A DNA stretch of 64,000 bases. Source: Hydrogenovibrio crunogenus (GTDB lineage: Bacteria; Pseudomonadota; Gammaproteobacteria; Thiomicrospirales; Thiomicrospiraceae). The notes beneath the pieces were generated by a model. It did no database searches and was not told the DNA's origin. It was given only the letters and a program-made list of their open reading frames with translations. The position numbers and the translations under genes were made by a program. Positions 1 to 64,000 of this stretch are shown one piece after another. The stretch covers positions 2,294,001 to 2,358,000 of the forward strand of contig NZ_CP032096.1 of the NCBI RefSeq assembly GCF_004786015.1, written 5' to 3'. Within the stretch, counting starts at the first letter, position 1; the number at the start of each line of letters is the position of its first letter.

Positions 1-321
1 ATCCAGGATTTCGGCAATGTCTTGCGCGCCCAAGTCTTTTGTCAATTCAGAAACATCAGACAGAGCCATTTCAGACATTAATGCGCTTCGGACATCATCA
101 CCAACCTCAGCCAGCACTTCGCCTTTCAAGTCTTCGGGAACACATACCCAAATCTTTTCCCGGTCGCTTGCGGGAAAAGATTCTAATAACAAAGCAATTT
201 CGGTATCGGGCAGATCAACAAAAAAATCACAAACGGCTGTTTGATCTTCCTGAGTTAATAAGGCTTGGAGCTGGACAAGTTTTTCTTCTGAGGAGAATGG
301 CGTTTCTTCATTCACAGTCAT
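1..321 (-). CDS. mgtE: Magnesium transporter MgtE, N-terminal part (runs off the window)
   Basis: Reading leftward from an ATG at 321, the frame stays open for all 107 codons to the window edge. The residues fit the intracellular MgtE N domain: short helical repeats with phrases such as LLLESFPASDREKIW, VPEDLKGEVLAEVGDDVR and LTKDLGAQDIAEILD. In characterised MgtE proteins this domain senses cytoplasmic Mg2+ and gates a dimeric membrane channel; the CBS and membrane domains would lie outside the window. AGAGATC just upstream can serve as ribosome binding site. A stand-alone MgtE-N-domain protein cannot be excluded because only the beginning is visible. Confidence 0.8.
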   Translation of the reverse strand, partial: MTVNEETPFSSEEKLVQLQALLTQEDQTAVCDFFVDLPDTEIALLLESFPASDREKIWVCVPEDLKGEVLAEVGDDVRSALMSEMALSDVSELTKDLGAQDIAEILD

Positions 322-653
322 AACGATCTCTTTTTCGGGTAAGTGAGCTCACCTCTGGCATTTTTATCATATTGAACCGACTATCAGGTTCTGAACTGCA
401 TCTTGATCATGAGGGAGATGTGCTTTATAACGGCCATTTTTCTAGGCCGCCCTCTTTATACCCTAATTACATCATAAACTAAAGGCATACCGCTCGGTTA
501 CACCACAAATAATTTGTGTTTTTTTACCTCCTTGACAAGAAATATCTTATAGTTAGAGTAGTAGGTAAGCGTCATTTAACTTGATTGAATTCCCTCAAGC
601 ATTTCAACAAGATGAACACCTCACTGAAACACAGAATTTAAAGAGAAATCCGT
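322..653. other. Intergenic region between mgtE and rimK
   Basis: No convincing gene in 332 bases. It holds the divergent start regions of mgtE and rimK. A candidate rimK promoter has TTGACA at 532-537 and TAGAGT at 554-559 (16-base spacer). A short imperfect palindrome (CACAAAT/ATTTGTG, about 503-517) followed by a T run lies upstream of it. Confidence 0.4.
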
Positions 654-1559
654 ATGAAAATCGCTATCTTATCCCGTAATGCCAAACTTTACTCAACCCG
701 TCGTTTAATTGAGGCGGCTGAAGAACGTGGTCATGAAGTTAGAGTCATTGACGCTTTACGCTGCTACATGAACATTTCGTCTAACCATCCACAGGTTCAC
801 TATAAAGGTGAAGTTCTGGACGGGTTTGATGCGATTATTCCAAGAATCGGCGCCTCCATTACATTCTACGGGACAGCGGTTTTAAGACAGTTTGAAATGA
901 TGGGCGTTTACCCATTGAATGAATCCGTAGCCATTTCTCGTTCTCGCGATAAGCTTCGAAGCTTGCAGCTATTATCTCGACGTGGTGTCGGCCTTCCGGT
1001 AACAGGGTTTGCCCATTCCCCTGATGATGTTAACGACTTACTGGAAACCGTTGGAGGCGCGCCTGTTGTGATTAAGTTACTTGAAGGCACACAAGGCGTG
1101 GGCGTGGTGTTAGCGGATACGCATTCAGCTGCCGAATCGGTTATCCAAGCTTTTAACGGGTTAAAAGCCAACATTCTGGTACAAGAATTCATTAAAGAGG
1201 CCCGAGGCGCGGACTTACGTTGTTTCGTCATTGGTGGCAAGGTTGTGGCTTCCATGAAGCGCCAAGCAAAAGATGGAGAGTTCCGTTCAAACCTACATCA
1301 AGGCGGATCAGCTTCGTTGGTTAGAATCACACCAGAAGAGCGTGCAACGGCGGTTAGGGCAGCCAAAATCATGGGACTGAATGTGTGTGGTGTCGATTTA
1401 CTCCGCTCTAACCATGGTCCCGTGGTAATGGAAGTGAACTCTTCCCCCGGTATTGAGGGCATTGAAACGGCCACACAAAAAGATATTGCGAGTCAAATTA
1501 TCGCGTTTATTGAAAAAAACGCTAAACCGCATAACACCAAAACCCGTGGTAAAGGCTAA
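654..1559 (+). CDS. rimK: RimK-type ATP-grasp amino-acid ligase
   Basis: 301 residues, the usual RimK length (about 300). RimK adds glutamates to the C-terminus of ribosomal protein S6 using ATP, and related enzymes make other glutamate conjugates. ATP-grasp landmarks are visible: [11 protein letters not shown] near residues 63-73, the glycine-rich [12 protein letters not shown] at 140-151, [14 protein letters not shown] at 176-189, and the metal-binding end [12 protein letters not shown] at 258-269. AAGAGAAA precedes the ATG by about 8 bases. It is followed 29 bases later by an AstE-like hydrolase and faces a RimB-like protease; the same three protein types accompany RimK in other gammaproteobacteria. 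The S6 substrate is family knowledge, not seen here. Confidence 0.92.
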
Positions 1560-1588
1560 CCAATCGGAGTTTATTAGGAACGCACCTG

Positions 1589-2653
1589 ATGAAAAAAATT
1601 GCAAACCGTCCAATTAAAATCGGGCCAGAAACCATTCACCCCGGTGAACGCAAGACCGTCGATTTACAAGTTGGCAAACTCTATACCCACGGCGAACTCA
1701 ATATGCCGGTACAAGTCATTAATGGCAAACAAAAAGGGCCTACATTGTTTGTCAGCGCTGCGATTCACGGTGATGAATTGAATGGCGTCGAAATCATCCG
1801 ACGTCTAATGAAAGTCAAATCCCTCAACCGTTTAAAAGGCACGTTAATCGCGGTGCCGATTGTGAATTTATATGGATTCATTAACCAGAGCCGCTACTTG
1901 CCTGATCGGCGCGACCTCAACCGCAGTTTTCCCGGCTCCTCAAAAGGCTCCTTGGCAGGTCGCATGGCGAATTTATTTTTAAAAGAAATTGTGGCGCAAT
2001 GCTCACATGGCATTGATTTGCATACCGGCGCCATCAATCGTACCAACTTACCCCAAATTCGTGCCGACCTGGAAGACCCTCAAACCTTGGAAATGGCGAC
2101 GGCGTTCGGTGCACCTTTAATGATGAATGCCGCACTTCGACCCGGCTCTTTAAGGGTTTCAGCCGTAAAGAAAGGCATTCCAATTCTGTTGTATGAAGCG
2201 GGTGAAGCTCTCAGATTTGATGAATTTGGTATTCGTGCTGGCGTGAACGGTATTTTGAACGTAATGAAATCTTTAGACATGATTGCAAAAGGGCGTTCTA
2301 AAAAAACACCGATAAAGCCTGTGATTGCTCGATCAAGTTACTGGATTCGTGCACCACACAGTGGTATTTTCCGCTCTTTGGTCAACGATGGTGATCGCGT
2401 TCAAAAAGATAAAACCTTATTAGGCGTGGTCTCCGACCCCTTTGGTGAGGAGGAGTTTGAAATTTTCGCCAATGCCAGTGGCATTGTCATTGGTCAAATG
2501 GTCATGCCATTAGTGAATGAAGGTGAGGCGTTATATCATATCGCCCAATTTGCCCGTACTGACTTAGCTGAGGAACGTGTTGGTTCGTTTGCCGAAGACA
2601 TTCATGGAGATGACACGCTCCCCTACGATAATGACGATATTCCATCCATTTAA
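1589..2653 (+). CDS. Succinylglutamate desuccinylase/aspartoacylase family hydrolase
   Basis: 354 residues of the M14-like AstE/AspA zinc hydrolase family, which cleaves N-acyl or amide bonds of small amino-acid derivatives. The expected zinc ligands are present: His60 and Glu63 in AAIHGDELNGVE and His145 in HGIDLHTG, with an acidic LYEAGEALRFD segment near 201-211 where the catalytic glutamate is expected. Its C-terminal third (about 245-320) resembles the beta-rich domain of this family. It lies 29 bases after rimK and is probably co-transcribed, so it may process a RimK product; that link is inference. Its TAA stop overlaps the stop of the convergent gene within a TTAA. Confidence 0.85.
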   Translation: MKKIANRPIKIGPETIHPGERKTVDLQVGKLYTHGELNMPVQVINGKQKGPTLFVSAAIHGDELNGVEIIRRLMKVKSLNRLKGTLIAVPIVNLYGFINQSRYLPDRRDLNRSFPGSSKGSLAGRMANLFLKEIVAQCSHGIDLHTGAINRTNLPQIRADLEDPQTLEMATAFGAPLMMNAALRPGSLRVSAVKKGIPILLYEAGEALRFDEFGIRAGVNGILNVMKSLDMIAKGRSKKTPIKPVIARSSYWIRAPHSGIFRSLVNDGDRVQKDKTLLGVVSDPFGEEEFEIFANASGIVIGQMVMPLVNEGEALYHIAQFARTDLAEERVGSFAEDIHGDDTLPYDNDDIPSI

Positions 2654-3192
2654 GACGTTTTACGACTCACGGAACCGCATTTCGGTTCTGTTAAAAATTT
2701 CTGATTGGGGTTGATCAAAAACTTGCCTTCCATCGCAGAACGCCCAATTAACATTGGATAAGAAAAATGACCTCGGTCTACAAGATTGACCGGTACAGTT
2801 GTCAATTGCCCCGCCAAACAAATTGGCAGCTCAACGACTTCCCTTGCTTGCGTCCCTTTTGTCTTCGTTTTGATGTGCACAATCCGGAGAACCGGCTTTT
2901 GGATCGCAATACCATCTTGTGTTCTGAATTGTACCCAGGCCTGGTTGTTTTTAGTAAACCGATGAATCGAAACCGCATGTAAAGAAGAGCTGTCCGCACC
3001 GGAATCCACTTTGGCTTTAAGCGTCAAATTGTATTCAGGAATCGCCACTTTCTCGACCCAACCGGTGACGATAGGAGAAGTATCCGCCATTGCATTGACA
3101 GCAAAAACGCTTAAAAAAAGCACAAAACTTAACACTTTCAAACGGGATACATGTTTTATTGCATTCTTTTTTTCAAAGCTTTGATTACCCAT
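2650..3192 (-). CDS. RimB-like retropepsin-type protease, secreted (Zn_protease/PF05618 family)
   Basis: 180 residues from the ATG at 3192, chosen because AAAGGAAATGCC precedes it; the frame is open 14 codons further upstream but without a good binding site. A basic start and hydrophobic stretch (about 17-36, ending NAMA) look like a signal peptide, so the protein is probably periplasmic. The core carries KVDSGADSSSLHA, the DSG/DTG-type aspartic protease motif of this family (formerly annotated ATP-dependent zinc protease). In Pseudomonas the homologue RimB works with RimK. The gene converges on the rimK operon with overlapping stops and may act on glutamylated substrates. Confidence 0.8.
   Translation of the reverse strand: MGNQSFEKKNAIKHVSRLKVLSFVLFLSVFAVNAMADTSPIVTGWVEKVAIPEYNLTLKAKVDSGADSSSLHAVSIHRFTKNNQAWVQFRTQDGIAIQKPVLRIVHIKTKTKGTQAREVVELPICLAGQLTTVPVNLVDRGHFSYPMLIGRSAMEGKFLINPNQKFLTEPKCGSVSRKTS
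2672..2688. terminator. Weak hairpin at the convergent rimK/rimB ends
   Basis: GAACCG and CGGTTC pair across a 5-base loop, followed on the plus strand by TGTTAAAAATTT. It lies inside the 3' end of the RimB-like gene and could end transcription of the rimK operon. The T run is poor, so this is tentative. Confidence 0.3.
2935..2944. repeat. CCAGGCCTGG decamer (in rimB-like gene)
   Basis: Perfect palindrome, reading Gln-Ala-Trp in the gene. Same motif at 5638, 6604, 39315 and 53698. Confidence 0.9.
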
Positions 3193-3311
3193 GGCATTTC
3201 CTTTCGAAAATAATAAAATGAATATCGTATTCACTTCTTTTTATTTTAATACAAACCGTCTCTATACAATCTTAAAAAATCCTTTATTTTTTCAATTAGT
3301 TAAAGTTGTTT

Positions 3312-3340
3312 TTGTGTCTGGAAGGTTTTTGCCTTATAAT
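3312..3340 (+). promoter_or_regulatory. Candidate sigma-70 promoter for the thiamine operon
   Basis: TATAAT at 3335-3340 and a weak -35 (TTGTGT, 3312-3317) are 17 bases apart. The predicted start near 3347 lies about 25 bases before the TPP riboswitch, as expected for a leader transcript. Confidence 0.55.
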
Positions 3341-3371
3341 CCCGGCTCTTTATCGTATTTTGAATTATCGC

Positions 3372-3452
3372 CGAGGGGTGGCCATACGGCCTGAGATCCT
3401 AAATTGGGAACCCTTATAACCTGATCCAGTTAATACTGGCGTAGGAACAGGC
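3372..3452 (+). ncRNA. TPP riboswitch (THI element)
   Basis: All conserved blocks of the thiamine-pyrophosphate aptamer occur in order: GGGGTG at 3375-3380, CTGAGA at 3391-3396, ACCCTTATAACCTGATC from about 3409, the CCAGT/ACTGG helix and GCGTAGGAA up to about 3447. High TPP should turn the downstream genes off. It stands about 75 bases ahead of a TonB-dependent receptor, the arrangement known for outer-membrane thiamine importers. Confidence 0.95.
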
Positions 3453-3496
3453 TGCAACTCGACTTTGTTTTCTCCAAAGAACCGATTCCTGCCCTG

Positions 3497-3520
3497 TCCT
3501 TTTTGGTTAACTAAAAAGGA
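3497..3520 (+). promoter_or_regulatory. Hairpin that can hide the ribosome binding site (riboswitch output)
   Basis: TCCTTTTT (3497-3504) pairs perfectly with AAAAAGGA (3513-3520), which contains the AAGGA binding site 8 bases before the ATG at 3528. The upstream CCTGCCCTG can instead face the aptamer's 3' side (AACAGGCTGC). The layout suggests translational rather than transcriptional control; the switching model is inference. Confidence 0.7.
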
Positions 3521-3527
3521 ATGAATT

Positions 3528-5621
3528 ATGACTCCTAAAACACCCTTTAAGCCTTTTGCTTATTCCATAGCCCCAACCTTATTATTGAGCTTATTGCATA
3601 GCCCACTTGCCTTATCAGATGATACCGTTGTATTGGCTCCGGTTAAAGTCGAGGCCGACCTAAGACAATCTCAAGCGGAAGATATGCCGGTAAGCATCAC
3701 GGTGATGGATTCTACTGAACTACAAGATGCGGGCGCAACCCACACAGATGACGTTCTATTAAGCGCCCCGAACGTTAACGTTTCAAATCAGAATGCACGC
3801 GTCAAACACATTCAAGTACGCGGCATGGGCGAGCGAGACGAATATACCGGCGCACCAAATGCCAGTGTTGGGCTTGCTATTGATGACATCGATTTCAGTG
3901 GGCTGGGCGGCATTGGCAATTTATTTGACGTACAACAAGTTGAAATCTTACGCGGCCCTCAAAATACGCGTTATGGGCAAAGTGCCATTGGCGGACTGAT
4001 TAACATTCAAAGCAACGATCCGACCCCTTATCGCGAAAGCCTCGTTGAAACCAGCATTGGGCAGTATGGCCATAAAGAACTTGGCGTCATGACAAGTGGT
4101 CCAGTGAGCGATAAGAAAGAGGCCACACAATACCGTATCGCGGTTTTTAAACACCAAAGTGATGGGTTTTATCAAAATGAGACCCTGAACCGCAAAGACA
4201 CTAACGGTAAAGACGAGTTGACGTTGCGTGGTAAGTTGCGCATGTTCGCTACCGCGAACACCACGGTCGATTTAACATTACTACACGCCGATTTTAATGA
4301 TGGCTATGACGCTTGGTCTCGCGACAATACCTTTACCACACGTTCTAACCAACCCGGAAACGACAACCAATTGTCGAATGCCGCTTCAATGAAAGTGACC
4401 TATGAAGGCAATACGGCTTACAACGTGATTTCCACAACCAGCCTCTCAAACACAGACGCACTTTATAATTACGATGGTGACTGGCTGGCCAAAGCGGAAC
4501 AGTTTTATGAAAACCAAAAGCACCGTCGTCATATGTCACAAGACTTACGCTTCCAATCGAAAGAATCAGCGCGTATTTTTAATAACTCAACCGATTGGTT
4601 AATAGGGGCTTATGCTTCCAATATGGATGAAAGTAACTACTCTGATAACTATTACGCCGGTTCAACAGAGTTGATTGACAGTGACTTTAACCACCAAAAA
4701 CTGGCCGTTTACTCACAGCTGGACCAACATGTGAGCTCAAAGCAAACAATGACTTATGGGCTACGTGTCGAACATAATCGACAAACCTTCAAACAAACGA
4801 AAAAAACCTATTCCGACCAAACCCTAACCGATGATTTTTCACCGGATGAAACGCTTTGGGGAGGGTCAATTCATTACAAATATCGTTACAACCCGAACCA
4901 TATGGCTTTTGCCGGAGTTACACGAGGCTATAAAGCGGGCGGGTTCAATGCAGGTAGTGGTGCCAGTACCAACGTCACTTATGATGCTGAAACCTTATTA
5001 AATTATGAAGTTGGGTTAAAATCGAATTATCTGAATAACCGTTTGCAAACCGCCACCACGGTTTTTTATATGGACCGAAACAATCCACAATTTGACGGTT
5101 ATTCGTACGACAGTGCCGGAGAGTGGATTTTCTATAAAGAAAATCTGGATGCGGCTCAAAACTATGGTCTGGAAACCTCGTTTGACTGGCAAGCGACTTA
5201 TGCCTGGCAGCTGTTCGGTTCGTTAGGCTTACTCTTTACCGAAGTGGAAGGGACGCCAGCAAACAGCAACTTTACTATGTCTGGCAGAGATCAAGCGCAT
5301 GCCCCGAACTATCAGTTCCACCTGGGTACACAATATCGCGCTGCCAACGGTTTTTTTGCCCGTACCGAAGTGCGAGGAATGGACAGTTACTATTTTGACA
5401 ATGTCAACGATGGAAAAACGGGGGCGTATCAAATCATTAATGCCCGCATTGGATATGAAGCGAAAGACTGGGAAACCTATGTTTGGGGGAACAACTTAAC
5501 CGATGAGCGTTATGCCACCCGAGGCTTCAAGTTTGACCATTATGACGGCGATGGCGTACAAGAATACATTCGTTTAGGCGATCCGCGTCAATTTGGCGCG
5601 ACCTTGCGAATTCACTTCTAA
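3528..5621 (+). CDS. TonB-dependent outer-membrane receptor, probably for thiamine
   Basis: 697 residues, normal for the family. A signal peptide (hydrophobic about 13-30) is followed by a TonB-box-like TVVLAPVKVEA, a plug domain with LRGPQNTRYGQSAIGG, and a long beta-rich barrel ending in aromatic residues (GATLRIHF), typical for outer-membrane insertion. TonB receptors take up scarce molecules using inner-membrane energy. The TPP riboswitch upstream and the YkoF-like and PnuT-like genes downstream make thiamine, or a precursor, the likely substrate. Start chosen for the AAGGA at 3516-3520. The substrate rests on context only. Confidence 0.88.
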   Translation: MTPKTPFKPFAYSIAPTLLLSLLHSPLALSDDTVVLAPVKVEADLRQSQAEDMPVSITVMDSTELQDAGATHTDDVLLSAPNVNVSNQNARVKHIQVRGMGERDEYTGAPNASVGLAIDDIDFSGLGGIGNLFDVQQVEILRGPQNTRYGQSAIGGLINIQSNDPTPYRESLVETSIGQYGHKELGVMTSGPVSDKKEATQYRIAVFKHQSDGFYQNETLNRKDTNGKDELTLRGKLRMFATANTTVDLTLLHADFNDGYDAWSRDNTFTTRSNQPGNDNQLSNAASMKVTYEGNTAYNVISTTSLSNTDALYNYDGDWLAKAEQFYENQKHRRHMSQDLRFQSKESARIFNNSTDWLIGAYASNMDESNYSDNYYAGSTELIDSDFNHQKLAVYSQLDQHVSSKQTMTYGLRVEHNRQTFKQTKKTYSDQTLTDDFSPDETLWGGSIHYKYRYNPNHMAFAGVTRGYKAGGFNAGSGASTNVTYDAETLLNYEVGLKSNYLNNRLQTATTVFYMDRNNPQFDGYSYDSAGEWIFYKENLDAAQNYGLETSFDWQATYAWQLFGSLGLLFTEVEGTPANSNFTMSGRDQAHAPNYQFHLGTQYRAANGFFARTEVRGMDSYYFDNVNDGKTGAYQIINARIGYEAKDWETYVWGNNLTDERYATRGFKFDHYDGDGVQEYIRLGDPRQFGATLRIHF

Positions 5622-5629
5622 ACGATTCA

Positions 5630-5655
5630 AAAAATGGCCAGGCCTGGCCATTTTT
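5630..5655 (+). terminator. Perfect palindromic terminator after the receptor gene
   Basis: A 26-base uninterrupted palindrome (13-base arms, A-run, GGCC-rich core, T-run) begins 9 bases after the receptor stop. It fits a factor-independent terminator working in both directions and would lower expression of the ykoF- and pnuT-like genes relative to the receptor. Its core contains CCAGGCCTGG, the decamer that recurs across the window. Confidence 0.8.
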
Positions 5656-5680
5656 AACGGCTATTAATAAAGGACTGCCT

Positions 5681-5956
5681 ATGTTAGCGTCTATTGACAT
5701 CAGTATGTACCCATTACAGGAACAATACTGTCAGCCCATTTTATACTTTATTGCTTCACTGGAAAGACATGAATCTATTCGTATCGAGAAAAATGCCATG
5801 AGCACACAAATCTTCGGTGATTATCGTATTTTAATGGCGGCTCTGACAGAGGATATCGAACAGGTTTTGCAACAAAATCCCAAAACCATTTTTGTTTTAA
5901 AGTTACTCGGGACAGATCGTTCAAAAGCGGACATTGAGCACTGTGGAAACGCCTAA
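5681..5956 (+). CDS. YkoF-like thiamine/HMP-binding protein
   Basis: 91 residues resembling one domain of YkoF and the related thiamine-binding MTH1187 family, ferredoxin-like alpha/beta proteins. Typical parts are the first strand ASIDISMYPL, the helix before SIRIEKNAMSTQIFGDY, and the final strand TIFVLKLLG. YkoF binds thiamine or hydroxymethylpyrimidine. AAAGGA lies 9 bases before the ATG. There is no signal peptide, so it is probably cytoplasmic. It overlaps the permease start and belongs to the riboswitch operon. Function follows from fold resemblance plus context. Confidence 0.75.
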   Translation: MLASIDISMYPLQEQYCQPILYFIASLERHESIRIEKNAMSTQIFGDYRILMAALTEDIEQVLQQNPKTIFVLKLLGTDRSKADIEHCGNA

Positions 5957-6566
5957 CCTTTTTGCTGACGTCTTGGCCTCTATCCTAGCGTTATCTGGCT
6001 GGGAAGCGCTTGCCACCCTTCTAGGCATTGGCTATATTCTTTTCGCGATTAAGCAATCCATCTGGGCGTGGCCATGTGCTTTTTTCAGTACCTTTATTTA
6101 CACATTATTGTTTTGGGATGGACAACTTCCACTTCAATCGGTTCTCAACGCCTACTACCTAGTCATGGCGATTTATGGCTTTTGGCTTTGGAAAAAGCCC
6201 ATTCAGTCGGACAAAGCGATTCACGTCCACACAAAACCCATTGCTTTTCATCTGGGGTTTTTAGTCATCGGTACAATTTTAACTGTGACAATCGGCTTTT
6301 ACATGCAGCAAGGAGACTATTCTCGTGCGCCTTTTTTAGATGCAGGCGTTATGGTTTTTTCAGTGATGAACACTTACCTGATGGCACGAAAAGTCTTGGA
6401 GAATTGGCTTTATTGGCTGGTGATTAACAGCGCGGCGATTGTTTTGTACTGGCAAAGCGGATTTTATTTTACGATTTTGATGTTTATCTTATACTTTGGT
6501 CTCGCCATTGCAGGTTATCGTGCATGGCGTCAAGACTGGATTACACGCCAAATAGCGCACGGATAG
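5934..6566 (+). CDS. pnuT: PnuC/PnuT-family vitamin permease (thiamine)
   Basis: 210 residues with about seven hydrophobic segments and PnuC-family patterns: WEALATLLGIGYILFA near the start and YYLVMAIYGFWLWKK near 75-90. PnuC transports nicotinamide riboside, while PnuT members linked to TPP riboswitches carry thiamine. The frame can start at a TTG (5934), overlapping the previous gene by 23 bases, or a GTG at 5943; neither has a strong binding site, suggesting translational coupling. Together with the TonB receptor it would complete thiamine import across both membranes. The substrate is inferred from the operon. Confidence 0.82.
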   Translation: MSTVETPNLFADVLASILALSGWEALATLLGIGYILFAIKQSIWAWPCAFFSTFIYTLLFWDGQLPLQSVLNAYYLVMAIYGFWLWKKPIQSDKAIHVHTKPIAFHLGFLVIGTILTVTIGFYMQQGDYSRAPFLDAGVMVFSVMNTYLMARKVLENWLYWLVINSAAIVLYWQSGFYFTILMFILYFGLAIAGYRAWRQDWITRQIAHG

Positions 6567-6576
6567 GGGAACGTAT

Positions 6577-7476
6577 TCAAACAAAAAGCGCTGGATAATC
6601 TCGCCAGGCCTGGTAGTTTTTTTCTCCCAGCACATTCATTAAAAACAACATCACACGATACACAGATCGAACCGCGCCAATCTCAGGAATGGCTCGATGA
6701 CGTTCATATTCCGCACAAAATAGCTGAGCCTGCTCAGGCTTTAGCAAATACTCCAGAAGTACCCAGTCAAGCTCAACCGGACCAAACACCAATGCGTCCA
6801 AATCGGTTAATCCGGTTAAAGCGTTCTCTTGTTGCAAAAACTGATCCCACCTCAAATCCGGCATAATCACCCCAAATTCAGAGGGTTGAAAGCGGGCATC
6901 GATTTGACCAAGCAACGCTTCTTGTTCAGTGGAATTCAATAGAGGATGAACGCTCAGTAATTGTGTTAATTGCTGCTTTACATGCTGAGGCCACGACGGT
7001 TTCGTTTCTGTTTTTGTTTTGCCAAAAATATAACCAAATTGATCGGATTCAACTTGATGTAAACAGGCCAAGTGTTCAGCTAATTGTCGCACCATTTGAG
7101 AAGTGACCAGCTCAGACTGTACAGACTGACCAGGTAGAAAATCTGTTTTGATTGCCCAAATGGACTCGTTTGGCACAACCAGCGTCTGCAGTAATGCGGG
7201 GATTTCAAGGGGAGAATATTGTGCAATCAAAGGGTAAAGCGAGTCAAAGTGTTGCAACTGCTGTTTTAAATGAACCCCGAAAAATTCGGCCATCCCTTGC
7301 CAGAAAGGGGAATCTTCAGCCGATTGCGAGTTGAGAGCTTTAATGACTTCTTTTTGGCTCGCCGTTTCATGCAAAAAAATCGTATGACTGCTATCATCGT
7401 ACAGGCTGGGAATTTGTTCGAATGAGCGCGTCTCCGCATTCGAAAAATAAGGTTTCAATCTAGGTATAGAATGCAA
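6577..7476 (-). CDS. APH-fold (aminoglycoside phosphotransferase-like) protein beside the thiamine genes
   Basis: 299 residues. The C-terminal half has an APH/choline-kinase pattern: an acidic catalytic-loop-like segment VIMPDLRWDQFLQQ, then LTGLTDLDALVFGPVELDWVLLEYLL where the family has its metal-binding IDW/IDFE. The usual HGDxxxxN catalytic loop is altered: the His is absent and the Asn position is changed. It converges on pnuT with an 10-base gap and could be a thiamine-kinase relative (such as ThiK) or a degenerate kinase. The N-terminal 100 residues are not recognisable. Substrate unknown. Confidence 0.55.
   Translation of the reverse strand: MHSIPRLKPYFSNAETRSFEQIPSLYDDSSHTIFLHETASQKEVIKALNSQSAEDSPFWQGMAEFFGVHLKQQLQHFDSLYPLIAQYSPLEIPALLQTLVVPNESIWAIKTDFLPGQSVQSELVTSQMVRQLAEHLACLHQVESDQFGYIFGKTKTETKPSWPQHVKQQLTQLLSVHPLLNSTEQEALLGQIDARFQPSEFGVIMPDLRWDQFLQQENALTGLTDLDALVFGPVELDWVLLEYLLKPEQAQLFCAEYERHRAIPEIGAVRSVYRVMLFLMNVLGEKNYQAWRDYPALFV
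6604..6613. repeat. CCAGGCCTGG decamer (in APH-fold gene)
   Basis: Perfect palindrome, reading Gln-Ala-Trp near the C-terminus of the gene. Confidence 0.9.
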
Positions 7477-7497
7477 CTTTACACTCCGTCAGCCATG

Positions 7498-10344
7498 TTA
7501 TTTGGCTTCCGTTCTCGTTAAGTATCGCTCAACCACGTTTAAGAAATTCTCAACATCTAACGGCTTGGTTAAATAATCGTCAAACCCGGCACGCTTCCCT
7601 CGTCGAATATCATGCGACATGGCATTCGCCGTAATCGCAACCACAGGCACTTGACTGACTTCACTGTCTTTCTTAAACACTTCTAACACTTCATACCCAC
7701 TCATACCTGGCATATTGATATCCAGTAAGATTAAATCCGGTTTATTCGCCTTCGCTAATTCAATTCCAAGTTGAGGTTCATGCGCGGTAATTAAATGGGT
7801 ATGATCTCGTTTGGCTAAAACATGTGACACCAGCTTTAAGTTGGCCGGGTTATCTTCAATGTATAAAATGGTTTTGCCCAATGCCCCTTCTTGATCTGAA
7901 TCTATCACCAAGGTCTGATCAAAATCCGCTTCAAATGGGTGGCATGAATCAATGTGCAACTCCACAAAGAAACAACTCCCTTTGGGTTTATTGGCTTGAT
8001 AACCAATCTCACCCCCCATCAACTCAATCAGCGTTTTTGTAATGGACAACCCGACACCTGTCCCTTCAATGCCGCCGCCTTCTTGCCCCAAACGATTAAA
8101 CGGCTGAAAAAGCTCCGACTGCTTACCCTCTGGTACGCCCACCCCATTGTCTTTGACCGAAATCCTCAGGGTATTTTCGGATTGCAATGCACACTCCACC
8201 CAGACTTGGCCATGGTCATCATTATATTTCACGGCATTCGACAACAAATTCAATAGAATTTGTTTGAGACGAACACGATCCGCACGGACATACAGCTCAC
8301 TCAAAGCAGGAATATCCAATGAAATGCCTTTATTCTCGGCAACCGGTAACATCAAGTTACGACACTCCTCAAGCACTTCTTTTAAACCGACTGGTTCAAT
8401 CGATAAATCAACATTACCCGATTCAATTTTTGCTAAATCCAACACATCATTAATTAAATCAAGCAAATGATTTCCGGCTTTTACAATTTCATAGATATTG
8501 TCTTTTTGATCAGCGGTTAGGTTCTCATCCATATCCAACAACTGGGCAAACCCCAGCACCGCATTTAACGGCGTTCTTAACTCATGACTCATGCTGGATA
8601 AAAATTGCGATTTAGCTTGGCTGGCTTTTTCCGCTTCATTACGCTCTTTTAAAATTTCTTCATGCATTTCTTCTTGCTGAGACAGCATGCGTTTAACGTA
8701 AATCAAGGCACCATAGTTTTGGGTAAAAGATGCCAAAAACTCAACCATTTCATCATCATACCCCTCAGGACGATTTGCAAGACCATACATACCGACCAGT
8801 TTAGAACCATAAAAGACCGGTACCCCCAAAAAGGCGTTCAAATCTGGGTGACCTTCCGGCAGTCCGCCACTTCTCGCATCCTGCTTAGGATCATTACTAA
8901 TCACTACACGCTGAGTGGTGATGGCATGTCCAAACAACGTATTAAGGTTTCTGAACTCCAGCCCTTCTGGGGCATTTTCATCATAAAATTTTCGAGTTTC
9001 TTTATTCCAGGCAATATTGGTCAACGCATGGGTTTTTAAATAGCTTCGCCCGTCTGCATCTTGTAACACTTCGCCTATAAAACCATAGTCACTTTTGGTC
9101 AATTTCAGAATTCGGCCCAATAAATAATCGGCCACCTCTGAAAGATCCTTGTAAACCATAAATAGATTCGTGGCTTTCCAAAGCGTTTCAAGTAGCTCTT
9201 TTTGTTTTTTCAATTTATATTCAATATGAATATTATTGGTAATGTCTCGGATGATAATGGTAAAGCCATCCTGGTTAGAGTCTTTAATCGGACCAATGGC
9301 CGCTTCAATCGGAAAGATCCCACCTTCCTTATGCAACCCCTTAACACGACCATCTTGCCCCATTAAACTGGTGCGATCGAAGCTATTGGCATTCAGGTTA
9401 TGGATAATTTCGGTATGGTATTTTCGGTAGGCGCGTGGCATCAGCATCGCGACATTATTACCAATCAATTCCTTTGCGGAGTACCCAAACAATTTTTCCA
9501 TTGCCGGGTTTACTTCCATGATTCTGCCATCCTTATTGGTCTTTAAAATACCATCTGGCGCGGCATGAAGAATACTTTCCAAGTCTGCCAATGAGTTTTG
9601 CAACTCGTTTTTAGCTTCAGTCAACTGGAAGGTTCGAGACTTAACTTCCTGTTCTAACTCAACGGTATAGGACTGTAACCGACGCTTAGAATAACTGACC
9701 AGTGAAATCACCAGAATACTGATCACCAACACCAGAATAATGACTAGCCAGACTTGCTGTTTAAAGTTCTTATTTCGTTCTGTTTTTTTGGCAAGATGCT
9801 CTTGTTGTAACCTTTCGATGGAATGACCAACAAGCAAGTGAAATGAAGAAAGCAGTCCATCCGCATAATCCTGCGTCGGAATCACTTCCGTATAGAGTAC
9901 TTCTTTGGCTTCTTGAATGGCATCAAAGTCCAGCAGTAGGCTTTGATAATAAAATTGTTTAGGAAGGCCTTTTTCTAAGATCTGGTTATGTTCAACCAGA
10001 ATTTTTAACTCTTCTTTTTGATCTGCTAATCGTCGAATTCGAGCACTTTCTTCAACAATTTTATGCCGTATTTGTGAGATTTTATTGAATATTTCACGTT
10101 GTTCGGCCTTATCATCGTGCACCACAGCATCTTTCAACAACAATTTGAGCTGCGTTCGCAGGTCGTAAATCTTTGTTAGCGTTTCCAGCTTGTTACGCTC
10201 AATGGAAAGCTGGCCCCAGCTTTGTCTTTCCTGCTGGTTACCTTGTTCAAAAACTTGATAAAGACCGTAAACGGCTATAAGCGTTGCTGAAAAAGCAATG
10301 ACCAAAGGCCATTCATAGAACTTTAAAAGGGTCTTTTTAATCAT
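7498..10344 (-). CDS. Hybrid sensor histidine kinase (TM-PAS-GAF-HisKA-HATPase-receiver)
   Basis: 948 residues. Two membrane helices (about 12-30 and 199-218) bracket a helical periplasmic sensor region. A PAS domain (about 255-370, AAPDGILKTNKDGRIMEVNP), a GAF domain (about 385-550), the dimerisation/phosphoacceptor site SMSHELRTPLN with His587, ATP-binding boxes (NAVKY near 703; DNGVGVP and GTGVGLSI near 733-767) and a receiver domain with phosphoacceptor Asp875 (LILLDINMPGM) follow. Such proteins autophosphorylate on His and pass phosphate to their own receiver and then to a partner. No output regulator is adjacent, so the target is unknown. It is separate from the thiamine genes. Confidence 0.93.
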   Translation of the reverse strand: MIKKTLLKFYEWPLVIAFSATLIAVYGLYQVFEQGNQQERQSWGQLSIERNKLETLTKIYDLRTQLKLLLKDAVVHDDKAEQREIFNKISQIRHKIVEESARIRRLADQKEELKILVEHNQILEKGLPKQFYYQSLLLDFDAIQEAKEVLYTEVIPTQDYADGLLSSFHLLVGHSIERLQQEHLAKKTERNKNFKQQVWLVIILVLVISILVISLVSYSKRRLQSYTVELEQEVKSRTFQLTEAKNELQNSLADLESILHAAPDGILKTNKDGRIMEVNPAMEKLFGYSAKELIGNNVAMLMPRAYRKYHTEIIHNLNANSFDRTSLMGQDGRVKGLHKEGGIFPIEAAIGPIKDSNQDGFTIIIRDITNNIHIEYKLKKQKELLETLWKATNLFMVYKDLSEVADYLLGRILKLTKSDYGFIGEVLQDADGRSYLKTHALTNIAWNKETRKFYDENAPEGLEFRNLNTLFGHAITTQRVVISNDPKQDARSGGLPEGHPDLNAFLGVPVFYGSKLVGMYGLANRPEGYDDEMVEFLASFTQNYGALIYVKRMLSQQEEMHEEILKERNEAEKASQAKSQFLSSMSHELRTPLNAVLGFAQLLDMDENLTADQKDNIYEIVKAGNHLLDLINDVLDLAKIESGNVDLSIEPVGLKEVLEECRNLMLPVAENKGISLDIPALSELYVRADRVRLKQILLNLLSNAVKYNDDHGQVWVECALQSENTLRISVKDNGVGVPEGKQSELFQPFNRLGQEGGGIEGTGVGLSITKTLIELMGGEIGYQANKPKGSCFFVELHIDSCHPFEADFDQTLVIDSDQEGALGKTILYIEDNPANLKLVSHVLAKRDHTHLITAHEPQLGIELAKANKPDLILLDINMPGMSGYEVLEVFKKDSEVSQVPVVAITANAMSHDIRRGKRAGFDDYLTKPLDVENFLNVVERYLTRTEAK

Positions 10345-10391
10345 TTAATCTAGACCTACCATTCCATGCACCCTTTCAGCAACCACTCAAG

Positions 10392-10775
10392 TTATTTTGC
10401 TTCATCAATCATCTTGATGATTTTTTGCTCAACTTCTTTTGCAATCTCTTGCAGTGCTGCATCATCCGATAAAGTCGCTAACATTTTTGCCGGCTCAATC
10501 ATCCCAATTTTGGTTTGACCCTTTTCGGTATACACAGAAATACGGCAAGGCAAAGCCATATTCAATCGCATATCAATGCCCATGACCTGTGCCGCTTTAC
10601 CAGGATTGCACACTTCAAACACTTTACAGTTCTCAGCAAACTCAAGCCCTTTGCTTCGTAATGTTTCGCCTAAATTATGCACATACAGCACACCAAATTG
10701 ATTGCTTTTCACCGCAGCATCCAGATCTTCCGCTGCTTGTTCGAATGTTTTTTTGGTATCAACGACATAATACAT
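10392..10775 (-). CDS. DUF302 protein (chromosomal paralogue)
   Basis: 127 residues from the ATG at 10775, which has AAGGAAG upstream; the frame is open 10 codons earlier without good support. The DUF302 pattern is clear: SKGLEFAENCKVFEVCNP, then DMRLNMALPCRISVYTE, with three conserved cysteines. No signal peptide. Function of the family is unknown; members occur in sulfur oxidisers and metal-stress clusters. A paralogue with the same length sits in the copper cluster at 36982-37365, sharing among others the whole RLNMALPCRISV block. Confidence 0.85.
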   Translation of the reverse strand: MYYVVDTKKTFEQAAEDLDAAVKSNQFGVLYVHNLGETLRSKGLEFAENCKVFEVCNPGKAAQVMGIDMRLNMALPCRISVYTEKGQTKIGMIEPAKMLATLSDDAALQEIAKEVEQKIIKMIDEAK

Positions 10776-10870
10776 AATATTTTCTTCCTTATATTTTAAA
10801 GACAACGTCTTATTGAACTGGTTTTTTGAATGAATATCAAAAAATCTTATTCAATTTTTTCGTCGCCAAG

Positions 10871-11917
10871 TTATTTTTCATTGGATAAACGTGATTTCGG
10901 TATATTATTGCCCAATAAAACCGCGATTGCTCGGGTATCTTTATTCTGAAACAGGGCTATTTGAACGATCATTGTCAAAGGGATTGATAAAACCATCCCA
11001 ACCGGACCAAACATCCACCCCCAGACCATTAATGATAAAAACACTACAAGAGGGGATAAACCAAACTCGAATCCCATCAAATGCGGTTCAATGAAATTTC
11101 CTAAAACCACATTGATGATTAAAAAACCGCTCATGACTAAGATCGCATCAAAAACGCCAATCTGGATCAATGCCAGAAAAACCGGCGGGATAGCTGAAAT
11201 TAACGAACCGATGTTTGGAATATAATTCATCAGCATCGCCAAAACACCCCATAAGTATGGAAAATCAACCTCGAGAAACATCAATAACAGCGTGACTAGC
11301 ACACCGGTGATAAAACTGATCACTGTTTTAATGAAAATATATCTATTCACTTGTTTAAAAAAGCCGGCAATCGCTTGAATTTTAAAATCTGAATTCGGCC
11401 AAGCTGCTTGAAATTTCTGTGTCAGACTGCTTTCTTCCATCAACAAAAAAATCGCAATAAACAGCACCAAAAAAGTGTTCATGATAAAAACACTGACGCC
11501 CGTCAAAGTATTCGCCATAAACTGAATGAGTGATTCGGAGCTAAAATGCTCGTTTAACGTGGCTTCAAAAAAAGGAAAGGACCAATACTGAAATAGCGGC
11601 GACAGCTCAACCAATAAATCATTCAACCCTTTTTCATATTCTGGAATATTATTATTAAACGTTTGCGCTGAATGGCTCAAGATTAAAAAGAACAGCATCA
11701 ACAATGTGATCCAGACACCAAGCATCAAAATGATGGCCAACCAGTTCGGTACGGAATAACGCATCATAAGTCGAATGAAAGGGATAGAAATAATGGAGAT
11801 AAAAATCGCTAGTAAAATCGGAACGACGACACTTTCAGCCAGTTTTAACGCTGTCAAAATAATGATGACAGAGGCCATGCCGACCAGCCAAGATAACCCT
11901 TTATTCTCTCTTATCAT
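10871..11917 (-). CDS. AI-2E/PerM-family membrane transporter
   Basis: 348 residues with about eight hydrophobic helices and the family's C-terminal signature: LWGVLAMLMNYIPNIGSLISA, then NFIEPHLMGFEFGLSPLVVFLSLMVWGW (residues about 215-305). Members export varied substrates (autoinducer-2, Na+, and others), so the substrate cannot be told. It follows no obvious operon partner; the DUF302 gene lies 95 bases downstream in the same direction. Confidence 0.88.
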   Translation of the reverse strand: MIRENKGLSWLVGMASVIIILTALKLAESVVVPILLAIFISIISIPFIRLMMRYSVPNWLAIILMLGVWITLLMLFFLILSHSAQTFNNNIPEYEKGLNDLLVELSPLFQYWSFPFFEATLNEHFSSESLIQFMANTLTGVSVFIMNTFLVLFIAIFLLMEESSLTQKFQAAWPNSDFKIQAIAGFFKQVNRYIFIKTVISFITGVLVTLLLMFLEVDFPYLWGVLAMLMNYIPNIGSLISAIPPVFLALIQIGVFDAILVMSGFLIINVVLGNFIEPHLMGFEFGLSPLVVFLSLMVWGWMFGPVGMVLSIPLTMIVQIALFQNKDTRAIAVLLGNNIPKSRLSNEK

Positions 11918-12045
11918 TCAAGCGCCTTACATTTATAGACAAGAAATCTATTTTAACCGAAACTCTGGAGGAAATTAAAAAACCGACTAAACGACTCTGA
12001 AATAACTTCAATGGATTTAGTTGCCTGTGTAAACGGTTTTATCAA

Positions 12046-12270
12046 TTACTTTTCCACCCAGTCATCCCCGGACTTTTGATACTTTTGCTTCACCGCGGCC
12101 CAAGCGACTTTATGCGCCACTTCTTCACGGCTTTCATCGCCACGACGGTCTTCTGGGTTTTTATACTCTTCCCAGGCATGGTTAAAGGCCGCTAAATAGA
12201 TATCTTGAGCATGCTTCGGCAAATGCGATTTTACAGCTTCAGGCAAAGCACTTCTCGACTTGTATGGCAT
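12046..12270 (-). CDS. ChaB family protein
   Basis: 74 residues, typical for ChaB. It begins MPYKSRSALPEAVKSHLP and continues HAQDIYLAAFNHAWEEY and VAHKVAWAAVKQKYQK, matching the small helical ChaB domain. In E. coli chaB lies beside the cation antiporter gene chaA and was proposed to regulate it; no antiporter is near here. AAGGAG precedes the ATG. Molecular role uncertain. Confidence 0.85.
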   Translation of the reverse strand: MPYKSRSALPEAVKSHLPKHAQDIYLAAFNHAWEEYKNPEDRRGDESREEVAHKVAWAAVKQKYQKSGDDWVEK

Positions 12271-12332
12271 AAGATACTCCTTCGATTGTAATGAAAAGCC
12301 AAATCAATTTTAATAATTTATAAAATAATCAT

Positions 12333-12361
12333 TTGACATTCATTTGTCTGCTCTCTACAAT
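12333..12361 (+). promoter_or_regulatory. Near-consensus sigma-70 promoter of the truncated tRNA-Phe
   Basis: TTGACA at 12333-12338, a 17-base spacer, and TACAAT at 12356-12361. Predicted start near 12368, about 11 bases before the tRNA 5' end. One of the best promoter matches in the window. Confidence 0.8.
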
Positions 12362-12378
12362 ACGCAAATTCAAATTTA

Positions 12379-12424
12379 GGCCACATAGCTCAGTCGGTAG
12401 AGCAAAGATTGAAAATCCTTTTAC
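12379..12424 (+). pseudogene. tRNA-Phe (GAA), 5' half only
   Basis: The acceptor 5' strand GGCCACA, TA, an intact D arm (GCTC-AGTCGGTA-GAGC) and an anticodon loop TTGAAAA (anticodon GAA) are recognisable. The anticodon stem has an A-C mismatch, and the variable loop, T arm and 3' acceptor strand (TGTGGCC expected) are missing. The sequence changes to unrelated A-rich DNA after about 12424. This cannot make a functional tRNA. It marks a rearrangement or old integration site at the left border of the accessory region. Confidence 0.8.
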
Positions 12425-12458
12425 CCACACAAATTAGAAACAACACAAACATACTTAA

Positions 12459-12484
12459 ACCGCTTTAAATAGCGGTTTTTTTAT
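12459..12484 (+). terminator. Factor-independent terminator after the truncated tRNA
   Basis: AACCGCT and AGCGGTT form a 7-base stem with a 6-base loop, followed by a T run. It would end a transcript of roughly 110 bases that begins at the promoter at 12333-12361. Confidence 0.8.
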
Positions 12485-12589
12485 GCCTAAAGGAAAATAA
12501 ATAGTGTCCTTTAAGGTTATTTACTTTGATTTATATCCTATAAAATGGAACAATCCATAGTGTAGATATCGACATAAAGACTAATCAAA

Positions 12590-13297
12590 ATGACCTCTTC
12601 TCCGTCAAGCCATAGTAACAATTTAGATACTATTCGAACAGAGATTATTCGAACCTCTTTTTCAAACTTTCGACAGAAATTTTCTATTCAAAACAACTTG
12701 TTTTCATGCGTTCCTGGAATTAATTCAGAATTAGCTTCAAAGCTCTATGAACAAATCTCCCCTATCAGCTTAACTGAATACGATATAACACAAAAAAAAC
12801 AACGGACGCACGTAGCAACACCATTAATTTTCATTGTTGATGCTTTAAAACACTTTGAAAAAATGCACGAAATATTGATTGATGATGAGCTTATTGAAAA
12901 CAAGGATGAAATTTCAAATAGCTGGAATGAGATAAAAGAGGTCACAAGTATAGCCTTACCTTTCTTTGAAAAGCAGTCTGAAACATACCCCTTTTTGAGT
13001 AGCGAAAAATTTATTCAAGCTATCCAACATAACTTCTCAAAACCGATTGATTCTGTTGAAATCGAAACCCAAATCCGACGATCAATTCATGGAATGAAAA
13101 CTAAACAATTTGTTTACCTTTCTTTGATTGAACCAATTATTCACAATCCTTCAGAAGAAAAACAGCAATACATTCACGACTTGATGACACTAAAGGCAAT
13201 CATATTCAATGCCTTTTTTTACCAACCTTTTTATTGCAATTTTAACCATTCTATCTCGAGTGCCCTGTGTAGTGGTAAAGTGAAATTGGCCACCTAA
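12590..13297 (+). CDS. Unknown protein, 3' end replaced by IS-X
   Basis: Native sequence covers 226 codons (12590-13267); the last 9 residues and the stop come from the IS-X terminal repeat, so the true C-terminus is lost. The product is mostly helical, rich in Ser, Ile, Glu and Lys, with no signal peptide or membrane segment, and I recognise no domain. Cys/His motifs are absent. The low G+C suggests acquired DNA. No strong ribosome binding site is visible before the ATG. Probably non-functional or a hybrid-tailed protein. Confidence 0.5.
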   Translation: MTSSPSSHSNNLDTIRTEIIRTSFSNFRQKFSIQNNLFSCVPGINSELASKLYEQISPISLTEYDITQKKQRTHVATPLIFIVDALKHFEKMHEILIDDELIENKDEISNSWNEIKEVTSIALPFFEKQSETYPFLSSEKFIQAIQHNFSKPIDSVEIETQIRRSIHGMKTKQFVYLSLIEPIIHNPSEEKQQYIHDLMTLKAIIFNAFFYQPFYCNFNHSISSALCSGKVKLAT

Positions 13298-13339
13298 ATA
13301 GAGATGCTAAAATGCATCTCATATAAAAGGTGACCGAAG

Positions 13340-14517
<1,178 letters not shown>

Positions 14518-14520
14518 CCA

Positions 14521-14730
14521 CTACAGATGTAGGTATGTTCGAAATGTCTCTAAATCAGAAAAGTCAAAATAGTAATGGGGAGTCGAATAACGCCTAAAGA
14601 GTTCTTCTATCGATTCTCGTGAGGGTTTATTCTCAACTATCATATAAACGGGCTGCCCAGATTCTACACAATGATCGAGCTCAATGTTATCTTTAAAACC
14701 AGTATAAAAAACATTGTCTGTATGATTCAT
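14521..14730 (-). CDS. Unknown small protein, 3' end cut by IS-X
   Basis: 69 residues reading leftward; the stop codon lies in the IS-X terminal repeat, so about 68 codons are native and the true C-terminus is missing. The product is acidic and aromatic (PHYYFDFSDLETFR) with no membrane segment and no domain I recognise. It sits between IS-X and the small membrane-protein gene. The start ATG lacks a strong binding site. Confidence 0.4.
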   Translation of the reverse strand: MNHTDNVFYTGFKDNIELDHCVESGQPVYMIVENKPSRESIEELFRRYSTPHYYFDFSDLETFRTYLHL

Positions 14731-14791
14731 AGCCGCTCATTTGCGATAAACAAAAAGATTCGTGGTAACACCTCTTCAAACAGTGGTTTTA

Positions 14792-14899
14792 TTAATAAGA
14801 TTTCGTATTTGATTTACCAAAAATTATATACAAGACAATAAAACATGTAGCTAATGAAGAAGCCATTACTACGATGCCTAACAAGAATGTGGTAGTCAT
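14792..14899 (-). CDS. 35-residue single-span membrane protein (micro-gene, copy 1)
   Basis: ATG at 14899 is preceded by GGGAGG at 6 bases, and the 36-codon frame ends TAA. The product begins MTTTFLLGIVVMASSL and continues ATCFIVLYIIFGKSNTKSY: one long hydrophobic helix, then a basic tail, so it is probably an inner-membrane peptide. A 37-residue homologue at 61837-61950 differs mainly by synonymous or conservative changes, which argues for selection on the protein. A conserved promoter lies upstream. Family not recognised; small respiratory-complex subunits and regulatory micro-proteins look alike at this length. Confidence 0.7.
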   Translation of the reverse strand: MTTTFLLGIVVMASSLATCFIVLYIIFGKSNTKSY

Positions 14900-14935
14900 T
14901 ACACCTCCCTTTTACTAAAGCATGCCATCTATTAA

Positions 14936-14963
14936 ATTATACCATTAATAACTAAATGACCAA
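14936..14963 (-). promoter_or_regulatory. Promoter of micro-gene copy 1
   Basis: On the minus strand TTGGTC (14963-14958) and TATAAT (14941-14936) are 16 bases apart, with the start about 30 bases before the ATG. The same -10, spacing and near-identical spacer occur ahead of copy 2. Confidence 0.7.
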
Positions 14964-15089
14964 TAACTAAGGAATTAGTACATTAGTTGCTCTCTCCTTT
15001 GAAGATACAAAAGGAATGATAATTGAATCGCCACTAATTTACTAGACACTTCTTAGCCATTTTATAATGGTCAAAAAAAGAGGTGCTAA

Positions 15090-15368
15090 ATGAGCAGTCA
15101 ACGATACCCTGAATAATTTAAAATTGAAGCAGTAAAACAGATTGTCGAACGAGGTTATCCGGTTTCGGAAGTCTCCAACCGATTAGGAGTGACCACGCAT
15201 AGTCTTTATGTCTGGGTTAAAAAGTATGGTCCTGATAAGGATAAGCATCAGGCTAAAGTAGATGAACAAGCCGAGTTAAAGCGTCTTCGCAAAGAGCTGG
15301 CTCGAGTGACGGAAGAGCGAGACCTTTTAAAAAAGGCGGCGGCATACTTCGCAAGAGAGTCCGATTGA
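15090..15368 (+). pseudogene. IS-Y OrfA, stopped at codon 9
   Basis: Same frame and nearly the same sequence as the intact orfA at 47654-47932, but codon 9 is TAA where copy 3 has GAA. Nothing near codon 9 allows easy reinitiation. The downstream helix-turn-helix and zipper regions are otherwise preserved, so the lesion is recent. Confidence 0.92.
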
Positions 15369-16236
15369 GGTATGCCTTTATTCGAGAGAATGCAAAAGGA
15401 CAATCCATCCGGCGATTGTGTGTGCTATTTAATGTTCATCCCAGTGGTTACTATGCTTGGCTAAATAAACCTGTATCGAAAAGCCAAAAGTGCAACCAAC
15501 GTCAGACAGGGTTGATAAAACAGTTTTGGCTCGAATCTGGTGGTGTATATGGCTATCGGAAGATATTTTCCGATATGCTTGAGCATGGTGAGTCTATTGG
15601 GATTAACCGTGTTCACAAGCTCATGTATCACGCTGGATTAAAGGCGCAGGTAGGTTATAGAAAACCAAGGCAGAGATCAGAAGCGGAAAACATTATTGTT
15701 CCGAATCGACTGAACCGGGAATTTAATTCGCAAGCGCCTAATCAATCATGGGTTACTGATATTACGTATATCAGAACGCACGAAGGCTGGTTGTATTTAG
15801 CAGTAATCGTTGACCTGTTTTCAAGACGGGTGATTGGTTGGTCGATGAAGCCCAGAATCACAAAGGACTTGGTTCTAGGTGCGCTGCTTATGCGATATGG
15901 AAACGAAGCCCGACACAGAAGGTAATCGTGCATTCCGACCAAGGCAGTCAATATACCAGTCATGACTGGAGTCACTTTTTAAAGTTTCATGGACTGGAAG
16001 CCAGTATGAGCAGACGCGGAAATTGTCACGACAATGCGGTTGCAGAGAGCTTCTTTCAGTTGTTGAAGCGAGAACGCGTCAAGCGAAAGATATATAAAAA
16101 TCGAAATGAGGCACGCCAAGACATTTTTGATTACATCGAAATGTTTTACAATCCCAAACGACGTCACTCTTCGAACAATCAACTCTCACCGGTTGAATAC
16201 GAGAAGCAGTACGAAATGAGGCTAAAAAGTCTCTAG
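15365..16236 (+). pseudogene. IS-Y OrfB, one-base deletion
   Basis: Compared with copy 3 (47929-48801) one G is missing near 15895, where copy 3 reads CTTATGGCGATATGG. The frame breaks after about 180 residues, separating the first catalytic Asp (WVTDITYIR) from the second Asp and Glu (IVHSDQGSQYTS; NAVAESFFQLLKRE), which continue in another frame from 15838. The same deletion is found in copy 2. Confidence 0.92.
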
Positions 16237-16254
16237 GATTTTAGTGGCGATTCA

Positions 16255-16428
16255 AATCTCTTAACTACTGGGCCACTTCATCTGAAATCGTTGATTTAGA
16301 CTCAATATTCTGAGAAGCTAGAACTTATCTAGCCTCTTACAGTCTTACAATTCCTATAGATAATTTTTTCGGGCTTTCCCAGCTAATGAAAGCGCGCAAA
16401 AGCACGCTTTGTCTATGTTATTTGACTA
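16255..16428. other. Intergenic stretch after IS-Y copy 1
   Basis: No gene. A hairpin (AAAGCGCGC, AAAA, GCACGCTTT; about 16388-16409, one mismatch) lies just beyond the end of the leftward czcA gene and may end that operon, though its T run is weak. Confidence 0.35.
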
Positions 16429-19400
16429 TTATTTTATTACTTTATTCTTACTATGTAATATTCGATAAAGTGCTGGCAGCACAAACAACGTTAAGATGGT
16501 TGAGGAAATGATTCCCCCAATGACCACGGTGGCAAGAGGTCGTTGAACCTCTGAACCAATCCCTGTATTTAACGCCATTGGAATAAACCCTAATGCGGCC
16601 ACTAAGGCAGTTGTGAGTACTGGACGTAGTCGAGCTAAAGCACCATTAATAATGGCATCATCCAAAACCGAACCTCTTTTACGTAAATCTTTAATAAAAG
16701 ACACCATAACCAAGCCATTTAGAATGGCGATACCCGATAGAGCAATAAAGCCAACGGCAGCCGAAATAGAGAATGGAATACCTGCTATATGTAAAGCAAT
16801 CACCCCACCTGTTAAAGCTAGCGGCACACCAGTAAAAATAATGGCGGCATCTTTTATGGAGTTTAAGGCCCAAAATAGCAGCGCTAAAATCATGACAAGT
16901 GTCAGAGGGACAACAACAGATAGTCTTTCAGATGCCGATTGTAGCTTCTGATAGGTTCCACCATATTCCACCCAATATCCGGCTGGTAAATCAACAGATT
17001 GATTGATTGTGGCTTCAATTTCTTTTACAAAAGAGCCTAAATCACGTCCTCTTACATTGGCTGTTACCACCACGCTGCGTTTACTGTTTTCCCTTTTAAT
17101 TTGGTTGTAACCTTCAACCAGCTCTATATGTGCCAGCTCTTGTAAAGGTACCACCTCTTTATTGGGAAGTTGAATGGGCAGATAGGCTAAACCATCAATA
17201 TCCGTTCTTAGGTTTTCAGGTAACCTCACGACAATATCAAAGTTACGATCACCTTCATAGAATCGTCCAGATTGCTGGCCTCCCAAAGCAATGGAAAGCT
17301 GGTCTTGAAGCTGTTTGATGCTTAAACCATACTGGTTAAGTTTATCAATCTTAGGGTTGAAGGTTAAGATTGGCAAACCCGTGGTTTTTTCAGCTTGTAA
17401 ATCGGCCATGCCTGGTACGTTTTCAATGGCACGTTCAATTTCTTTACCTAGTTCCCCTAAACGATCAAAGTCGTCACCAAATACTTTGATGGCAAGCTCT
17501 GCTCGCACACCCGATAGCAGTTCGTTAAAACGCATCTGAATAGGTTGCAAGAACTCATAACGGTTACCCGGTACCGGCTCAACCAGTGCGGCTAGTTCAT
17601 CAACAATTTGCTGTTTTTCTTTAGACGGATCAGGCCACTGATCACGTGGTTTCAGAATAATGAAATTATCCGCTACGCTCGGTGGCATAGGGTCGGTTGC
17701 TACGTCTGGCGTACCAATTTTGGCAAACACACGCTCAACCTCTGGTAGTTCTTTAATTTTTTCTTCAAGCAGTTTTTGCATGGCGACCGATTGGCTCAGC
17801 GAAGTACCCGGAATACGCAAGGCATGCATGGCAATATCGCCTTCATCTAAGTTAGGTACAAATTCGCTGCCTAGCTTGGTAGCTTGATAACCTGAAAAAG
17901 ACACTAAAGCGATGGCAAACACCACAATAAGCCATCTTGCTTTAATCGCAAAGTGCAATAAAGGTTTATAGGCCTTATTGGCAGAGCTCATAATGATGTT
18001 GTGTTTGATCTCAACAGGCTTTTTAAAGAATACCGCTACACACGCAGGCACAAAGGTAATAGACAGTAACATCGCCGAGGCTAATGCCATCACAACGGTG
18101 GTAGCCATTGGGTGGAACATCTTGCCTTCAACACCGGTTAAGGCAAAGATAGGCAAGTACACAGCGGTGATAATAAATACCCCGAACAGTGCCGGTCTAA
18201 TCACTTCTTGTGTGGCGCTGAAGACTATGTCAAAACGGGTTTTTAAATCCAGCGTTTTTTTATGAACACTGGCTAGACTTAACCGTCTTAAACAGTTTTC
18301 GACAATAATTATGGCACCATCAACCAGCAGACCGAAGTCAAGCGCCCCTAGACTCATTAAATTAGCACTGACTTTGGTTTGTACCATGCCGCTGATAGTC
18401 ATTAACATAGCGATAGGAATGACGGCGGCGGTAATGATGGCTGCACGGATATTGCCTAATAGTAAGAACAGGATAACGATGACTAAAAGCGCGCCTTCAA
18501 ATAGGTTCTTTTTAACGGTATCTAAGGTTTTATTGACCAAATTAATACGGTTGTAAGTTTCGGTTAAGGTAACTCCGTCAGGCAATGATGCCTTAATGAC
18601 TTCTAGTTTTTTCGAAACCGCTTCGGCCACCGTTAGACTGTTTTCACCAATTAACATTAATACGGTGCTTAATACCACTTCACGACCATTTTGTGTTGAT
18701 GCACCGGTTCTGAGTTCTTTACCAGCGGTAACATTGGCGACATCTTTGACTTGGATGTAGGCTCCAGAATCATTTTGTATAACAATATTGGCCAGTGCAT
18801 CCATGCTGGTCAATTGTCCAGGTACACGCATTAACCATTGTGCACCATTCTTTTCAATAAACCCTAAACCACGGTTGTCATTGTTCATTTCAATGGCTTT
18901 AACCACTTGAGCCTGGCTTAAGCCATAAGCAAGCAATTTATCAGGCATAATCTCAACGAGAATTTCTTTTTTGTAACCGCCACTTGGGTTCACTTCGACC
19001 ACGCCAGGCACTTTTAAAAGTTGTGGACGAATAATCCAGTCGTGAACGGTACGTAAGTCCATCGGTGTAATAGCTGAACCATCTGGGTTTTTAGCCCCGG
19101 GTTCGGCATCGACTGTAAACATCACAATCTCACCTAGGCCTGTTGAAATAGGGCCTAACTCAGGCACTAAATTATCGGGTATAGTCGACTTTACGTTGGC
19201 CAGCTTTTGATTGATTAACTGGCGTGCAAAGTAGATGTCCGTACCATCTTCAAATATGGCGGTTATCTGCGATAAGCCATAACGAGAAATGGATCGGGTT
19301 TGCACCATATTGGGGGTGCCAGAGAGTACGGTTTCAATTGGGAATGAAATACGTTGCTCTACTTCTAAAGGTGTGTAGCCTGGTGCTTCAGTGTTGATAA

Positions 19401-19542
19401 CGACTTGTACATTGGTTATGTCGGGCACGGCATCAACGGGAAGTTTGGTGGCATTCCAAATTCCCAATGCAATCAGCAGTAAGACAGCTCCAAGGACCAT
19501 TCCACTGCGTTGTATGGAAAATTTTAAAATAAAATTAAGCAT
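16429..19542 (-). CDS. czcA: CzcA/CusA-type heavy-metal RND efflux pump
   Basis: 1037 residues, the usual length. Twelve membrane helices and two large periplasmic loops are evident, with the TM4 proton-relay region of heavy-metal RND pumps (DFGLLVDGAIIIVEN), and a start LPVDAVPDITNVQV that is typical for CzcA/CusA/SilA. The pump uses the proton gradient to expel divalent (Zn, Co, Cd, Ni) or monovalent (Cu, Ag) ions. With CzcB and CzcC encoded just upstream it forms the three-part pump. DFGLLVDGA with two acidic residues favours the divalent-metal group; the metal is not proven. AAGGAA precedes the ATG. Confidence 0.93.
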   Translation of the reverse strand: MLNFILKFSIQRSGMVLGAVLLLIALGIWNATKLPVDAVPDITNVQVVINTEAPGYTPLEVEQRISFPIETVLSGTPNMVQTRSISRYGLSQITAIFEDGTDIYFARQLINQKLANVKSTIPDNLVPELGPISTGLGEIVMFTVDAEPGAKNPDGSAITPMDLRTVHDWIIRPQLLKVPGVVEVNPSGGYKKEILVEIMPDKLLAYGLSQAQVVKAIEMNNDNRGLGFIEKNGAQWLMRVPGQLTSMDALANIVIQNDSGAYIQVKDVANVTAGKELRTGASTQNGREVVLSTVLMLIGENSLTVAEAVSKKLEVIKASLPDGVTLTETYNRINLVNKTLDTVKKNLFEGALLVIVILFLLLGNIRAAIITAAVIPIAMLMTISGMVQTKVSANLMSLGALDFGLLVDGAIIIVENCLRRLSLASVHKKTLDLKTRFDIVFSATQEVIRPALFGVFIITAVYLPIFALTGVEGKMFHPMATTVVMALASAMLLSITFVPACVAVFFKKPVEIKHNIIMSSANKAYKPLLHFAIKARWLIVVFAIALVSFSGYQATKLGSEFVPNLDEGDIAMHALRIPGTSLSQSVAMQKLLEEKIKELPEVERVFAKIGTPDVATDPMPPSVADNFIILKPRDQWPDPSKEKQQIVDELAALVEPVPGNRYEFLQPIQMRFNELLSGVRAELAIKVFGDDFDRLGELGKEIERAIENVPGMADLQAEKTTGLPILTFNPKIDKLNQYGLSIKQLQDQLSIALGGQQSGRFYEGDRNFDIVVRLPENLRTDIDGLAYLPIQLPNKEVVPLQELAHIELVEGYNQIKRENSKRSVVVTANVRGRDLGSFVKEIEATINQSVDLPAGYWVEYGGTYQKLQSASERLSVVVPLTLVMILALLFWALNSIKDAAIIFTGVPLALTGGVIALHIAGIPFSISAAVGFIALSGIAILNGLVMVSFIKDLRKRGSVLDDAIINGALARLRPVLTTALVAALGFIPMALNTGIGSEVQRPLATVVIGGIISSTILTLFVLPALYRILHSKNKVIK

Positions 19543-19551
19543 TTTGTTTCC

Positions 19552-20799
19552 TTAGTGATCGTGTGAAGCGCCAGACTTTTCAATGTCGGCTTTGATGATA
19601 TAGCTGTTCTGAGTAACGTATTCGGTACCGGCTTTTAAACCGCCGAGCACTTCTACCCAGTTACCTGATACACGTCCAAGTTCAAGCATACGAACCTCGT
19701 ACTCTTCACCTATTTTTGCAAACACAACTTTGAAATCTCTAAAGCTTTGGATTGCCTTACGTTTTACCGCTAAAGGTACGGTAAAGGTGGCCACTTCAAT
19801 ATCCCCTTTTACAAACATACCAGGTGAAAGTTTGCCAGCCTGATTGTTGACACGAACACGGACAACTCGGGCTTGGTTGTTTAAAACTTGACGATCAATT
19901 TGCGTCACCGAACCGGTAAAGGTTTGATTGATATTGTTCATTGATAAGCTGACATTTAACCCTGGTTTGATGAGGTTTGTTTGAGCGGGAAAGACCAATA
20001 ATTCGGCGGTTAATTCGTCTTGGTTTTCAATTTGAAGCAAGTCTTTACCTTGAGTTCGCTCGCCTATAGCCACATTCACTTGAGTCACGTAGCCGTTGAT
20101 GGGAGAAGTGACGTTGTAAGACTTTAAGCTTTCATTACTTTCAACGGTTAACAAACGTTGGCCTTTTTTGACTTTTTGACCAAGATGGACATAGACCTTT
20201 TTAATGATGCCGTCAAAACGTGCTGAGATATGTGCAGTCTTACCTGGCACAACTGCTAGCTTGCCGTAAGTTGGAACACTTTGTTTTAATACGGCACTGG
20301 ATGCTATTTCCGTTTTAATTTCCATCGCTTCTGCAATGTCGGCTTTGATTTTTACTCGGCCTTCAAAATTATCGTAATGCCATTCATAGGTTTTGCCCTG
20401 GTAGGTTGCTTGAAGAGTGACCTCAAAAGAGTGAGGCTCATAGATTTCCATATCTCCACGCAAAAAATCGTCTTGCACGGTAAAATTGATATTATCTTCC
20501 ACGCCACCCAAGCGAGATAAAGTGACGTTTAAAGACACCTCTTTTGGATCCACGGGTTGACCCTCTAAAGTCACCCAAGTTCTGAATTCTGGTGGCACGC
20601 CTTTTTCGAAAATAGACAGCTCAACCACAAAATCACCGTCTTTTAGTAAACGGCCACCATGAACGCCTTTTTCTGGTTCAGTGTGTTCGCTCTCAGCGGA
20701 TTCATTATGACCACTTTCAGCCATGACGTTATAAGGCGTACCCAGTATGAGTAAGCTTGCAATAAGCCCAGTACGTAATGTATAAAAAATGTTATTCAT
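19552..20799 (-). CDS. czcB: CzcB-type periplasmic adaptor of the RND pump
   Basis: 415 residues: signal peptide (to about 27), a His/Glu-rich segment (SGHNESAESEHTEPEKGVHG), a beta-rich N-terminal region, then the membrane-fusion core with a lipoyl-like half motif (AHISARFDGIIKKVYVHLGQ; VTSPINGYVTQVNVAIGE) and barrel domain, ending GASHDH. Adaptors link the inner-membrane pump to the outer-membrane channel and some pass metal to it. Two bases separate its start from the czcC stop, and 9 its stop from czcA. Confidence 0.9.
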   Translation of the reverse strand: MNNIFYTLRTGLIASLLILGTPYNVMAESGHNESAESEHTEPEKGVHGGRLLKDGDFVVELSIFEKGVPPEFRTWVTLEGQPVDPKEVSLNVTLSRLGGVEDNINFTVQDDFLRGDMEIYEPHSFEVTLQATYQGKTYEWHYDNFEGRVKIKADIAEAMEIKTEIASSAVLKQSVPTYGKLAVVPGKTAHISARFDGIIKKVYVHLGQKVKKGQRLLTVESNESLKSYNVTSPINGYVTQVNVAIGERTQGKDLLQIENQDELTAELLVFPAQTNLIKPGLNVSLSMNNINQTFTGSVTQIDRQVLNNQARVVRVRVNNQAGKLSPGMFVKGDIEVATFTVPLAVKRKAIQSFRDFKVVFAKIGEEYEVRMLELGRVSGNWVEVLGGLKAGTEYVTQNSYIIKADIEKSGASHDH

Positions 20800-20801
20800 G
20801 A

Positions 20802-22109
20802 TTATTTTCTCTCTTCAATTCGGGTTAACTGCATGCCAGTTAGCTTTTCAAGCGCAATCATTTTTAGGTGCATCATCAAATTGGCGTCTATCAGTTTAGA
20901 CTGAGCTTTTAATAAATCTCTTTGTACTGAGTTAAGCTCCATATAACTGTATTTACCTTGTAAGTAGATACGGTTTGCTTCATTTAACGCTTTTTGTAAG
21001 CTAGGAATAATGCGCTCTTGCAATGCTTCTTGCGTATGCAGAGAATGTTTTAGCTCTTGGTAGAGTACAAATAATTGTGTTTCAACTTGCTTTTTAAGCG
21101 CGGTAAACTCAGACTGGTTTTGGTTTTGTTGTGCGGTTAAAGCGGCAATAAAACCTTGGTTTCTATTACGCTGCATAATTGGTACGCTTACACCTGCAAT
21201 TAAGCCAAAATCGCCCGATGATTGCAGGCGTTTAACTCCTGCTGAGACTTGCCATAAACCTTTAGATTGTTCTTCAGCTAAATCGATTTTGGTTTGTGCA
21301 ATGCCTTTTAATACCATGAACCTTTTCAGCGCAGGTGAAGTTTCAAGCTTTTGCTCTAACTGCGCTAAACTCAGTAAATTGGGTTGACTTTGCAGTGAAC
21401 CGTTTAGGGTGAGCGAGTTGGGATTCGTTTCACCCCATTGTGCAACAAGCATTCGTTTAGCGGACTTGATTTCATGGAGAACGTCTTCTTGTTGCAGTAA
21501 GGCGGTTTCAAGCTCGGATTGTGCTCTTAATAAGTCGGTTTCGGAGGTTTTACCAGCCTGCACGCGTCGCTTGATTTGCGCTTTGGTTTGGCTTAACTGT
21601 TTTACCGATTGTTGTGCAATGGTTAATTTTTCTTGTAGAGCCAGGGTATGTAAAAAATATTGAGCGGTTTGAGCCGCTACATTAATTTTATTCATTTGCT
21701 GCTCAATCTCAATAATCTCTTTTTTAGAGCTTTCGACACTGACTCGTTTACTGATAATATCTTTATCGAGTACCCAGCTTATGCTTAGAGAAGACTGTGA
21801 ATTATCTAAGCCTTGCATTGCACCGGTTCCGAGCATGTCTTCTAAAGAGAGCGACACTTTAGTAGGTGCAGAAACGCCCGCTTGAATTTGCATGCCTTGT
21901 TGAGCGTTAAACTGGTATTGATACTGGTTTAAGCTTGGATGGTTCGCAAGTGTTTTGTTAATCGCCGTCGTTAAATCGACCAATTCAGTTGGCTGCGTTT
22001 GTGCCAAGCTCGCAAATGAGGTTAACGATAAAGAGAGCAGGGTGGCCGCACTCAATAGTCGCTTAACGGTGGTTTTATTATGTAATCTATATGGGGTATG
22101 AAATAACAT
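20802..22109 (-). CDS. czcC: CzcC-type outer-membrane efflux channel (TolC family)
   Basis: 435 residues with a signal peptide (about 18-36, ending FASLAQ) and two long coiled-coil helical repeats characteristic of TolC-like channels (AQYFLHTLALQEKLTIAQQS; AGKTSETDLLRAQSELETALL; the second repeat YSYMELNSVQRDLLKAQSKL). It forms the outer-membrane exit of the Czc-type pump. First gene of the czcCBA trio; the DUF6488 gene lies 82 bases upstream in the same direction. Confidence 0.9.
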   Translation of the reverse strand: MLFHTPYRLHNKTTVKRLLSAATLLSLSLTSFASLAQTQPTELVDLTTAINKTLANHPSLNQYQYQFNAQQGMQIQAGVSAPTKVSLSLEDMLGTGAMQGLDNSQSSLSISWVLDKDIISKRVSVESSKKEIIEIEQQMNKINVAAQTAQYFLHTLALQEKLTIAQQSVKQLSQTKAQIKRRVQAGKTSETDLLRAQSELETALLQQEDVLHEIKSAKRMLVAQWGETNPNSLTLNGSLQSQPNLLSLAQLEQKLETSPALKRFMVLKGIAQTKIDLAEEQSKGLWQVSAGVKRLQSSGDFGLIAGVSVPIMQRNRNQGFIAALTAQQNQNQSEFTALKKQVETQLFVLYQELKHSLHTQEALQERIIPSLQKALNEANRIYLQGKYSYMELNSVQRDLLKAQSKLIDANLMMHLKMIALEKLTGMQLTRIEERK

Positions 22110-22191
22110 CGATACAATCCATTTATTGGAACACTTTAGTCACTATGGCTGAAGCGTTCGGGTTTTTATAGGCTGTGAGGCTAACAGAGTC

Positions 22192-22551
22192 TTATTTACC
22201 TGAGTAGTTTGCGGCAATGTAATGACCGTCTAAACTGAAGAATAAATAGAGGGTTTGTTTTTTTGGATCGTCGATTTTGCCATTCTTGAATGCAATAACC
22301 CACTCTAAGTCATCTCTAAACTGCTTTTTAACTGCATTATGGGCTTTTACATTTTTCCAAGAAATATCAATGATGCCTGCTGAAGCTAATTGATTTACTT
22401 TCCCTGTTGCTTTATTAATCACTTCTTTATTCGAAATGGAACCATGAGAATGACTGTGTCCACCGTCTGGACTGTGAGAATGTCCTCCACTGGCCACTGC
22501 ATAAGTAGTAATAAATAGTGATAAAAATAGTGTTGTGATTAAATTTTTCAT
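22192..22551 (-). CDS. His-rich secreted protein (DUF6488-like)
   Basis: 119 residues: signal peptide (MKNLITTLFLSLFITTYAVA), then a His-rich segment GGHSHSPDGGHSHSHG that can bind metal, then a small conserved domain (AHNAVKKQFRDDLEWVIAF and LYLFFSLDGHYIAANYSG). Proteins of this type accompany czc operons. Probably a periplasmic metal-binding accessory. AAGGAATTTTT lies before the ATG. Confidence 0.75.
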   Translation of the reverse strand: MKNLITTLFLSLFITTYAVASGGHSHSPDGGHSHSHGSISNKEVINKATGKVNQLASAGIIDISWKNVKAHNAVKKQFRDDLEWVIAFKNGKIDDPKKQTLYLFFSLDGHYIAANYSGK

Positions 22552-22566
22552 AAAAATTCCTTAGTA

Positions 22567-22710
22567 TTATTCGATTGTTTCGTGATGCTCTTGTGCATCA
22601 TGTGAGTGTGAACCATCATCGTGTGAACCATCATCGTGTGAATGATCCGAGCAACCTGTTAAGGCAATAAAGAGTAAGCCTGTTATTAACGTTACAAATA
22701 TTTTAGGCAT
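22567..22710 (-). CDS. Short His/Asp-rich lipoprotein
   Basis: 47 residues from the ATG at 22710, which has AAGGAAG upstream; a longer frame exists but overlaps the previous gene. The start MPKIFVTLITGLLFIALTGC is a lipoprotein signal with lipobox LTGC. The mature part is almost only metal-binding residues, with HDDGS in tandem (SDHSHDDGSHDDGSHSHD). It may hold metal at the inner or outer membrane. The underlying DNA has a 15-bp tandem repeat at 22610-22639. Confidence 0.75.
   Translation of the reverse strand: MPKIFVTLITGLLFIALTGCSDHSHDDGSHDDGSHSHDAQEHHETIE
22610..22639. repeat. 15-bp tandem repeat in the lipoprotein gene
   Basis: GAACCATCATCGTGT occurs twice head to tail. Each unit encodes HDDGS, so copy-number change by slippage would alter the number of metal-binding units without shifting the frame. 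Confidence 0.85.
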
Positions 22711-22723
22711 CTTAAGCTTCCTT

Positions 22724-23524
22724 TTATTCAATGCTGTCATGCTGCGAGTTTTTAATAACCTGGGCGGCTCGCTCTTCATCCATTTTGATATGCTCATGGA
22801 TATGATTGTCAGAGCTAAAGCCAAATTCATCTGGGTTAGTGATATGAGAATACCCATGCATTTGCATTATGAATAGAAACAAACCGGCAAATATCAGTCC
22901 GTAATTGGAGATAAGGCTAAAAGGTTCAAATAGTGTTGATCTGCGAAATAAAGCCATTACAAGTAACATGATTGTTAACGCTATAACTTGGCCAAGTTCA
23001 ATGCCGATATTGAAAGAAATAATATTCATCAATAAAGTATCTTGGTTTAAAGGCAGTTGCTGTAGGCGGGTAGAGAGTCCAAGGCCATGAATTAAACCTA
23101 AACCGATAATCATTAACAGTAAGTTTGGTGGCTTAATACCTAGATACTTCTTGAATCCATCAAGGTTGGCAAAGGCGATATAGCAAATGCTTAAAGCAAT
23201 AATTGCATCAATTAAAAAGTAATTGACTTGAATGCCATTAAATGTGGCATAGATAAGCGTGACACTGTGACCCAGCGTAAACGCGGTAATGTATTTAATA
23301 ATGTCTTTGAACTTAGTTAAAAAAAAGATAATACCGAATATGAACAATAAATGATCATAACCTGACAGCATATGGGTTGCTCCAATCCACAGGTAGCTTA
23401 GATTGCCGCCATCGATAATCGTTTGTTTTTCGGCTTCTGACATACCATGTCCAAAAGCCTGGCCAACTACCAGCATTACAAGTACGGCTAGTAACCATCG
23501 TGATTTTTTAAACAAAAATAGCAT
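22724..23524 (-). CDS. HupE/UreJ-family membrane protein
   Basis: 266 residues from the ATG at 23524; a TTG at 23551 would add 9. A signal-like helix, then HGMSEAEKQTII, the conserved THMLSGYDHLLFIFGIIFFL and LGHSVTLIYA, and about six more helices match HupE/UreJ family proteins, which include Ni/Co carriers and members in metal-efflux clusters. The tail is His/Asp-rich (DNHIHEHIKMDEE). Its conserved His/Asp in the second helix suggest metal handling. It precedes the lipoprotein gene by 13 bases, so it belongs to the czc operon. Confidence 0.8.
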   Translation of the reverse strand: MLFLFKKSRWLLAVLVMLVVGQAFGHGMSEAEKQTIIDGGNLSYLWIGATHMLSGYDHLLFIFGIIFFLTKFKDIIKYITAFTLGHSVTLIYATFNGIQVNYFLIDAIIALSICYIAFANLDGFKKYLGIKPPNLLLMIIGLGLIHGLGLSTRLQQLPLNQDTLLMNIISFNIGIELGQVIALTIMLLVMALFRRSTLFEPFSLISNYGLIFAGLFLFIMQMHGYSHITNPDEFGFSSDNHIHEHIKMDEERAAQVIKNSQHDSIE

Positions 23525-23602
23525 ATTTTTTCTCAATAACAATTTATTCAAGGTGTTGTAATACCTTGATAAGGTTAAATATATTTTAGATGTGTGGAAC
23601 TG

Positions 23603-24007
23603 TTACGAGAAATAAGGAGGCGCGCGAGGATTGGCGACTGACCGTTCGAGGCGATGGTAAAAGAGATTATCTGTTAAAGGGCGTTCAAACCTGACGGTTT
23701 GTACACGGGTATATTGTTGAAAATAACTTGGAACCGTTGCTTGATCAGGTGTGTTATGTTTTCCTGGTGGGGGATTGAGCTGATTATCCAGGTCAATAGT
23801 ATTAAAATCATTTGCTAGATGAAATGGCTCTATTGTATCGGAATGAGGGGTTGTTAAATTGTGGGCGTGACCTTCCAATTCATGGTAGTGAATTTCATCA
23901 TGTGTATGGCTTTCTGCTAAATGAATATGTACAGAAGCCCATTGCATAGTGATAAAAGCAATGATAAAGGTAAAAAGAAGAGGGAAGTGTTGTCGTAATT
24001 TGATCAC
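23603..24007 (-). CDS. His-rich exported protein of the metal-efflux operon
   Basis: 134 residues with an N-terminal membrane/signal helix (FPLLFTFIIAFITMQWASVH) and a His-rich stretch (HLAESHTHDEIHYHELEGHAH). The C-terminal half has no domain I recognise but ends in a conserved-looking PRAPPYFS. Probably first gene of the leftward czc operon and a periplasmic metal-binding or sensing protein. No regulator gene for the operon is nearby. Confidence 0.6.
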   Translation of the reverse strand: MIKLRQHFPLLFTFIIAFITMQWASVHIHLAESHTHDEIHYHELEGHAHNLTTPHSDTIEPFHLANDFNTIDLDNQLNPPPGKHNTPDQATVPSYFQQYTRVQTVRFERPLTDNLFYHRLERSVANPRAPPYFS

Positions 24008-24099
24008 GTATTTGTTCAGTTAACTTGTTTTGTTTTTACAATTATACTCAATTTATATTTACTATTGATTAAAACTGTTTAGAGGGTTTAATTAAACCA

Positions 24100-24450
24100 T
24101 TACAATTTGATACCTAGTTTTCCGAGAGCCCATATCATTAAAAAATAAACGACGGCTGTCATGCTTATAGCAATCATTAAACTAAGATAGAAGTTAATCT
24201 CTTTTTTTAGAAGAATGGGTAAAGTAACAAACAATGTGAGAGATGGAATGACAAGCCACACAATGCTGATTGATAGTTCCGATACCTTTTGAATATCTTT
24301 AGTATCAATATAAAGCCAGGTCATTGCTAAAACAGACACAAGAGGGATGGATGCAAGAATGCCTCCTATTAAGCTGCTACGTTTTGCCACTTCAGATATC
24401 ACAACGATCAGTATTACTGTTATGGATATTTTTAATAAATAATAAGGCAT
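24100..24450 (-). CDS. DUF3147-like small membrane protein
   Basis: 116 residues from the ATG at 24450 (AAGAG 8 bases upstream; a GTG 3 codons earlier is possible). Four hydrophobic helices and the phrase SLIGGILASIPLVSVLAMTWLY match DUF3147 family proteins, whose function is unknown. It may be transcribed ahead of the czc genes, 93 bases away. Confidence 0.7.
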   Translation of the reverse strand: MPYYLLKISITVILIVVISEVAKRSSLIGGILASIPLVSVLAMTWLYIDTKDIQKVSELSISIVWLVIPSLTLFVTLPILLKKEINFYLSLMIAISMTAVVYFLMIWALGKLGIKL

Positions 24451-24521
24451 TAATATCACTCTTATATAAGGGGGTGCAGGAAGTTTGCATTAAAATTATA
24501 CAATCATTAGAGAAGCGCTTT

Positions 24522-24720
24522 ATGAACAGAAACCGATATCCAGATGAATTTAAACTTGAAGCGGATCGTCTCATGATTAAACGAAGTATCCTGTCGTTAA
24601 GTTTTTCAAAAGACTAGTGGAACCACCCTGCAGTTTTTATGCTGAGGTTAAAAAAATCCGGTTCGGATAAAAACACATGTCAAGCTCAAGCTAATGCGCA
24701 GTCAGAACTAAAAAATTAAG
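24522..24720 (+). pseudogene. Decayed IS3-family orfA remnant
   Basis: The frame begins MNRNRYPDEFKLEADRLMIK, clearly an IS3 OrfA start like that of IS-Y (RYPEEFKIEAVKQI), but is interrupted after about 32 residues. Later fragments still look like the OrfA middle (FYAEVKKSG, QAQANAQSELK) in shifted frames. No terminal repeats or orfB remain. It separates the czc cluster from the sulfur module. Confidence 0.75.
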
Positions 24721-24729
24721 AGCTGTAAA

Positions 24730-25380
24730 TTATTCTTGTGTTGCTCGCCATTCAGGATAACCTTCAATTAACCGTTTTGCTTCATACCCTTTTTCTTGGA
24801 GTATTTCTGCAGCCTCATGTGACCACATACAATATGGTCCTCGACAATAAATAATTAATGGTTGATCCGGGCTAAGCTGTGAAAAGTTTTTTGACAACTC
24901 GTCAATAGGTATGTTAATTGCGTTAGGAAGGTGACCTGAACTAAATTCATCATATGGACGCACATCTAGTAATGTAAATGACTGGTGATTGCGTTCCATC
25001 TTCTTCAAAACCTGTAAGGAAATAGGTTCTAGTGGCGTATTTGGTTTTAGGTGTTCTACTAAAAGCGCTTGCATTTCTTCCAATTGAGTCTCAGCAACTT
25101 CTCTAAGGCTTACAATTAAACGAAACACAGACTCATCGCTCAACTTATAAATAATACGTAGACCATCACGACGACTTTTTACTAACCCTGCTTGTTTTAA
25201 GTTTTGCAGATGCTTAGAGACATTAGCGACACTCAGCCCGAGTTTTCGGTGTAATGTATCTACATCGCATTCACTTTGGGAAAGTATATCTAAAATCATT
25301 AAACGATTCGTCTGGCCTAAAGCTTTGCTTACTTGTGCTAATTGCTCAAAAAGGTTGCGCTTAAGTGGTTGTAAAGTCAT
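24730..25380 (-). CDS. ArsR-family regulator fused to a rhodanese domain
   Basis: 216 residues. Residues about 10-95 form an ArsR winged helix (LGLSVANVSKHLQNLKQAGL; RRDGLRIIYKLSD) with Cys38. Residues about 120-216 form a rhodanese domain (LLDVRPYDEFSSGHLPNAIN) with active-site cysteine in YCRGPYCMWS. Rhodanese cysteines carry persulfides, and ArsR relatives such as SqrR and BigR sense sulfane sulfur through cysteines. This fusion is thus a likely persulfide-responsive repressor of the module to its right; the operators at 28071-28240 are candidate targets. Confidence 0.85.
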   Translation of the reverse strand: MTLQPLKRNLFEQLAQVSKALGQTNRLMILDILSQSECDVDTLHRKLGLSVANVSKHLQNLKQAGLVKSRRDGLRIIYKLSDESVFRLIVSLREVAETQLEEMQALLVEHLKPNTPLEPISLQVLKKMERNHQSFTLLDVRPYDEFSSGHLPNAINIPIDELSKNFSQLSPDQPLIIYCRGPYCMWSHEAAEILQEKGYEAKRLIEGYPEWRATQE

Positions 25381-25480
25381 TTATGAGTTTTTTCCGTTAA
25401 ATATTAAAGTGATTTAATACAAAAATCTTGGATCATAATCCATTTTTTATTTTACCGTAAAAATTTACATGTTCTAAATT

Positions 25481-26056
25481 TTACTTGGTCGCAACAACAG
25501 CATAATGCCATGGACAGCTGCCGCTGATATCTGGTTGTTGTAACAATTTGAACCCTGATTTATGGCACCATTTACATACAGTTTCTGGTGTGGGGCGTAG
25601 ATGCATGTCTGGTCCACGTGGCGTATCAATATCACTTCGCCAATGAATGATCAATAGCCGACCACCTGGACCTAATATATGATACACATGGTCTAACAAT
25701 GTTTGTGGGTCCCCAAAATGTAAAAAGTTGAACGCCATCACTAAAGAGATAGAACCGGCGGTGAGCCCAGTCCCGCCTATTAATACATCCGCACAATGAA
25801 CCTGTAAGCGAAGCGGAATGATATCGTTAAACCGAGCCTCCAAGTTTGTACACATATGAGGTTCTATTTCATATGCGTGCACTTTTCCTGTGACCGACTT
25901 TAGAGCAGATTTAGTAAAAGTGCCATACCCAGCCCCTAGCTCCACCGCATCGCCCATAAAAGGTGCATCAGGAATAAGCTGCTGAATCAATCTATCAGGA
26001 TCGAAAAAACTTTCCCATAATGCTGTTTCAGGCATATCACTTTGTGGGACTTTCAT
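25481..26056 (-). CDS. SAM-dependent class I methyltransferase
   Basis: 191 residues with SAM-binding motif I VELGAGYGTFTKSA, an acidic end of strand 2 (VHAYEIEPHM) and motif IV region (GSISLVMAFNFLHFGD). Substrate is unknown. It lies between the ArsR-rhodanese and YeeE/YedE genes in the same direction, 22 bases after the latter, so a link to sulfur or metalloid methylation is possible but not shown. Confidence 0.8.
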   Translation of the reverse strand: MKVPQSDMPETALWESFFDPDRLIQQLIPDAPFMGDAVELGAGYGTFTKSALKSVTGKVHAYEIEPHMCTNLEARFNDIIPLRLQVHCADVLIGGTGLTAGSISLVMAFNFLHFGDPQTLLDHVYHILGPGGRLLIIHWRSDIDTPRGPDMHLRPTPETVCKWCHKSGFKLLQQPDISGSCPWHYAVVATK

Positions 26057-26078
26057 GTTGAGATTCCTTTACAGGACT

Positions 26079-27185
26079 TTAACGTGGTTGCCAATAGGGT
26101 TCTAAGCGAATACCTGTATAAGCACCAGCTAAAATTGATGATAGTGCTAAAAACGATCCTAATGCAAGGGTCGATATACCGGAGAGTCCGTGGCCTATTG
26201 AGCATCCCATTGCTAATACAGCACCAAATCCAACCATCAAAGCACCTAGACTTGAAAGTAGGAAATCTTTGCCAGATGCAAAGCCCTCCAATTTAAAGCT
26301 TCTTTGCATAAGGGCACTGATAGCGGAACCAATCACCATACCCAAAACAGCAAGTACACCAAAAGTTACCAGTGGCAAATAAGGTTCAGACATCCAATGA
26401 ACTACATCTCCCATTGGAGCTGCAAAGGTAAACGATTGCGTCCCCAGGCCAGCCGGAGGCATATCCATAAATGAAGCTTCTTCTTGCATATATGCGGCAT
26501 AAGAACCACCAGTAAGACCATATCCTGCAACAATTACTCCACCAATAATCATGGCTGTTGCAACCGGTTTGATCTGTTTAAATTCGGAGGATCTCATCAG
26601 CCAAACAAATAACCCTAAACCAATTAATGTGCCAATGATCCACCGTAAAGTAGAGATGTTTTCACTTTTACCTACTAGTAAGCTAGCAATATCTTGTGAC
26701 CCACTTTGATTTAAAGTCGTAGTCATTGGCGACACAGTAGGCATTACCCAAGAAGCATAGAAGTCTGTACGCGTCATTAAATAAGCCATTAATGCCATCA
26801 ACGCTACTAACCATATCGCTTTGAAGCTTCCTTGCCCCATACGAACAAGGTTTCGCATTCCGCAGCCTGCAGCCAGTACCATTCCAAAACCGAATATAAA
26901 TCCACCAATAATGTAACGCCCCCAAGCAAATTCTGCACTGCGATAAGGGGGTACCGTCAAAGAAAGATCTATCCAGCCAACTCCTTCAGCTGTTGCCGTA
27001 AAGAACATCGCTACAGCAATTGCACCAAAATATGTGCCTAAGCGGGTAAATTGTTTTTGATTGACCCAATCTCGTATCCCACCTACTGGGCAAAAAGCAC
27101 TTCTTTGAGCGGTAAATCCAAACACAATGGCTAAACTTAAAACCCCTAAATAATATGGCCAAAAAGCCGTCCATAAATTTTCCAT
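26079..27185 (-). CDS. YeeE/YedE-family sulfur-compound transporter
   Basis: 368 residues, about ten helices in two repeats. The three cysteine motifs of the family, which bind thiosulfate in TsuA, are present: SAFCPVGGIRDW (about residue 32), AAGCGMRNLVRMGQG (about 106) and AMGCSIGHGLSG (about 320). It probably imports thiosulfate or another sulfane-sulfur compound. It is 69 bases downstream of the persulfide-dioxygenase-like gene, same direction, in a sulfur operon. Confidence 0.88.
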   Translation of the reverse strand: MENLWTAFWPYYLGVLSLAIVFGFTAQRSAFCPVGGIRDWVNQKQFTRLGTYFGAIAVAMFFTATAEGVGWIDLSLTVPPYRSAEFAWGRYIIGGFIFGFGMVLAAGCGMRNLVRMGQGSFKAIWLVALMALMAYLMTRTDFYASWVMPTVSPMTTTLNQSGSQDIASLLVGKSENISTLRWIIGTLIGLGLFVWLMRSSEFKQIKPVATAMIIGGVIVAGYGLTGGSYAAYMQEEASFMDMPPAGLGTQSFTFAAPMGDVVHWMSEPYLPLVTFGVLAVLGMVIGSAISALMQRSFKLEGFASGKDFLLSSLGALMVGFGAVLAMGCSIGHGLSGISTLALGSFLALSSILAGAYTGIRLEPYWQPR

Positions 27186-27254
27186 ATTTATTTAAATTCC
27201 TAATCTGATTCCCCCGCAAATAAGTGGAGGAAATTTAACAATAAGCTCTAAGTG

Positions 27255-27998
27255 TTAAATGCCTTTTGTTGGATTAATGTTGAAGTTTACAATTTTTTTC
27301 ATTTCTTCAGGCTCTGGCAAAACGGCTCCAACAACCTGTTTAACAAATGCATCGCGATCTAGCTTTAATGTTGGATTGTAACGTTTTTCAAACCCCAGTG
27401 TTGACATGGGTTTTCCACTGATGCCTGCACCACAAACACTACCTGCCTGAGCACCTGGTAAAATTTCTATAATATCGGGTAGAGGCAAAATGCGTTCATG
27501 GATAGATTCGTATAGTTTATGTGCCATCTCTTCTGCTCGGCCTTTTAGATCTGGACGACCAACGCTGCCAACAAACAATGTGTGACCTGTTACCAGAAAC
27601 CATGGCTCATCGGAGCGAGAACGATCAGTTACCATAAGAGTAATGCTGTCATCAGTATGCCCCGGGGTATAAAGAATTTCAACTTCTACATTGCCTGCTT
27701 TAATTATTTGATGATCATCTAGTGGTATAAATTCACATTGTGCTGGAGAATCTTTGTGTAGGGCATAATGAGCGCCACTGCGCTGAGCTAAATCATAACC
27801 GCCAGTAAAATGATCAGCATGAACATGCGTATCGATAACATAGGCTATCTTTATGCCTTTTTGCTCGGCCACTTTCATATAAAGATCAATTTCATCTTGA
27901 TGAACATCGACAGCAATGCCTAGACCTTGGCCTACGCATCCTAATAGATAGGATAAAGATCCCGGTTCTGATTCAGGTGTGTGTTGAAATAAAAACAT
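27255..27998 (-). CDS. Metallo-beta-lactamase-fold protein, persulfide dioxygenase (ETHE1)-like
   Basis: 247 residues from the ATG at 27998, chosen for AGGAGC upstream. Metal ligands THVHADHFTGG, YTPGHTDDSITL and the later VTGHTLFVGSVGRPDL are typical for ETHE1/Blh-type enzymes that oxidise glutathione persulfide to sulfite and glutathione with Fe(II). Its promoter region holds the palindromic operators shared with the divergent MFS gene. Glyoxalase II is the main alternative, but the SVGRPDL phrase favours ETHE1/Blh. Confidence 0.85.
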   Translation of the reverse strand: MFLFQHTPESEPGSLSYLLGCVGQGLGIAVDVHQDEIDLYMKVAEQKGIKIAYVIDTHVHADHFTGGYDLAQRSGAHYALHKDSPAQCEFIPLDDHQIIKAGNVEVEILYTPGHTDDSITLMVTDRSRSDEPWFLVTGHTLFVGSVGRPDLKGRAEEMAHKLYESIHERILPLPDIIEILPGAQAGSVCGAGISGKPMSTLGFEKRYNPTLKLDRDAFVKQVVGAVLPEPEEMKKIVNFNINPTKGI

Positions 27999-28070
27999 TT
28001 TCTTGCTCCTATAAGGTTTATAAAACGACCGAGAAAAAGGATCAAACATTTGACAAAGATTCTTTGACTC

Positions 28071-28092
28071 AATTCAACCATTTGGTTGAATT
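28071..28092. promoter_or_regulatory. Operator 1 (perfect 10-2-10 inverted repeat)
   Basis: AATTCAACCA and TGGTTGAATT flank TT. It lies about 73 bases upstream of the MBL start codon and is the best of three like sites in the divergent region. Confidence 0.85.
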
Positions 28093-28121
28093 TGGATTAA
28101 TATACTCAATAAGCCTTAATA

Positions 28122-28141
28122 ATTCAACTACATGGTTGATT
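28122..28141. promoter_or_regulatory. Operator 2 (imperfect inverted repeat)
   Basis: ATTCAACTA, CA, TGGTTGATT: the same 9-2-9 pattern with two changes. Midway between the divergent genes. Confidence 0.75.
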
Positions 28142-28220
28142 ATATTTTTTTATTTGCCATTAATTTTTTGAATGTTAGAAATTTAAAACGAACTTGCAGT
28201 TTTAAATAAATAAGTCTAGT

Positions 28221-28240
28221 ATTCAACCCAATGGTTGAAT
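28221..28240. promoter_or_regulatory. Operator 3 (near-perfect inverted repeat)
   Basis: ATTCAACCC, AA, TGGTTGAAT: the same pattern with one change, 28 bases before the MFS start codon, well placed to block that promoter or its early transcript. Confidence 0.8.
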
Positions 28241-28268
28241 TATTTTGTATAAAAAATTAGAGGCTTTT

Positions 28269-29528
28269 ATGTCAACATCATTAAATATAGAGCACGGAAT
28301 TCGTGTGAATCTACACCAGATTTTGCAACAATTAATACAAGTATTTCTTGTTGGATTGACCATTGGTATGACTCGTACTGTTGTGCCTGGCCTATCAGAA
28401 AGTGAGTTCGGGTTAGCAGGTAAATCTTTTATGAGTCTGGCTTTGTTTGTAGTGGTCTTTGGGTTTGTCAAAGCAGTTATGAATCTGGTTGCTGGTCATC
28501 TTAGCGATCGGTTTGGTCGTCGTCGTTTGCTGGTTGTAGGCTGGCTTCTGGCGTTTCCAGTACCATTTTTGATTTTCTATGCCGAGTCATGGACATGGAT
28601 ATTGTGGGCTATGATGTTTCTAGGGCTTAACCAAGGCTTGTGTTGGTCAATGTCTCTTAATAGTAAATTAGATTTAGCTAAATCAAGTCAAAAGGGTCTT
28701 ATCAATGGTTTTAACGAGTTTTCAGGGTATGCAGCAGTTGGTATAGCCGGTTGGGTTACGGCATTTTTAGCTGAACAATATGGTGCCCGAGAAGCATTAT
28801 TAGGATTCGGGTTAATTGTAATTGGTCTAGGATTGTCTTTAGCACTATGGAAGGTCATTGATACCCATCCTTGGTCACAACTGCATCAGCAACAGCACAG
28901 TGAAACTCTAATTGCTAAGGGAGAAAAATTAAGTACTGTACCGATATCGCTAAAAAGTATGATGATTTATGCCACGTTCGAAAAAAGAGAATTGGTGGCA
29001 CTTAATCAGGCAGGACTGGTCGAAAAATTTATTGATGCTCTGGTATGGGTATTCATGCCGGTATTTTTAATGAACCAAGCTCAGTCATTAGTTCAAGCAA
29101 GTGCTATTATCGCAATTTATGGTGTTGTGTGGGGAGGCTCTCAACTAATTACAGGACCATTATCAGATAAATGGGGACGTCGAGGTTTAATTTTTGGAGG
29201 GTTTTGGCTCTGCGGAATTAGTAGCATCCTCTTTGTTTTGGTTGAGAGTGTTTGGGCATGGTCATTGTTAGCGGGTGTTATGGGATTTGGGATGGCGATG
29301 CTTTATCCAACGTTAGGGGCAGCTGTCGCAGATGTTAGTGAACCTAAATGGCGAGCTAGTATATTAGGGATTTATCGTTTTTGGCGAGACTTTGGTTACG
29401 CCATTGGCGCGCTATTAATGGGTGTATTAGCTTTTTATACGGAATCTGTTATTTGGCCCTTTTATTTTGTAGGGGTCATGATGTTGTTATCCGGGACGTG
29501 GGTCATGCTTGCCATAGAGTCTAAGTGA
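28269..29528 (+). CDS. Major facilitator superfamily transporter in the sulfur module
   Basis: 419 residues from the ATG at 28269 (AGAGGC 6 bases upstream). Twelve helices; both MFS loop motifs are visible (GHLSDRFGRRRLLV near 80-95 and GPLSDKWGRRGLIF near 295-310). Substrate unknown. It is divergent from the persulfide-dioxygenase-like gene, shares its operators, and is followed by a DsrE gene, so a sulfur compound or thiol exporter is plausible by context. Confidence 0.85.
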   Translation: MSTSLNIEHGIRVNLHQILQQLIQVFLVGLTIGMTRTVVPGLSESEFGLAGKSFMSLALFVVVFGFVKAVMNLVAGHLSDRFGRRRLLVVGWLLAFPVPFLIFYAESWTWILWAMMFLGLNQGLCWSMSLNSKLDLAKSSQKGLINGFNEFSGYAAVGIAGWVTAFLAEQYGAREALLGFGLIVIGLGLSLALWKVIDTHPWSQLHQQQHSETLIAKGEKLSTVPISLKSMMIYATFEKRELVALNQAGLVEKFIDALVWVFMPVFLMNQAQSLVQASAIIAIYGVVWGGSQLITGPLSDKWGRRGLIFGGFWLCGISSILFVLVESVWAWSLLAGVMGFGMAMLYPTLGAAVADVSEPKWRASILGIYRFWRDFGYAIGALLMGVLAFYTESVIWPFYFVGVMMLLSGTWVMLAIESK

Positions 29529-29580
29529 TTTAACCATATCGAATATGACATATATTGCGCTAATTTGATTAGGAGGAACT

Positions 29581-29937
29581 ATGAAAATATTACTAATTTT
29601 TAACAAAGAACCATACGATGGCACTGACTTAACTTGGAACGGCTTAAGGTTAGCAAACCAATTACATGAAGAGAATCAGGAAGTCAGAATTTTTATGATG
29701 AATGATGCAGTAGATTTGGCTCGTGATATGAAAATAGAGACTCAAGGGTATGATCAGGATCTGTCCAATCAGCTTAAAGCTTTAGTTGATAAGGGGGTAA
29801 GCGTAAAAGCATGTGGAACATGCATGACCAGATGTGGTATTTATAAAAACAAACCGTACTTTTCTGATGTGGAGAAATCAACGATTAAGGACTTATCTGA
29901 ATGGATTATAGATAGCGATAGAGTTATTAATTTATAG
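29581..29937 (+). CDS. DsrE-family sulfurtransferase-like protein
   Basis: 118 residues with a strong AGGAGG 5 bases before the ATG. The fold pattern of DsrE/DsrF/TusD is clear (MKILLIFNKEPYDGTDLTWN; EVRIFMMNDAVDLA), and the cysteine motif VKACGTCMTRCGI gives three cysteines able to carry persulfide. It likely relays sulfane sulfur in the cytoplasm. Follows the MFS gene by 52 bases, probably same operon. Confidence 0.85.
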   Translation: MKILLIFNKEPYDGTDLTWNGLRLANQLHEENQEVRIFMMNDAVDLARDMKIETQGYDQDLSNQLKALVDKGVSVKACGTCMTRCGIYKNKPYFSDVEKSTIKDLSEWIIDSDRVINL

Positions 29938-30111
29938 CAAATTACTAGGATCTGAAAAAGCCAGACATTTTTTATGGCAAAAATTACAAAAATCATAAAA
30001 AGAAAAAACTGATAAATTACTGACAGGGTTAATCCAGCTGAAGTTGTCATTATGGTTACTGTAATATTTACTTACGCTGACTAAACAGCAATATGAATCG
30101 CCACTAAAATC

Positions 30112-30983
30112 CTAGAGACTTTTTAGCCTCATTTCGTACTGCTTCTAGTATTCAACTGGTGAGAGTTGATTGTTCGAAGAGTGACGTCGTTTGGGATTGT
30201 AAAACAGTTCGATGTAATCAAAAATGTCTTGGCGTGCCTCATTTCGATTTTTATATATCTTTCGCTTGACGCGTTCTCGCTTCAACAACTGAAAGAAGCT
30301 CTCTGCAACCGCATTGTCGTGACAATTTCCGCGTCTGCTCATACTGGCTTCCAGTCCATGAAACTTTAAAAAGTGACTCCAGTCATGACTGGTATATTGA
30401 CTGCCTTGGTCGGAATGCACGATTACCTTCTGTGTCGGGCTTCGTTTCCATATCGCATAAGCAGCGCACCTAGAACCAAGTCCTTTGTGATTCTGGGCTT
30501 CATCGACCAACCAATCACCCGTCTTGAAAACAGGTCAACGATTACTGCTAAATACAACCAGCCTTCGTGCGTTCTGATATACGTAATATCAGTAACCCAT
30601 GATTGATTAGGCGCTTGCGAATTAAATTCCCGGTTCAGTCGATTCGGAACAATAATGTTTTCCGCTTCTGATCTCTGCCTTGGTTTTCTATAACCAACCT
30701 GAGCTTTTAAGCCGGAATCATGCATGAGCTTGTGTACTCGGTTGATACCGATAGACTCGCCATGCTCAAGCATGTCGGCAAATACCTTACGATAACCATA
30801 GATACCACCTGATTCCAGCCAGAACTGTTTTATCAGTCCTGCTTGTCTCTGATTGCGCTTCTGGCTTGTTGATATGGGTTTATTTAACCAGGCATAGTAG
30901 CCACTGGGATGAACGTTAAATAGTTCACATAATCGTCGGATTGATTGTCCCTTTGCATTCTCTCGAATAAAGGCATACCTCAA
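30112..30983 (-). pseudogene. IS-Y OrfB, frameshift and early stop
   Basis: Two lesions relative to copy 3: the same one-G deletion found in copy 1 (frame broken near 30455) and a TAG where copy 3 has GAG in the PVEYEKQY stretch near 30145, removing the last 11 residues. The catalytic DDE residues are split between two frames. Confidence 0.92.
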
Positions 30984-31258
30984 TCGGACTCTCTTGCGAA
31001 GTATGCCGCCGCCTTTTTTAGAAGGTCTCGCTCTTCTGTCACACGAGCCAATTCTTTACGAAGACGCTTTAATTCAGCTTGCTCATCTGCTTTAGCCTGA
31101 TGTTGGTCTTTATCTGGCCCATACTTCTTTACCCAGGCATAAAGACTGTGGGTTGTGACATCTAATCTTTTGGATACTTCTGATACTGGATAACCTCGTT
31201 CGGTTATCTGTTTTACGGCTTCAATTTTGAATTCTTCAGGGTAGCGTTTACTGCTCAT
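30980..31258 (-). CDS. IS-Y OrfA, intact but diverged version
   Basis: 92 residues, full length. It starts MSSKRYPEEFKIEAVKQI and has TERGYPVSEVSKRLDVTTHS where copy 3 has VERGYPVSEVSNRLGVTTHS. The slippery AAAAAAG for the OrfAB fusion is present near the end. It is complete, yet paired with a broken orfB. Confidence 0.88.
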   Translation of the reverse strand: MSSKRYPEEFKIEAVKQITERGYPVSEVSKRLDVTTHSLYAWVKKYGPDKDQHQAKADEQAELKRLRKELARVTEERDLLKKAAAYFARESD

Positions 31259-31424
31259 TTAACACCTCATTTTTGACCATTATAAAATGGCTAAGAAGTG
31301 TCTAGTAAATTAGTGGCGATTCACCTGAATGTTTTGTGTGGTAACTTAACCATTCTCAAGCCGATAATATCCACTTCCTTCTACAGGTTTCAGGTGGTGT
31401 GTTTATTATCTGAATCAGGATCAA

Positions 31425-32090
31425 TTAAAGTAGTGCCTCAATATTTGCTTTAATAACTTCGTAGCCAATATTGCCATACAATTTTTGACGATTTTCATTC
31501 AACAACAAGGTCGGACTTCCATCAAGTTTTAGTTGTGGCTCAAGCTCGTAATCACTTAGTAATGATGCCATAGCTGAACCATTCTCTAGAAAGGGGGTAA
31601 TTTGTACAGGATCTATGTTAGCGTTTTTTAATAAATCATCCAGAATTTTTGTATTAGAAATGTCTTTACCCTGTTCAAAAAAAAGCACTCTCATTTGCCA
31701 AAGTACTTCTTCACTTTTACGTTTTAGTGGATTTTGGTTATCAGATAAACTCATATTTTTTTGTTCCCATAACTGGATTGCCTTCATATATAGATGAGCC
31801 ATAGAAGAAGTTTTGGGTTTGCAGTCTTTCCAAATGACTGGGTTGACGTTAATGTATCCAAGTTCATTTGCAACTGCTTGTAAGTGATTAGAGAAGCCAG
31901 AATAGCTTCCTTTATCATGCCAGCCGTCCTCTATAAATTTTTCAGCATCGCCGAACACGGAAATAAACCGATAATCAATTTCAATGCGGTCAGCATATTC
32001 ATGCTTTAACTTTTCTAAGAGTGCATGAGTGGAGTAGGCCCAGACACAAAGAATGTCACCTAAAAATGTAATTTTGATCTTTCTAGTCAT
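31425..32090 (-). CDS. DsbA/FrnE-like thioredoxin-fold protein with a single active-site Cys
   Basis: 221 residues. The start KIKITFLGDILCVWAYSTHAL matches the DsbA/FrnE/HCCA-isomerase group but has CVWA where a disulfide oxidoreductase has CPWC, so only one active-site cysteine remains. A cis-Pro loop (LDGSPTLLLNENRQK) is present. No signal peptide, so cytoplasmic. A monothiol enzyme may use glutathione, as HCCA isomerase or kappa-class GST relatives do. It sits between IS-Y copy 2 and a permease. Confidence 0.72.
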   Translation of the reverse strand: MTRKIKITFLGDILCVWAYSTHALLEKLKHEYADRIEIDYRFISVFGDAEKFIEDGWHDKGSYSGFSNHLQAVANELGYINVNPVIWKDCKPKTSSMAHLYMKAIQLWEQKNMSLSDNQNPLKRKSEEVLWQMRVLFFEQGKDISNTKILDDLLKNANIDPVQITPFLENGSAMASLLSDYELEPQLKLDGSPTLLLNENRQKLYGNIGYEVIKANIEALL

Positions 32091-32390
32091 TTAATTGGCT
32101 CCTAACTTTAATTTTTTAAATTTCAGCACTGGTGCGTTAAAGGTAACGACAACAGTATTGAATGACATTAATATGACACTGAAAGCAGGCTGTAAGGAAC
32201 ACCCGTAGCTAAAGGTGTAGCGATAACGTTATAAACTTGCTGACTACGTATCATTGGCAATGTTTAAAACTCTGTGTCAGCATCGGATAATCCCTAAAAT
32301 TTTATAAAAATCTATGATGTGGCTATACATTTAGTATCTCGTATTACTCATTCGATGCCACTTTGTTATTTTTTTAACAAATACTATTCT
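32091..32390. other. Intergenic, no gene seen
   Basis: AT-rich 300 bases without a convincing frame. A TTTGTTA/TAACAAA palindrome with a T-rich loop near 32362-32380 lies 10-30 bases past the permease stop and might end its transcript. Confidence 0.4.
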
Positions 32391-33728
32391 TTATTTTGTC
32401 AAACTAGAAGAGTTCGTTAGCCTCTGATTTCTGAGAAAGACAAATTCGACTATCGCTATGATTGCCATGCTTATTATCGCCACCCCGACAACCATTGGAT
32501 CAGACATGATCTTAACCCACAGAAACCCACCAAGCACCAATAGATCAAGCATAATTGCTGTGAACAAAATTAGTAAATTGGCATGAATTTCTTTGCGTAA
32601 ATAGCGCAGAATCCCCCACTGTACGGCTATGTCCATGATCAGGTAGAAAATAATACCCAGTGCAGCAATCCGGCTCAAGTCAAAAAATGCCGTCAAAAAC
32701 AGACCGAGAACCACTGTGTAGAGAAGTGTATGTTTTTGGATGTTACCAGACATTCCAAAGTGACTGTGAGGCACAAGCTTCATCTCTGTGAGCATGGCGA
32801 GCATCCTAGATACTGCGAAAATGCTGGCTATTATGCCACCAGCTGTGGCCAACATCGCTAGAACTACCGTAAACCAGAGACCATAATTACCTAGTGCAGG
32901 TTTTGCGGCGGCAGCCAGAGAATAATTTTGAGTTGCGATAATATCACTCAGTGACAAATTGCTGGCCACAGCAAATCCCACCAGGGTGTAGATCACAACA
33001 CAAAAGATGATGGAAATAGTAATGGCACGACCCACATTGTGATGAGGATCTTTTAGTTCTGAGCCGCTATTGGTGATGGTGGTAAACCCTTTGAACGCAA
33101 GAATTCCTAATGCTGTAGCACCAAGAAAGCCACTCAACGTCGAGGAGTCAGGCGTTGTTTGGGTAAAATCCATCGCAATATTATCAGCAGCCCATATGCC
33201 AACCAGACCAAAAATGATAATACCGCCTATCTTTAGAAAGCCAATGAAGGACGCAACACCTCCGATTAATCGATTCGTCGATAAATTAATGAGAAAAGCG
33301 ACTAGTAACAGACCAACGCCCAAGACTGGAACCCATATCTCATTATTGTCTGTATCAAAAAGTTGTAGGGTATATTCGCCGAAGGTTCGAGCCAGAAAGC
33401 TTTGAGCAATCACCATGGAAAAATACATCAGCAGCGCATTAAAAGCTGTCGATAGAGAGTTGCCATAAGCTTTGTAGAGGTACATACCAATGCCTCCTGC
33501 CGAAGGGTAGGCATTAGACATCTTCACATATGAGTAAGCGCTAAATGAAACAATGAGTGCGGCCGAGAGAAATGCCAGAGGGAAAAGTACCCCGGTCATT
33601 GTAGCCATTTGGCCAGTTAAGGCGAAAATGCCCGCTCCAATCATCACACCCGTTCCCAAGGCTACTGCGCCAATTAGTGTCAGGCTGTTTTCTTGGTATT
33701 TCGGTGTTCTATTTTCTGAGTGCTCCAT
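32391..33728 (-). CDS. APC-family amino-acid permease
   Basis: 445 residues from the ATG at 33728 (GGAG at 9 bases; longer frame unsupported). About twelve helices and the APC pattern in TM1 (LGTGVMIGAGIFALTGQ) and TM6 region (ALGILAFKGFTTITNSGSEL). APC permeases import amino acids or exchange them. Substrate unknown. It stands alone between the DsbA-like gene and the copper cluster; codon choice looks less AT-rich than its neighbours. Confidence 0.85.
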   Translation of the reverse strand: MEHSENRTPKYQENSLTLIGAVALGTGVMIGAGIFALTGQMATMTGVLFPLAFLSAALIVSFSAYSYVKMSNAYPSAGGIGMYLYKAYGNSLSTAFNALLMYFSMVIAQSFLARTFGEYTLQLFDTDNNEIWVPVLGVGLLLVAFLINLSTNRLIGGVASFIGFLKIGGIIIFGLVGIWAADNIAMDFTQTTPDSSTLSGFLGATALGILAFKGFTTITNSGSELKDPHHNVGRAITISIIFCVVIYTLVGFAVASNLSLSDIIATQNYSLAAAAKPALGNYGLWFTVVLAMLATAGGIIASIFAVSRMLAMLTEMKLVPHSHFGMSGNIQKHTLLYTVVLGLFLTAFFDLSRIAALGIIFYLIMDIAVQWGILRYLRKEIHANLLILFTAIMLDLLVLGGFLWVKIMSDPMVVGVAIISMAIIAIVEFVFLRNQRLTNSSSLTK

Positions 33729-34050
33729 ATAAATCTCCAGTATGGTGGCCGAGCTATAACTAGTCATTCCAGAATTGGCTTTAGTACGTACGTAAAGCCA
33801 TCTAAAATTGATTTTTTAAAACTTTATCGTTGCATCTTTGCTGACAAGTTTGATTAAACATCAAGCTAAAATGCTAGAGTTGAAAAGCGAGTCAGACGTT
33901 ATTTTGATTTTCATTCGTTTATTTGTGGTCTTGCTAAACACCCCGTAATGCTTGTTTGAAAACGGGGTTAAATACTTTTTTACAGGTTTAAGTACATATA
34001 CAAAAAAGTATCATTATTAGCGTGCAGTGTAGATTTATCGTCCCTCAAAC
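33729..34050. other. Intergenic region before the permease
   Basis: No gene seen. ACCCCGT (33940-33946) and ACGGGGT (33962-33968) form a 7-base stem with a 15-base loop, without a clear T run on either strand; purpose unknown. The APC promoter should lie here too. Confidence 0.35.
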
Positions 34051-34161
34051 TTAATGCATTTTATGTTGTCCCATTTCATCATTATGATGATTGTCGGGTG
34101 ACATGTGAGCATCATCCATATCATTACTCATCTTGTTCCGATGTTGGCTGTCATGCTCCAT
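34051..34161 (-). CDS. 36-residue Met/His-rich micro-protein, copper cluster
   Basis: Its ATG overlaps the stop of the preceding gene (TAATG at 34163-34159), so it should be translated by coupling. The product starts MEHDSQHRNKMSNDMDDAH and ends DEMGQHKMH; 12 of 36 residues are Met or His, as in copper-binding segments of CopA/CopB. No signal peptide is present, so if made it would be cytoplasmic. Too short for ordinary gene finders. It may alternatively be a broken extension of the upstream gene. Confidence 0.5.
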   Translation of the reverse strand: MEHDSQHRNKMSNDMDDAHMSPDNHHNDEMGQHKMH

Positions 34162-34466
34162 TAGTTCTTTTTGACCTGGGGCATTGGTCTTAAAGGAACC
34201 CCTCGCTCTTTTGCTCTAGCTTTCATTTTTTGATGGTTTAGCCGTAAGATCTTTTCACGTTCTTCAGGGGTTTTAGCATTTTCCATTTTTTGCTCATAGA
34301 TGTCTTTTTCCTCAGGGGTCATTAAGTGTCCGCCAATAATGTGGGTTCCTTCCATATTTTGTATAGCATGTGTACGAGGGTATGCATGATCAGATGCAAA
34401 AGAGACTCCTGTAAACAGTCCCATATTCCCAGCAATAGCAATAACAAGTAATTTTTGTTTTAACAT
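34161..34466 (-). CDS. Small secreted protein of the copper cluster
   Basis: 101 residues: signal peptide (to about 24, SFASD), a His-containing linker (MEGTHIIGGHLMTPEEK), and a charged helical repeat (KTPEEREKILRLNHQKMKAR) ending in a proline-rich tail. Similar small periplasmic proteins occur in gammaproteobacterial copper clusters. It lies 118 bases after the copper ATPase gene. Function not established. Confidence 0.65.
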   Translation of the reverse strand: MLKQKLLVIAIAGNMGLFTGVSFASDHAYPRTHAIQNMEGTHIIGGHLMTPEEKDIYEQKMENAKTPEEREKILRLNHQKMKARAKERGVPLRPMPQVKKN

Positions 34467-34584
34467 GATTATGTCCTCTTAATTAAGTTGCTTAAAAGAT
34501 CTAAATCACCAACGCAACTTTTAATTGGCGACCAGTTTTCTAGCTAGTTAGGCGTAATGTTTAAATTTCTGTGTATTTTTAGGA

Positions 34585-36915
34585 TTAGAGTGTCACTTTC
34601 TTTAATCTCAAAGCGTTACCAATCACAGACACTGAGCTAAAACTCATAGCCGCTGCGGCAATTATAGGTGACAGCAGTAGGCCAAAAGCGGGGTACAAAA
34701 CGCCTGCTGCAATCGGTACGCCTGCAGCATTATAGACAAAGGCAAAAAATAGATTTTGACGAATATTTTTCATGGTTGCTTTACTTAATTTTCTGGCTCG
34801 GACAATACCTCTCAGGTCTCCTTTTACTAAAGTAATTGCGGCACTTTCCATGGCGACATCAGTCCCGGTACCCATGGCAATTCCAACATGGGCTTGTGCT
34901 AAAGCGGGTGCATCATTAACTCCGTCACCTGCCATGGCAACAACGTAACCGTCACTTTGAAAACTTTTAATCCACTGAGCTTTTTCATCGGGTAATACGC
35001 CAGCTTCAACTTGATCTATCTGTAGACTAGAGGCAACCGAATTTGCAGTTGTTACATTATCACCCGTTAACATCACCACTCGAATCCCTTCTTGGTGAAG
35101 CGATTTGATGGCTTCTTGGCTTGTCGATTTGATAGGATCAGCCACGACAAAAAATCCCGCAAAACGTTGATCGATAGCGACAAACATGACCGATTGACCT
35201 TGCGATCTATAGTCTTTGATGGTGTCATTCAATGGCGGTAAGTTGATTGCGAGTGTTTTCATTAATTGATCATTTCCAATGGCAATTGTTTGATTATTTA
35301 CTTCGCCCATAATCCCTTTTCCAGTAAGCGATTTAAAACCATCTACCGATTCAAAAGAGAGTCCCTGTTTTTGTGCAGCCTCAATAATCGCTAAACCTAA
35401 AGGATGCTCACTGCCTCGTTCTAAACTGGCAATCAACTGTAAAACCGTTTGTTTTTCAAACCCGGATTCAACGTTAAATTCGACCAATTTCGGTTTGCCT
35501 TCAGTTATGGTTCCGGTTTTATCAATCACCAAAAGATTCACTTTTTCCATCATCTCAAGCGCTTCAGCATTTTTAATTAACACCCCGTGGGTAGCTCCTC
35601 TTCCAGTACCTACCATAATTGAAATTGGGGTTGCTAGTCCTAATGCACAAGGACAGGCAATAATAAGAACTGCGACAGCACTGACTAAGGCATAAGCGAG
35701 TTTTGGTTCGGGGCCAAAAAACCACCATACAAAAAAAGCAATGATTGAAATAACAACCACAATAGGCACGAAGAATCCCGAGACAGTGTCTGCTAGTTTT
35801 TGAATCGGTGCACGAGAACGTTGCGCTTGCGCTACCATGTCAACTATTTGTGAAAGGAGAGTATCTTTGCCAATTTTTTCTGCTCTCATCAATAAACTGC
35901 CAGAACCATTAATGGTGGCACCAATTAAGCGATCACCAATGTTTTTTGAAACAGGAAAGGACTCTCCAGTGACCATGGATTCATCCACATAACTTTGACC
36001 TTTGGTGATAAAACCATCGACAGGTACCTTATCACCTGGCCGAACTCGTAATATATCTCCAACTTGCACTGCCTCTAATGGAATCTCTGCTTCAGAACCG
36101 TCTTCTTCAACTTTCCAAGTTGTATTAGGGACGAGTCCTAAGAGCATTTGGATGGCTGAATTGGTTTGAGAGCGAGCTTGTAATTCTAAAACTTGACCTA
36201 ATAATACCAAGGCGGTAATCACCGCGGCCGCTTCAAAATAAACAGCCACTAAACCTGTTTCAGATTGCATCGTAGCTGGAAATATGTGCGGTGCTAAGAG
36301 TGCGACCATACTAAAACCCCAAGCGGCTCCAATTCCGATTGAAATGAGGGTGAACATGTTTAAATTCCAGGTTTTTATGGACAGCCAACCTCGCACAAAA
36401 AATGGATAGCCTCCCCAAAGAACCACTGGTGTTGCTAAAATAAATTCTATCCACTGCACCGTATGCAAGTTCAAGTCTTGGGGCAAATATTGGGGGGATA
36501 GATCCGTCATCATGGCTAATACAAAAACGGGTAAAGCTAATACAGTGCTGATCCAAAAACGGAGGCGCATTGATTTTAGTTCTGAATCTTCTCTATTTTC
36601 AACGTGCATTGGCGTGATTAATGGTTCAAGTGCCATGCCACAAATAGGACAGTTTCCCGAATGGTCTTGAATGATTTCAGGATGCATTGGACAGGTATAT
36701 TGAATACCAGTAATGTCTAATTCTTTAACAGACTGTGAAGATAGATCCTGTAGATATTTTTCAGGATGACTGACAAATTTATGCTTGCAATTTTCACTGC
36801 AAAAATAAAATGTTTTGCCTTTATTTAAGGTATGAAAAGGCGTGTTTTCCGAAATCTCCATCTGGCAAACAGGGTCAATAAGATTGCCCGTTACTTTTGA
36901 AACTTGATTTGTCAT
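34585..36915 (-). CDS. copA: Copper-exporting P1B-type ATPase with YHS domain
   Basis: 776 residues. A YHS domain ([10 protein letters not shown] ... [11 protein letters not shown], about 15-56) replaces the usual HMA domains, then the Cys/Met-His motif [20 protein letters not shown] (about 73-93). Eight membrane helices, with the metal-gate [12 protein letters not shown] in the sixth, the phosphorylation site [19 protein letters not shown], the SEHPLG nucleotide motif and [12 protein letters not shown]. It pumps Cu(I), possibly Ag(I), out of the cytoplasm using ATP. YHS-type Cu-ATPases are common in marine gammaproteobacteria. First large gene of the leftward copper set. Confidence 0.94.
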
Positions 36916-36981
36916 ACTATCTCCAATATATCGATTTAGAGTGTCTATCCCACTCTGATATACACACTGTTATCAATGACA

Positions 36982-37365
36982 TTATTTCGCTTCATCAATC
37001 ATTTGAATTAATTGCTGTTCAACTTCCTTTGCGATTTTATTTAAGGCCTCATCTGTTGATAATAAGCCGAGCATTTCGGAGGGTTCAATCATGCCAATAA
37101 AGGTTTTGTTGTTTTCTGTAAAAACAGAGATACGGCAGGGGAGTGCCATATTCAAACGCATATCGATTGCTAAAACCTCCACGGCCTTAACAGGGTTACA
37201 TACTTCAAAAATTTTGCATTCATCCTTAAACTCAATACCCTTACTTCGTAAAGTGGCTCCTAAATCATGGATGTGTAACACACCAAAATTATGATTTTTA
37301 ACAGCGGCTTCCAAATCCACCACTGCCTGCTCAAATGTTTTGTGACTTTCTACTTGAAAAAACAT
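36982..37365 (-). CDS. DUF302 protein (copper-cluster paralogue)
   Basis: 127 residues, the same length as the paralogue at 10392-10775, sharing SKGIEF, CKIFEVCNP, the DMRLNMALPCRISV block and the MIDEAK end. AGGAAGAG precedes the ATG. The three conserved cysteines could bind copper or carry sulfur. It stands 66 bases upstream of the ATPase and is probably co-transcribed. Function of DUF302 unknown; the location supports a copper-stress role. Confidence 0.85.
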   Translation of the reverse strand: MFFQVESHKTFEQAVVDLEAAVKNHNFGVLHIHDLGATLRSKGIEFKDECKIFEVCNPVKAVEVLAIDMRLNMALPCRISVFTENNKTFIGMIEPSEMLGLLSTDEALNKIAKEVEQQLIQMIDEAK

Positions 37366-37495
37366 ATCTCTTCCTTTGTCTAAAATGTACCTAATAAAAT
37401 ATTGAACCTTAACTAACGATTATTAGATTGAAATCTAAATATTGACCAGGCCTGCTTAAATTCGACCTGGATTTTTATTTGGATTTGATTCCGCT

Positions 37496-37720
37496 CTAAG
37501 AGTGCAGTGTTTTTTTCTGCTCTTCAAATTCCTCTTTTGTTATTTCGCCTTTGGCATATCGTTTTTTTAAAATATCCAAAGCGGTTTCATTTTGTTCTGA
37601 AGCAGAATTGGAAGATGTGTTGAAGTTTTTTATTAGTAAAAATATAACAATAATGAAAATTAACCAGAGTAACCACATTCCGCCTCCCATGAATCCCCAA
37701 GTATGATCGTAATTAAACAT
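37496..37720 (-). CDS. Short membrane protein with C-terminal SHOCT domain
   Basis: 74 residues: a membrane helix (WLLWLIFIIVIFLLIKNF), a linker, and a SHOCT motif LDILKKRYAKGEITKEEFE. Aromatic/Met-Gly start MFNYDHTWGFMGGGMW. SHOCT proteins of this length are frequent in copper clusters. Role unknown. AAGGAGAAC precedes the ATG. 12 bases after the multicopper oxidase. Confidence 0.85.
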   Translation of the reverse strand: MFNYDHTWGFMGGGMWLLWLIFIIVIFLLIKNFNTSSNSASEQNETALDILKKRYAKGEITKEEFEEQKKTLHS

Positions 37721-37732
37721 AGTGTTCTCCTT

Positions 37733-39247
37733 TTAAGTTGTTACGATAAATTGTCCCATCATTCCCGCATCTTCATGCTCTAAGATGTGACAGTGGTACA
37801 TATAAGGTTCTTGATTGTTATAATAAGGACCAGTCGGTAACAATATGCGAACTGTTTCATCGCGATGAACAGTCACTGTATCTTTTAATCCTTGTTCCCA
37901 TGGATAAGGCGCTTGGCCATTTCGATCCAAGACTTTGAATTGAGTGTTATGAATGTGAAAAGGGTGATGCATCATTGATGGGTTTTTAAGGTGCCATATT
38001 TCAAAGCTATTGGCGGTTAAACGTTCATTTATTACCTCCATTTGCATAGCTTGTCCATTGATTGTAAAACCACCTGAACCAAACATCATTCTAGGTCCCA
38101 TTTGCATTTCTAAATTCATGGTTCGCGTTTGCGCTATTTCGACATTGGACCAGTCAGGTAATGGGATTAAACGCTCAATCATCGAGGGTTTAGTTGCTTC
38201 GGATTTTCTGGGGTCGATGTGAAATAAATCATAGTCTTGATCAAGCTTTGATGTATCTCTCATCATGCCGCCCATCCCCATCGATAAGTTTCCATAACCC
38301 GCTAGGGTTTTTAGTGAGACGGGTTGGTGATCGGAAAGATCAACCAGAATTTCGGCGCGTTCTGCTGGCGATAATCGAAGGCGGTTGAGGGTTTGTGGTG
38401 TTTCCAATAAACCGCCGTCTCCTGCAATGACTTGAAAAGAACGCTTGTCTGAAAACACCAAATCGTAAAAACGTGCATTGGAAGCATTGTGCAGTCTTAA
38501 ACGAATACGATCTTTTTGAGGACGTAAAACGGAGTTGGCTCGGCCATTCACCAGCATGGTGTCGCCGTGCATGCCTTGCATTTTGTTCATCCGTTCATTG
38601 CTGTAGATGAATTCTCCGGTTTCGTCAAAAGCGCGATCCATGAGTATGACCGGGAAATCATCCATTCCATATTCATGAGGCAGCCCCAGTTCGGCATCGC
38701 GTTCTTCATCAACCACTTGCATCTGTCCGCCTAAACCACGCCAAACTTGGGATCCGGTATGTTGGTGCGTGTGTGAATGGTAAAATAATGTGGAGGGTTC
38801 ATTAATCACGTCCCATTCGGCTATCCAGGTTTTTCCGGGGGAGATGGGTTGGTGAGGCCCGCCATCTTCTGTTGCAGGCAAAATCATGCCATGCCAGTGA
38901 AGTGCCGCCACTTCATTCAGTTGATTGGTGACTTCCATGCGAAGCTTTTGGCCTTTTTTGATCCGAATGACGGGGCCTAAAAAATCTTGATTGATGCCAA
39001 TGGTCTGAGTCGTGACATCGGGCAGGATCTTCGTTTTTCCCTGTTGCAGTGTTAATGTAAAGCGCTGCTTTCCATTAAGAGGTTGACCCTGTTCTAAATC
39101 CGGAAGGTAAAAGTCCACTTTAGGAAAAACAGGATGGATAAAATCGTCCTGTCCAACCCCGCCAAGTAACGTTCCCATGGCATTGCCTGCCTGAGGAAGG
39201 AGCGTCAGCCCAATCAGGCTTTTTTGGATAAATTGTCGTCTGTTCAT
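37733..39247 (-). CDS. Multicopper oxidase (Tat-exported), copper tolerance
   Basis: 504 residues from the ATG at 39247 (AGGAG 5 bases upstream). Tat signal NRRQFIQKSLIGLTLL, then the four copper-ligand blocks: HWHGMILP, FYHSHTHQHTG, HHPFHIHNTQF and YHCHILEHEDAGMM. Such enzymes (CueO/CopA relatives) oxidise Cu(I) to less toxic Cu(II) in the periplasm. A Met-rich patch (GNLSMGMGGMMRD; LEMQMGPRMM) probably binds copper. Its stop-side neighbour is the cytochrome c gene, which starts upstream and overlaps in the untranslated region. Confidence 0.92.
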   Translation of the reverse strand: MNRRQFIQKSLIGLTLLPQAGNAMGTLLGGVGQDDFIHPVFPKVDFYLPDLEQGQPLNGKQRFTLTLQQGKTKILPDVTTQTIGINQDFLGPVIRIKKGQKLRMEVTNQLNEVAALHWHGMILPATEDGGPHQPISPGKTWIAEWDVINEPSTLFYHSHTHQHTGSQVWRGLGGQMQVVDEERDAELGLPHEYGMDDFPVILMDRAFDETGEFIYSNERMNKMQGMHGDTMLVNGRANSVLRPQKDRIRLRLHNASNARFYDLVFSDKRSFQVIAGDGGLLETPQTLNRLRLSPAERAEILVDLSDHQPVSLKTLAGYGNLSMGMGGMMRDTSKLDQDYDLFHIDPRKSEATKPSMIERLIPLPDWSNVEIAQTRTMNLEMQMGPRMMFGSGGFTINGQAMQMEVINERLTANSFEIWHLKNPSMMHHPFHIHNTQFKVLDRNGQAPYPWEQGLKDTVTVHRDETVRILLPTGPYYNNQEPYMYHCHILEHEDAGMMGQFIVTT

Positions 39248-39281
39248 ATTTTCTCCTGTCGTACGCTGTGAGGATTGATTG

Positions 39282-39728
39282 TTAGCGGTCATTTTTTAAC
39301 CCTCCTCTTTCTAGCCAGGCCTGGTAGATTTTATTCGACCAGAAACTTTGAAAATAAGCGATGGCTTGTAGCCGTTCTTCCGGTGTTAATTTATTCTTAA
39401 AAGCCGGCATTGTTCCGCCAAGTGGAATTCCACCTTGTAAAATAGTTCTGTTAAGTCCGTTGAGAGAATGGTGCCATGCGTGCGCGGTTCCGTTGAGAGG
39501 TGGAGCAGGGTAACTGCCATCAACGAGTGGTTGCTTCCAGTCGGCGGCCAGCCCTTGAGCTTCTTCTCCATGACAGACAGCACAATGCTGTTTGAAGAGG
39601 TGCTGTCCTATTTTGACATCACTTGATGAATACCAACGTTTTGTGTTTTGGCTGGCTTCAGAGAGATCGTCTTTGGAAGAACAAGCAAATAGGTTCAAAC
39701 TTGTTAATATTAAAACCAATAACTTCAT
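39282..39728 (-). CDS. Cytochrome c, lipoprotein, copper cluster
   Basis: 148 residues. Lipoprotein signal MKLLVLILTSLNLFACSS, single haem-binding motif CAVCH in QHCAVCHGEEAQG, and a distal Met in LGGTMPAFKN. A membrane-anchored class I cytochrome c probably accepting or donating electrons in the periplasm, perhaps with the multicopper oxidase 34 bases downstream. Contains one CCAGGCCTGG decamer, reading Gln-Ala-Trp near its C-terminus. Confidence 0.88.
   Translation of the reverse strand: MKLLVLILTSLNLFACSSKDDLSEASQNTKRWYSSSDVKIGQHLFKQHCAVCHGEEAQGLAADWKQPLVDGSYPAPPLNGTAHAWHHSLNGLNRTILQGGIPLGGTMPAFKNKLTPEERLQAIAYFQSFWSNKIYQAWLERGGLKNDR
39315..39324. repeat. CCAGGCCTGG decamer (in cytochrome c gene)
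   Basis: Perfect palindrome, reading Gln-Ala-Trp. Confidence 0.9.
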
Positions 39729-39788
39729 GTCATATTCCTTGATTTAAAACAGAGAAAGTCTATTTTGACTTTCTCTTGTTGTTAAGTG

Positions 39789-40496
39789 TTAAAACCAAAA
39801 ACGCAGTCCTGCCACAAGGCTGGTCTCTGATGTTTTAGCACCTTCCTCTTTTTTATAATCAGCCGTTGTTGCATAAGCCTGGTTCCATTTCACACCAATA
39901 TAGGGTGCAAACTTTCGACTAAATTCATAACGTAGCCGCATCCCCAATTCTGTAGACGATAAGCCTGACCCAATCCCCATTTTTTTATCATCTGATGTAT
40001 AGGCATTCAATTTAAGACTAGGAGTTAAAATCAATCGTTGTGTGAATAGCGCTTCATATTCTGCATCCAAACGGAACCCTGCATTCTTGTCATTAACAAG
40101 TAATCTTGAATTTATTTCAAAAAAGTAAGGTGCTAAGCCTTGAAAACCAACTACTCCCCAAGTTTGGCTGTTTTCGGGGGTTTCGTCATAGCCTATCCCC
40201 GCCTGCAAATCCCAAAACCTTTCAACAGGGGTGCTGTATAACAACTGATTTTCGGATTCGGTCGAACCATTTGATGATTCCCCTTCCGAGGTTAGGTAAA
40301 CCTTATGCCAGTTTTTTCCAGCCCAGGCTGATGCATCCCAGGATAACGGCTCACCTTGTTGGGTGGATTTTTCAAGCTGATTGACTCTTAAGCCCGCCAA
40401 CAAAGGATCGTATTCGCTTAGCGCAAAAGAGGAATGGCTGTAAGTTGATGTGAAAAGTAATAATACTATCGGTAATTTCTTAATATGTGTATTCAT
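39789..40496 (-). CDS. copB: CopB-type outer-membrane copper protein
   Basis: 235 residues from the ATG at 40496 (GGAAG upstream). Signal peptide (about 5-26), then a beta-barrel pattern typical for CopB/PcoB: YSTPVERFWDLQAGIGYDE, LAPYFFEINSRLLV, a repeated amphipathic strand design and the end VAGLRFWF. The usual long Met-rich N-terminal repeat of CopB is almost absent here. It likely partners with CopA encoded just upstream (38 bases apart). Confidence 0.88.
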   Translation of the reverse strand: MNTHIKKLPIVLLLFTSTYSHSSFALSEYDPLLAGLRVNQLEKSTQQGEPLSWDASAWAGKNWHKVYLTSEGESSNGSTESENQLLYSTPVERFWDLQAGIGYDETPENSQTWGVVGFQGLAPYFFEINSRLLVNDKNAGFRLDAEYEALFTQRLILTPSLKLNAYTSDDKKMGIGSGLSSTELGMRLRYEFSRKFAPYIGVKWNQAYATTADYKKEEGAKTSETSLVAGLRFWF

Positions 40497-40534
40497 GATG
40501 CTTCCTTCAAATAGGGTTGGTTCTTTAAACATGA

Positions 40535-42535
40535 TTATCGGATTTGTACCTTTCTGAACATTCCCATCATGTGATAAAGCAAATGACAGTGATAAGCCCA
40601 GTCGCCTTTTGCGTCCATGGTGACTCGATAACTTATTTTAGAGCCAGGCTGGACAATGACTGTGTGCTTACGGGGAATATGGTTTTCATCTCCCGTTTCA
40701 AGGTCACTCCAAACGCCATGAAGGTGCATAGGGTGATTCATCATCGTGTCATTAATAAAGGTAATACGAATTCGATCACCATATTGAAAGTTAAGTGGTT
40801 CGGCCTCCTCAAAAGGAATGCCATTTATCGACCACATGTAGCGTTCCATATTTCCGGTCAAGTGCATAACCAGTTCCTTGGTCGGTTTCGGATGATGTCG
40901 GGTCGGGAAGCGGTTTTTTAAGTCGGCATATGTCAAAACCTTCCGACCATTTTCTCTCAGTCCAACTCCTGGATCATCCAGCCTATATTGAGGAGCCATG
41001 GCTCTCATACCAATTTGAGCACCTTCTGCTGAAGGTGTTTTGATTTGAGGTAACTGAGGATTCATATCCATCGGAATCGTAATGTCATCCAGATTCACGT
41101 TCATGTTCTCCATGCCATGAGAATGCTTGGAATGGTCAACATTGCTGACATCCATCCCCATTTGGCTTTTCTCCATAGCCAAAGCATGGCCATAGTCTTG
41201 TTGTTGCATGGAACTCATATCATGCTTCGTTCCATTCATCGAATTATGATCAGAATGTTTCATACTCTGGGAACCGTTACTCATGTCCATTGATTGAGAT
41301 GAAGGGTTCATTCCTTCCATTTCACCATCCATATTCATTGGGTGTGACGTGGAACCCATGTCCATTTTCATGCCCATATCGGTCATGCTTAAGATGGGTA
41401 AAGGGTCCATTTCAGGCGTGTCGGCTAATTGAGTCGGATCCGATGTGATCGAACCCATAGCGAAGCCAGAGCGGTCAATTGCTTGTGCAAAAATTGCATA
41501 AGCCTGTTTCGACGTATCCGGTTCGACAATGACGTCATAAGTTTCGGCAACGCCAATACGGAATTCGTCAATTTCAACCGGTTGGACTAAATTTCCATCT
41601 GCTGCAACCACTGTCATTTTTAAGCCCGGGATACGGACATCAAAAAAAGTCATTGCAGAGCTGTTTACAAATCGTAATCTCACTTTTTTGCCTGATTCAA
41701 TGACGGTACGCCAATGCGCTTTAGGCGACAGTCCATTCATTAAATAGGTATAGGTTGCTCCCGTGACATCGGATAAATCACGGTCTGTCATGCGCATTTG
41801 GTTCCACATTTTCCGTTTTTCCCATGCTTTGGAGAAGCCGTAGGTTTTGACTTCATGCCAAAAGTCACCCACCGTTCTTTGGCTGTAATTGTAATAGCCT
41901 CCCATTTTCTTTATGTTTGAATAAAGGGTCTCGGGCGCACTGTCTGACCAGTCTGACAGCTGAATCACGAAATCATGGTCGTAATCCAGTGGGTCTGCTT
42001 TTTTGGGTAAAATAACCAGTGCTCCATACAATCCGGTTTGCTCCTGAAATTCGGAATGACTGTGATACCAATAGGTCCCATGTTGCTGCACAGTAAATTG
42101 ATAGGTGAATGTTTCACCAGGTTTGATGCCGTCATAACTTAAGCCCGGCACACCATCCATTTGAAAGGGAAGAATAATGCCATGCCAGTGAATGGACGTA
42201 TCAACCGACAAAGTATTTTTTACGCGAATGGTTACAGTCTCTCCCTCACGCCAAACCAATGTTGGGGCGGGTAAAGAGTTGTTGATTAAGGTTGCTTTGA
42301 CAGGTGAACCTGTAATGTTGACAGGCGTTTCTGAAATGGTTAAATCAAATTCAGGTCCAATTAAAACGGGCTGTTTAGGGTTCAAGTTCCCTGCGCCGAT
42401 GGCTGAAAATTCTTCTTTAGCCCAAGCTGAAGGCAGATGAGATCCGATGGCAGCTGAAATGGTGCTTAACGCAATGCCTTTAACAAACTGGCGTCGACCC
42501 AGTTGCGGTTGTACGCTTTTATGTAATGTGTTCAT
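40535..42535 (-). CDS. copA: CopA/PcoA-type multicopper oxidase (Tat-exported)
   Basis: 666 residues from the ATG at 42535 (AAGAGG upstream). Tat signal GRRQFVKGIALST, copper-ligand blocks IHWHGIILPFQMDG, TYWYHSHSEFQEQ, HPMHLHGVW and YHCHLLYHMMG, and a Met/His-rich segment (about 385-500, including MGMKMDMGS and MNMDGEMEGMN) able to store several copper ions. This is the periplasmic CopA of Pseudomonas-type copABCD systems, not the ATPase of the same name at 34585-36915. With CopB it sequesters and oxidises copper. Confidence 0.93.
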   Translation of the reverse strand: MNTLHKSVQPQLGRRQFVKGIALSTISAAIGSHLPSAWAKEEFSAIGAGNLNPKQPVLIGPEFDLTISETPVNITGSPVKATLINNSLPAPTLVWREGETVTIRVKNTLSVDTSIHWHGIILPFQMDGVPGLSYDGIKPGETFTYQFTVQQHGTYWYHSHSEFQEQTGLYGALVILPKKADPLDYDHDFVIQLSDWSDSAPETLYSNIKKMGGYYNYSQRTVGDFWHEVKTYGFSKAWEKRKMWNQMRMTDRDLSDVTGATYTYLMNGLSPKAHWRTVIESGKKVRLRFVNSSAMTFFDVRIPGLKMTVVAADGNLVQPVEIDEFRIGVAETYDVIVEPDTSKQAYAIFAQAIDRSGFAMGSITSDPTQLADTPEMDPLPILSMTDMGMKMDMGSTSHPMNMDGEMEGMNPSSQSMDMSNGSQSMKHSDHNSMNGTKHDMSSMQQQDYGHALAMEKSQMGMDVSNVDHSKHSHGMENMNVNLDDITIPMDMNPQLPQIKTPSAEGAQIGMRAMAPQYRLDDPGVGLRENGRKVLTYADLKNRFPTRHHPKPTKELVMHLTGNMERYMWSINGIPFEEAEPLNFQYGDRIRITFINDTMMNHPMHLHGVWSDLETGDENHIPRKHTVIVQPGSKISYRVTMDAKGDWAYHCHLLYHMMGMFRKVQIR

Positions 42536-42660
42536 GATAAACCTCTTAAACATTCAAATAATTTAAAGCAAGATTTGTTTTTGTAATTGAGTGTTTTGAC
42601 AAAAGGATTCACTGAGTTTTTCAATGTGCACTTGAATACGCAAAAAAAGCGATTTTCAGA

Positions 42661-43110
42661 TTATTGAAGAGACTCTAGTGGATAAAATTGTCTGGTCAAT
42701 AAGGAAGGTGGAGGGGTTTCCGGTTTTACTGCATAATCACTGACAGCGATTGTTAAAGTCGGGTAGTCGGTTTGACTATTAAGCTGGGATTGCCATTGAG
42801 AGAGGGTGCTGAAATGATATATCGGTGCGGCGTGAATAGAGTAACATAGCAAGTTATGGCACTGACTGTCATCACAATTAGAACAGCCCATCGCTGAAAC
42901 GTTTGTATCTGCAGACATACTGTGACCGACTGCTGAAATTGTTTTATTGGCGTTAAATTGCATTGTTTCAGGGTTTATATTCATCACTTGATGCATGATT
43001 TGCATTTTGGTTTTTTCAATATGCGTAAAATCTGACATAGATACCCCACCCCAGGCGGTTGATGCCAGAGTTTGTGAGATAAAAATGATAAGAAAAAACC
43101 GTTTAAACAT
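42661..43110 (-). CDS. Small secreted Cys-rich protein at the head of the copper cluster
   Basis: 149 residues with a signal peptide (MFKRFFLIIFISQTLASTAWG). The mature part has MQIMHQVMNINPETMQF and a cysteine cluster MGCSNCDDSQCHNLLC, reminiscent of copper-responsive secreted proteins. No family recognised. 126 bases before copA, likely first gene of the leftward copper operon. It may sense or bind copper in the periplasm. Confidence 0.55.
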   Translation of the reverse strand: MFKRFFLIIFISQTLASTAWGGVSMSDFTHIEKTKMQIMHQVMNINPETMQFNANKTISAVGHSMSADTNVSAMGCSNCDDSQCHNLLCYSIHAAPIYHFSTLSQWQSQLNSQTDYPTLTIAVSDYAVKPETPPPSLLTRQFYPLESLQ

Positions 43111-43242
43111 GATGTTTATTGCAACGCTTATTTAATTAATATGGTTTGATTCTAGTTGTTTAAACTAATAAATGCTAATTAATTTTTTAAATATGTTTTA
43201 TTTTTTATATTTATGTAAAAAATACGGGTTTATAAAAATCCT

Positions 43243-44220
43243 GACTTAGCTAGACAGTTTATACTTTTTAAAACTGTCAAGGAGTCGGGTTATGAACCAG
43301 CAAGCTCAAAGAGATATTTCAAAAAAACTAAAGGTGCTTAATTATGCCAAGGAGATTGGCAACGTTGCAAAAACATGTCGCTATTTTGGCATATGCAGAC
43401 AAACCTTTCACACTTGGAAAAAGTCGTATGAAAAATATGGCGAAAAAGGCCTAATTGATAGCCGCCCCTGCCCCGAGAACCATAAACTTAGAACCCCTAA
43501 AACAATTGAAGAAAAGATACTTTATCTTCGTAAGCACTATCATTTCGGAGCCACAGTCATTGTTTGGCATTTAAAGCGTTATCACGACATTAAAATTTCA
43601 CGGAATGGGTGTTATCAGGTTTTGCTAAGAAATGGCTTAAATCGATTGCCAGAGAATATCAAAAAGCGTTCTCGTACTAAATTTAAACGTTATGAAAAAA
43701 AGGTACCTGGGCATCATGTTCAAATTGATGTGAAATTCCTTTTCTTCAATGATTCTGACGGTAAAAGAATTAAACGCTTTCAATACACTGCTATTGATGA
43801 CTGTACGCGAATTCGTGCTTTAAAAGTCTATGAAAAGCATAATCAACAAAGTTCTATAGATTTTCTAAATCATGTCGTTGATAAACTCCCTTTCAGAATA
43901 AAAATGATACGTACTGACAATGGTCATGAATTCCAATCTAAGTTTCATTGGCATGCAGATGATTTAGGCTTAATACATGCATATATCAAGCCTGGAACTC
44001 CAAGGCTAAATGGCAAGGTTGAACGCTCACATTTAACAGATAAAAAGGAGTTTTATCAGCTGCTAGATTACACCGATGATGTTGATCTGAAGAAAAGACT
44101 GAATCAATGGGAAGATTACTATAACTTCATCAGGCCACACTCTGCACACCAAGGAAAAACACCATATGAAATGCTAAAACAAAGAATTTAGGTTACTATT
44201 ATTCAATGTCTAGCGAGGTC
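43243..44220 (+). mobile_element. IS481-like single-gene insertion sequence
   Basis: Imperfect ends GACTTAGCTAGACA (43243-43256) and TGTCTAGCGAGGTC (44207-44220) face each other about one transposase gene apart. Exact ends are uncertain by a few bases and no target duplication is clear. It separates the copper and mercury gene sets. Confidence 0.6.
43292..44191 (+). CDS. Integrase-core transposase (IS481-like)
   Basis: 299 residues, single frame. N-terminal helix-turn-helix (NVAKTCRYFGICRQTFHTWK), then an rve integrase core with DDE residues in HVQIDVKFLFF, MIRTDNGHEFQSKFH and NGKVERSHLTDKKEF, and the end RPHSAHQGKTPYEML. Single-ORF organisation and the ERSH motif fit IS481-type elements. 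Appears intact. GGAG at 43280 region before the ATG. Confidence 0.88.
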   Translation: MNQQAQRDISKKLKVLNYAKEIGNVAKTCRYFGICRQTFHTWKKSYEKYGEKGLIDSRPCPENHKLRTPKTIEEKILYLRKHYHFGATVIVWHLKRYHDIKISRNGCYQVLLRNGLNRLPENIKKRSRTKFKRYEKKVPGHHVQIDVKFLFFNDSDGKRIKRFQYTAIDDCTRIRALKVYEKHNQQSSIDFLNHVVDKLPFRIKMIRTDNGHEFQSKFHWHADDLGLIHAYIKPGTPRLNGKVERSHLTDKKEFYQLLDYTDDVDLKKRLNQWEDYYNFIRPHSAHQGKTPYEMLKQRI

Positions 44221-44357
44221 GTGGAATTCACAAACGTTATTCAAACGATGGTTGAGCTAGTAGGGGAATTGTTCTATATTCGATTCGTACCTAAAATATT
44301 TCCTTCAAAACCCAATTAAGTATAACTTTGAGTAAAAGTTTAGAGTGTGGTTCTATC

Positions 44358-44774
44358 ATGAATATTGAAGATGATTCAAAAAACTTAACAATCGGTGGGT
44401 TGGCAAAGCAATCTGGTGTTGGTGTGGAAACGATTCGTTTTTATCAACGAAAAAAGTTACTCGTAGAGCCTGTTAAGCCCTATGGTGGAATACGGAGATA
44501 TGGTTTGACTGATGTTAAAAGGGTTAAATTTATTAAATCGGCTCAAAGATTGGGGTTTAGCTTAAAGGAAATTTCAAGTTTGCTTGCCTTAGAAGATGGT
44601 AGTCATTGTTCTGAAGCCAAAGATATCGCGCAACTTAAACTGAATTCTATACGAGAAAAAATTGCGGATTTAACTCGATTAGAACGAATTCTAGACCAAT
44701 ATACCAAAGAGTGTACTATATCTGAAGATTCAAATATTTCCTGTCCTTTAATTTCTAAACTTTTTAATGACTAA
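44358..44774 (+). CDS. merR: MerR-type mercury-responsive regulator
   Basis: 138 residues from the ATG at 44358; a TTG 10 codons earlier is the alternative. The winged helix ([20 protein letters not shown]) and the mercury-type cysteines are present: one after the domain (GSHCSEAKD), then [14 protein letters not shown], the three-Cys arrangement that binds Hg(II) across the dimer. MerR twists the mer promoter to open it on mercury binding. The typical promoter follows at 44854-44884. Same direction as merTPA, unlike the divergent Tn501 layout. Confidence 0.9.
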
Positions 44775-44853
44775 CTTTCACTGATAATCAGCATTTAATT
44801 CAATATGCTTGATTGCATTGTTTAGACAACAAACTTTTGTGATTATTTTTTTC

Positions 44854-44884
44854 TTGAATCTGTACTTAGGTACGGTTGTAAGGT
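44854..44884 (+). promoter_or_regulatory. mer promoter/operator with 19-bp spacer
   Basis: TTGAAT (44854-44859) and TAAGGT (44879-44884) are 19 bases apart, the over-long spacing that MerR corrects. Within the spacer lies the dyad GTAC-TTAG-GTAC (44862-44873). Matches the classical Pmer design. Confidence 0.9.
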
Positions 44885-44918
44885 TATAAATGAAAGATAA
44901 GTTTAAAAGAGGTTTTAT

Positions 44919-45281
44919 ATGTCTATTCAGAATTCAAAGCTACCATTGTTGGGTGCTATTTCGGCAGCAATTGGAGCGAGCCTGTGCTGCGCAGGTCCAT
45001 TAATTTTAATTCTATTAGGGGTAAGCGGTTCTTGGATAGCTAATTTAACTATGTTTGAGCCGTTTAAACCCTATTTTATTTTGGCTACTGTGCTCTTATT
45101 TGTTTGGATTGGTTGGGGGCTGTATAAGCCTCAGTCATCCTGTAAGGAAGGCGAAGCCTGTGCGATTCCGCAAGTTCAAAAAAATCGCCGCCGTCTTTTT
45201 TGGTTAGCTTTAATTATTGCAACCATTCTTGTTACGTCAACCTGGTGGATACCACTTCTTCCAGAGTCGTGGTTGTATTAA
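44919..45281 (+). CDS. merT: MerT-type mercuric ion transporter
   Basis: 120 residues, three membrane helices. The first helix carries the Hg-binding pair in IGASLCCAGPLIL, and a second Cys pair follows in SCKEGEACAIP. MerT carries Hg(II) from MerP into the cytoplasm for reduction. First gene after the mer promoter; 32 bases before merP. Confidence 0.93.
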   Translation: MSIQNSKLPLLGAISAAIGASLCCAGPLILILLGVSGSWIANLTMFEPFKPYFILATVLLFVWIGWGLYKPQSSCKEGEACAIPQVQKNRRRLFWLALIIATILVTSTWWIPLLPESWLY

Positions 45282-45313
45282 AAAAATATATCGCTAAAAG
45301 TAAGGAAATTATT

Positions 45314-45586
45314 ATGAAAAATTTAATTCTAATTATGAGTATGTTTATTTCGTTTGGTGTCACAGCAGCTGAAAAAACGGTAACTCTTGATGTTCCTGGT
45401 ATGTTTTGTCCAACTTGCCCAATTACGGTAAAAAAATCTTTAATCAATGTTGATGGTGTTAAAGACGTTAAAGTGTCTTTAAAAGACAAAACAGCAATTG
45501 TTACTTATGAGGATGAAGCTGCAGATGTTGAAGATTTAACTTTTGCAACAGAAAATTCTGGCTATCCATCAACGGTAAGAAAATAG
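45314..45586 (+). CDS. merP: MerP periplasmic mercury-binding protein
   Basis: 90 residues from the ATG at 45314 (TAAGGAAATT upstream). Signal peptide (MKNLILIMSMFISFGVTAA) and a heavy-metal-associated domain with motif GMFCPTCPITVKKSL. MerP collects Hg(II) in the periplasm and passes it to MerT. The CPTC motif is of the usual MerP CxxC type. Confidence 0.93.
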   Translation: MKNLILIMSMFISFGVTAAEKTVTLDVPGMFCPTCPITVKKSLINVDGVKDVKVSLKDKTAIVTYEDEAADVEDLTFATENSGYPSTVRK

Positions 45587-45601
45587 GAGAGACATATGCA
45601 T

Positions 45602-47029
45602 ATGAGTAATTATCATGAAAATGAAAGTGGTGCCCTCCATGTGGCAATTATAGGCACGGGGTCAGCGGCGTTTGCAGCAGCTATCCAAGCCTCAAAATCT
45701 GGAGCAAGGGTTTCCATGATTGAGATGAAGGATACCATTGGCGGAACTTGTGTCAATATAGGTTGCGTTCCCTCAAAAATATTGATTAATGCGGCCAAAA
45801 TTGCTCAAGAAACCAAGCAATCAGCTTTTCCAGCGTTGAAAATATCTCCATATGTATTGGATCGTTCAATGCTTGCAAGCCAAATTCAAAACCGAGTTGA
45901 TGAGCTACGTTTAGCTAAATATGAAAGCATTTTGGAAGATAATCCATCTATTAAACTAATAAATGGCAGGGCTAAGTTCCTTAGTTCTAAAGAGTTGCAG
46001 ATAGAATTAAATGCCGGAGGTACGGAAAACCTAGTGGCAGATAAGATTCTGATAGCAACTGGTTCTAGGCCAAATGTACCAAAAATTGATGGATTAGAGA
46101 ACACGCCATATTTGACATCAACAGAAGCTTTATTTACGGAAGTGACACCTGAAAGTCTAATCGTAGTAGGTGCTTCAGTTGTCGCTTTGGAAATTGCTCA
46201 AGCATTCTTACGTCTGGGCACTCAAGTGAGCTTAATAGCACGAACGACATTATTGTCTCATGAAGAAGAATCAATAAGTGATTTGCTGATGGAGGAGTTA
46301 ATTTCTGAAGGGATGAAAATTCATACATTCACTGAATTACAATTAGTCACCTACACAAATGGTAAATTTGAGTGCATTACCTCATCAGGAAGCGAACTCA
46401 AAGCTGAAAAGCTATTAATTGCCACGGGTAGACAAGCGAATACAGATCAGCTTAACCTAAAATCTGCCGGAGTGGATGTTGATAATCAAGGCAGAGTGAT
46501 TGTTGGTAATGATTTGCAAACAAGTCAGAAAGATATCTTTGCAGCAGGGGACTGCACTCAGTTGCCTCAATTTGTCTATGTCGCTGCCGCCGCTGGTACA
46601 CGAGCAGGAAAAAACATGGTTGGTGGCGATGAGAAACTAGATATCTCTACCTTGCCAACAGTGGTTTTTACCGACCCTCAGGTAGCAACTGTTGGTTTAG
46701 ATGTTGCACAGGCTCAAAAACAAGGTATTAATGTGGTGGCACGCAAACTCGATTTGGAGCATGTTCCAAGAGCCTTAGCCAACTTTAAAACAAACGGGTT
46801 TATACAGTTGGTGGCGGACGCGGAAACTATGCAGATAATTGGCGCGCAAATTATTGCAGATGTTGCTGGAGAAATGATTCAGACTGTATCGATTGCTATA
46901 GCGCAAGGTATGACGGTACAAGCATTGGCAGATACATTATTTCCTTATTTAACTCAAGTTGAAGGGTTAAAGTTATGTGCACAGACGTTCACCCAGGATG
47001 TTTCACAACTTTCCTGTTGTGCAGGTTGA
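45602..47029 (+). CDS. merA: Mercuric reductase MerA without the NmerA domain
   Basis: About 475 residues; ATG at 45596 or 45602. FAD-binding start VAIIGTGSAAFAAAIQA, redox-active GGTCVNIGCVPSK, NAD(P)H-binding VVGASVVALEIAQAF, the FAD motif IFAAGDCTQLPQFVYVAAAAG, and the C-terminal vicinal cysteines LSCCAG that receive Hg(II). It reduces Hg(II) to volatile Hg(0). The N-terminal HMA (NmerA) domain found in many MerA proteins is absent, which is normal in some deep-branching and marine types. Only 9 bases after merP. Confidence 0.94.
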   Translation: MSNYHENESGALHVAIIGTGSAAFAAAIQASKSGARVSMIEMKDTIGGTCVNIGCVPSKILINAAKIAQETKQSAFPALKISPYVLDRSMLASQIQNRVDELRLAKYESILEDNPSIKLINGRAKFLSSKELQIELNAGGTENLVADKILIATGSRPNVPKIDGLENTPYLTSTEALFTEVTPESLIVVGASVVALEIAQAFLRLGTQVSLIARTTLLSHEEESISDLLMEELISEGMKIHTFTELQLVTYTNGKFECITSSGSELKAEKLLIATGRQANTDQLNLKSAGVDVDNQGRVIVGNDLQTSQKDIFAAGDCTQLPQFVYVAAAAGTRAGKNMVGGDEKLDISTLPTVVFTDPQVATVGLDVAQAQKQGINVVARKLDLEHVPRALANFKTNGFIQLVADAETMQIIGAQIIADVAGEMIQTVSIAIAQGMTVQALADTLFPYLTQVEGLKLCAQTFTQDVSQLSCCAG

Positions 47030-47051
47030 AACAGTTTCAGCAGATCGCAAA

Positions 47052-47587
47052 CTAGCGATTTGCTGAAAAAACTTGCGTGACATCCATGTTTTTTAAAGGC
47101 CATAGGCTGACCATTACAGCCACAAAACCGATGGCGAGCAAGGCGAACAACACCAAAAAAGGTTCCAACCAGAGTAAACGAAAAGGCACATCGGAACCGA
47201 TACTGTACAAAACAAGACCGGTCAAAACACTTAACCCTATACCGATTAAAAACCCCATTAACACAATGACAGCCATTTGAATCCATATCATGATTGGATT
47301 TGTCTGAAGTTAGCCCCAAGTGCTTGCAGAGTTGCATAGTTACGGATATTTTCCAGCGTAAAAATATAAAGCAGAATGCCGCTTGCTCCGACGCCCACGA
47401 TTATTGCCATGATGATTGCATTGGTCATATCACCGACATCTTCCGAATTTTCTAAATACCATTGCACAGTGCTTTTAATAAATGCTTCGCGCGTTAAGGC
47501 TTTGAGTCCTGTTTTTGCGCTGATGGTTTTTGACAGTTGAACAGGGTTAATGCCCTCTACTGGATTGACTAAAATAAAGGTCAGGTG
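47052..47587 (-). pseudogene. FtsX-like ABC transporter permease, C-terminal remnant
   Basis: Reading leftward, an FtsX/MacB/DevC-type sequence (FILVNPVEGINPVQLSKTI, MAIIVGVGASGILLYIFTLE, YATLQALGANFRQI) hits a stop near 47290, and the same protein continues one frame over (MAVIVLMGFLIGIGLSVLTG ... LWPLKNMDVTQVF) to 47052. One base has been lost or gained near 47292, and the N-terminal part has been removed by IS-Y copy 3 at 47588. Probably chromosomal DNA cut by rearrangement. Confidence 0.82.
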
Positions 47588-47653
47588 TGAATCGCCACTA
47601 ATTTACTAGACACTTCTTAGCCATTTTATAATGGTAAAAAAAAGAGGTGCTAA

Positions 47654-47932
47654 ATGAGCAGTCAACGATACCCTGAAGAATTTAAAATTGAAGCAGTAAA
47701 ACAGATTGTCGAACGAGGTTATCCGGTTTCGGAAGTCTCCAACCGATTAGGAGTGACCACGCATAGTCTTTATGCCTGGGTTAAAAAGTATGGTCCTGAT
47801 AAGGACAAGCATCAGGCTAAAGTAGATGAACAAGCCGAGTTAAAGCGTCTTCGCAAAGAGCTGGCTCGAGTGACGGAAGAGCGAGACCTTTTAAAAAAGG
47901 CGGCGGCATACTTCGCAAGAGAGTCCGATTGA
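47654..47932 (+). CDS. IS-Y OrfA
   Basis: 92 residues, intact. Helix-turn-helix (RGYPVSEVSNRLGVTTHSLY) and coiled region (QAELKRLRKELARVTEER). The slippery AAAAAAG near the end permits -1 frameshifting into orfB. Copy 1 has a stop at codon 9 of the same gene. Confidence 0.93.
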   Translation: MSSQRYPEEFKIEAVKQIVERGYPVSEVSNRLGVTTHSLYAWVKKYGPDKDKHQAKVDEQAELKRLRKELARVTEERDLLKKAAAYFARESD

Positions 47933-48801
47933 GGTATGCCTTTATTCGAGAGAATACAAAAGGACAATCCATTCGGCGATTATGTGCGTTGTTTAATGTT
48001 CATCCTAGTGGTTACTATGCTTGGCTAAATAAACCTATATCGAAAAGCCAAAAGTGCAACCAACGTCAGACTGGGTTGATAAAACAGTTTTGGCTTGAAT
48101 CTGGTGGTGTATATGGCTATCGGAAGATATTTTCCGATATGCTTGAGCATGGTGAGTCTATTGGGATTAATCGTGTTCACAAGCTCATGTATCACGCTGG
48201 ATTAAAGGCGCAGGTAGGTTATAGAAAACCAAGACAGAGATCAGAAGCGGAAAACATTATTGTTCCGAATCGACTGAACCGGGAATTTAATTCGCAAGCG
48301 CCTAATCAATCATGGGTTACTGATATTACGTATATCAGAACGCACGAAGGCTGGTTGTATTTAGCAGTAATCGTTGACCTGTTTTCAAGACGGGTGATTG
48401 GTTGGTCGATGCAGCCCAGAATCACAAAGGACTTGGTTCTAGATGCGCTGCTTATGGCGATATGGAAACGAAGCCCGACACAGAAGGTAATCGTGCATTC
48501 CGACCAAGGCAGTCAATATACCAGTCATGACTGGAGTCACTTTTTAAAGTTTCATGGACTGGAAGCCAGTATGAGCAGACGCGGCAATTGTCACGACAAT
48601 GCGGTTGCAGAGAGCTTCTTTCAGTTGTTGAAGCGAGAACGCGTCAAGCGAAAGATATATAAAAATCGAAATGAGGCACGCCAAGACATTTTTGATTACA
48701 TCGAAATGTTTTACAATCCCAAACGACGTCACTCTTCGAACAATCATCTCTCACCGGTTGAATACGAGAAGCAGTACGAAATGAGGCTAAAAAGTCTCTA
48801 G
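47929..48801 (+). CDS. IS-Y OrfB transposase domain
   Basis: 290 residues, intact. DDE core: SWVTDITYIRTHEGW, VIVHSDQGSQYTSHDW and NCHDNAVAESFFQLLKRE. It starts at a TTG overlapping the orfA stop, or is made as OrfAB by frameshifting. Serves as reference for the lesions in copies 1 and 2. Confidence 0.93.
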   Translation: MRYAFIRENTKGQSIRRLCALFNVHPSGYYAWLNKPISKSQKCNQRQTGLIKQFWLESGGVYGYRKIFSDMLEHGESIGINRVHKLMYHAGLKAQVGYRKPRQRSEAENIIVPNRLNREFNSQAPNQSWVTDITYIRTHEGWLYLAVIVDLFSRRVIGWSMQPRITKDLVLDALLMAIWKRSPTQKVIVHSDQGSQYTSHDWSHFLKFHGLEASMSRRGNCHDNAVAESFFQLLKRERVKRKIYKNRNEARQDIFDYIEMFYNPKRRHSSNNHLSPVEYEKQYEMRLKSL

Positions 48802-48943
48802 GATTTTAGTGGCGATTCAAACTTCTATTTTTTGTATCTCGTAAATTAAGCCTTACCAAACAGACCATCAAAACTTTCGTTTTCCTACCTACATACCAAA
48901 TTTCAAACAAATCAAGCTTTCTCTGAGCTGAATATCAGTGGAT

Positions 48944-49032
48944 GTCTAGAACCTCCATAAAACTTTCATCTAACTGACCATTGACAGTCATCCTACCGTT
49001 CTAAACTTCTCAATAGTTTTAGATATCTAGAC
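48944..49032. promoter_or_regulatory. Two GTCTAGA-like sites before phnF (candidate PhnF operators)
   Basis: GTCTAGA-AC at 48944-48952 and AT-CTAGAC at 49025-49032 resemble the GTxTAxAC core bound by HutC-subfamily GntR regulators, to which PhnF belongs. The second lies directly before the phnF GTG. A promoter for the phn operon probably lies in this gap; no clear Pho box was seen. Confidence 0.45.
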
Positions 49033-49039
49033 AACCTAA

Positions 49040-49783
49040 GTGAGTATTTGCGTGATTGATCGTTACAGCCCTGAAAAAATTTATATGCAAATTGCGAAAG
49101 CCATTGAGTCCGACCTCCAAGAGGGATTTGAAGCTGGAGACCTGTACCTTTCTGAAAAAACATTAACTGAAAAGTTTGGGGTTAACCGTCATACCGTCAG
49201 AAGGTCCATAGAAGAGCTAGTGAAACAAGGGGTTTTAGAAAAACGTCATGGTTTTGGTACTTTTGTCGCTGAAAAAAGATTGGCTTATCGCATTAAAGGT
49301 CATCAGCGCCTTACCGAAGCGGTTGAAGCGAATGGGCTAAGCGTTGAGACAACCGTTTTAAGTAAAAGCACCATTTTAGCGAGAGGCAGCATTGCCGAAA
49401 ACTTACAGCTCAAAAATGGCGAAGAAGTCATTCAAGTAAACACACTCAGAAAAATTGATAACAAAGAATTGGCGTTAATTAGCCATTTTTTACCTAAAGC
49501 ATTTTGCCCCGAGGTGTTGGAGAGTTATGAATCTGGCTCATTAGGTTCTTTTTTAATAAATGTATATGGGATTAAGGCAAAACGTATTTCGAGTCTAGTG
49601 TCTTCGGCTATGCCAAATGCATCAGACAATTTTCAACTGGGCATGATGGGCAGTCAGCCTATCTTAAAAGTTAAAACCCTGAATAAGGATGACGTTAGTG
49701 GAAAAATTATCGAATATTCAGTATCGCGTTTTCGTTCGGACATGATTCAACTTGAGATTTTAATTAACCCTGAACAGCCATAA
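49040..49783 (+). CDS. phnF: PhnF-type GntR regulator (HutC subfamily)
   Basis: 247 residues from a GTG. N-terminal winged helix (LTEKFGVNRHTVRRSIEELVKQGVL, about 43-67) and a C-terminal UbiC-like effector domain (LQLKNGEEVIQVNTLRKIDN; ISHFLPKAFCPEV). In C-P lyase operons PhnF represses the cluster. First gene of the operon here, ahead of phnD by 107 bases. Alternative names for such regulators are possible, but the context is decisive. Confidence 0.88.
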   Translation: MSICVIDRYSPEKIYMQIAKAIESDLQEGFEAGDLYLSEKTLTEKFGVNRHTVRRSIEELVKQGVLEKRHGFGTFVAEKRLAYRIKGHQRLTEAVEANGLSVETTVLSKSTILARGSIAENLQLKNGEEVIQVNTLRKIDNKELALISHFLPKAFCPEVLESYESGSLGSFLINVYGIKAKRISSLVSSAMPNASDNFQLGMMGSQPILKVKTLNKDDVSGKIIEYSVSRFRSDMIQLEILINPEQP

Positions 49784-49890
49784 AGACCTTTACGCAATCC
49801 GTCTAATCACTTAGTTAGCTGGATTGTTTAAACGTTTTACTTAATTTTTTTAACTTTACTTTTGATTTTCATATTTTTGGAGAAACTCGC

Positions 49891-50808
49891 ATGAAACTTA
49901 AGAACTTGTTGTTATCTGTTGTCGCCATTGCAACCTTAACGCCTTTAGCCGCATTCGCTCTTCCTGATGGCTCAAAAGAACACCCTTTACGGGTATTGAT
50001 GATCCCGACTGATACAGGCACGAACGATATCACTAAAGATTATGGACCAGTTTTTCAAGGTATTACAGAAAACTATGGTATTCACTTTGATATTAAAGCT
50101 GGCGCAAGTTATGCGGCCGTTGTTGAAGGTATGTGTAACGATCAAGCGGATATTGCCTGGTTTGGCGCGGTTACTTATGGTCAAGCCAATGATAAATGTG
50201 GGGTTGATCTTTTAGCGGTTGATGTGAAAAAAGGAGATTCTTCCTATTACTCTGGTATTTTCGTCCGTAAAGACAGTGGCATTAAAACGATCGCTGACCT
50301 TAAAGGTAAGAGCATGGCTTTTGGTAGCCCAAGTTCAACCTCTTCATTCAACTTTCCAGTCGCCATGATTATTGCCGCAGACGTTGATCCTGTTAACGAC
50401 CTTTCTAAAGTGATTATCACTGGCTCTCACTCAGCTTCTATAGCTGCACTTTCAGAAGGTAAAGTAGATGCCGCCGCCGCATCCTACAACTCTTTTGGTA
50501 AAGCCGCCAAAAAAGGCGCTATTGATCCTGCCCTATTTATGCCTTTAGCTAAATCTCAGCCAATCCCAAACCCGCCTTTAGCTATGAACAAAAGTTTAAA
50601 TTCTAAGCTAAAAGCAGAACTTCGTAAGGCATTTGGTGAAATTCATACCAAAATTGATCCTTCAAAAATCCGCGGTTACGGTGGCAAAAAAGTCGATCGT
50701 TATGACACTGCATTTGATGAGCAAAAAATCTTTGATGCTTTGAAAAAGCTGAATGCTGTCACACATGAATTAAAAGGTGAACTGCTAGAAAAAGCAGGTC
50801 AGCGTTAA
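49891..50808 (+). CDS. phnD: Phosphonate ABC transporter, periplasmic binding protein PhnD
   Basis: 305 residues: signal peptide (MKLKNLLLSVVAIATLTPLAAFA), then the PhnD/DdpA fold with RVLMIPTDTGTND near the start and the binding region AGASYAAVVEGMCNDQADIAWFG and GSPSSTSSFNFP. It captures phosphonates for PhnCE. GGAGAAA precedes the ATG. A terminator follows it, which should keep PhnD more abundant than the rest. Confidence 0.92.
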   Translation: MKLKNLLLSVVAIATLTPLAAFALPDGSKEHPLRVLMIPTDTGTNDITKDYGPVFQGITENYGIHFDIKAGASYAAVVEGMCNDQADIAWFGAVTYGQANDKCGVDLLAVDVKKGDSSYYSGIFVRKDSGIKTIADLKGKSMAFGSPSSTSSFNFPVAMIIAADVDPVNDLSKVIITGSHSASIAALSEGKVDAAAASYNSFGKAAKKGAIDPALFMPLAKSQPIPNPPLAMNKSLNSKLKAELRKAFGEIHTKIDPSKIRGYGGKKVDRYDTAFDEQKIFDALKKLNAVTHELKGELLEKAGQR

Positions 50809-50823
50809 TTACCCCCTATTGAG

Positions 50824-50854
50824 AGCATCTCAGAACCACTGAGGTGCTTTTTTC
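50824..50854 (+). terminator. Intra-operon terminator after phnD
   Basis: AGCATCTCAG and CTGAGGTGCT form a 10-base stem with a 5-base loop and a T6 run. It probably lets only part of the transcripts pass into phnC onward. Confidence 0.85.
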
Positions 50855-50921
50855 AAAGGTTTTTGCAAACACTCTTTACCCAGGCCTATTTACAAAGGTC
50901 TTTATTTATGGAGAAAAAATC

Positions 50922-51740
50922 ATGTTAGTTTTTGACAAAGTCAACCGAGTTTATCCTGATGGTACTCAGGCGGTAAAAAATGTCTCTGTCCACCTTGAAA
51001 AAGGTGAATTTTGTGTATTACTAGGGCCTTCTGGTGCGGGAAAGTCTACCTTAATGAATATGGTCAATGGCCTAGTTGAACCATCCTCTGGAGAGATTAT
51101 TTTAGATGGAGGAGTCCTGAATAAAAAAAACCTACAGTTGATTCAACGTAGCGTCAGTATGATTCATCAACAACTCTATTTAATCCCTCGTTTATCTGTA
51201 CTACACAATGTGTTAACTGGCATATTACCGACGGCCAATTTTTGGACAAGTTTGGTTAAATCCTTCCCCGTTAAGGATCAACAACGTGCATTTGAACTAT
51301 TAAGTGAAGTGGGCTTAGAAGAAAAACACCTAATGCGACGTGCCTCAGCACTTTCCGGAGGGCAACAACAGCGTGTTGCCATTGCTCGTGCCTTTATGGC
51401 CAACCCTAAAGTAGTTCTTGCAGATGAACCTGTCGCCAGTTTAGACCCGGCCATGAGTCGTAGCGTTTTAAACAGTTTAAAACATGCCGCTCAAACCAAT
51501 GGGGCAACCGTTTTATGCACCCTTCATCAAATCGACTATGCGCTGGAGTTTGCAGACCGGATAGTAGCCTTACGAGAAGGAGAAGTCTTTTTTGATGGCC
51601 ATCCATCAGACATGGACGAGGACGTTCAGAGAAGACTGTATGAAATTGAGCATGAAACCAAAGAAAAAATACAAAAAAAACATCAAGAAACCCTTGAAGA
51701 CTCTCTCTCCTTTGAACTCAAAATAAAGGACGTCGCATGA
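50922..51740 (+). CDS. phnC: Phosphonate ABC transporter ATPase PhnC
   Basis: 272 residues from the ATG at 50922 (GGAGAAAA upstream). Walker [11 protein letters not shown], signature [14 protein letters not shown], Walker [14 protein letters not shown], and the H-loop CTLHQID. Powers phosphonate import with PhnE. Overlaps phnE by 4 bases (ATGA). Confidence 0.92.
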
Positions 51741-52744
51741 ATAAGCCAGTAGAAAATATCATAAAACGCGATTGGCGTGAATGGCAAACTTATCAAGCCA
51801 TCACCCCCAAAATAATCTTCGGCTTTTTTATTACGTTTGTTTTACTGTCTTGGTCTGCACACAACACCGAAATGGATAGAGCCGCAGTAGAAACTGGTCA
51901 GGCGGTATTATCCGCTGTCGGCATTGGAAACTCGGATGTATTGGATGGTGTCTCAAAATTTGGTAGCCAGGCCTTTCCTATTCAATTTTCAACGCGTACC
52001 GAATTAACACGCCTAGAAGATGTCGATTTAGAGAATCTACCATGGTTGTCTTACGTTGAAGACGGTGTCTCTAGAGAGTATGACGTAGACACGGATACAT
52101 GGACGCAAAGCAAGACAGAGTACTTAGTCGACCCCATCGGTTACCTGAAAAAAGTACTGAAGATGATGTGGGAAACCATCGAAATGGGGTTCTGGGGTAC
52201 CGCAATTTCAATCGTGATTTCTTTACCCTTAGGCATTTTAGCCGCCCGTAACTTTTCACCCCATCCGATCATTTATCAAGTGGCGCGTGGTTGGCTTAGT
52301 TTTCACCGAGCTATGCCTGAGCTAATTGTGGCGCTATTCTTGGTCTTAATCTATGGATTCGGCCCTATTGCTGGGGTTCTAGCGCTTGCAATTCATACAT
52401 CAGGCGTGCTGGGAAAGTTCTTTGCCGATGAGATTGAAAATGCACCTAAAGGTCCTCAAATGGCATTAAGTTCAGCAGGGGCAAACCCATTAAAAGTCTT
52501 ACGTTATGCAGTTTTCCCACATGTCCTACCCGCTTGGATTGCCTACATTCAATATATTTTTGAACGTAATATTCGTACCGCCACCGTATTGGGTATTGTC
52601 GGTGCGGGAGGAATTGGCATGGAATTAAAAGGACGTTGGGACCTGTTTGATTACGACCATGTTGCAACCATTTTATTAATCATCTTTATCACAGTCGTAT
52701 TGCTGGAAGCTTCCACGCAAAAATTACGCAACAAAACACTTTGA
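51737..52744 (+). CDS. phnE: Phosphonate ABC transporter permease PhnE
   Basis: 335 residues, somewhat longer than typical PhnE because of an extended periplasmic segment (about 50-135) between the first helix and the rest. The permease core has IEMGFWGTAISIVISLPLGILAAR and the cytoplasmic EAA-type loop ALSSAGANPLKVLRYAVFPHVLP. It forms the channel for PhnC. Overlaps phnC. Confidence 0.92.
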   Translation: MNKPVENIIKRDWREWQTYQAITPKIIFGFFITFVLLSWSAHNTEMDRAAVETGQAVLSAVGIGNSDVLDGVSKFGSQAFPIQFSTRTELTRLEDVDLENLPWLSYVEDGVSREYDVDTDTWTQSKTEYLVDPIGYLKKVLKMMWETIEMGFWGTAISIVISLPLGILAARNFSPHPIIYQVARGWLSFHRAMPELIVALFLVLIYGFGPIAGVLALAIHTSGVLGKFFADEIENAPKGPQMALSSAGANPLKVLRYAVFPHVLPAWIAYIQYIFERNIRTATVLGIVGAGGIGMELKGRWDLFDYDHVATILLIIFITVVLLEASTQKLRNKTL

Positions 52745-52755
52745 AGGAACTCACC

Positions 52756-53247
52756 ATGAATAATAGCTGTTGCTCTGTCCCACGTAGTCTATGGATGCGT
52801 GCATTAAAAATGGTTTGTGTGGAAGAAATTAAAGCCGTCATCGATGCGGTCATAAATGAATATCAAGTGGCTTACAAAGCTGTTCCTCAGTCTGGATTAG
52901 GCGTGTTACAAACTCAAGATACGGCCTTACATGAACCTTACTTTTTAGGGGAATTTCCCATTGCCACCAGCTGGGTCGTTTTAACGGACAAACAAGGGAA
53001 TTGTTTCGAAGGCTCAGCACAATTAATGGACGATGATGAAAATATCGCCTCCTTATTCGCAGTCTGTGACACTGTTTTGGCGAATAATTTACTTTATTGT
53101 CGGAAGCTGGCCGATTTAGTTGAGCTTGGCGAATTCAAATTTTCAGAAAAAGTCAAAGCGCGCAAGGCAATGTTAGGCTCTACAGCGGTCGATTTTTCAT
53201 TATTGGGAACTCAAGATGAAGATAAAAAGGAGACCCAAAGTGCTTAA
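52756..53247 (+). CDS. phnG: C-P lyase core subunit PhnG
   Basis: 163 residues from the ATG at 52756 (AAGGAA upstream). Family patterns include the ending VDFSLLGTQDED and the core GEFPIATSWVVL. PhnG, H, I and J form the C-P lyase core complex that builds and cleaves the ribose 5-triphosphate phosphonate. It starts 11 bases after phnE. Confidence 0.9.
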   Translation: MNNSCCSVPRSLWMRALKMVCVEEIKAVIDAVINEYQVAYKAVPQSGLGVLQTQDTALHEPYFLGEFPIATSWVVLTDKQGNCFEGSAQLMDDDENIASLFAVCDTVLANNLLYCRKLADLVELGEFKFSEKVKARKAMLGSTAVDFSLLGTQDEDKKETQSA

Positions 53248-53848
53248 ACAAGATTTACTCGGTGCACAGATTGATTCCATTTGGATGGCCGATACACAAC
53301 AAATATTATTTAACAGCCTGATGCAGGCCGTGTCACGTCCTGGCCGCATGGATAACTGGTCTGAATGTCTAGACAACAATCCTGCCTACTTGGCCGTTCT
53401 CAGTACCCTTTTAGACGGTGAAGTGACCCTAGCGGATGTAGACGGTTTATTGACTGAATCAACATGGCCGTTATTACAGGCCCAAAAATCAACGACTGAG
53501 CAAGCCAATTACGTTTTATGTGACGCGACAAAAGCACCCACCTTTTCCCCTAAGCTTGGAACCTTATCTTCACCGGACTTTGCTGCCACTTTAGTCTTAA
53601 AGGTTGCTTCTTTAGACAAAGAGCAAGGCAATATTCACCTAAAATTGACCGGGCCTGGCGTCAATAATGAAACCGAAGCATTTGTTTCAGGAATTGACCA
53701 GGCCTGGTTAGAACACCGCAACGAATGGTGCTCTGCTTTTCCAATGGGCATCGACTGTATTTTAGTGGATGACACTCAAATTATGGCGCTACCTCGCACG
53801 ACCAAAATTGAAGTTCTTGATGTCTTCGAAAATGGAGGGCTGAGCTAA
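53240..53848 (+). CDS. phnH: C-P lyase core subunit PhnH
   Basis: 202 residues starting at a GTG at 53240 with GGAG 9 bases upstream; the frame is open earlier but inside phnG. Typical parts: QILFNSLMQAVSRPGRMDN near the start and KLTGPGVNN with the following motif. Structural partner within the core complex. Contains one perfect and one near CCAGGCCTGG. Overlaps phnG by 8 bases and phnI by 1. Confidence 0.9.
   Translation: MLKQDLLGAQIDSIWMADTQQILFNSLMQAVSRPGRMDNWSECLDNNPAYLAVLSTLLDGEVTLADVDGLLTESTWPLLQAQKSTTEQANYVLCDATKAPTFSPKLGTLSSPDFAATLVLKVASLDKEQGNIHLKLTGPGVNNETEAFVSGIDQAWLEHRNEWCSAFPMGIDCILVDDTQIMALPRTTKIEVLDVFENGGLS
53698..53707. repeat. CCAGGCCTGG decamer (in phnH)
   Basis: Perfect palindrome, reading Gln-Ala-Trp; a 9 of 10 match (CCGGGCCTGG) lies 49 bases earlier at 53649. 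Confidence 0.9.
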
Positions 53849-54984
53849 TGGGTTATGTTGCCATAAAAGGTGGCGGTCAAGCCATTGCGGGTGCTGAAAA
53901 GTTATTAGAGTTCATACGCACTCGTCAAGGCGAGTCGGCAGAACCGTTAGATTTAGACACCATTGAAAACCAGTTGTATTTTTTACACAGCCGCATTCTA
54001 TCTGAAGGTGGGTTGTTTCATCCAAAGCTGGCTTCTTTAGCCATCAAACAGAGTTTAGGTGACACGCTAGAAGCGGCATTTGCATTACGCGCCTATCGGT
54101 CAACCAAACCTCGTTTAATTGAAACGCCCGTACTGGATACCACCAACATGCGGGTAATTCGCCGTATTTCGGCTTCGTTTAAAGATATTCCCGGCGGGCA
54201 AATGCTCGGAGCCAGTACCGATTATGCCTTGCGCCTAATGCGTACCGAACTCCTAAATGAATCCCGGGAAGACTTTCAAGCGGTAGCAGCTAAATGGTTA
54301 GATGAAAATCATTATGATGACATTCCAGACACCTTTCCAAAAGTACTAGATGCCTTACGTGAAGAAGGGTTATTACCGCCTGTTGATGAGTCCATGGCAA
54401 AAAATAAACCCTTTGATATTACACGTGAACCATTGATTTTTCCAGTCCCTCGTTCGGCCGCTTTATCAACGATGGCGCGTGCAGAAACTGGGTCAATCTT
54501 AGCCATCGCTTATTCAAACATGCGCGGTTATGGCGATGTTCACCCGACCGTTGCCGAGTTGCGAGTAGGCTATTTGCCGGTGATGTTACCCCACCCTATT
54601 ACCGGTGAACTCATTGAAGTCGGAGAAGTGTTAATGACTGAGTGTGAAGTTGTTGCCATGTATGAAGATGATGATGAAGGCAGCCAGCCAACTTTCAGCC
54701 TAGGCTACGGCGCCTGTTTTGGGCATAACGAAGTCAAAGCTATATCCATGTCGATCTTAGATCGTTCCTTACAATTAGGCATGCAAAATGGGCCAACCAA
54801 CCCATCGGAAGACCCAGAATTTGTGCTATTACACATCGATGGTATCGACTCCATGGGGTTCTGTACACACTACAAAATGCCGCACTACGTGACCTTCCAA
54901 TCTGATATGGATCGTTTAAGAACCACCCAAGAAAAACATGGCGCTCAACACGATCAAACCACCCAAGGAGCTGAAAATGTCTAA
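53848..54984 (+). CDS. phnI: C-P lyase core subunit PhnI
   Basis: 378 residues. Its start overlaps the phnH stop (TAATG). Characteristic start MGYVAIKGGGQAIAGAEKL and motif SFKDIPGGQMLGASTDYALR. PhnI attaches the phosphonate to ATP in place of adenine, with PhnG, H and L. The gene overlaps phnJ by 8 bases. Confidence 0.93.
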   Translation: MGYVAIKGGGQAIAGAEKLLEFIRTRQGESAEPLDLDTIENQLYFLHSRILSEGGLFHPKLASLAIKQSLGDTLEAAFALRAYRSTKPRLIETPVLDTTNMRVIRRISASFKDIPGGQMLGASTDYALRLMRTELLNESREDFQAVAAKWLDENHYDDIPDTFPKVLDALREEGLLPPVDESMAKNKPFDITREPLIFPVPRSAALSTMARAETGSILAIAYSNMRGYGDVHPTVAELRVGYLPVMLPHPITGELIEVGEVLMTECEVVAMYEDDDEGSQPTFSLGYGACFGHNEVKAISMSILDRSLQLGMQNGPTNPSEDPEFVLLHIDGIDSMGFCTHYKMPHYVTFQSDMDRLRTTQEKHGAQHDQTTQGAENV

Positions 54985-55903
54985 CACAACCCAAACAACA
55001 GACACCCAGTTCAGACAGGCTTCGGCCGAATACAATTTTGGATTTCTAGATGAGTATGCCAAAAAAGAAGTTCGCCGCAGTGTCCTTAAAGCGATTGCAA
55101 TACCGGGTTACCAAGTACCTTACTCTAGCCGTGAAATGCCAATGGGCCGTGGATTTGGAACCGGAGGTTTGCAGCTGACTTTGGCATTAATTGGTCAAAA
55201 AGACACGCTAAAAGTGATTGACCAAGGTTCAGATGATTCAGTTAATGCGGTGAATCTTCGTAGCTTTATTGAAATGACCTGTCCCGGTATTGATACCACC
55301 ACAAAAGTCACAGAAGCAAACTTGATTCAATCTCGCCACCGTATCCCTGAACAACCATTACGAGAAGACCAAGTCCTGATATTACAAGTACCCTACCCTG
55401 ATGCGCTAGTGGTGGTTGAGTCATCTGAGGATAAGCGCAAAATCATGCACGGTGAAGCGGACTATTCTCGTCTACTGGTCAAATTATATGAAGACATTGT
55501 TAAGTTCAATGAAATCACCATTTCACACCGTTACCCAACACGTATTAATGGGCATTATGTGATTGATTCCTCACCAATTCCTCGCTGGGACGTGCCTAAA
55601 ATGCACCAATCCAAAGCGCTTATTTTGCTCGGAGCAGGTAGAGAAAAGAAAATCTATGCCGTGCCACCTTATACCCTTGCCGAACCTTTGGAGTTTGATG
55701 ATATGCCTTTCAGGGTCGAAAACTTTAATGACGAAAATGGTGAACGTCAAGCCTGCCATCTTTGTGGCTGTAACCATAGTTTCTTAGATGAGTTTATGGA
55801 TGCCAAAAGCGGCCAAAAACGCTATCAATGTTCTGATTCTGACTATTGTCACGAACAGTTAATTTATAAAACCAGCACATCAAATCAGCATTCGGAGGGA
55901 TAG
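54977..55903 (+). CDS. phnJ: C-P lyase, radical SAM subunit PhnJ
   Basis: 308 residues from the ATG at 54977 (AAGGAG upstream). Core YNFGFLDEYAKKEVRRSVLK and GYQVPYSSREMPMGRGFG, and the C-terminal iron-sulfur/catalytic cysteines ACHLCGCNHSF, YQCSDSDYCHEQ, in the spacing known for PhnJ. It breaks the carbon-phosphorus bond by radical chemistry, releasing the alkane, for example methane from methylphosphonate. Confidence 0.95.
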   Translation: MSNTTQTTDTQFRQASAEYNFGFLDEYAKKEVRRSVLKAIAIPGYQVPYSSREMPMGRGFGTGGLQLTLALIGQKDTLKVIDQGSDDSVNAVNLRSFIEMTCPGIDTTTKVTEANLIQSRHRIPEQPLREDQVLILQVPYPDALVVVESSEDKRKIMHGEADYSRLLVKLYEDIVKFNEITISHRYPTRINGHYVIDSSPIPRWDVPKMHQSKALILLGAGREKKIYAVPPYTLAEPLEFDDMPFRVENFNDENGERQACHLCGCNHSFLDEFMDAKSGQKRYQCSDSDYCHEQLIYKTSTSNQHSEG

Positions 55904-55904
55904 G

Positions 55905-56741
55905 ATGTCAAACGACAAAATACTAGAAGTCCGTAATCTCTCAAAAGTATACGGAAAAGGGTGTTCTAAATGTTTTGAGTCAACAGGCCCCAAACACGAT
56001 ACCAATATTTGCCCGCATTGCGGCTCAGTTGTCGCCGCTCATGACATCAGCTTTGACCTTTATAGAGGTGAAATTCTAGGCATTATGGGTGAATCCGGCT
56101 CTGGAAAATCCACCTCGATTAAAAACCTATTTTTCGATGAAATTCCCTCGTCAGGACAAGCTACCTTTTTTGATCAGGGTAAACAGTATGATTTGTTTAA
56201 ATTAAACGCACAACAAAAACGTCACTTACGCAATCATCACTTCGGTATGGTCTATCAAAACCCCGTATTGGGTTTGAACTTTAATGTCTCTGCGGGTGGA
56301 AACATTGCCGAACGCCTATTAATGAACAATATAACCCATTATTCCGATATTCGCGACAGAGCGATTGAGTTACTCCGCCGTACCGAAGTGTTAACGGAAC
56401 GGATGGATGAACTGCCCAAGAACTTCTCGGGGGGCATGCAACAACGTGTCCAAATCGCCAAAGCCTTAGCAACAAATCCACCGCTATTGTTTTTGGACGA
56501 AGTCACCACTGGATTAGATTTATCAGTACAGGCCGCCATTCTAGACTTGATTATGGAAATTCAACATGAAAGCAACACCGCCATGATTGCAGTAACACAT
56601 GATTTAGGCGTGATTCGCTTACTGGCAGATCGCACCATTATGATGAAATATGGGCGCATCGTTGAAACCGGTTTAACCGATCAAATTTTAGAAGATCCAC
56701 AAGATGCCTATACCCAACGCCTTGTCGCCTCTGCACTTTAA
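55905..56741 (+). CDS. phnK: C-P lyase ABC-type subunit PhnK
   Basis: 278 residues, longer than enteric PhnK. An inserted zinc-ribbon-like segment (GCSKCFESTGPKHDTNICPHCG, ~16-37) occurs as in many marine PhnK. Walker A MGESGSGKSTSI, signature NFSGGMQQRVQIAKA, Walker B LLFLDEVTTGLD. PhnK docks on the core complex. 1 base after phnJ. Confidence 0.92.
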   Translation: MSNDKILEVRNLSKVYGKGCSKCFESTGPKHDTNICPHCGSVVAAHDISFDLYRGEILGIMGESGSGKSTSIKNLFFDEIPSSGQATFFDQGKQYDLFKLNAQQKRHLRNHHFGMVYQNPVLGLNFNVSAGGNIAERLLMNNITHYSDIRDRAIELLRRTEVLTERMDELPKNFSGGMQQRVQIAKALATNPPLLFLDEVTTGLDLSVQAAILDLIMEIQHESNTAMIAVTHDLGVIRLLADRTIMMKYGRIVETGLTDQILEDPQDAYTQRLVASAL

Positions 56742-56755
56742 AAGAGATTTAAATA

Positions 56756-57490
56756 ATGTTTATTAAACCAATATTAGAAGTCGAAAACTTCTCAAAAACG
56801 TTTATGTTACATGAGCAAGGTAAAGAACTGCCTTCATCCCATAACGTATTTTTAAAAGCTTACGCTGGACGTTTAACAGCGATTATTGGGCCAACAGGTG
56901 CGGGTAAATCGACCGTGTTAAAAGGCATTTATCGCACCTACCTGCCCACCAGTGGTCGCATGATGTTCACCATGGAAAATGGTCAACAAATCGATTTAGC
57001 AACGGCAGATGAACACCAAATCTTAGCTTTGCGTCAAAATGAAATTGGTTTTGTCACCCAGTTTTTACACACTTTACCGCGCCAGCCTACCGAAAACGTG
57101 GTGGCCATGCCATTAATCAAAAAGGGTATGGAACGCCGTTTAGCCATTGAGAAAGCTCGTGAGACGTTAGCAAAGCTTAACTTACCTGAAAGATTATGGG
57201 GCATTTCACCAGCAACCTTTTCAGGAGGAGAAAAACAACGCGTCAACTTAGCGCGTGGTCTATTGGCTCGACCAAACTTGTTGTTATTGGATGAACCAAC
57301 AGCAAGCTTAGATCCCAAAACCACCGATCGAGTGGTGGAACTTATCGACAACTTGAAACAATCCGGCACTGCCGTAATTGCCATTTTTCATGATTTGAAT
57401 TTGGTTGAAAGATTGGCTGACAAGGTCGTCGAACTAGAACCTCCCATAGGTACTGAACAGTTTTTTAACGATACAAGAAAGGTCCTCTAA
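56756..57490 (+). CDS. phnL: C-P lyase ABC-type subunit PhnL
   Basis: 244 residues. Walker A GPTGAGKSTVLKG, signature FSGGEKQRVNLARG, Walker B LLLLDEPTASLDP. Supports PhnI activity in the C-P lyase pathway together with PhnK. 14 bases after phnK, 2 before phnM. Confidence 0.92.
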   Translation: MFIKPILEVENFSKTFMLHEQGKELPSSHNVFLKAYAGRLTAIIGPTGAGKSTVLKGIYRTYLPTSGRMMFTMENGQQIDLATADEHQILALRQNEIGFVTQFLHTLPRQPTENVVAMPLIKKGMERRLAIEKARETLAKLNLPERLWGISPATFSGGEKQRVNLARGLLARPNLLLLDEPTASLDPKTTDRVVELIDNLKQSGTAVIAIFHDLNLVERLADKVVELEPPIGTEQFFNDTRKVL

Positions 57491-57492
57491 CG

Positions 57493-58656
57493 ATGAATAC
57501 TCTACCGATATATATTACCAATGCCAATATTGTTTTGGCGGAAGATGTTTTAACAAATGCAAGCTTATTGATTGAAAATGGTTTAATTTCAGCGATCAAT
57601 CCTGAAAACATACCCGACCAAGTTCAAACCGTTGATGCACAAGGAAAAACGGTCATGCCAGGCATGATTGATTTGCATTGTGATGCCCTCGAAAAAGAGG
57701 TCGAACCTCGCCCAAATGTTCACTTTCCAATAGATTTTGCTTGTGCCCAAGCAGATAAGCGCAATGCAGGCGCAGGGATTACCACGGTATATCATGCCTT
57801 GTCATTTGCCAATGAAGAACTGGGCGTCCGCAACAACCAATTTGCTAAGGAAATCGCTGAGGCAGTTCACCAATTTCAACCGCATGCCTTAGTTGATAAT
57901 CGGGTGCATTGTCGTTATGAAATTACCGACCCCACAGGGCTACCAATCTTAATGGAACTGATGGAAAAGCGATCCATGCACTTGGTTTCGTTAATGGATC
58001 ACACCCCTGGACAAGGTCAGTTTAAAGACTTAGCGGCGTATAAAGCCTATTTTGGAAAAAGCTACCAAAAATCGGATGCAGAACTAGATCAGTTTATTGC
58101 TCAAAAACAGCAACAGGCAGAAGGTGCAATGGAACGTGTTGAGCAATTAGTCAAAATGGCACATGCTCAAGGTATTTCGGTGGCATCACATGACGACGAT
58201 TGTAAAGAACGCGTCGACACAATGACCGCTCTCGGCGTCGATATTTCCGAGTTTCCAATCAATATGGAAACCGCTGAATACGCTCGAGCAAAAGGCATGA
58301 AAACGATTATGGGTGCTCCCAATATTCTCCGCGGCAAAAGCCAATCGGGTTCTATGCGAGCTTTAGATGCTGTCAATGCCGGTGTATGTGATTGCCTATG
58401 TGCGGATTACTCCCCTGCAACCTTGATCATGGCCGTTTTTAAACTGGCTGAAGTTTCAAAGCTGACGTTGGCACAGGCCATTCAACTGGTAACTAAAAAC
58501 CCAGCGGAGGCGGCAAAGCTGCATGATCGCGGTGTCATTGAAGTTGGTAAACGTGCAGACATCATTATGATCGCCAATCTGGATGGGCTGGTCCAGGTCT
58601 CTGATGTTTTTGTAGAAGGTGTTTTAGCCTTTAAGGCCAGTTATGATCATGCCTAA
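57493..58656 (+). CDS. phnM: PhnM triphosphate diphosphohydrolase
   Basis: 387 residues, amidohydrolase fold. Metal ligands PGMIDLHCDALEKEVEPRP, SLMDHTPGQGQ and VASHDDDCKERV are visible. PhnM removes diphosphate from the alkylphosphonate ribose triphosphate. It overlaps phnN by 14 bases. Confidence 0.93.
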   Translation: MNTLPIYITNANIVLAEDVLTNASLLIENGLISAINPENIPDQVQTVDAQGKTVMPGMIDLHCDALEKEVEPRPNVHFPIDFACAQADKRNAGAGITTVYHALSFANEELGVRNNQFAKEIAEAVHQFQPHALVDNRVHCRYEITDPTGLPILMELMEKRSMHLVSLMDHTPGQGQFKDLAAYKAYFGKSYQKSDAELDQFIAQKQQQAEGAMERVEQLVKMAHAQGISVASHDDDCKERVDTMTALGVDISEFPINMETAEYARAKGMKTIMGAPNILRGKSQSGSMRALDAVNAGVCDCLCADYSPATLIMAVFKLAEVSKLTLAQAIQLVTKNPAEAAKLHDRGVIEVGKRADIIMIANLDGLVQVSDVFVEGVLAFKASYDHA

Positions 58657-59236
58657 TCAAGCTCACTTAAAACCCGCTCCAGGCACATTATTTTACGTAA
58701 TGGGTGCTTCGGGGTGTGGCAAGGATTCGTTGCTACACTATGCTCGCCAACAGCTTGCAAGTGAAGCGGTTGTATTTACGCATCGTTATATAACCCGTCC
58801 AGTTGAGTTGACGGGGGAAAACCATATCCAACTATCTACGGCGGAATTTACCAACCGATTAAAACACCATTGCTTTAAATTTCACTGGCACTCACACGAT
58901 TTAGATTATGGTATCGGCATAGAAGTGGATCACTGGTTAAATCAAGGTTTAAACGTGGTGATGAATGGCTCTCGTGGCTATTTAGAAACCGCCATCCAAA
59001 AACAACCAGATCTAGTGCCCGTACTCATAGAAGTCGATGTCAATGTACTTCGTGAACGACTTATTAATCGTGGCCGTGAAACACTCGCGCAAATCGAAAA
59101 ACGCGTTCAGCGTGCTGAAACCTTTGTAAATTTAAGGGCGCCAAATTTACAACGTATTGAAAACAATACTGAACTGAGCGTTTCGGGAGAGCGGCTAGTC
59201 AACCTATTAAAAACAAAGGATTTGAAATCCCCATGA
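58643..59236 (+). CDS. phnN: PhnN ribose 1,5-bisphosphokinase
   Basis: 197 residues; ATG at 58643, or a second one two codons on. P-loop YVMGASGCGKDSLL and GGR-type kinase pattern FTHRYITRPVELTGENH. It makes PRPP from ribose 1,5-bisphosphate, returning the sugar phosphate to metabolism. Overlaps phnM and phnP. Confidence 0.92.
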   Translation: MIMPNQAHLKPAPGTLFYVMGASGCGKDSLLHYARQQLASEAVVFTHRYITRPVELTGENHIQLSTAEFTNRLKHHCFKFHWHSHDLDYGIGIEVDHWLNQGLNVVMNGSRGYLETAIQKQPDLVPVLIEVDVNVLRERLINRGRETLAQIEKRVQRAETFVNLRAPNLQRIENNTELSVSGERLVNLLKTKDLKSP

Positions 59237-60000
59237 TATCTGACATGGCATTTTCTTTTTTAGGCACCGGTTCGGTCAAAGCAGCACCCGTTTATGGCTG
59301 CGATTGTATTGCTTGCCAACGAGCTTTATCGAATCAAACGTACCGCCGACAAGCCGCTTGTGGTGTGCTAGAGGTCAATGGAGTTCGTTTTCTAATTGAT
59401 GCTGGTTATCTCGGCCTTGAAGAAAAATTCCCCCCTGGCAGTTTAGATGCGGTATTGCTAACGCACTTTCACATGGATCATGTCCAAGGTTTGTTTCCGA
59501 TTCGATGGGGCATGGGGGAATCCATTCCAGTGTTTTCGCCAGACGACCCACATGGCTGTGATGATTTATTTAAATATCCGGGAATCTTTGACTTTTCAAA
59601 AAAGAGCTTGCCCTTTGAACCCTTTCATTTCAAAGGCATCAAAATAACGCCTGTACCCTTAGTGCACTCAAAACTTACAATGGGCTATATCGTTGAATTT
59701 AATGGAAAGCGTTTAGCATATCTCTGCGATTCAGGCGTCTTGCGACGAGATGTTGAAGTTCTTCTCAAAGAACACCCTCTTGATTTATTGATCCTCGATT
59801 GCGATCAACCTCCTCAGGAAAAGGCTCCCCGCAATCACAATGACCTAACCCGAGCCTTGGACGTGTATAAATCGATTCAGCCGAAACAACTTCTACTCAC
59901 CCACATTAGTCATCATTTAGACGAATACTTTATAACCCATCCAGATTGCCTACCTGATGGCGTTGCCATTGGATTAGACAGCCAAACTTGGACAATTTAA
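59233..60000 (+). CDS. phnP: PhnP cyclic phosphodiesterase
   Basis: 255 residues, metallo-beta-lactamase fold. Structural zinc cysteines YGCDCIACQRALSN, metal site LTHFHMDHVQGLFPIRW, ending with TH.SHH. PhnP opens the cyclic ribose phosphate product of C-P lyase. Overlaps phnN (ATGA) and the next gene (TAATG). Confidence 0.93.
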   Translation: MISDMAFSFLGTGSVKAAPVYGCDCIACQRALSNQTYRRQAACGVLEVNGVRFLIDAGYLGLEEKFPPGSLDAVLLTHFHMDHVQGLFPIRWGMGESIPVFSPDDPHGCDDLFKYPGIFDFSKKSLPFEPFHFKGIKITPVPLVHSKLTMGYIVEFNGKRLAYLCDSGVLRRDVEVLLKEHPLDLLILDCDQPPQEKAPRNHNDLTRALDVYKSIQPKQLLLTHISHHLDEYFITHPDCLPDGVAIGLDSQTWTI

Positions 60001-60872
60001 TGCTCGAAAACCTTTCAGATTTTCATCAGGCCTGGTTGTTTATTGGGCTTTCAGTGGTCATGCATGTTAGCTGGAACTTAATGGCACGACATGTTGATAA
60101 AGAAACCGATTTCTTATGGTGGGGATTGCTTGGACACCTTGTTCTATTAGGGGGATTTGGCTTGTATCACCTAGCACAAGTTAACTGGTCTTGGACGCTC
60201 ACAGGGCTAATCGCCATTACCGCTGTTGCCAATAGCCTCTATTTTCTTTCATTAAGACAAGCCTATGGACTTGCACCCGTCGCCTTCGTTTACCCGATTG
60301 CACGGAGTTCTCCGATATTAGTTGCAATATGGGCATGGTGGTTGTTTGATGAAAAGCTGTCTGGATTGGCTTGGATGGGAATCACTATCAGCATTGTTGG
60401 CTTGTGGATACTGGGCAATACGGTGAAGCACAACCCCAACCCAAAAGTGCTCAAATGGACTTTAGCAGCAGCCTTTTTCACCAGCATCTATTCTTTATCC
60501 GATAAAGCCATCGCCCTAGAGGTTAACCATTTTTCTGGACTCTTAGGGGTTGTCACGATTGGTTACTTTTCAGCTTGGGTGACCTTAAGTCTCTACCGAA
60601 AACGACATTGCAAAAGCATCATCCCAAACAAAAGACCACATCTTGGTGTATGGCTAACCGGTAGCTTGTTTATTGGCTCTGCCTATGCCTTAGTCATACT
60701 CGCCATGCAAACCTTACCAATCGCCTATGTCGTATCCATGACCAACTTAGGGATTTTATTGGCGGTTGTATTGTCCATACTATTTTTTAACGATCGAGAA
60801 CATCTAAAACAGAAACTCATGGCAACGATTATTATTATGATTGGATTATTGATGTTGGGTATTTATCGTTAA
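60000..60872 (+). CDS. EamA/DMT-family membrane transporter at the end of the phn operon
   Basis: 290 residues from the ATG at 60000, overlapping the phnP stop (TAATG). Ten helices in two EamA repeats, for example FVYPIARSSPILVAIWAWWLF and IAYVVSMTNLGILLAVVLSILF. Coupled translation with phnP suggests it serves phosphonate metabolism, perhaps moving a product or substrate; substrate unproven. Contains one near CCAGGCCTGG (Gln-Ala-Trp). Confidence 0.85.
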   Translation: MLENLSDFHQAWLFIGLSVVMHVSWNLMARHVDKETDFLWWGLLGHLVLLGGFGLYHLAQVNWSWTLTGLIAITAVANSLYFLSLRQAYGLAPVAFVYPIARSSPILVAIWAWWLFDEKLSGLAWMGITISIVGLWILGNTVKHNPNPKVLKWTLAAAFFTSIYSLSDKAIALEVNHFSGLLGVVTIGYFSAWVTLSLYRKRHCKSIIPNKRPHLGVWLTGSLFIGSAYALVILAMQTLPIAYVVSMTNLGILLAVVLSILFFNDREHLKQKLMATIIIMIGLLMLGIYR

Positions 60873-60884
60873 CAGTTGACCTGT

Positions 60885-60920
60885 GAATCGCCAACAATTT
60901 CCTAGACATTTTTTACTATA
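60885..60920. mobile_element. Isolated IS-Y-type end remnant
   Basis: TGAATCGCCAACAATTTCCT resembles the left end of IS-Y (TGAATCGCCACTAATTTACT) and the similarity continues weakly through TAGACATTTTTTAC. No transposase remains. It lies 12 bases after the phn-linked transporter and marks the right border of the IS-bounded block. Confidence 0.7.
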
Positions 60921-60955
60921 AAAAGTATCTGGTAAACTTAGACCTTACCACTTGT

Positions 60956-61073
60956 ATGTCAGAGGACCTTCAAGAAATTTTGGAAGAAAGACTACCATTC
61001 AATTGTTTAGTTCAGTGCACATGGTGGCTTTATTGATGAAATAGATGAAGACAAATTAGATTATGATGATTAA
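60956..61073 (+). pseudogene. Small acidic protein gene, frameshifted
   Basis: Starts MSEDLQEILEERLPFNCLV and then runs into a stop. From about 61018 another frame continues AHGGFIDEIDEDKLDYDD to a TAA at 61071. The acidic tail looks like a true C-terminus. One base was probably lost or gained near 61005-61018. No family recognised. The tail overlaps the next gene start. Confidence 0.5.
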
Positions 61074-61446
61074 AAAATTATTTAGTTACCTATCAGATTT
61101 GGAAAATCAGTTCTGTGAAAACCTATCAGCTAAACAAAGTAGGCTGTATGAAAAAAGAATAAAAAAAGCCGAGAACTGGTGTTCTGAACAAATATTAGAG
61201 CAAATCAATTCCTTAACCAAAGACAATGCTGTTTTGGCATATAGTTATTACTATGATCTAGCAGGAGAGCTATTGAAAGATACTGCCTCAAATGCAGATC
61301 CTAAAAAAATCAATCAAATTAAACAAAAAGCTTACAGCCAGATGCCTATTGATGTAGCTAAAAGCATTGAGAAATTGGTCAATGAAGATGACGATATAGC
61401 TAAAGCTGTTAAGAACTTGAAGCAATTAAGAGAAATAGATTTATAG
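61063..61446 (+). CDS. Unknown helical protein (127 residues)
   Basis: 127 residues, entirely helical and Lys/Glu-rich, no signal peptide or membrane segment. Repeated heptad-like hydrophobics (LFSYLSDLENQFCENLSAKQ; NDAVLAYSYYYDLAGELLKD in similar form) suggest a small helical bundle. The start overlaps the acidic frame upstream, suggesting former coupling. No domain recognised. Confidence 0.5.
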   Translation: MMIKKLFSYLSDLENQFCENLSAKQSRLYEKRIKKAENWCSEQILEQINSLTKDNAVLAYSYYYDLAGELLKDTASNADPKKINQIKQKAYSQMPIDVAKSIEKLVNEDDDIAKAVKNLKQLREIDL

Positions 61447-61460
61447 AAAACGAAATTAAG

Positions 61461-61604
61461 TTGATCGAGAAAATAACCAGAGCCTATGAAAAACAAAAAG
61501 AAGAGATGAGTATTAAAAGTGAACCAGAAAAAGAAATTACTTTGGGCATGGTATGGATCCTTCTGATGTTACAACCTATGATGATTAGACGCATTCAATC
61601 CTAA
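61461..61604 (+). CDS. Possible 47-residue membrane-anchored peptide
   Basis: From a TTG at 61461 (AAATTAAG upstream, no real binding site) or an ATG at 61506: a charged helix (EKITRAYEKQKEEMSIKSE) and a hydrophobic C-terminus (LGMVWILLMLQPMM, then IRRIQS). The frame is also open upstream inside the preceding gene. It may be a real tail-anchored peptide or the frameshifted end of the previous gene. Confidence 0.3.
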   Translation: MIEKITRAYEKQKEEMSIKSEPEKEITLGMVWILLMLQPMMIRRIQS

Positions 61605-61836
61605 AAGGGATTACACATATATCTACTTGATAGTAGGTTTATTACCTTCACCCCGTCATTGACTATTATTCCAACTACCTCACTAAATAAAAGTAGAAAA
61701 CTATCAAAAGACTTTTGTCATTTCTTGATGAAATTTAGATCCGAATCAAGCCTTAATGACGCAAAAAATCGTTGAATAAACGTAAGGTTTTCGAGGGGCT
61801 TCAGAATTAAAAAACCACCTCAAAACTTGGCTTTTA
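61605..61836. other. Intergenic, no gene seen
   Basis: AT-rich stretch without a convincing frame. The last 30 bases resemble the DNA just downstream of micro-gene copy 1 (ACCTC-AAACTTGG-TTTTATTAA), so the duplication extends slightly past the stop. Confidence 0.4.
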
Positions 61837-61950
61837 TTAATGAGAGTGGGATTTCGTATTTGATTTACCAAAAATCATATACAAGACAATAAAACATAAA
61901 GCTAATGAAGAAGCCATTACTACAATGCCTAACAAGAATGTGGTAATCAT
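61837..61950 (-). CDS. 37-residue single-span membrane protein (micro-gene, copy 2)
   Basis: ATG at 61950 with GGGAGG 6 bases upstream. Starts MITTFLLGIVVMASSLALC and ends FGKSNTKSHSH: same helix as copy 1, with conservative changes (T to I or L, I to M) and an altered tail with two His. Changes in the core are largely synonymous or conservative. A conserved promoter is at 61988-62015. A shared function in or at the inner membrane is likely but unknown. Confidence 0.7.
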   Translation of the reverse strand: MITTFLLGIVVMASSLALCFIVLYMIFGKSNTKSHSH

Positions 61951-61987
61951 TACGCCTCCCTTTGACCAAAGCATTACCCTTTTTTAA

Positions 61988-62015
61988 ATTATACCATTAA
62001 TAGCTAGATGGCCAA
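61988..62015 (-). promoter_or_regulatory. Promoter of micro-gene copy 2
   Basis: TTGGCC (62015-62010), 16-base spacer, TATAAT (61993-61988), equivalent in place and spacing to that of copy 1. Confidence 0.7.
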
Positions 62016-62193
62016 TAACTACGGAATTAGCACATAAGTTGCTCTCCCCTTTGAAAATATTAAAAGAGAACCTTTATTCGGATTATCATAAATCCTAGAT
62101 TTTATTATTAACATTTAGACCAAAATGGTAGCGTCTTCATTTGTCGCTAAATAAGATTATAATCTGGCTACTCATAAATCATAAAGGACAGAT

Positions 62194-62385
62194 ATGCCAG
62201 TTAAGCCAAAACCATTTAAATTAATGTGCGAGGACTGCGGATGGGCACAAGTTTATGCACCAAGATCAGACGCTATTTGTGCACCTTTAAATGAATGCCC
62301 TAAATGTGGTTCAAAAAAAATTAATATGAAAATTCTAAATTCGTCACTTTCGGTGTTTTTAAATAAATTAATTTCAAAACAATGA
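62194..62385 (+). CDS. Zinc-ribbon small protein
   Basis: 63 residues. Two Cys pairs, CEDCGW and CPKCGS, separated by about 19 residues form a rubredoxin-type zinc ribbon; a further Cys (AICAPLNE) lies between. The C-terminus is helical (LSVFLNKLISKQ). AAGGACAG precedes the ATG. It is 10 bases before the WYL regulator gene and probably co-transcribed. Similar small ribbons are common in accessory regions. Function unknown. Confidence 0.65.
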   Translation: MPVKPKPFKLMCEDCGWAQVYAPRSDAICAPLNECPKCGSKKINMKILNSSLSVFLNKLISKQ

Positions 62386-62395
62386 AGAACAAACA

Positions 62396-63394
62396 ATGAA
62401 TCATGAAACTGTATTAAGGCTTATTACGCTTTTGCAATTAATCCCAAACTCTCCGCGGTCAAGTAACACTTGGACGTTAAAACAAAAATTGATAGAGGAA
62501 GGTTTTGCCCCTTCAGACAGAACTCTTCAAAGAGATTTAGAGAAATTGAGTTTAGGGTTTCCAATAGAGTGCGATGATTCCAAGAAACCTTACAAATGGT
62601 CTCTGCATAATGATTATTCTAATAGATTGCCAGAGATGGATAACGCATCAGCTTTAACGTGGGCTTTGGCAGAGGAGTATTTAACAGGCTTGCTACCACA
62701 GGTTGCGGTAGATAAGCTCAAAAATCAATTTGAACATGCCCATCAAATTTTAGACGTACAATCAAAGAACAGTTTTTCTCAGTGGCGACAAACGGTTAAA
62801 GCCATTCCAAACGGTAAAGCTCTCATACCTGCTGAAATTGAATCCGATATTTGGCAGGTTGTAACTGAAGCACTCTTAGAAAAAAAGGCTCTTGAAGTCG
62901 AATATCTAAGTCGAAAGAAAAATAAAGTTAAAAGCTTTTCGGTTCATCCCATTGGTATGGTTGTTAAGCACTCGATTACCTATCTAGTGGCTATGATCAA
63001 AGATTATGATGATATTAGGCAACTTGCGCTACATCGAATAAAAAAGGCCACTTTGACGGAGTCAAACGCTAGAACAATAGAAAACTTTTCCATTGACGAA
63101 TACATTAACTCTGGCGCGTTTGGTTACTCAATAGAAGAAAAAGAAACAGAGCTCAATGCTTTAATTGAGCCTTCCGTTGCATGGGTATTGGAAGAGACCC
63201 CAGTCAGTCATCAACAAGAACTTATTTTTGAACCGAAGATGAATTTATTTAAGTTAAAAGCAACTGTTCCTGACAATGATGAAACACTTTGGTGGTTAAT
63301 GGGATTTGGAAGCAAAGTGGAAGTGGTAAGCCCTAAATGCTGGCGGGAAAAGATTTACAACCATGCTTTAGCCATTGTTGAGCGTGCTCAGTAG
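62396..63394 (+). CDS. WYL-domain transcriptional regulator
   Basis: 332 residues. N-terminal winged helix (LKQKLIEEGFAPSDRTLQRD, about 28-47), a central WYL domain with EVEYLSRKKNKVKSF, VHPIGMVVKHSITYLVAM and RQLALHRIKKATL, and a C-terminal WCX-like region (LFKLKATVPDNDETLWWLMG). WYL regulators often control phage-defence or DNA-damage genes and may bind nucleic-acid ligands. No defence gene is seen within the window; more may lie beyond 64 kb. Confidence 0.85.
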   Translation: MNHETVLRLITLLQLIPNSPRSSNTWTLKQKLIEEGFAPSDRTLQRDLEKLSLGFPIECDDSKKPYKWSLHNDYSNRLPEMDNASALTWALAEEYLTGLLPQVAVDKLKNQFEHAHQILDVQSKNSFSQWRQTVKAIPNGKALIPAEIESDIWQVVTEALLEKKALEVEYLSRKKNKVKSFSVHPIGMVVKHSITYLVAMIKDYDDIRQLALHRIKKATLTESNARTIENFSIDEYINSGAFGYSIEEKETELNALIEPSVAWVLEETPVSHQQELIFEPKMNLFKLKATVPDNDETLWWLMGFGSKVEVVSPKCWREKIYNHALAIVERAQ

Positions 63395-63433
63395 ATTAAT
63401 GACATCCAGTTAGATTCATATGTACGTCAATAA

Positions 63434-63850
63434 TTGACGCACCCTCATCGTAAAATCTCACCTAATAAAAAAGAACTAATAAGTGGGATGAAGAATATGC
63501 AAGAGATGTGTAAAAAAACTAAAACGGCTAAATACTTATTGATAGAAGTTTTTGAACAAGGTGCCAACTTCATTGATGAATTCCATAATAGCAATCTAAC
63601 TGACTATACAATTAATACTCAAGACCTGAGCAATGATGAAAAAATTGCCAGAAGAATCATTCCAATAATTGAGACCGAAAATAAGAACCCTTCCTATGTA
63701 TTTGGTATGAACTCCCCAACAACTCTTGGAATCGCCATCATTACAGAATATTTAGATACCCATATCGATAATTTAATGTTTAAGAATATTTCTATGGAGT
63801 GTAGTGGTCAAGTAAATTTGGCCACGTCTTTAGAGCAATTTAACCAGTAA
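63434..63850 (+). CDS. Unknown protein, 3' end replaced by IS-X copy 2
   Basis: Native codons run to 63799 (122 residues if the TTG at 63434 is used; an ATG at 63491 is the alternative). The last 16 residues and stop come from the IS-X terminal repeat. Helical, no membrane segment, phrases such as YLLIEVFEQGANFIDEFH and TTLGIAIITEYLDTHIDNL. Not recognised. The true C-terminus has been lost, as with the gene at 12590. Confidence 0.5.
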   Translation: MTHPHRKISPNKKELISGMKNMQEMCKKTKTAKYLLIEVFEQGANFIDEFHNSNLTDYTINTQDLSNDEKIARRIIPIIETENKNPSYVFGMNSPTTLGIAIITEYLDTHIDNLMFKNISMECSGQVNLATSLEQFNQ

Positions 63851-64000
63851 ATCTGCTCCGCCTTATTTGGCGTTTTACCGCCGTTAAATTGATGCGGCCT
63901 CACCTGTGAGTAATACCCCAGAATGTAATTTCCGATGTGTTTTTTGGCCTCTGCCAGATTCCGATAACCCGCTGTTGGAATCCATTCAGTCTTTAAGCTT
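63800..64000 (-). mobile_element. IS-X copy 2, IS3-family element (runs off the window)
   Basis: Starts with the IS-X right terminal repeat TGTAGTGGTCAAGTAAATTT, followed by the 3' end of orfB on the minus strand. Opposite orientation to copy 1 at 13268-14525 and somewhat diverged from it. Confidence 0.9.
63808..64000 (-). CDS. IS-X OrfB, C-terminal end (partial)
   Basis: The last 63 residues of an IS3 OrfB lie in the window. They match the same region of copy 1 at most positions: SLKTEWIPTAGYRNLAEAKK against [20 protein letters not shown], then [19 protein letters not shown]. The gene continues beyond 64000. Confidence 0.9.
   Translation of the reverse strand, partial: SLKTEWIPTAGYRNLAEAKKHIGNYILGYYSQVRPHQFNGGKTPNKAEQIYWLNCSKDVAKFT

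Follow-up and report, generated by a model that had tools for sequence, protein, structure and literature searches.

What is a complete promoter doing in front of only the 5' half of a tRNA gene, and why does a terminator follow directly behind it? The question is raised by positions 12333-12484 of the window, that is, of the whole stretch of 64,000 nucleotides analyzed here (NZ_CP032096.1, 2,294,001 to 2,358,000, Hydrogenovibrio crunogenus; genome G000 in our numbering of the family). The original prediction saw either simple debris or a small RNA derived from a tRNA half. The unit and the gene behind it comprise the following features:

12333-12361, + strand, orphaned host tRNA-Phe promoter TTGACA-17-TACAAT at attL (attL of genome G011 compared with the promoter of the island-free genome G005, 97% identical)
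12379-12416, + strand, attL core, comprising the tRNA-Phe 5' half as far as the anticodon loop (the region alike in the second copy is wider, 12306-12420)
12420-12456, + strand, spacer of the element left end, unlike between elements and not conserved
12457-12483, + strand, intrinsic terminator of the element left end, proposed insulator
12590-13297, + strand, truncated first gene of the left-end operon, 235 aa, matching the first 226 residues of an 896-aa G011 protein

The -35 (TTGACA, 12333-12338) and -10 (TACAAT, 12356-12361) hexamers are 17 nt apart and match the consensus at 11 of 12 positions. Promoter-like sites in this A+T-rich region are not above chance (3 found vs. 3.9 expected), and the promoter is credible because its position and sequence agree with those of the tRNA-Phe promoters in the second copy of the same genome and in relatives. 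The tRNA-Phe 5' sequence, GGCCACATAGCTCAGTCGGTAGAGCAAAG-ATTGAAAATCC, has its first base at 12379 and is present up to the anticodon loop, in line with the earlier description, but it is one G short in the anticodon stem, which reads AAAGATTG at attL and AAAGGATTG in the intact gene. Some 36-40 non-tRNA bases separate it from the terminator hairpin (12457-12478; 8 pairs, 4 G-C), after which a T run extends to about 12483. Judged from its sequence, the unit looks transcribable and terminated, with a predicted RNA of 116 nt from about 12368 to 12483, and the claim that no tRNA can form agrees with ARAGORN, which found none in the window. The predicted folding of this RNA is slightly more stable than that of shuffled sequences (z -2.6), probably owing in large part to the terminator hairpin. 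The exact tRNA-fragment pattern had no match in the viral contigs searched, a plasmid search with the region returned chaB homologs only, and Rfam across the window returned, away from the unit, only a TPP riboswitch (3364-3465), which lies upstream of a 697-aa ORF at 3528.

The explanation lies 60.6 kb downstream, in a copy of window 12306-12420 that is 86% identical. There the second promoter and 5' half continue into an intact tRNA-Phe(GAA), followed by tRNA-Leu(TAG), and the two tRNA starts have the same orientation and stand 60,567 bp apart. The intact tRNA-Phe that was to be sought elsewhere in the genome is therefore present, whereas no orphan 3' half lies near another border; the 3' half is still in place and was given a new promoter and 5' half by the element. 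The right end is composed as follows:

12417-64000 of the window, no strand, island portion within the window, which goes on to the rebuilt tRNA-Phe
2366946-2367021 of contig C1 of G000 (72,946-73,021 in window numbering), rebuilt tRNA-Phe
2364859-2366157 of contig C1, tyrosine integrase, 433 aa (PF12167 and PF00589)

Directly inside the rebuilt tRNA-Phe lie the genes for an HTH protein of 83 aa, a protein of 85 aa that has no match in Pfam, and the tyrosine integrase, whose uninterrupted ORF is outside the att site, about 0.8 kb from the rebuilt tRNA-Phe, and points the other way. The locus thus has an intact tRNA at one end, a same-orientation fragment at the other and an integrase inside, beside one att site, as tRNA islands do. 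We conclude with high confidence that the unit is the attL of a 60.6-kb tRNA-Phe integrative island, and its terminator probably stops transcription from the orphaned promoter before the left-end genes. The left edge of an accessory block, as the unit had been called, is accordingly the left junction of this island. Its cargo (window 16429-60872 and L005:1043-4258) includes an RND efflux system, a P-type metal ATPase with a YHS domain, multicopper oxidases, a MerA-like reductase, a phosphonate uptake and C-P lyase cluster (PhnI, PhnJ) and a type I methylase gene; no conjugation genes were found among the selected cargo genes scanned. For Hydrogenovibrio sp. SP-41 the published island predictions come from IslandPath-DIMOB only (PMC6501319), so this may be the first exact mapping of the borders.

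Compared with known systems, the island is of the Islander type (PMC4383910) in having an intact tRNA and a same-orientation fragment at its ends, an integrase at one end and a rebuilt tRNA, but it differs from that type in two respects: what is displaced is the 5' half together with its promoter, where a 3' end is usual, and a new promoter stands before the rebuilt tRNA. The Islander algorithm rejects 5' fragments only if they lie downstream (PMC4383910), so the present one would be allowed. In bacterial elements the rebuilt tRNA retains its original promoter "with very few exceptions," in the wording of PMC8371274, which cites Williams (2002). Archaeal pTN3-like integrases are described as integrating into the 5' half at the cost of the original promoter, a behavior called "seldomly encountered in bacteria" (PMC8371274, PMC5495485); the polarity is thus rare in bacteria, with precedents. 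Like the pTN3-like elements, the island has its attB in the tRNA 5' half and a rebuilt tRNA parted from its original promoter (PMC8371274, PMC5495485). However, pTN3, with attP inside its integrase gene, splits that gene on integration, while the gene is uninterrupted here, and the integrase promoter is said to serve the pTN3 tRNA, while here the element bears a tRNA-type promoter. The ICEKp1-type islands (PMC13023037) also have a tRNA promoter that points into the element with hairpins after it; there, however, the tRNA-Asn remains whole, at the 3' end, and int is transcribed from its promoter; the promoter in the present island is an orphan directed at the end opposite int.

The anatomy recurs in the family. 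The integrase clade (65-98% identity) adjoins tRNA-Phe in nine family genomes: besides G000, at eight further sites (G008, G011, G028, G030, G032, G042, G055, and G062) the integrase lies directly upstream of tRNA-Phe and points away, the G042 contig stopping inside tRNA-Phe. An orphan promoter with 5' half occurs in seven of the ten genomes having the clade; in G055, G062, and G015, where the integrase is present, a second 5' copy was looked for and not found. When 63 family genomes were surveyed for the pattern, at least two tRNA-Phe 5' sequences were found in G000, G008, G011, G016, G028, G030, G032, and G042, seven of which have the integrase, while G016 has a second copy without it; the remaining surveyed genomes have one or none, and so do the integrase-free family genomes except G016. 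The extra copies in integrase-bearing genomes consist of the promoter and the 5' half to the anticodon loop, followed by unrelated DNA, and G008 has two of them, one lacking the -35 region. The same left end stands twice in G008, 19 kb apart (C20:11350 and C20:30443; L102, L103), one copy coming after an integrase and a tRNA-type promoter, an order of sequences suggesting that two elements inserted in tandem into a single tRNA-Phe site. G000 itself carries a third promoter and tRNA-Phe 5' piece (C1:834690-834743; L003:1501-1554; L006:4498-4755), which ends after the D arm (GAGCAA) and is fused to the end of a short ORF, with no obvious element there; it may have been left by a related element that once integrated at a secondary site.

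More distant relatives of the integrase use other tRNA genes. A search of GTDB genomes turned up a 50%-identical integrase in Solimonas, where it precedes a tRNA-Met(CAT) that is, judged by sequence, probably the initiator. This tRNA gene is cut with the same polarity: the second copy in that genome consists of a leader and 5' half in which one G of the anticodon stem is missing, with a strong terminator behind; among the 58 genomes of its family searched, this was the sole one with two copies. Relatives of about 50% identity adjoin tRNA-His (G033 and contig C4 of G008) and have in common with the present element the integrase family and, by inspection, small MerR/xis-like and HTH-like genes upstream. 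Unlike here, the displaced piece in G033 is the 3' half, the usual polarity, so that polarity differs within the integrase family.

Which partner supplies which promoter can be read from the elements of G000 and G011, which agree at the left end (98-99% over 0.85-0.9 kb), in a 12-kb stretch of the middle and at the right end. Their left ends stand behind different promoters, while almost the same promoter precedes the rebuilt tRNA-Phe in both, and the left promoter block of G011 is matched in G005, a genome free of such an integrase, by the promoter and 5' half of an intact tRNA-Phe (97% over 101 bp). Taken together, this indicates that the host promoter stays at attL and the element supplies its own. 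The right flank is conserved between G011 and G005 (90% over 5.4 kb); the left chromosomal flank has no match to an empty site in relatives and is uninformative, since it differs among island-free genomes too.

The single-G deletion at attL is common to the G000/G011 element and the different element of G008, and similar deletions are found in G028, G032, and Solimonas. Its recurrence across elements argues that it is element-derived and that the crossover falls upstream of it, and the G011 leader places the crossover downstream of the leader; recombination would thus have taken place within about the first 28 tRNA bases, most likely in the D arm. The G000 leader between the -10 hexamer and the tRNA is identical at both ends, which would not be expected of a simple D-arm crossover with a donor from another species. 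The element-borne half tRNAs (window 12403-12416; L107, L116, L118, L120, L173) are repeatedly short of at least one anticodon-stem base, in different elements and in two different tRNAs. Such losses may keep attP from acting as a tRNA, or may help to orient recombination.

On this basis we propose that the tyrosine integrase would recombine an element-borne tRNA-Phe 5' half with the chromosomal gene, crossing over inside the 5' half. At the left border the host promoter and host 5' half would remain, joined to the element left end, while at the right border the host 3' half would receive the element promoter and 5' half, giving an intact, expressible tRNA-Phe. The orphaned host promoter would then face into the element, and the element terminator, placed directly after the tRNA-derived sequence, would halt its transcription before the left-end genes. 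In the circular form, the terminator would also shield the left operon from the tRNA promoter of the element itself.

The terminator recurs as well. Under a rule asking for a hairpin of at least 6 pairs, at least 4 of them G-C, with a T-rich tail and within 105 nt of the anticodon loop, a terminator was found in five of eight unlike left ends (G000 and G011 counted once), against frequencies of 1.2% for random windows, 1.9% for intergenic windows and 0.3% for shuffles. Because some left ends may share an ancestor, this statistic is optimistic, and the nominal P near 1e-7 understates the true value. By the same rule the left ends of G008, G032, and G016 have no terminator. The hairpins of G000, G028, G030, and G042 occupy similar positions and differ in sequence on both arms, so that pairing has been kept while the sequence changed. 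The terminator is therefore probably an insulator that shields the left end from the orphaned tRNA promoter. A broader proposal, which we consider possible but would not yet call probable, is that a promoter-half-tRNA-terminator cassette sits in attP and that its terminator was selected to shield or tune the left operon in both the integrated and the circular state, as a design rule of this reverse polarity. A literature search for an insulating terminator at such left ends found none in titles and abstracts, which is weak evidence of absence.

What would be shielded is a left-end operon. In G011, G028, G032, and G042 the first element gene is long, points inward and begins 212-626 nt past the break, and in G011 the products of the first two genes (L099:5627-8317 and 8304-11465), of 896 and 1053 aa, match tyrosine recombinases weakly. 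G000 lacks the second gene and retains the first in a truncated form of 235 aa, the truncation lying near an IS-like transposase gene pair. Searches of the operon proteins against PADLOC and NCBIfam returned no family and weak recombinase matches only; the operon might be part of the Gamma-Mobile-Trio.

The same hairpin could be read otherwise, as an attenuator that passes a controlled share of the transcription from the tRNA promoter into the recombinase-like operon. The inward first genes of the four genomes just named and the weak recombinase matches of the G011 proteins would fit such a role, and ICEKp1 is reported to use a tRNA promoter and stem-loops before int in this manner (PMC13023037), but the operon is truncated in the window's own island and G008 and G032 are without the terminator; we regard attenuation as unlikely. 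It is much harder still to see the promoter, half tRNA and terminator as a dedicated small-RNA gene, kept for a tRNA-derived regulator. Although the promoter hexamers are retained at every attL having a promoter, and the discrete RNA of 116 nt that is predicted folds somewhat better than its shuffles, the promoter comes from each host, the terminator is absent at some left ends and the integrase site already accounts for the tRNA part. Beyond that part no conserved RNA was found when the spacer was compared between elements: the bases between tRNA part and hairpin are unrelated, which speaks against a conserved RNA function, and we judge this reading to be very improbable.

Least credible is the suggestion of simple debris, in which a duplicated tRNA-Phe decayed by chance and a terminator happens to stand behind it. 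The shorter promoter and D-arm fragment at 834.7 kb, without an obvious element, could speak for it. Yet the break is at the same place in seven genomes and tied to an adjacent integrase, and the same element end is found behind different host promoters. The recurring anatomy led us to reject such decay: the unit is a recombination junction (attL) with the same arrangement in six other family genomes.

Read as the attL of an integrative island, the unit documents a bacterial integrase lineage, found in four genera of one family and joined by a distant relative in Solimonas, whose target is the 5' half of tRNA genes, a site rarely reported; with every insertion the tRNA gene exchanges its promoter for another. 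This polarity leaves behind a tRNA promoter that would fire into the element, a problem to which the recurrent terminator may be a simple answer. The signature of promoter, 5' half and terminator can moreover be used to map the left ends of such islands exactly.
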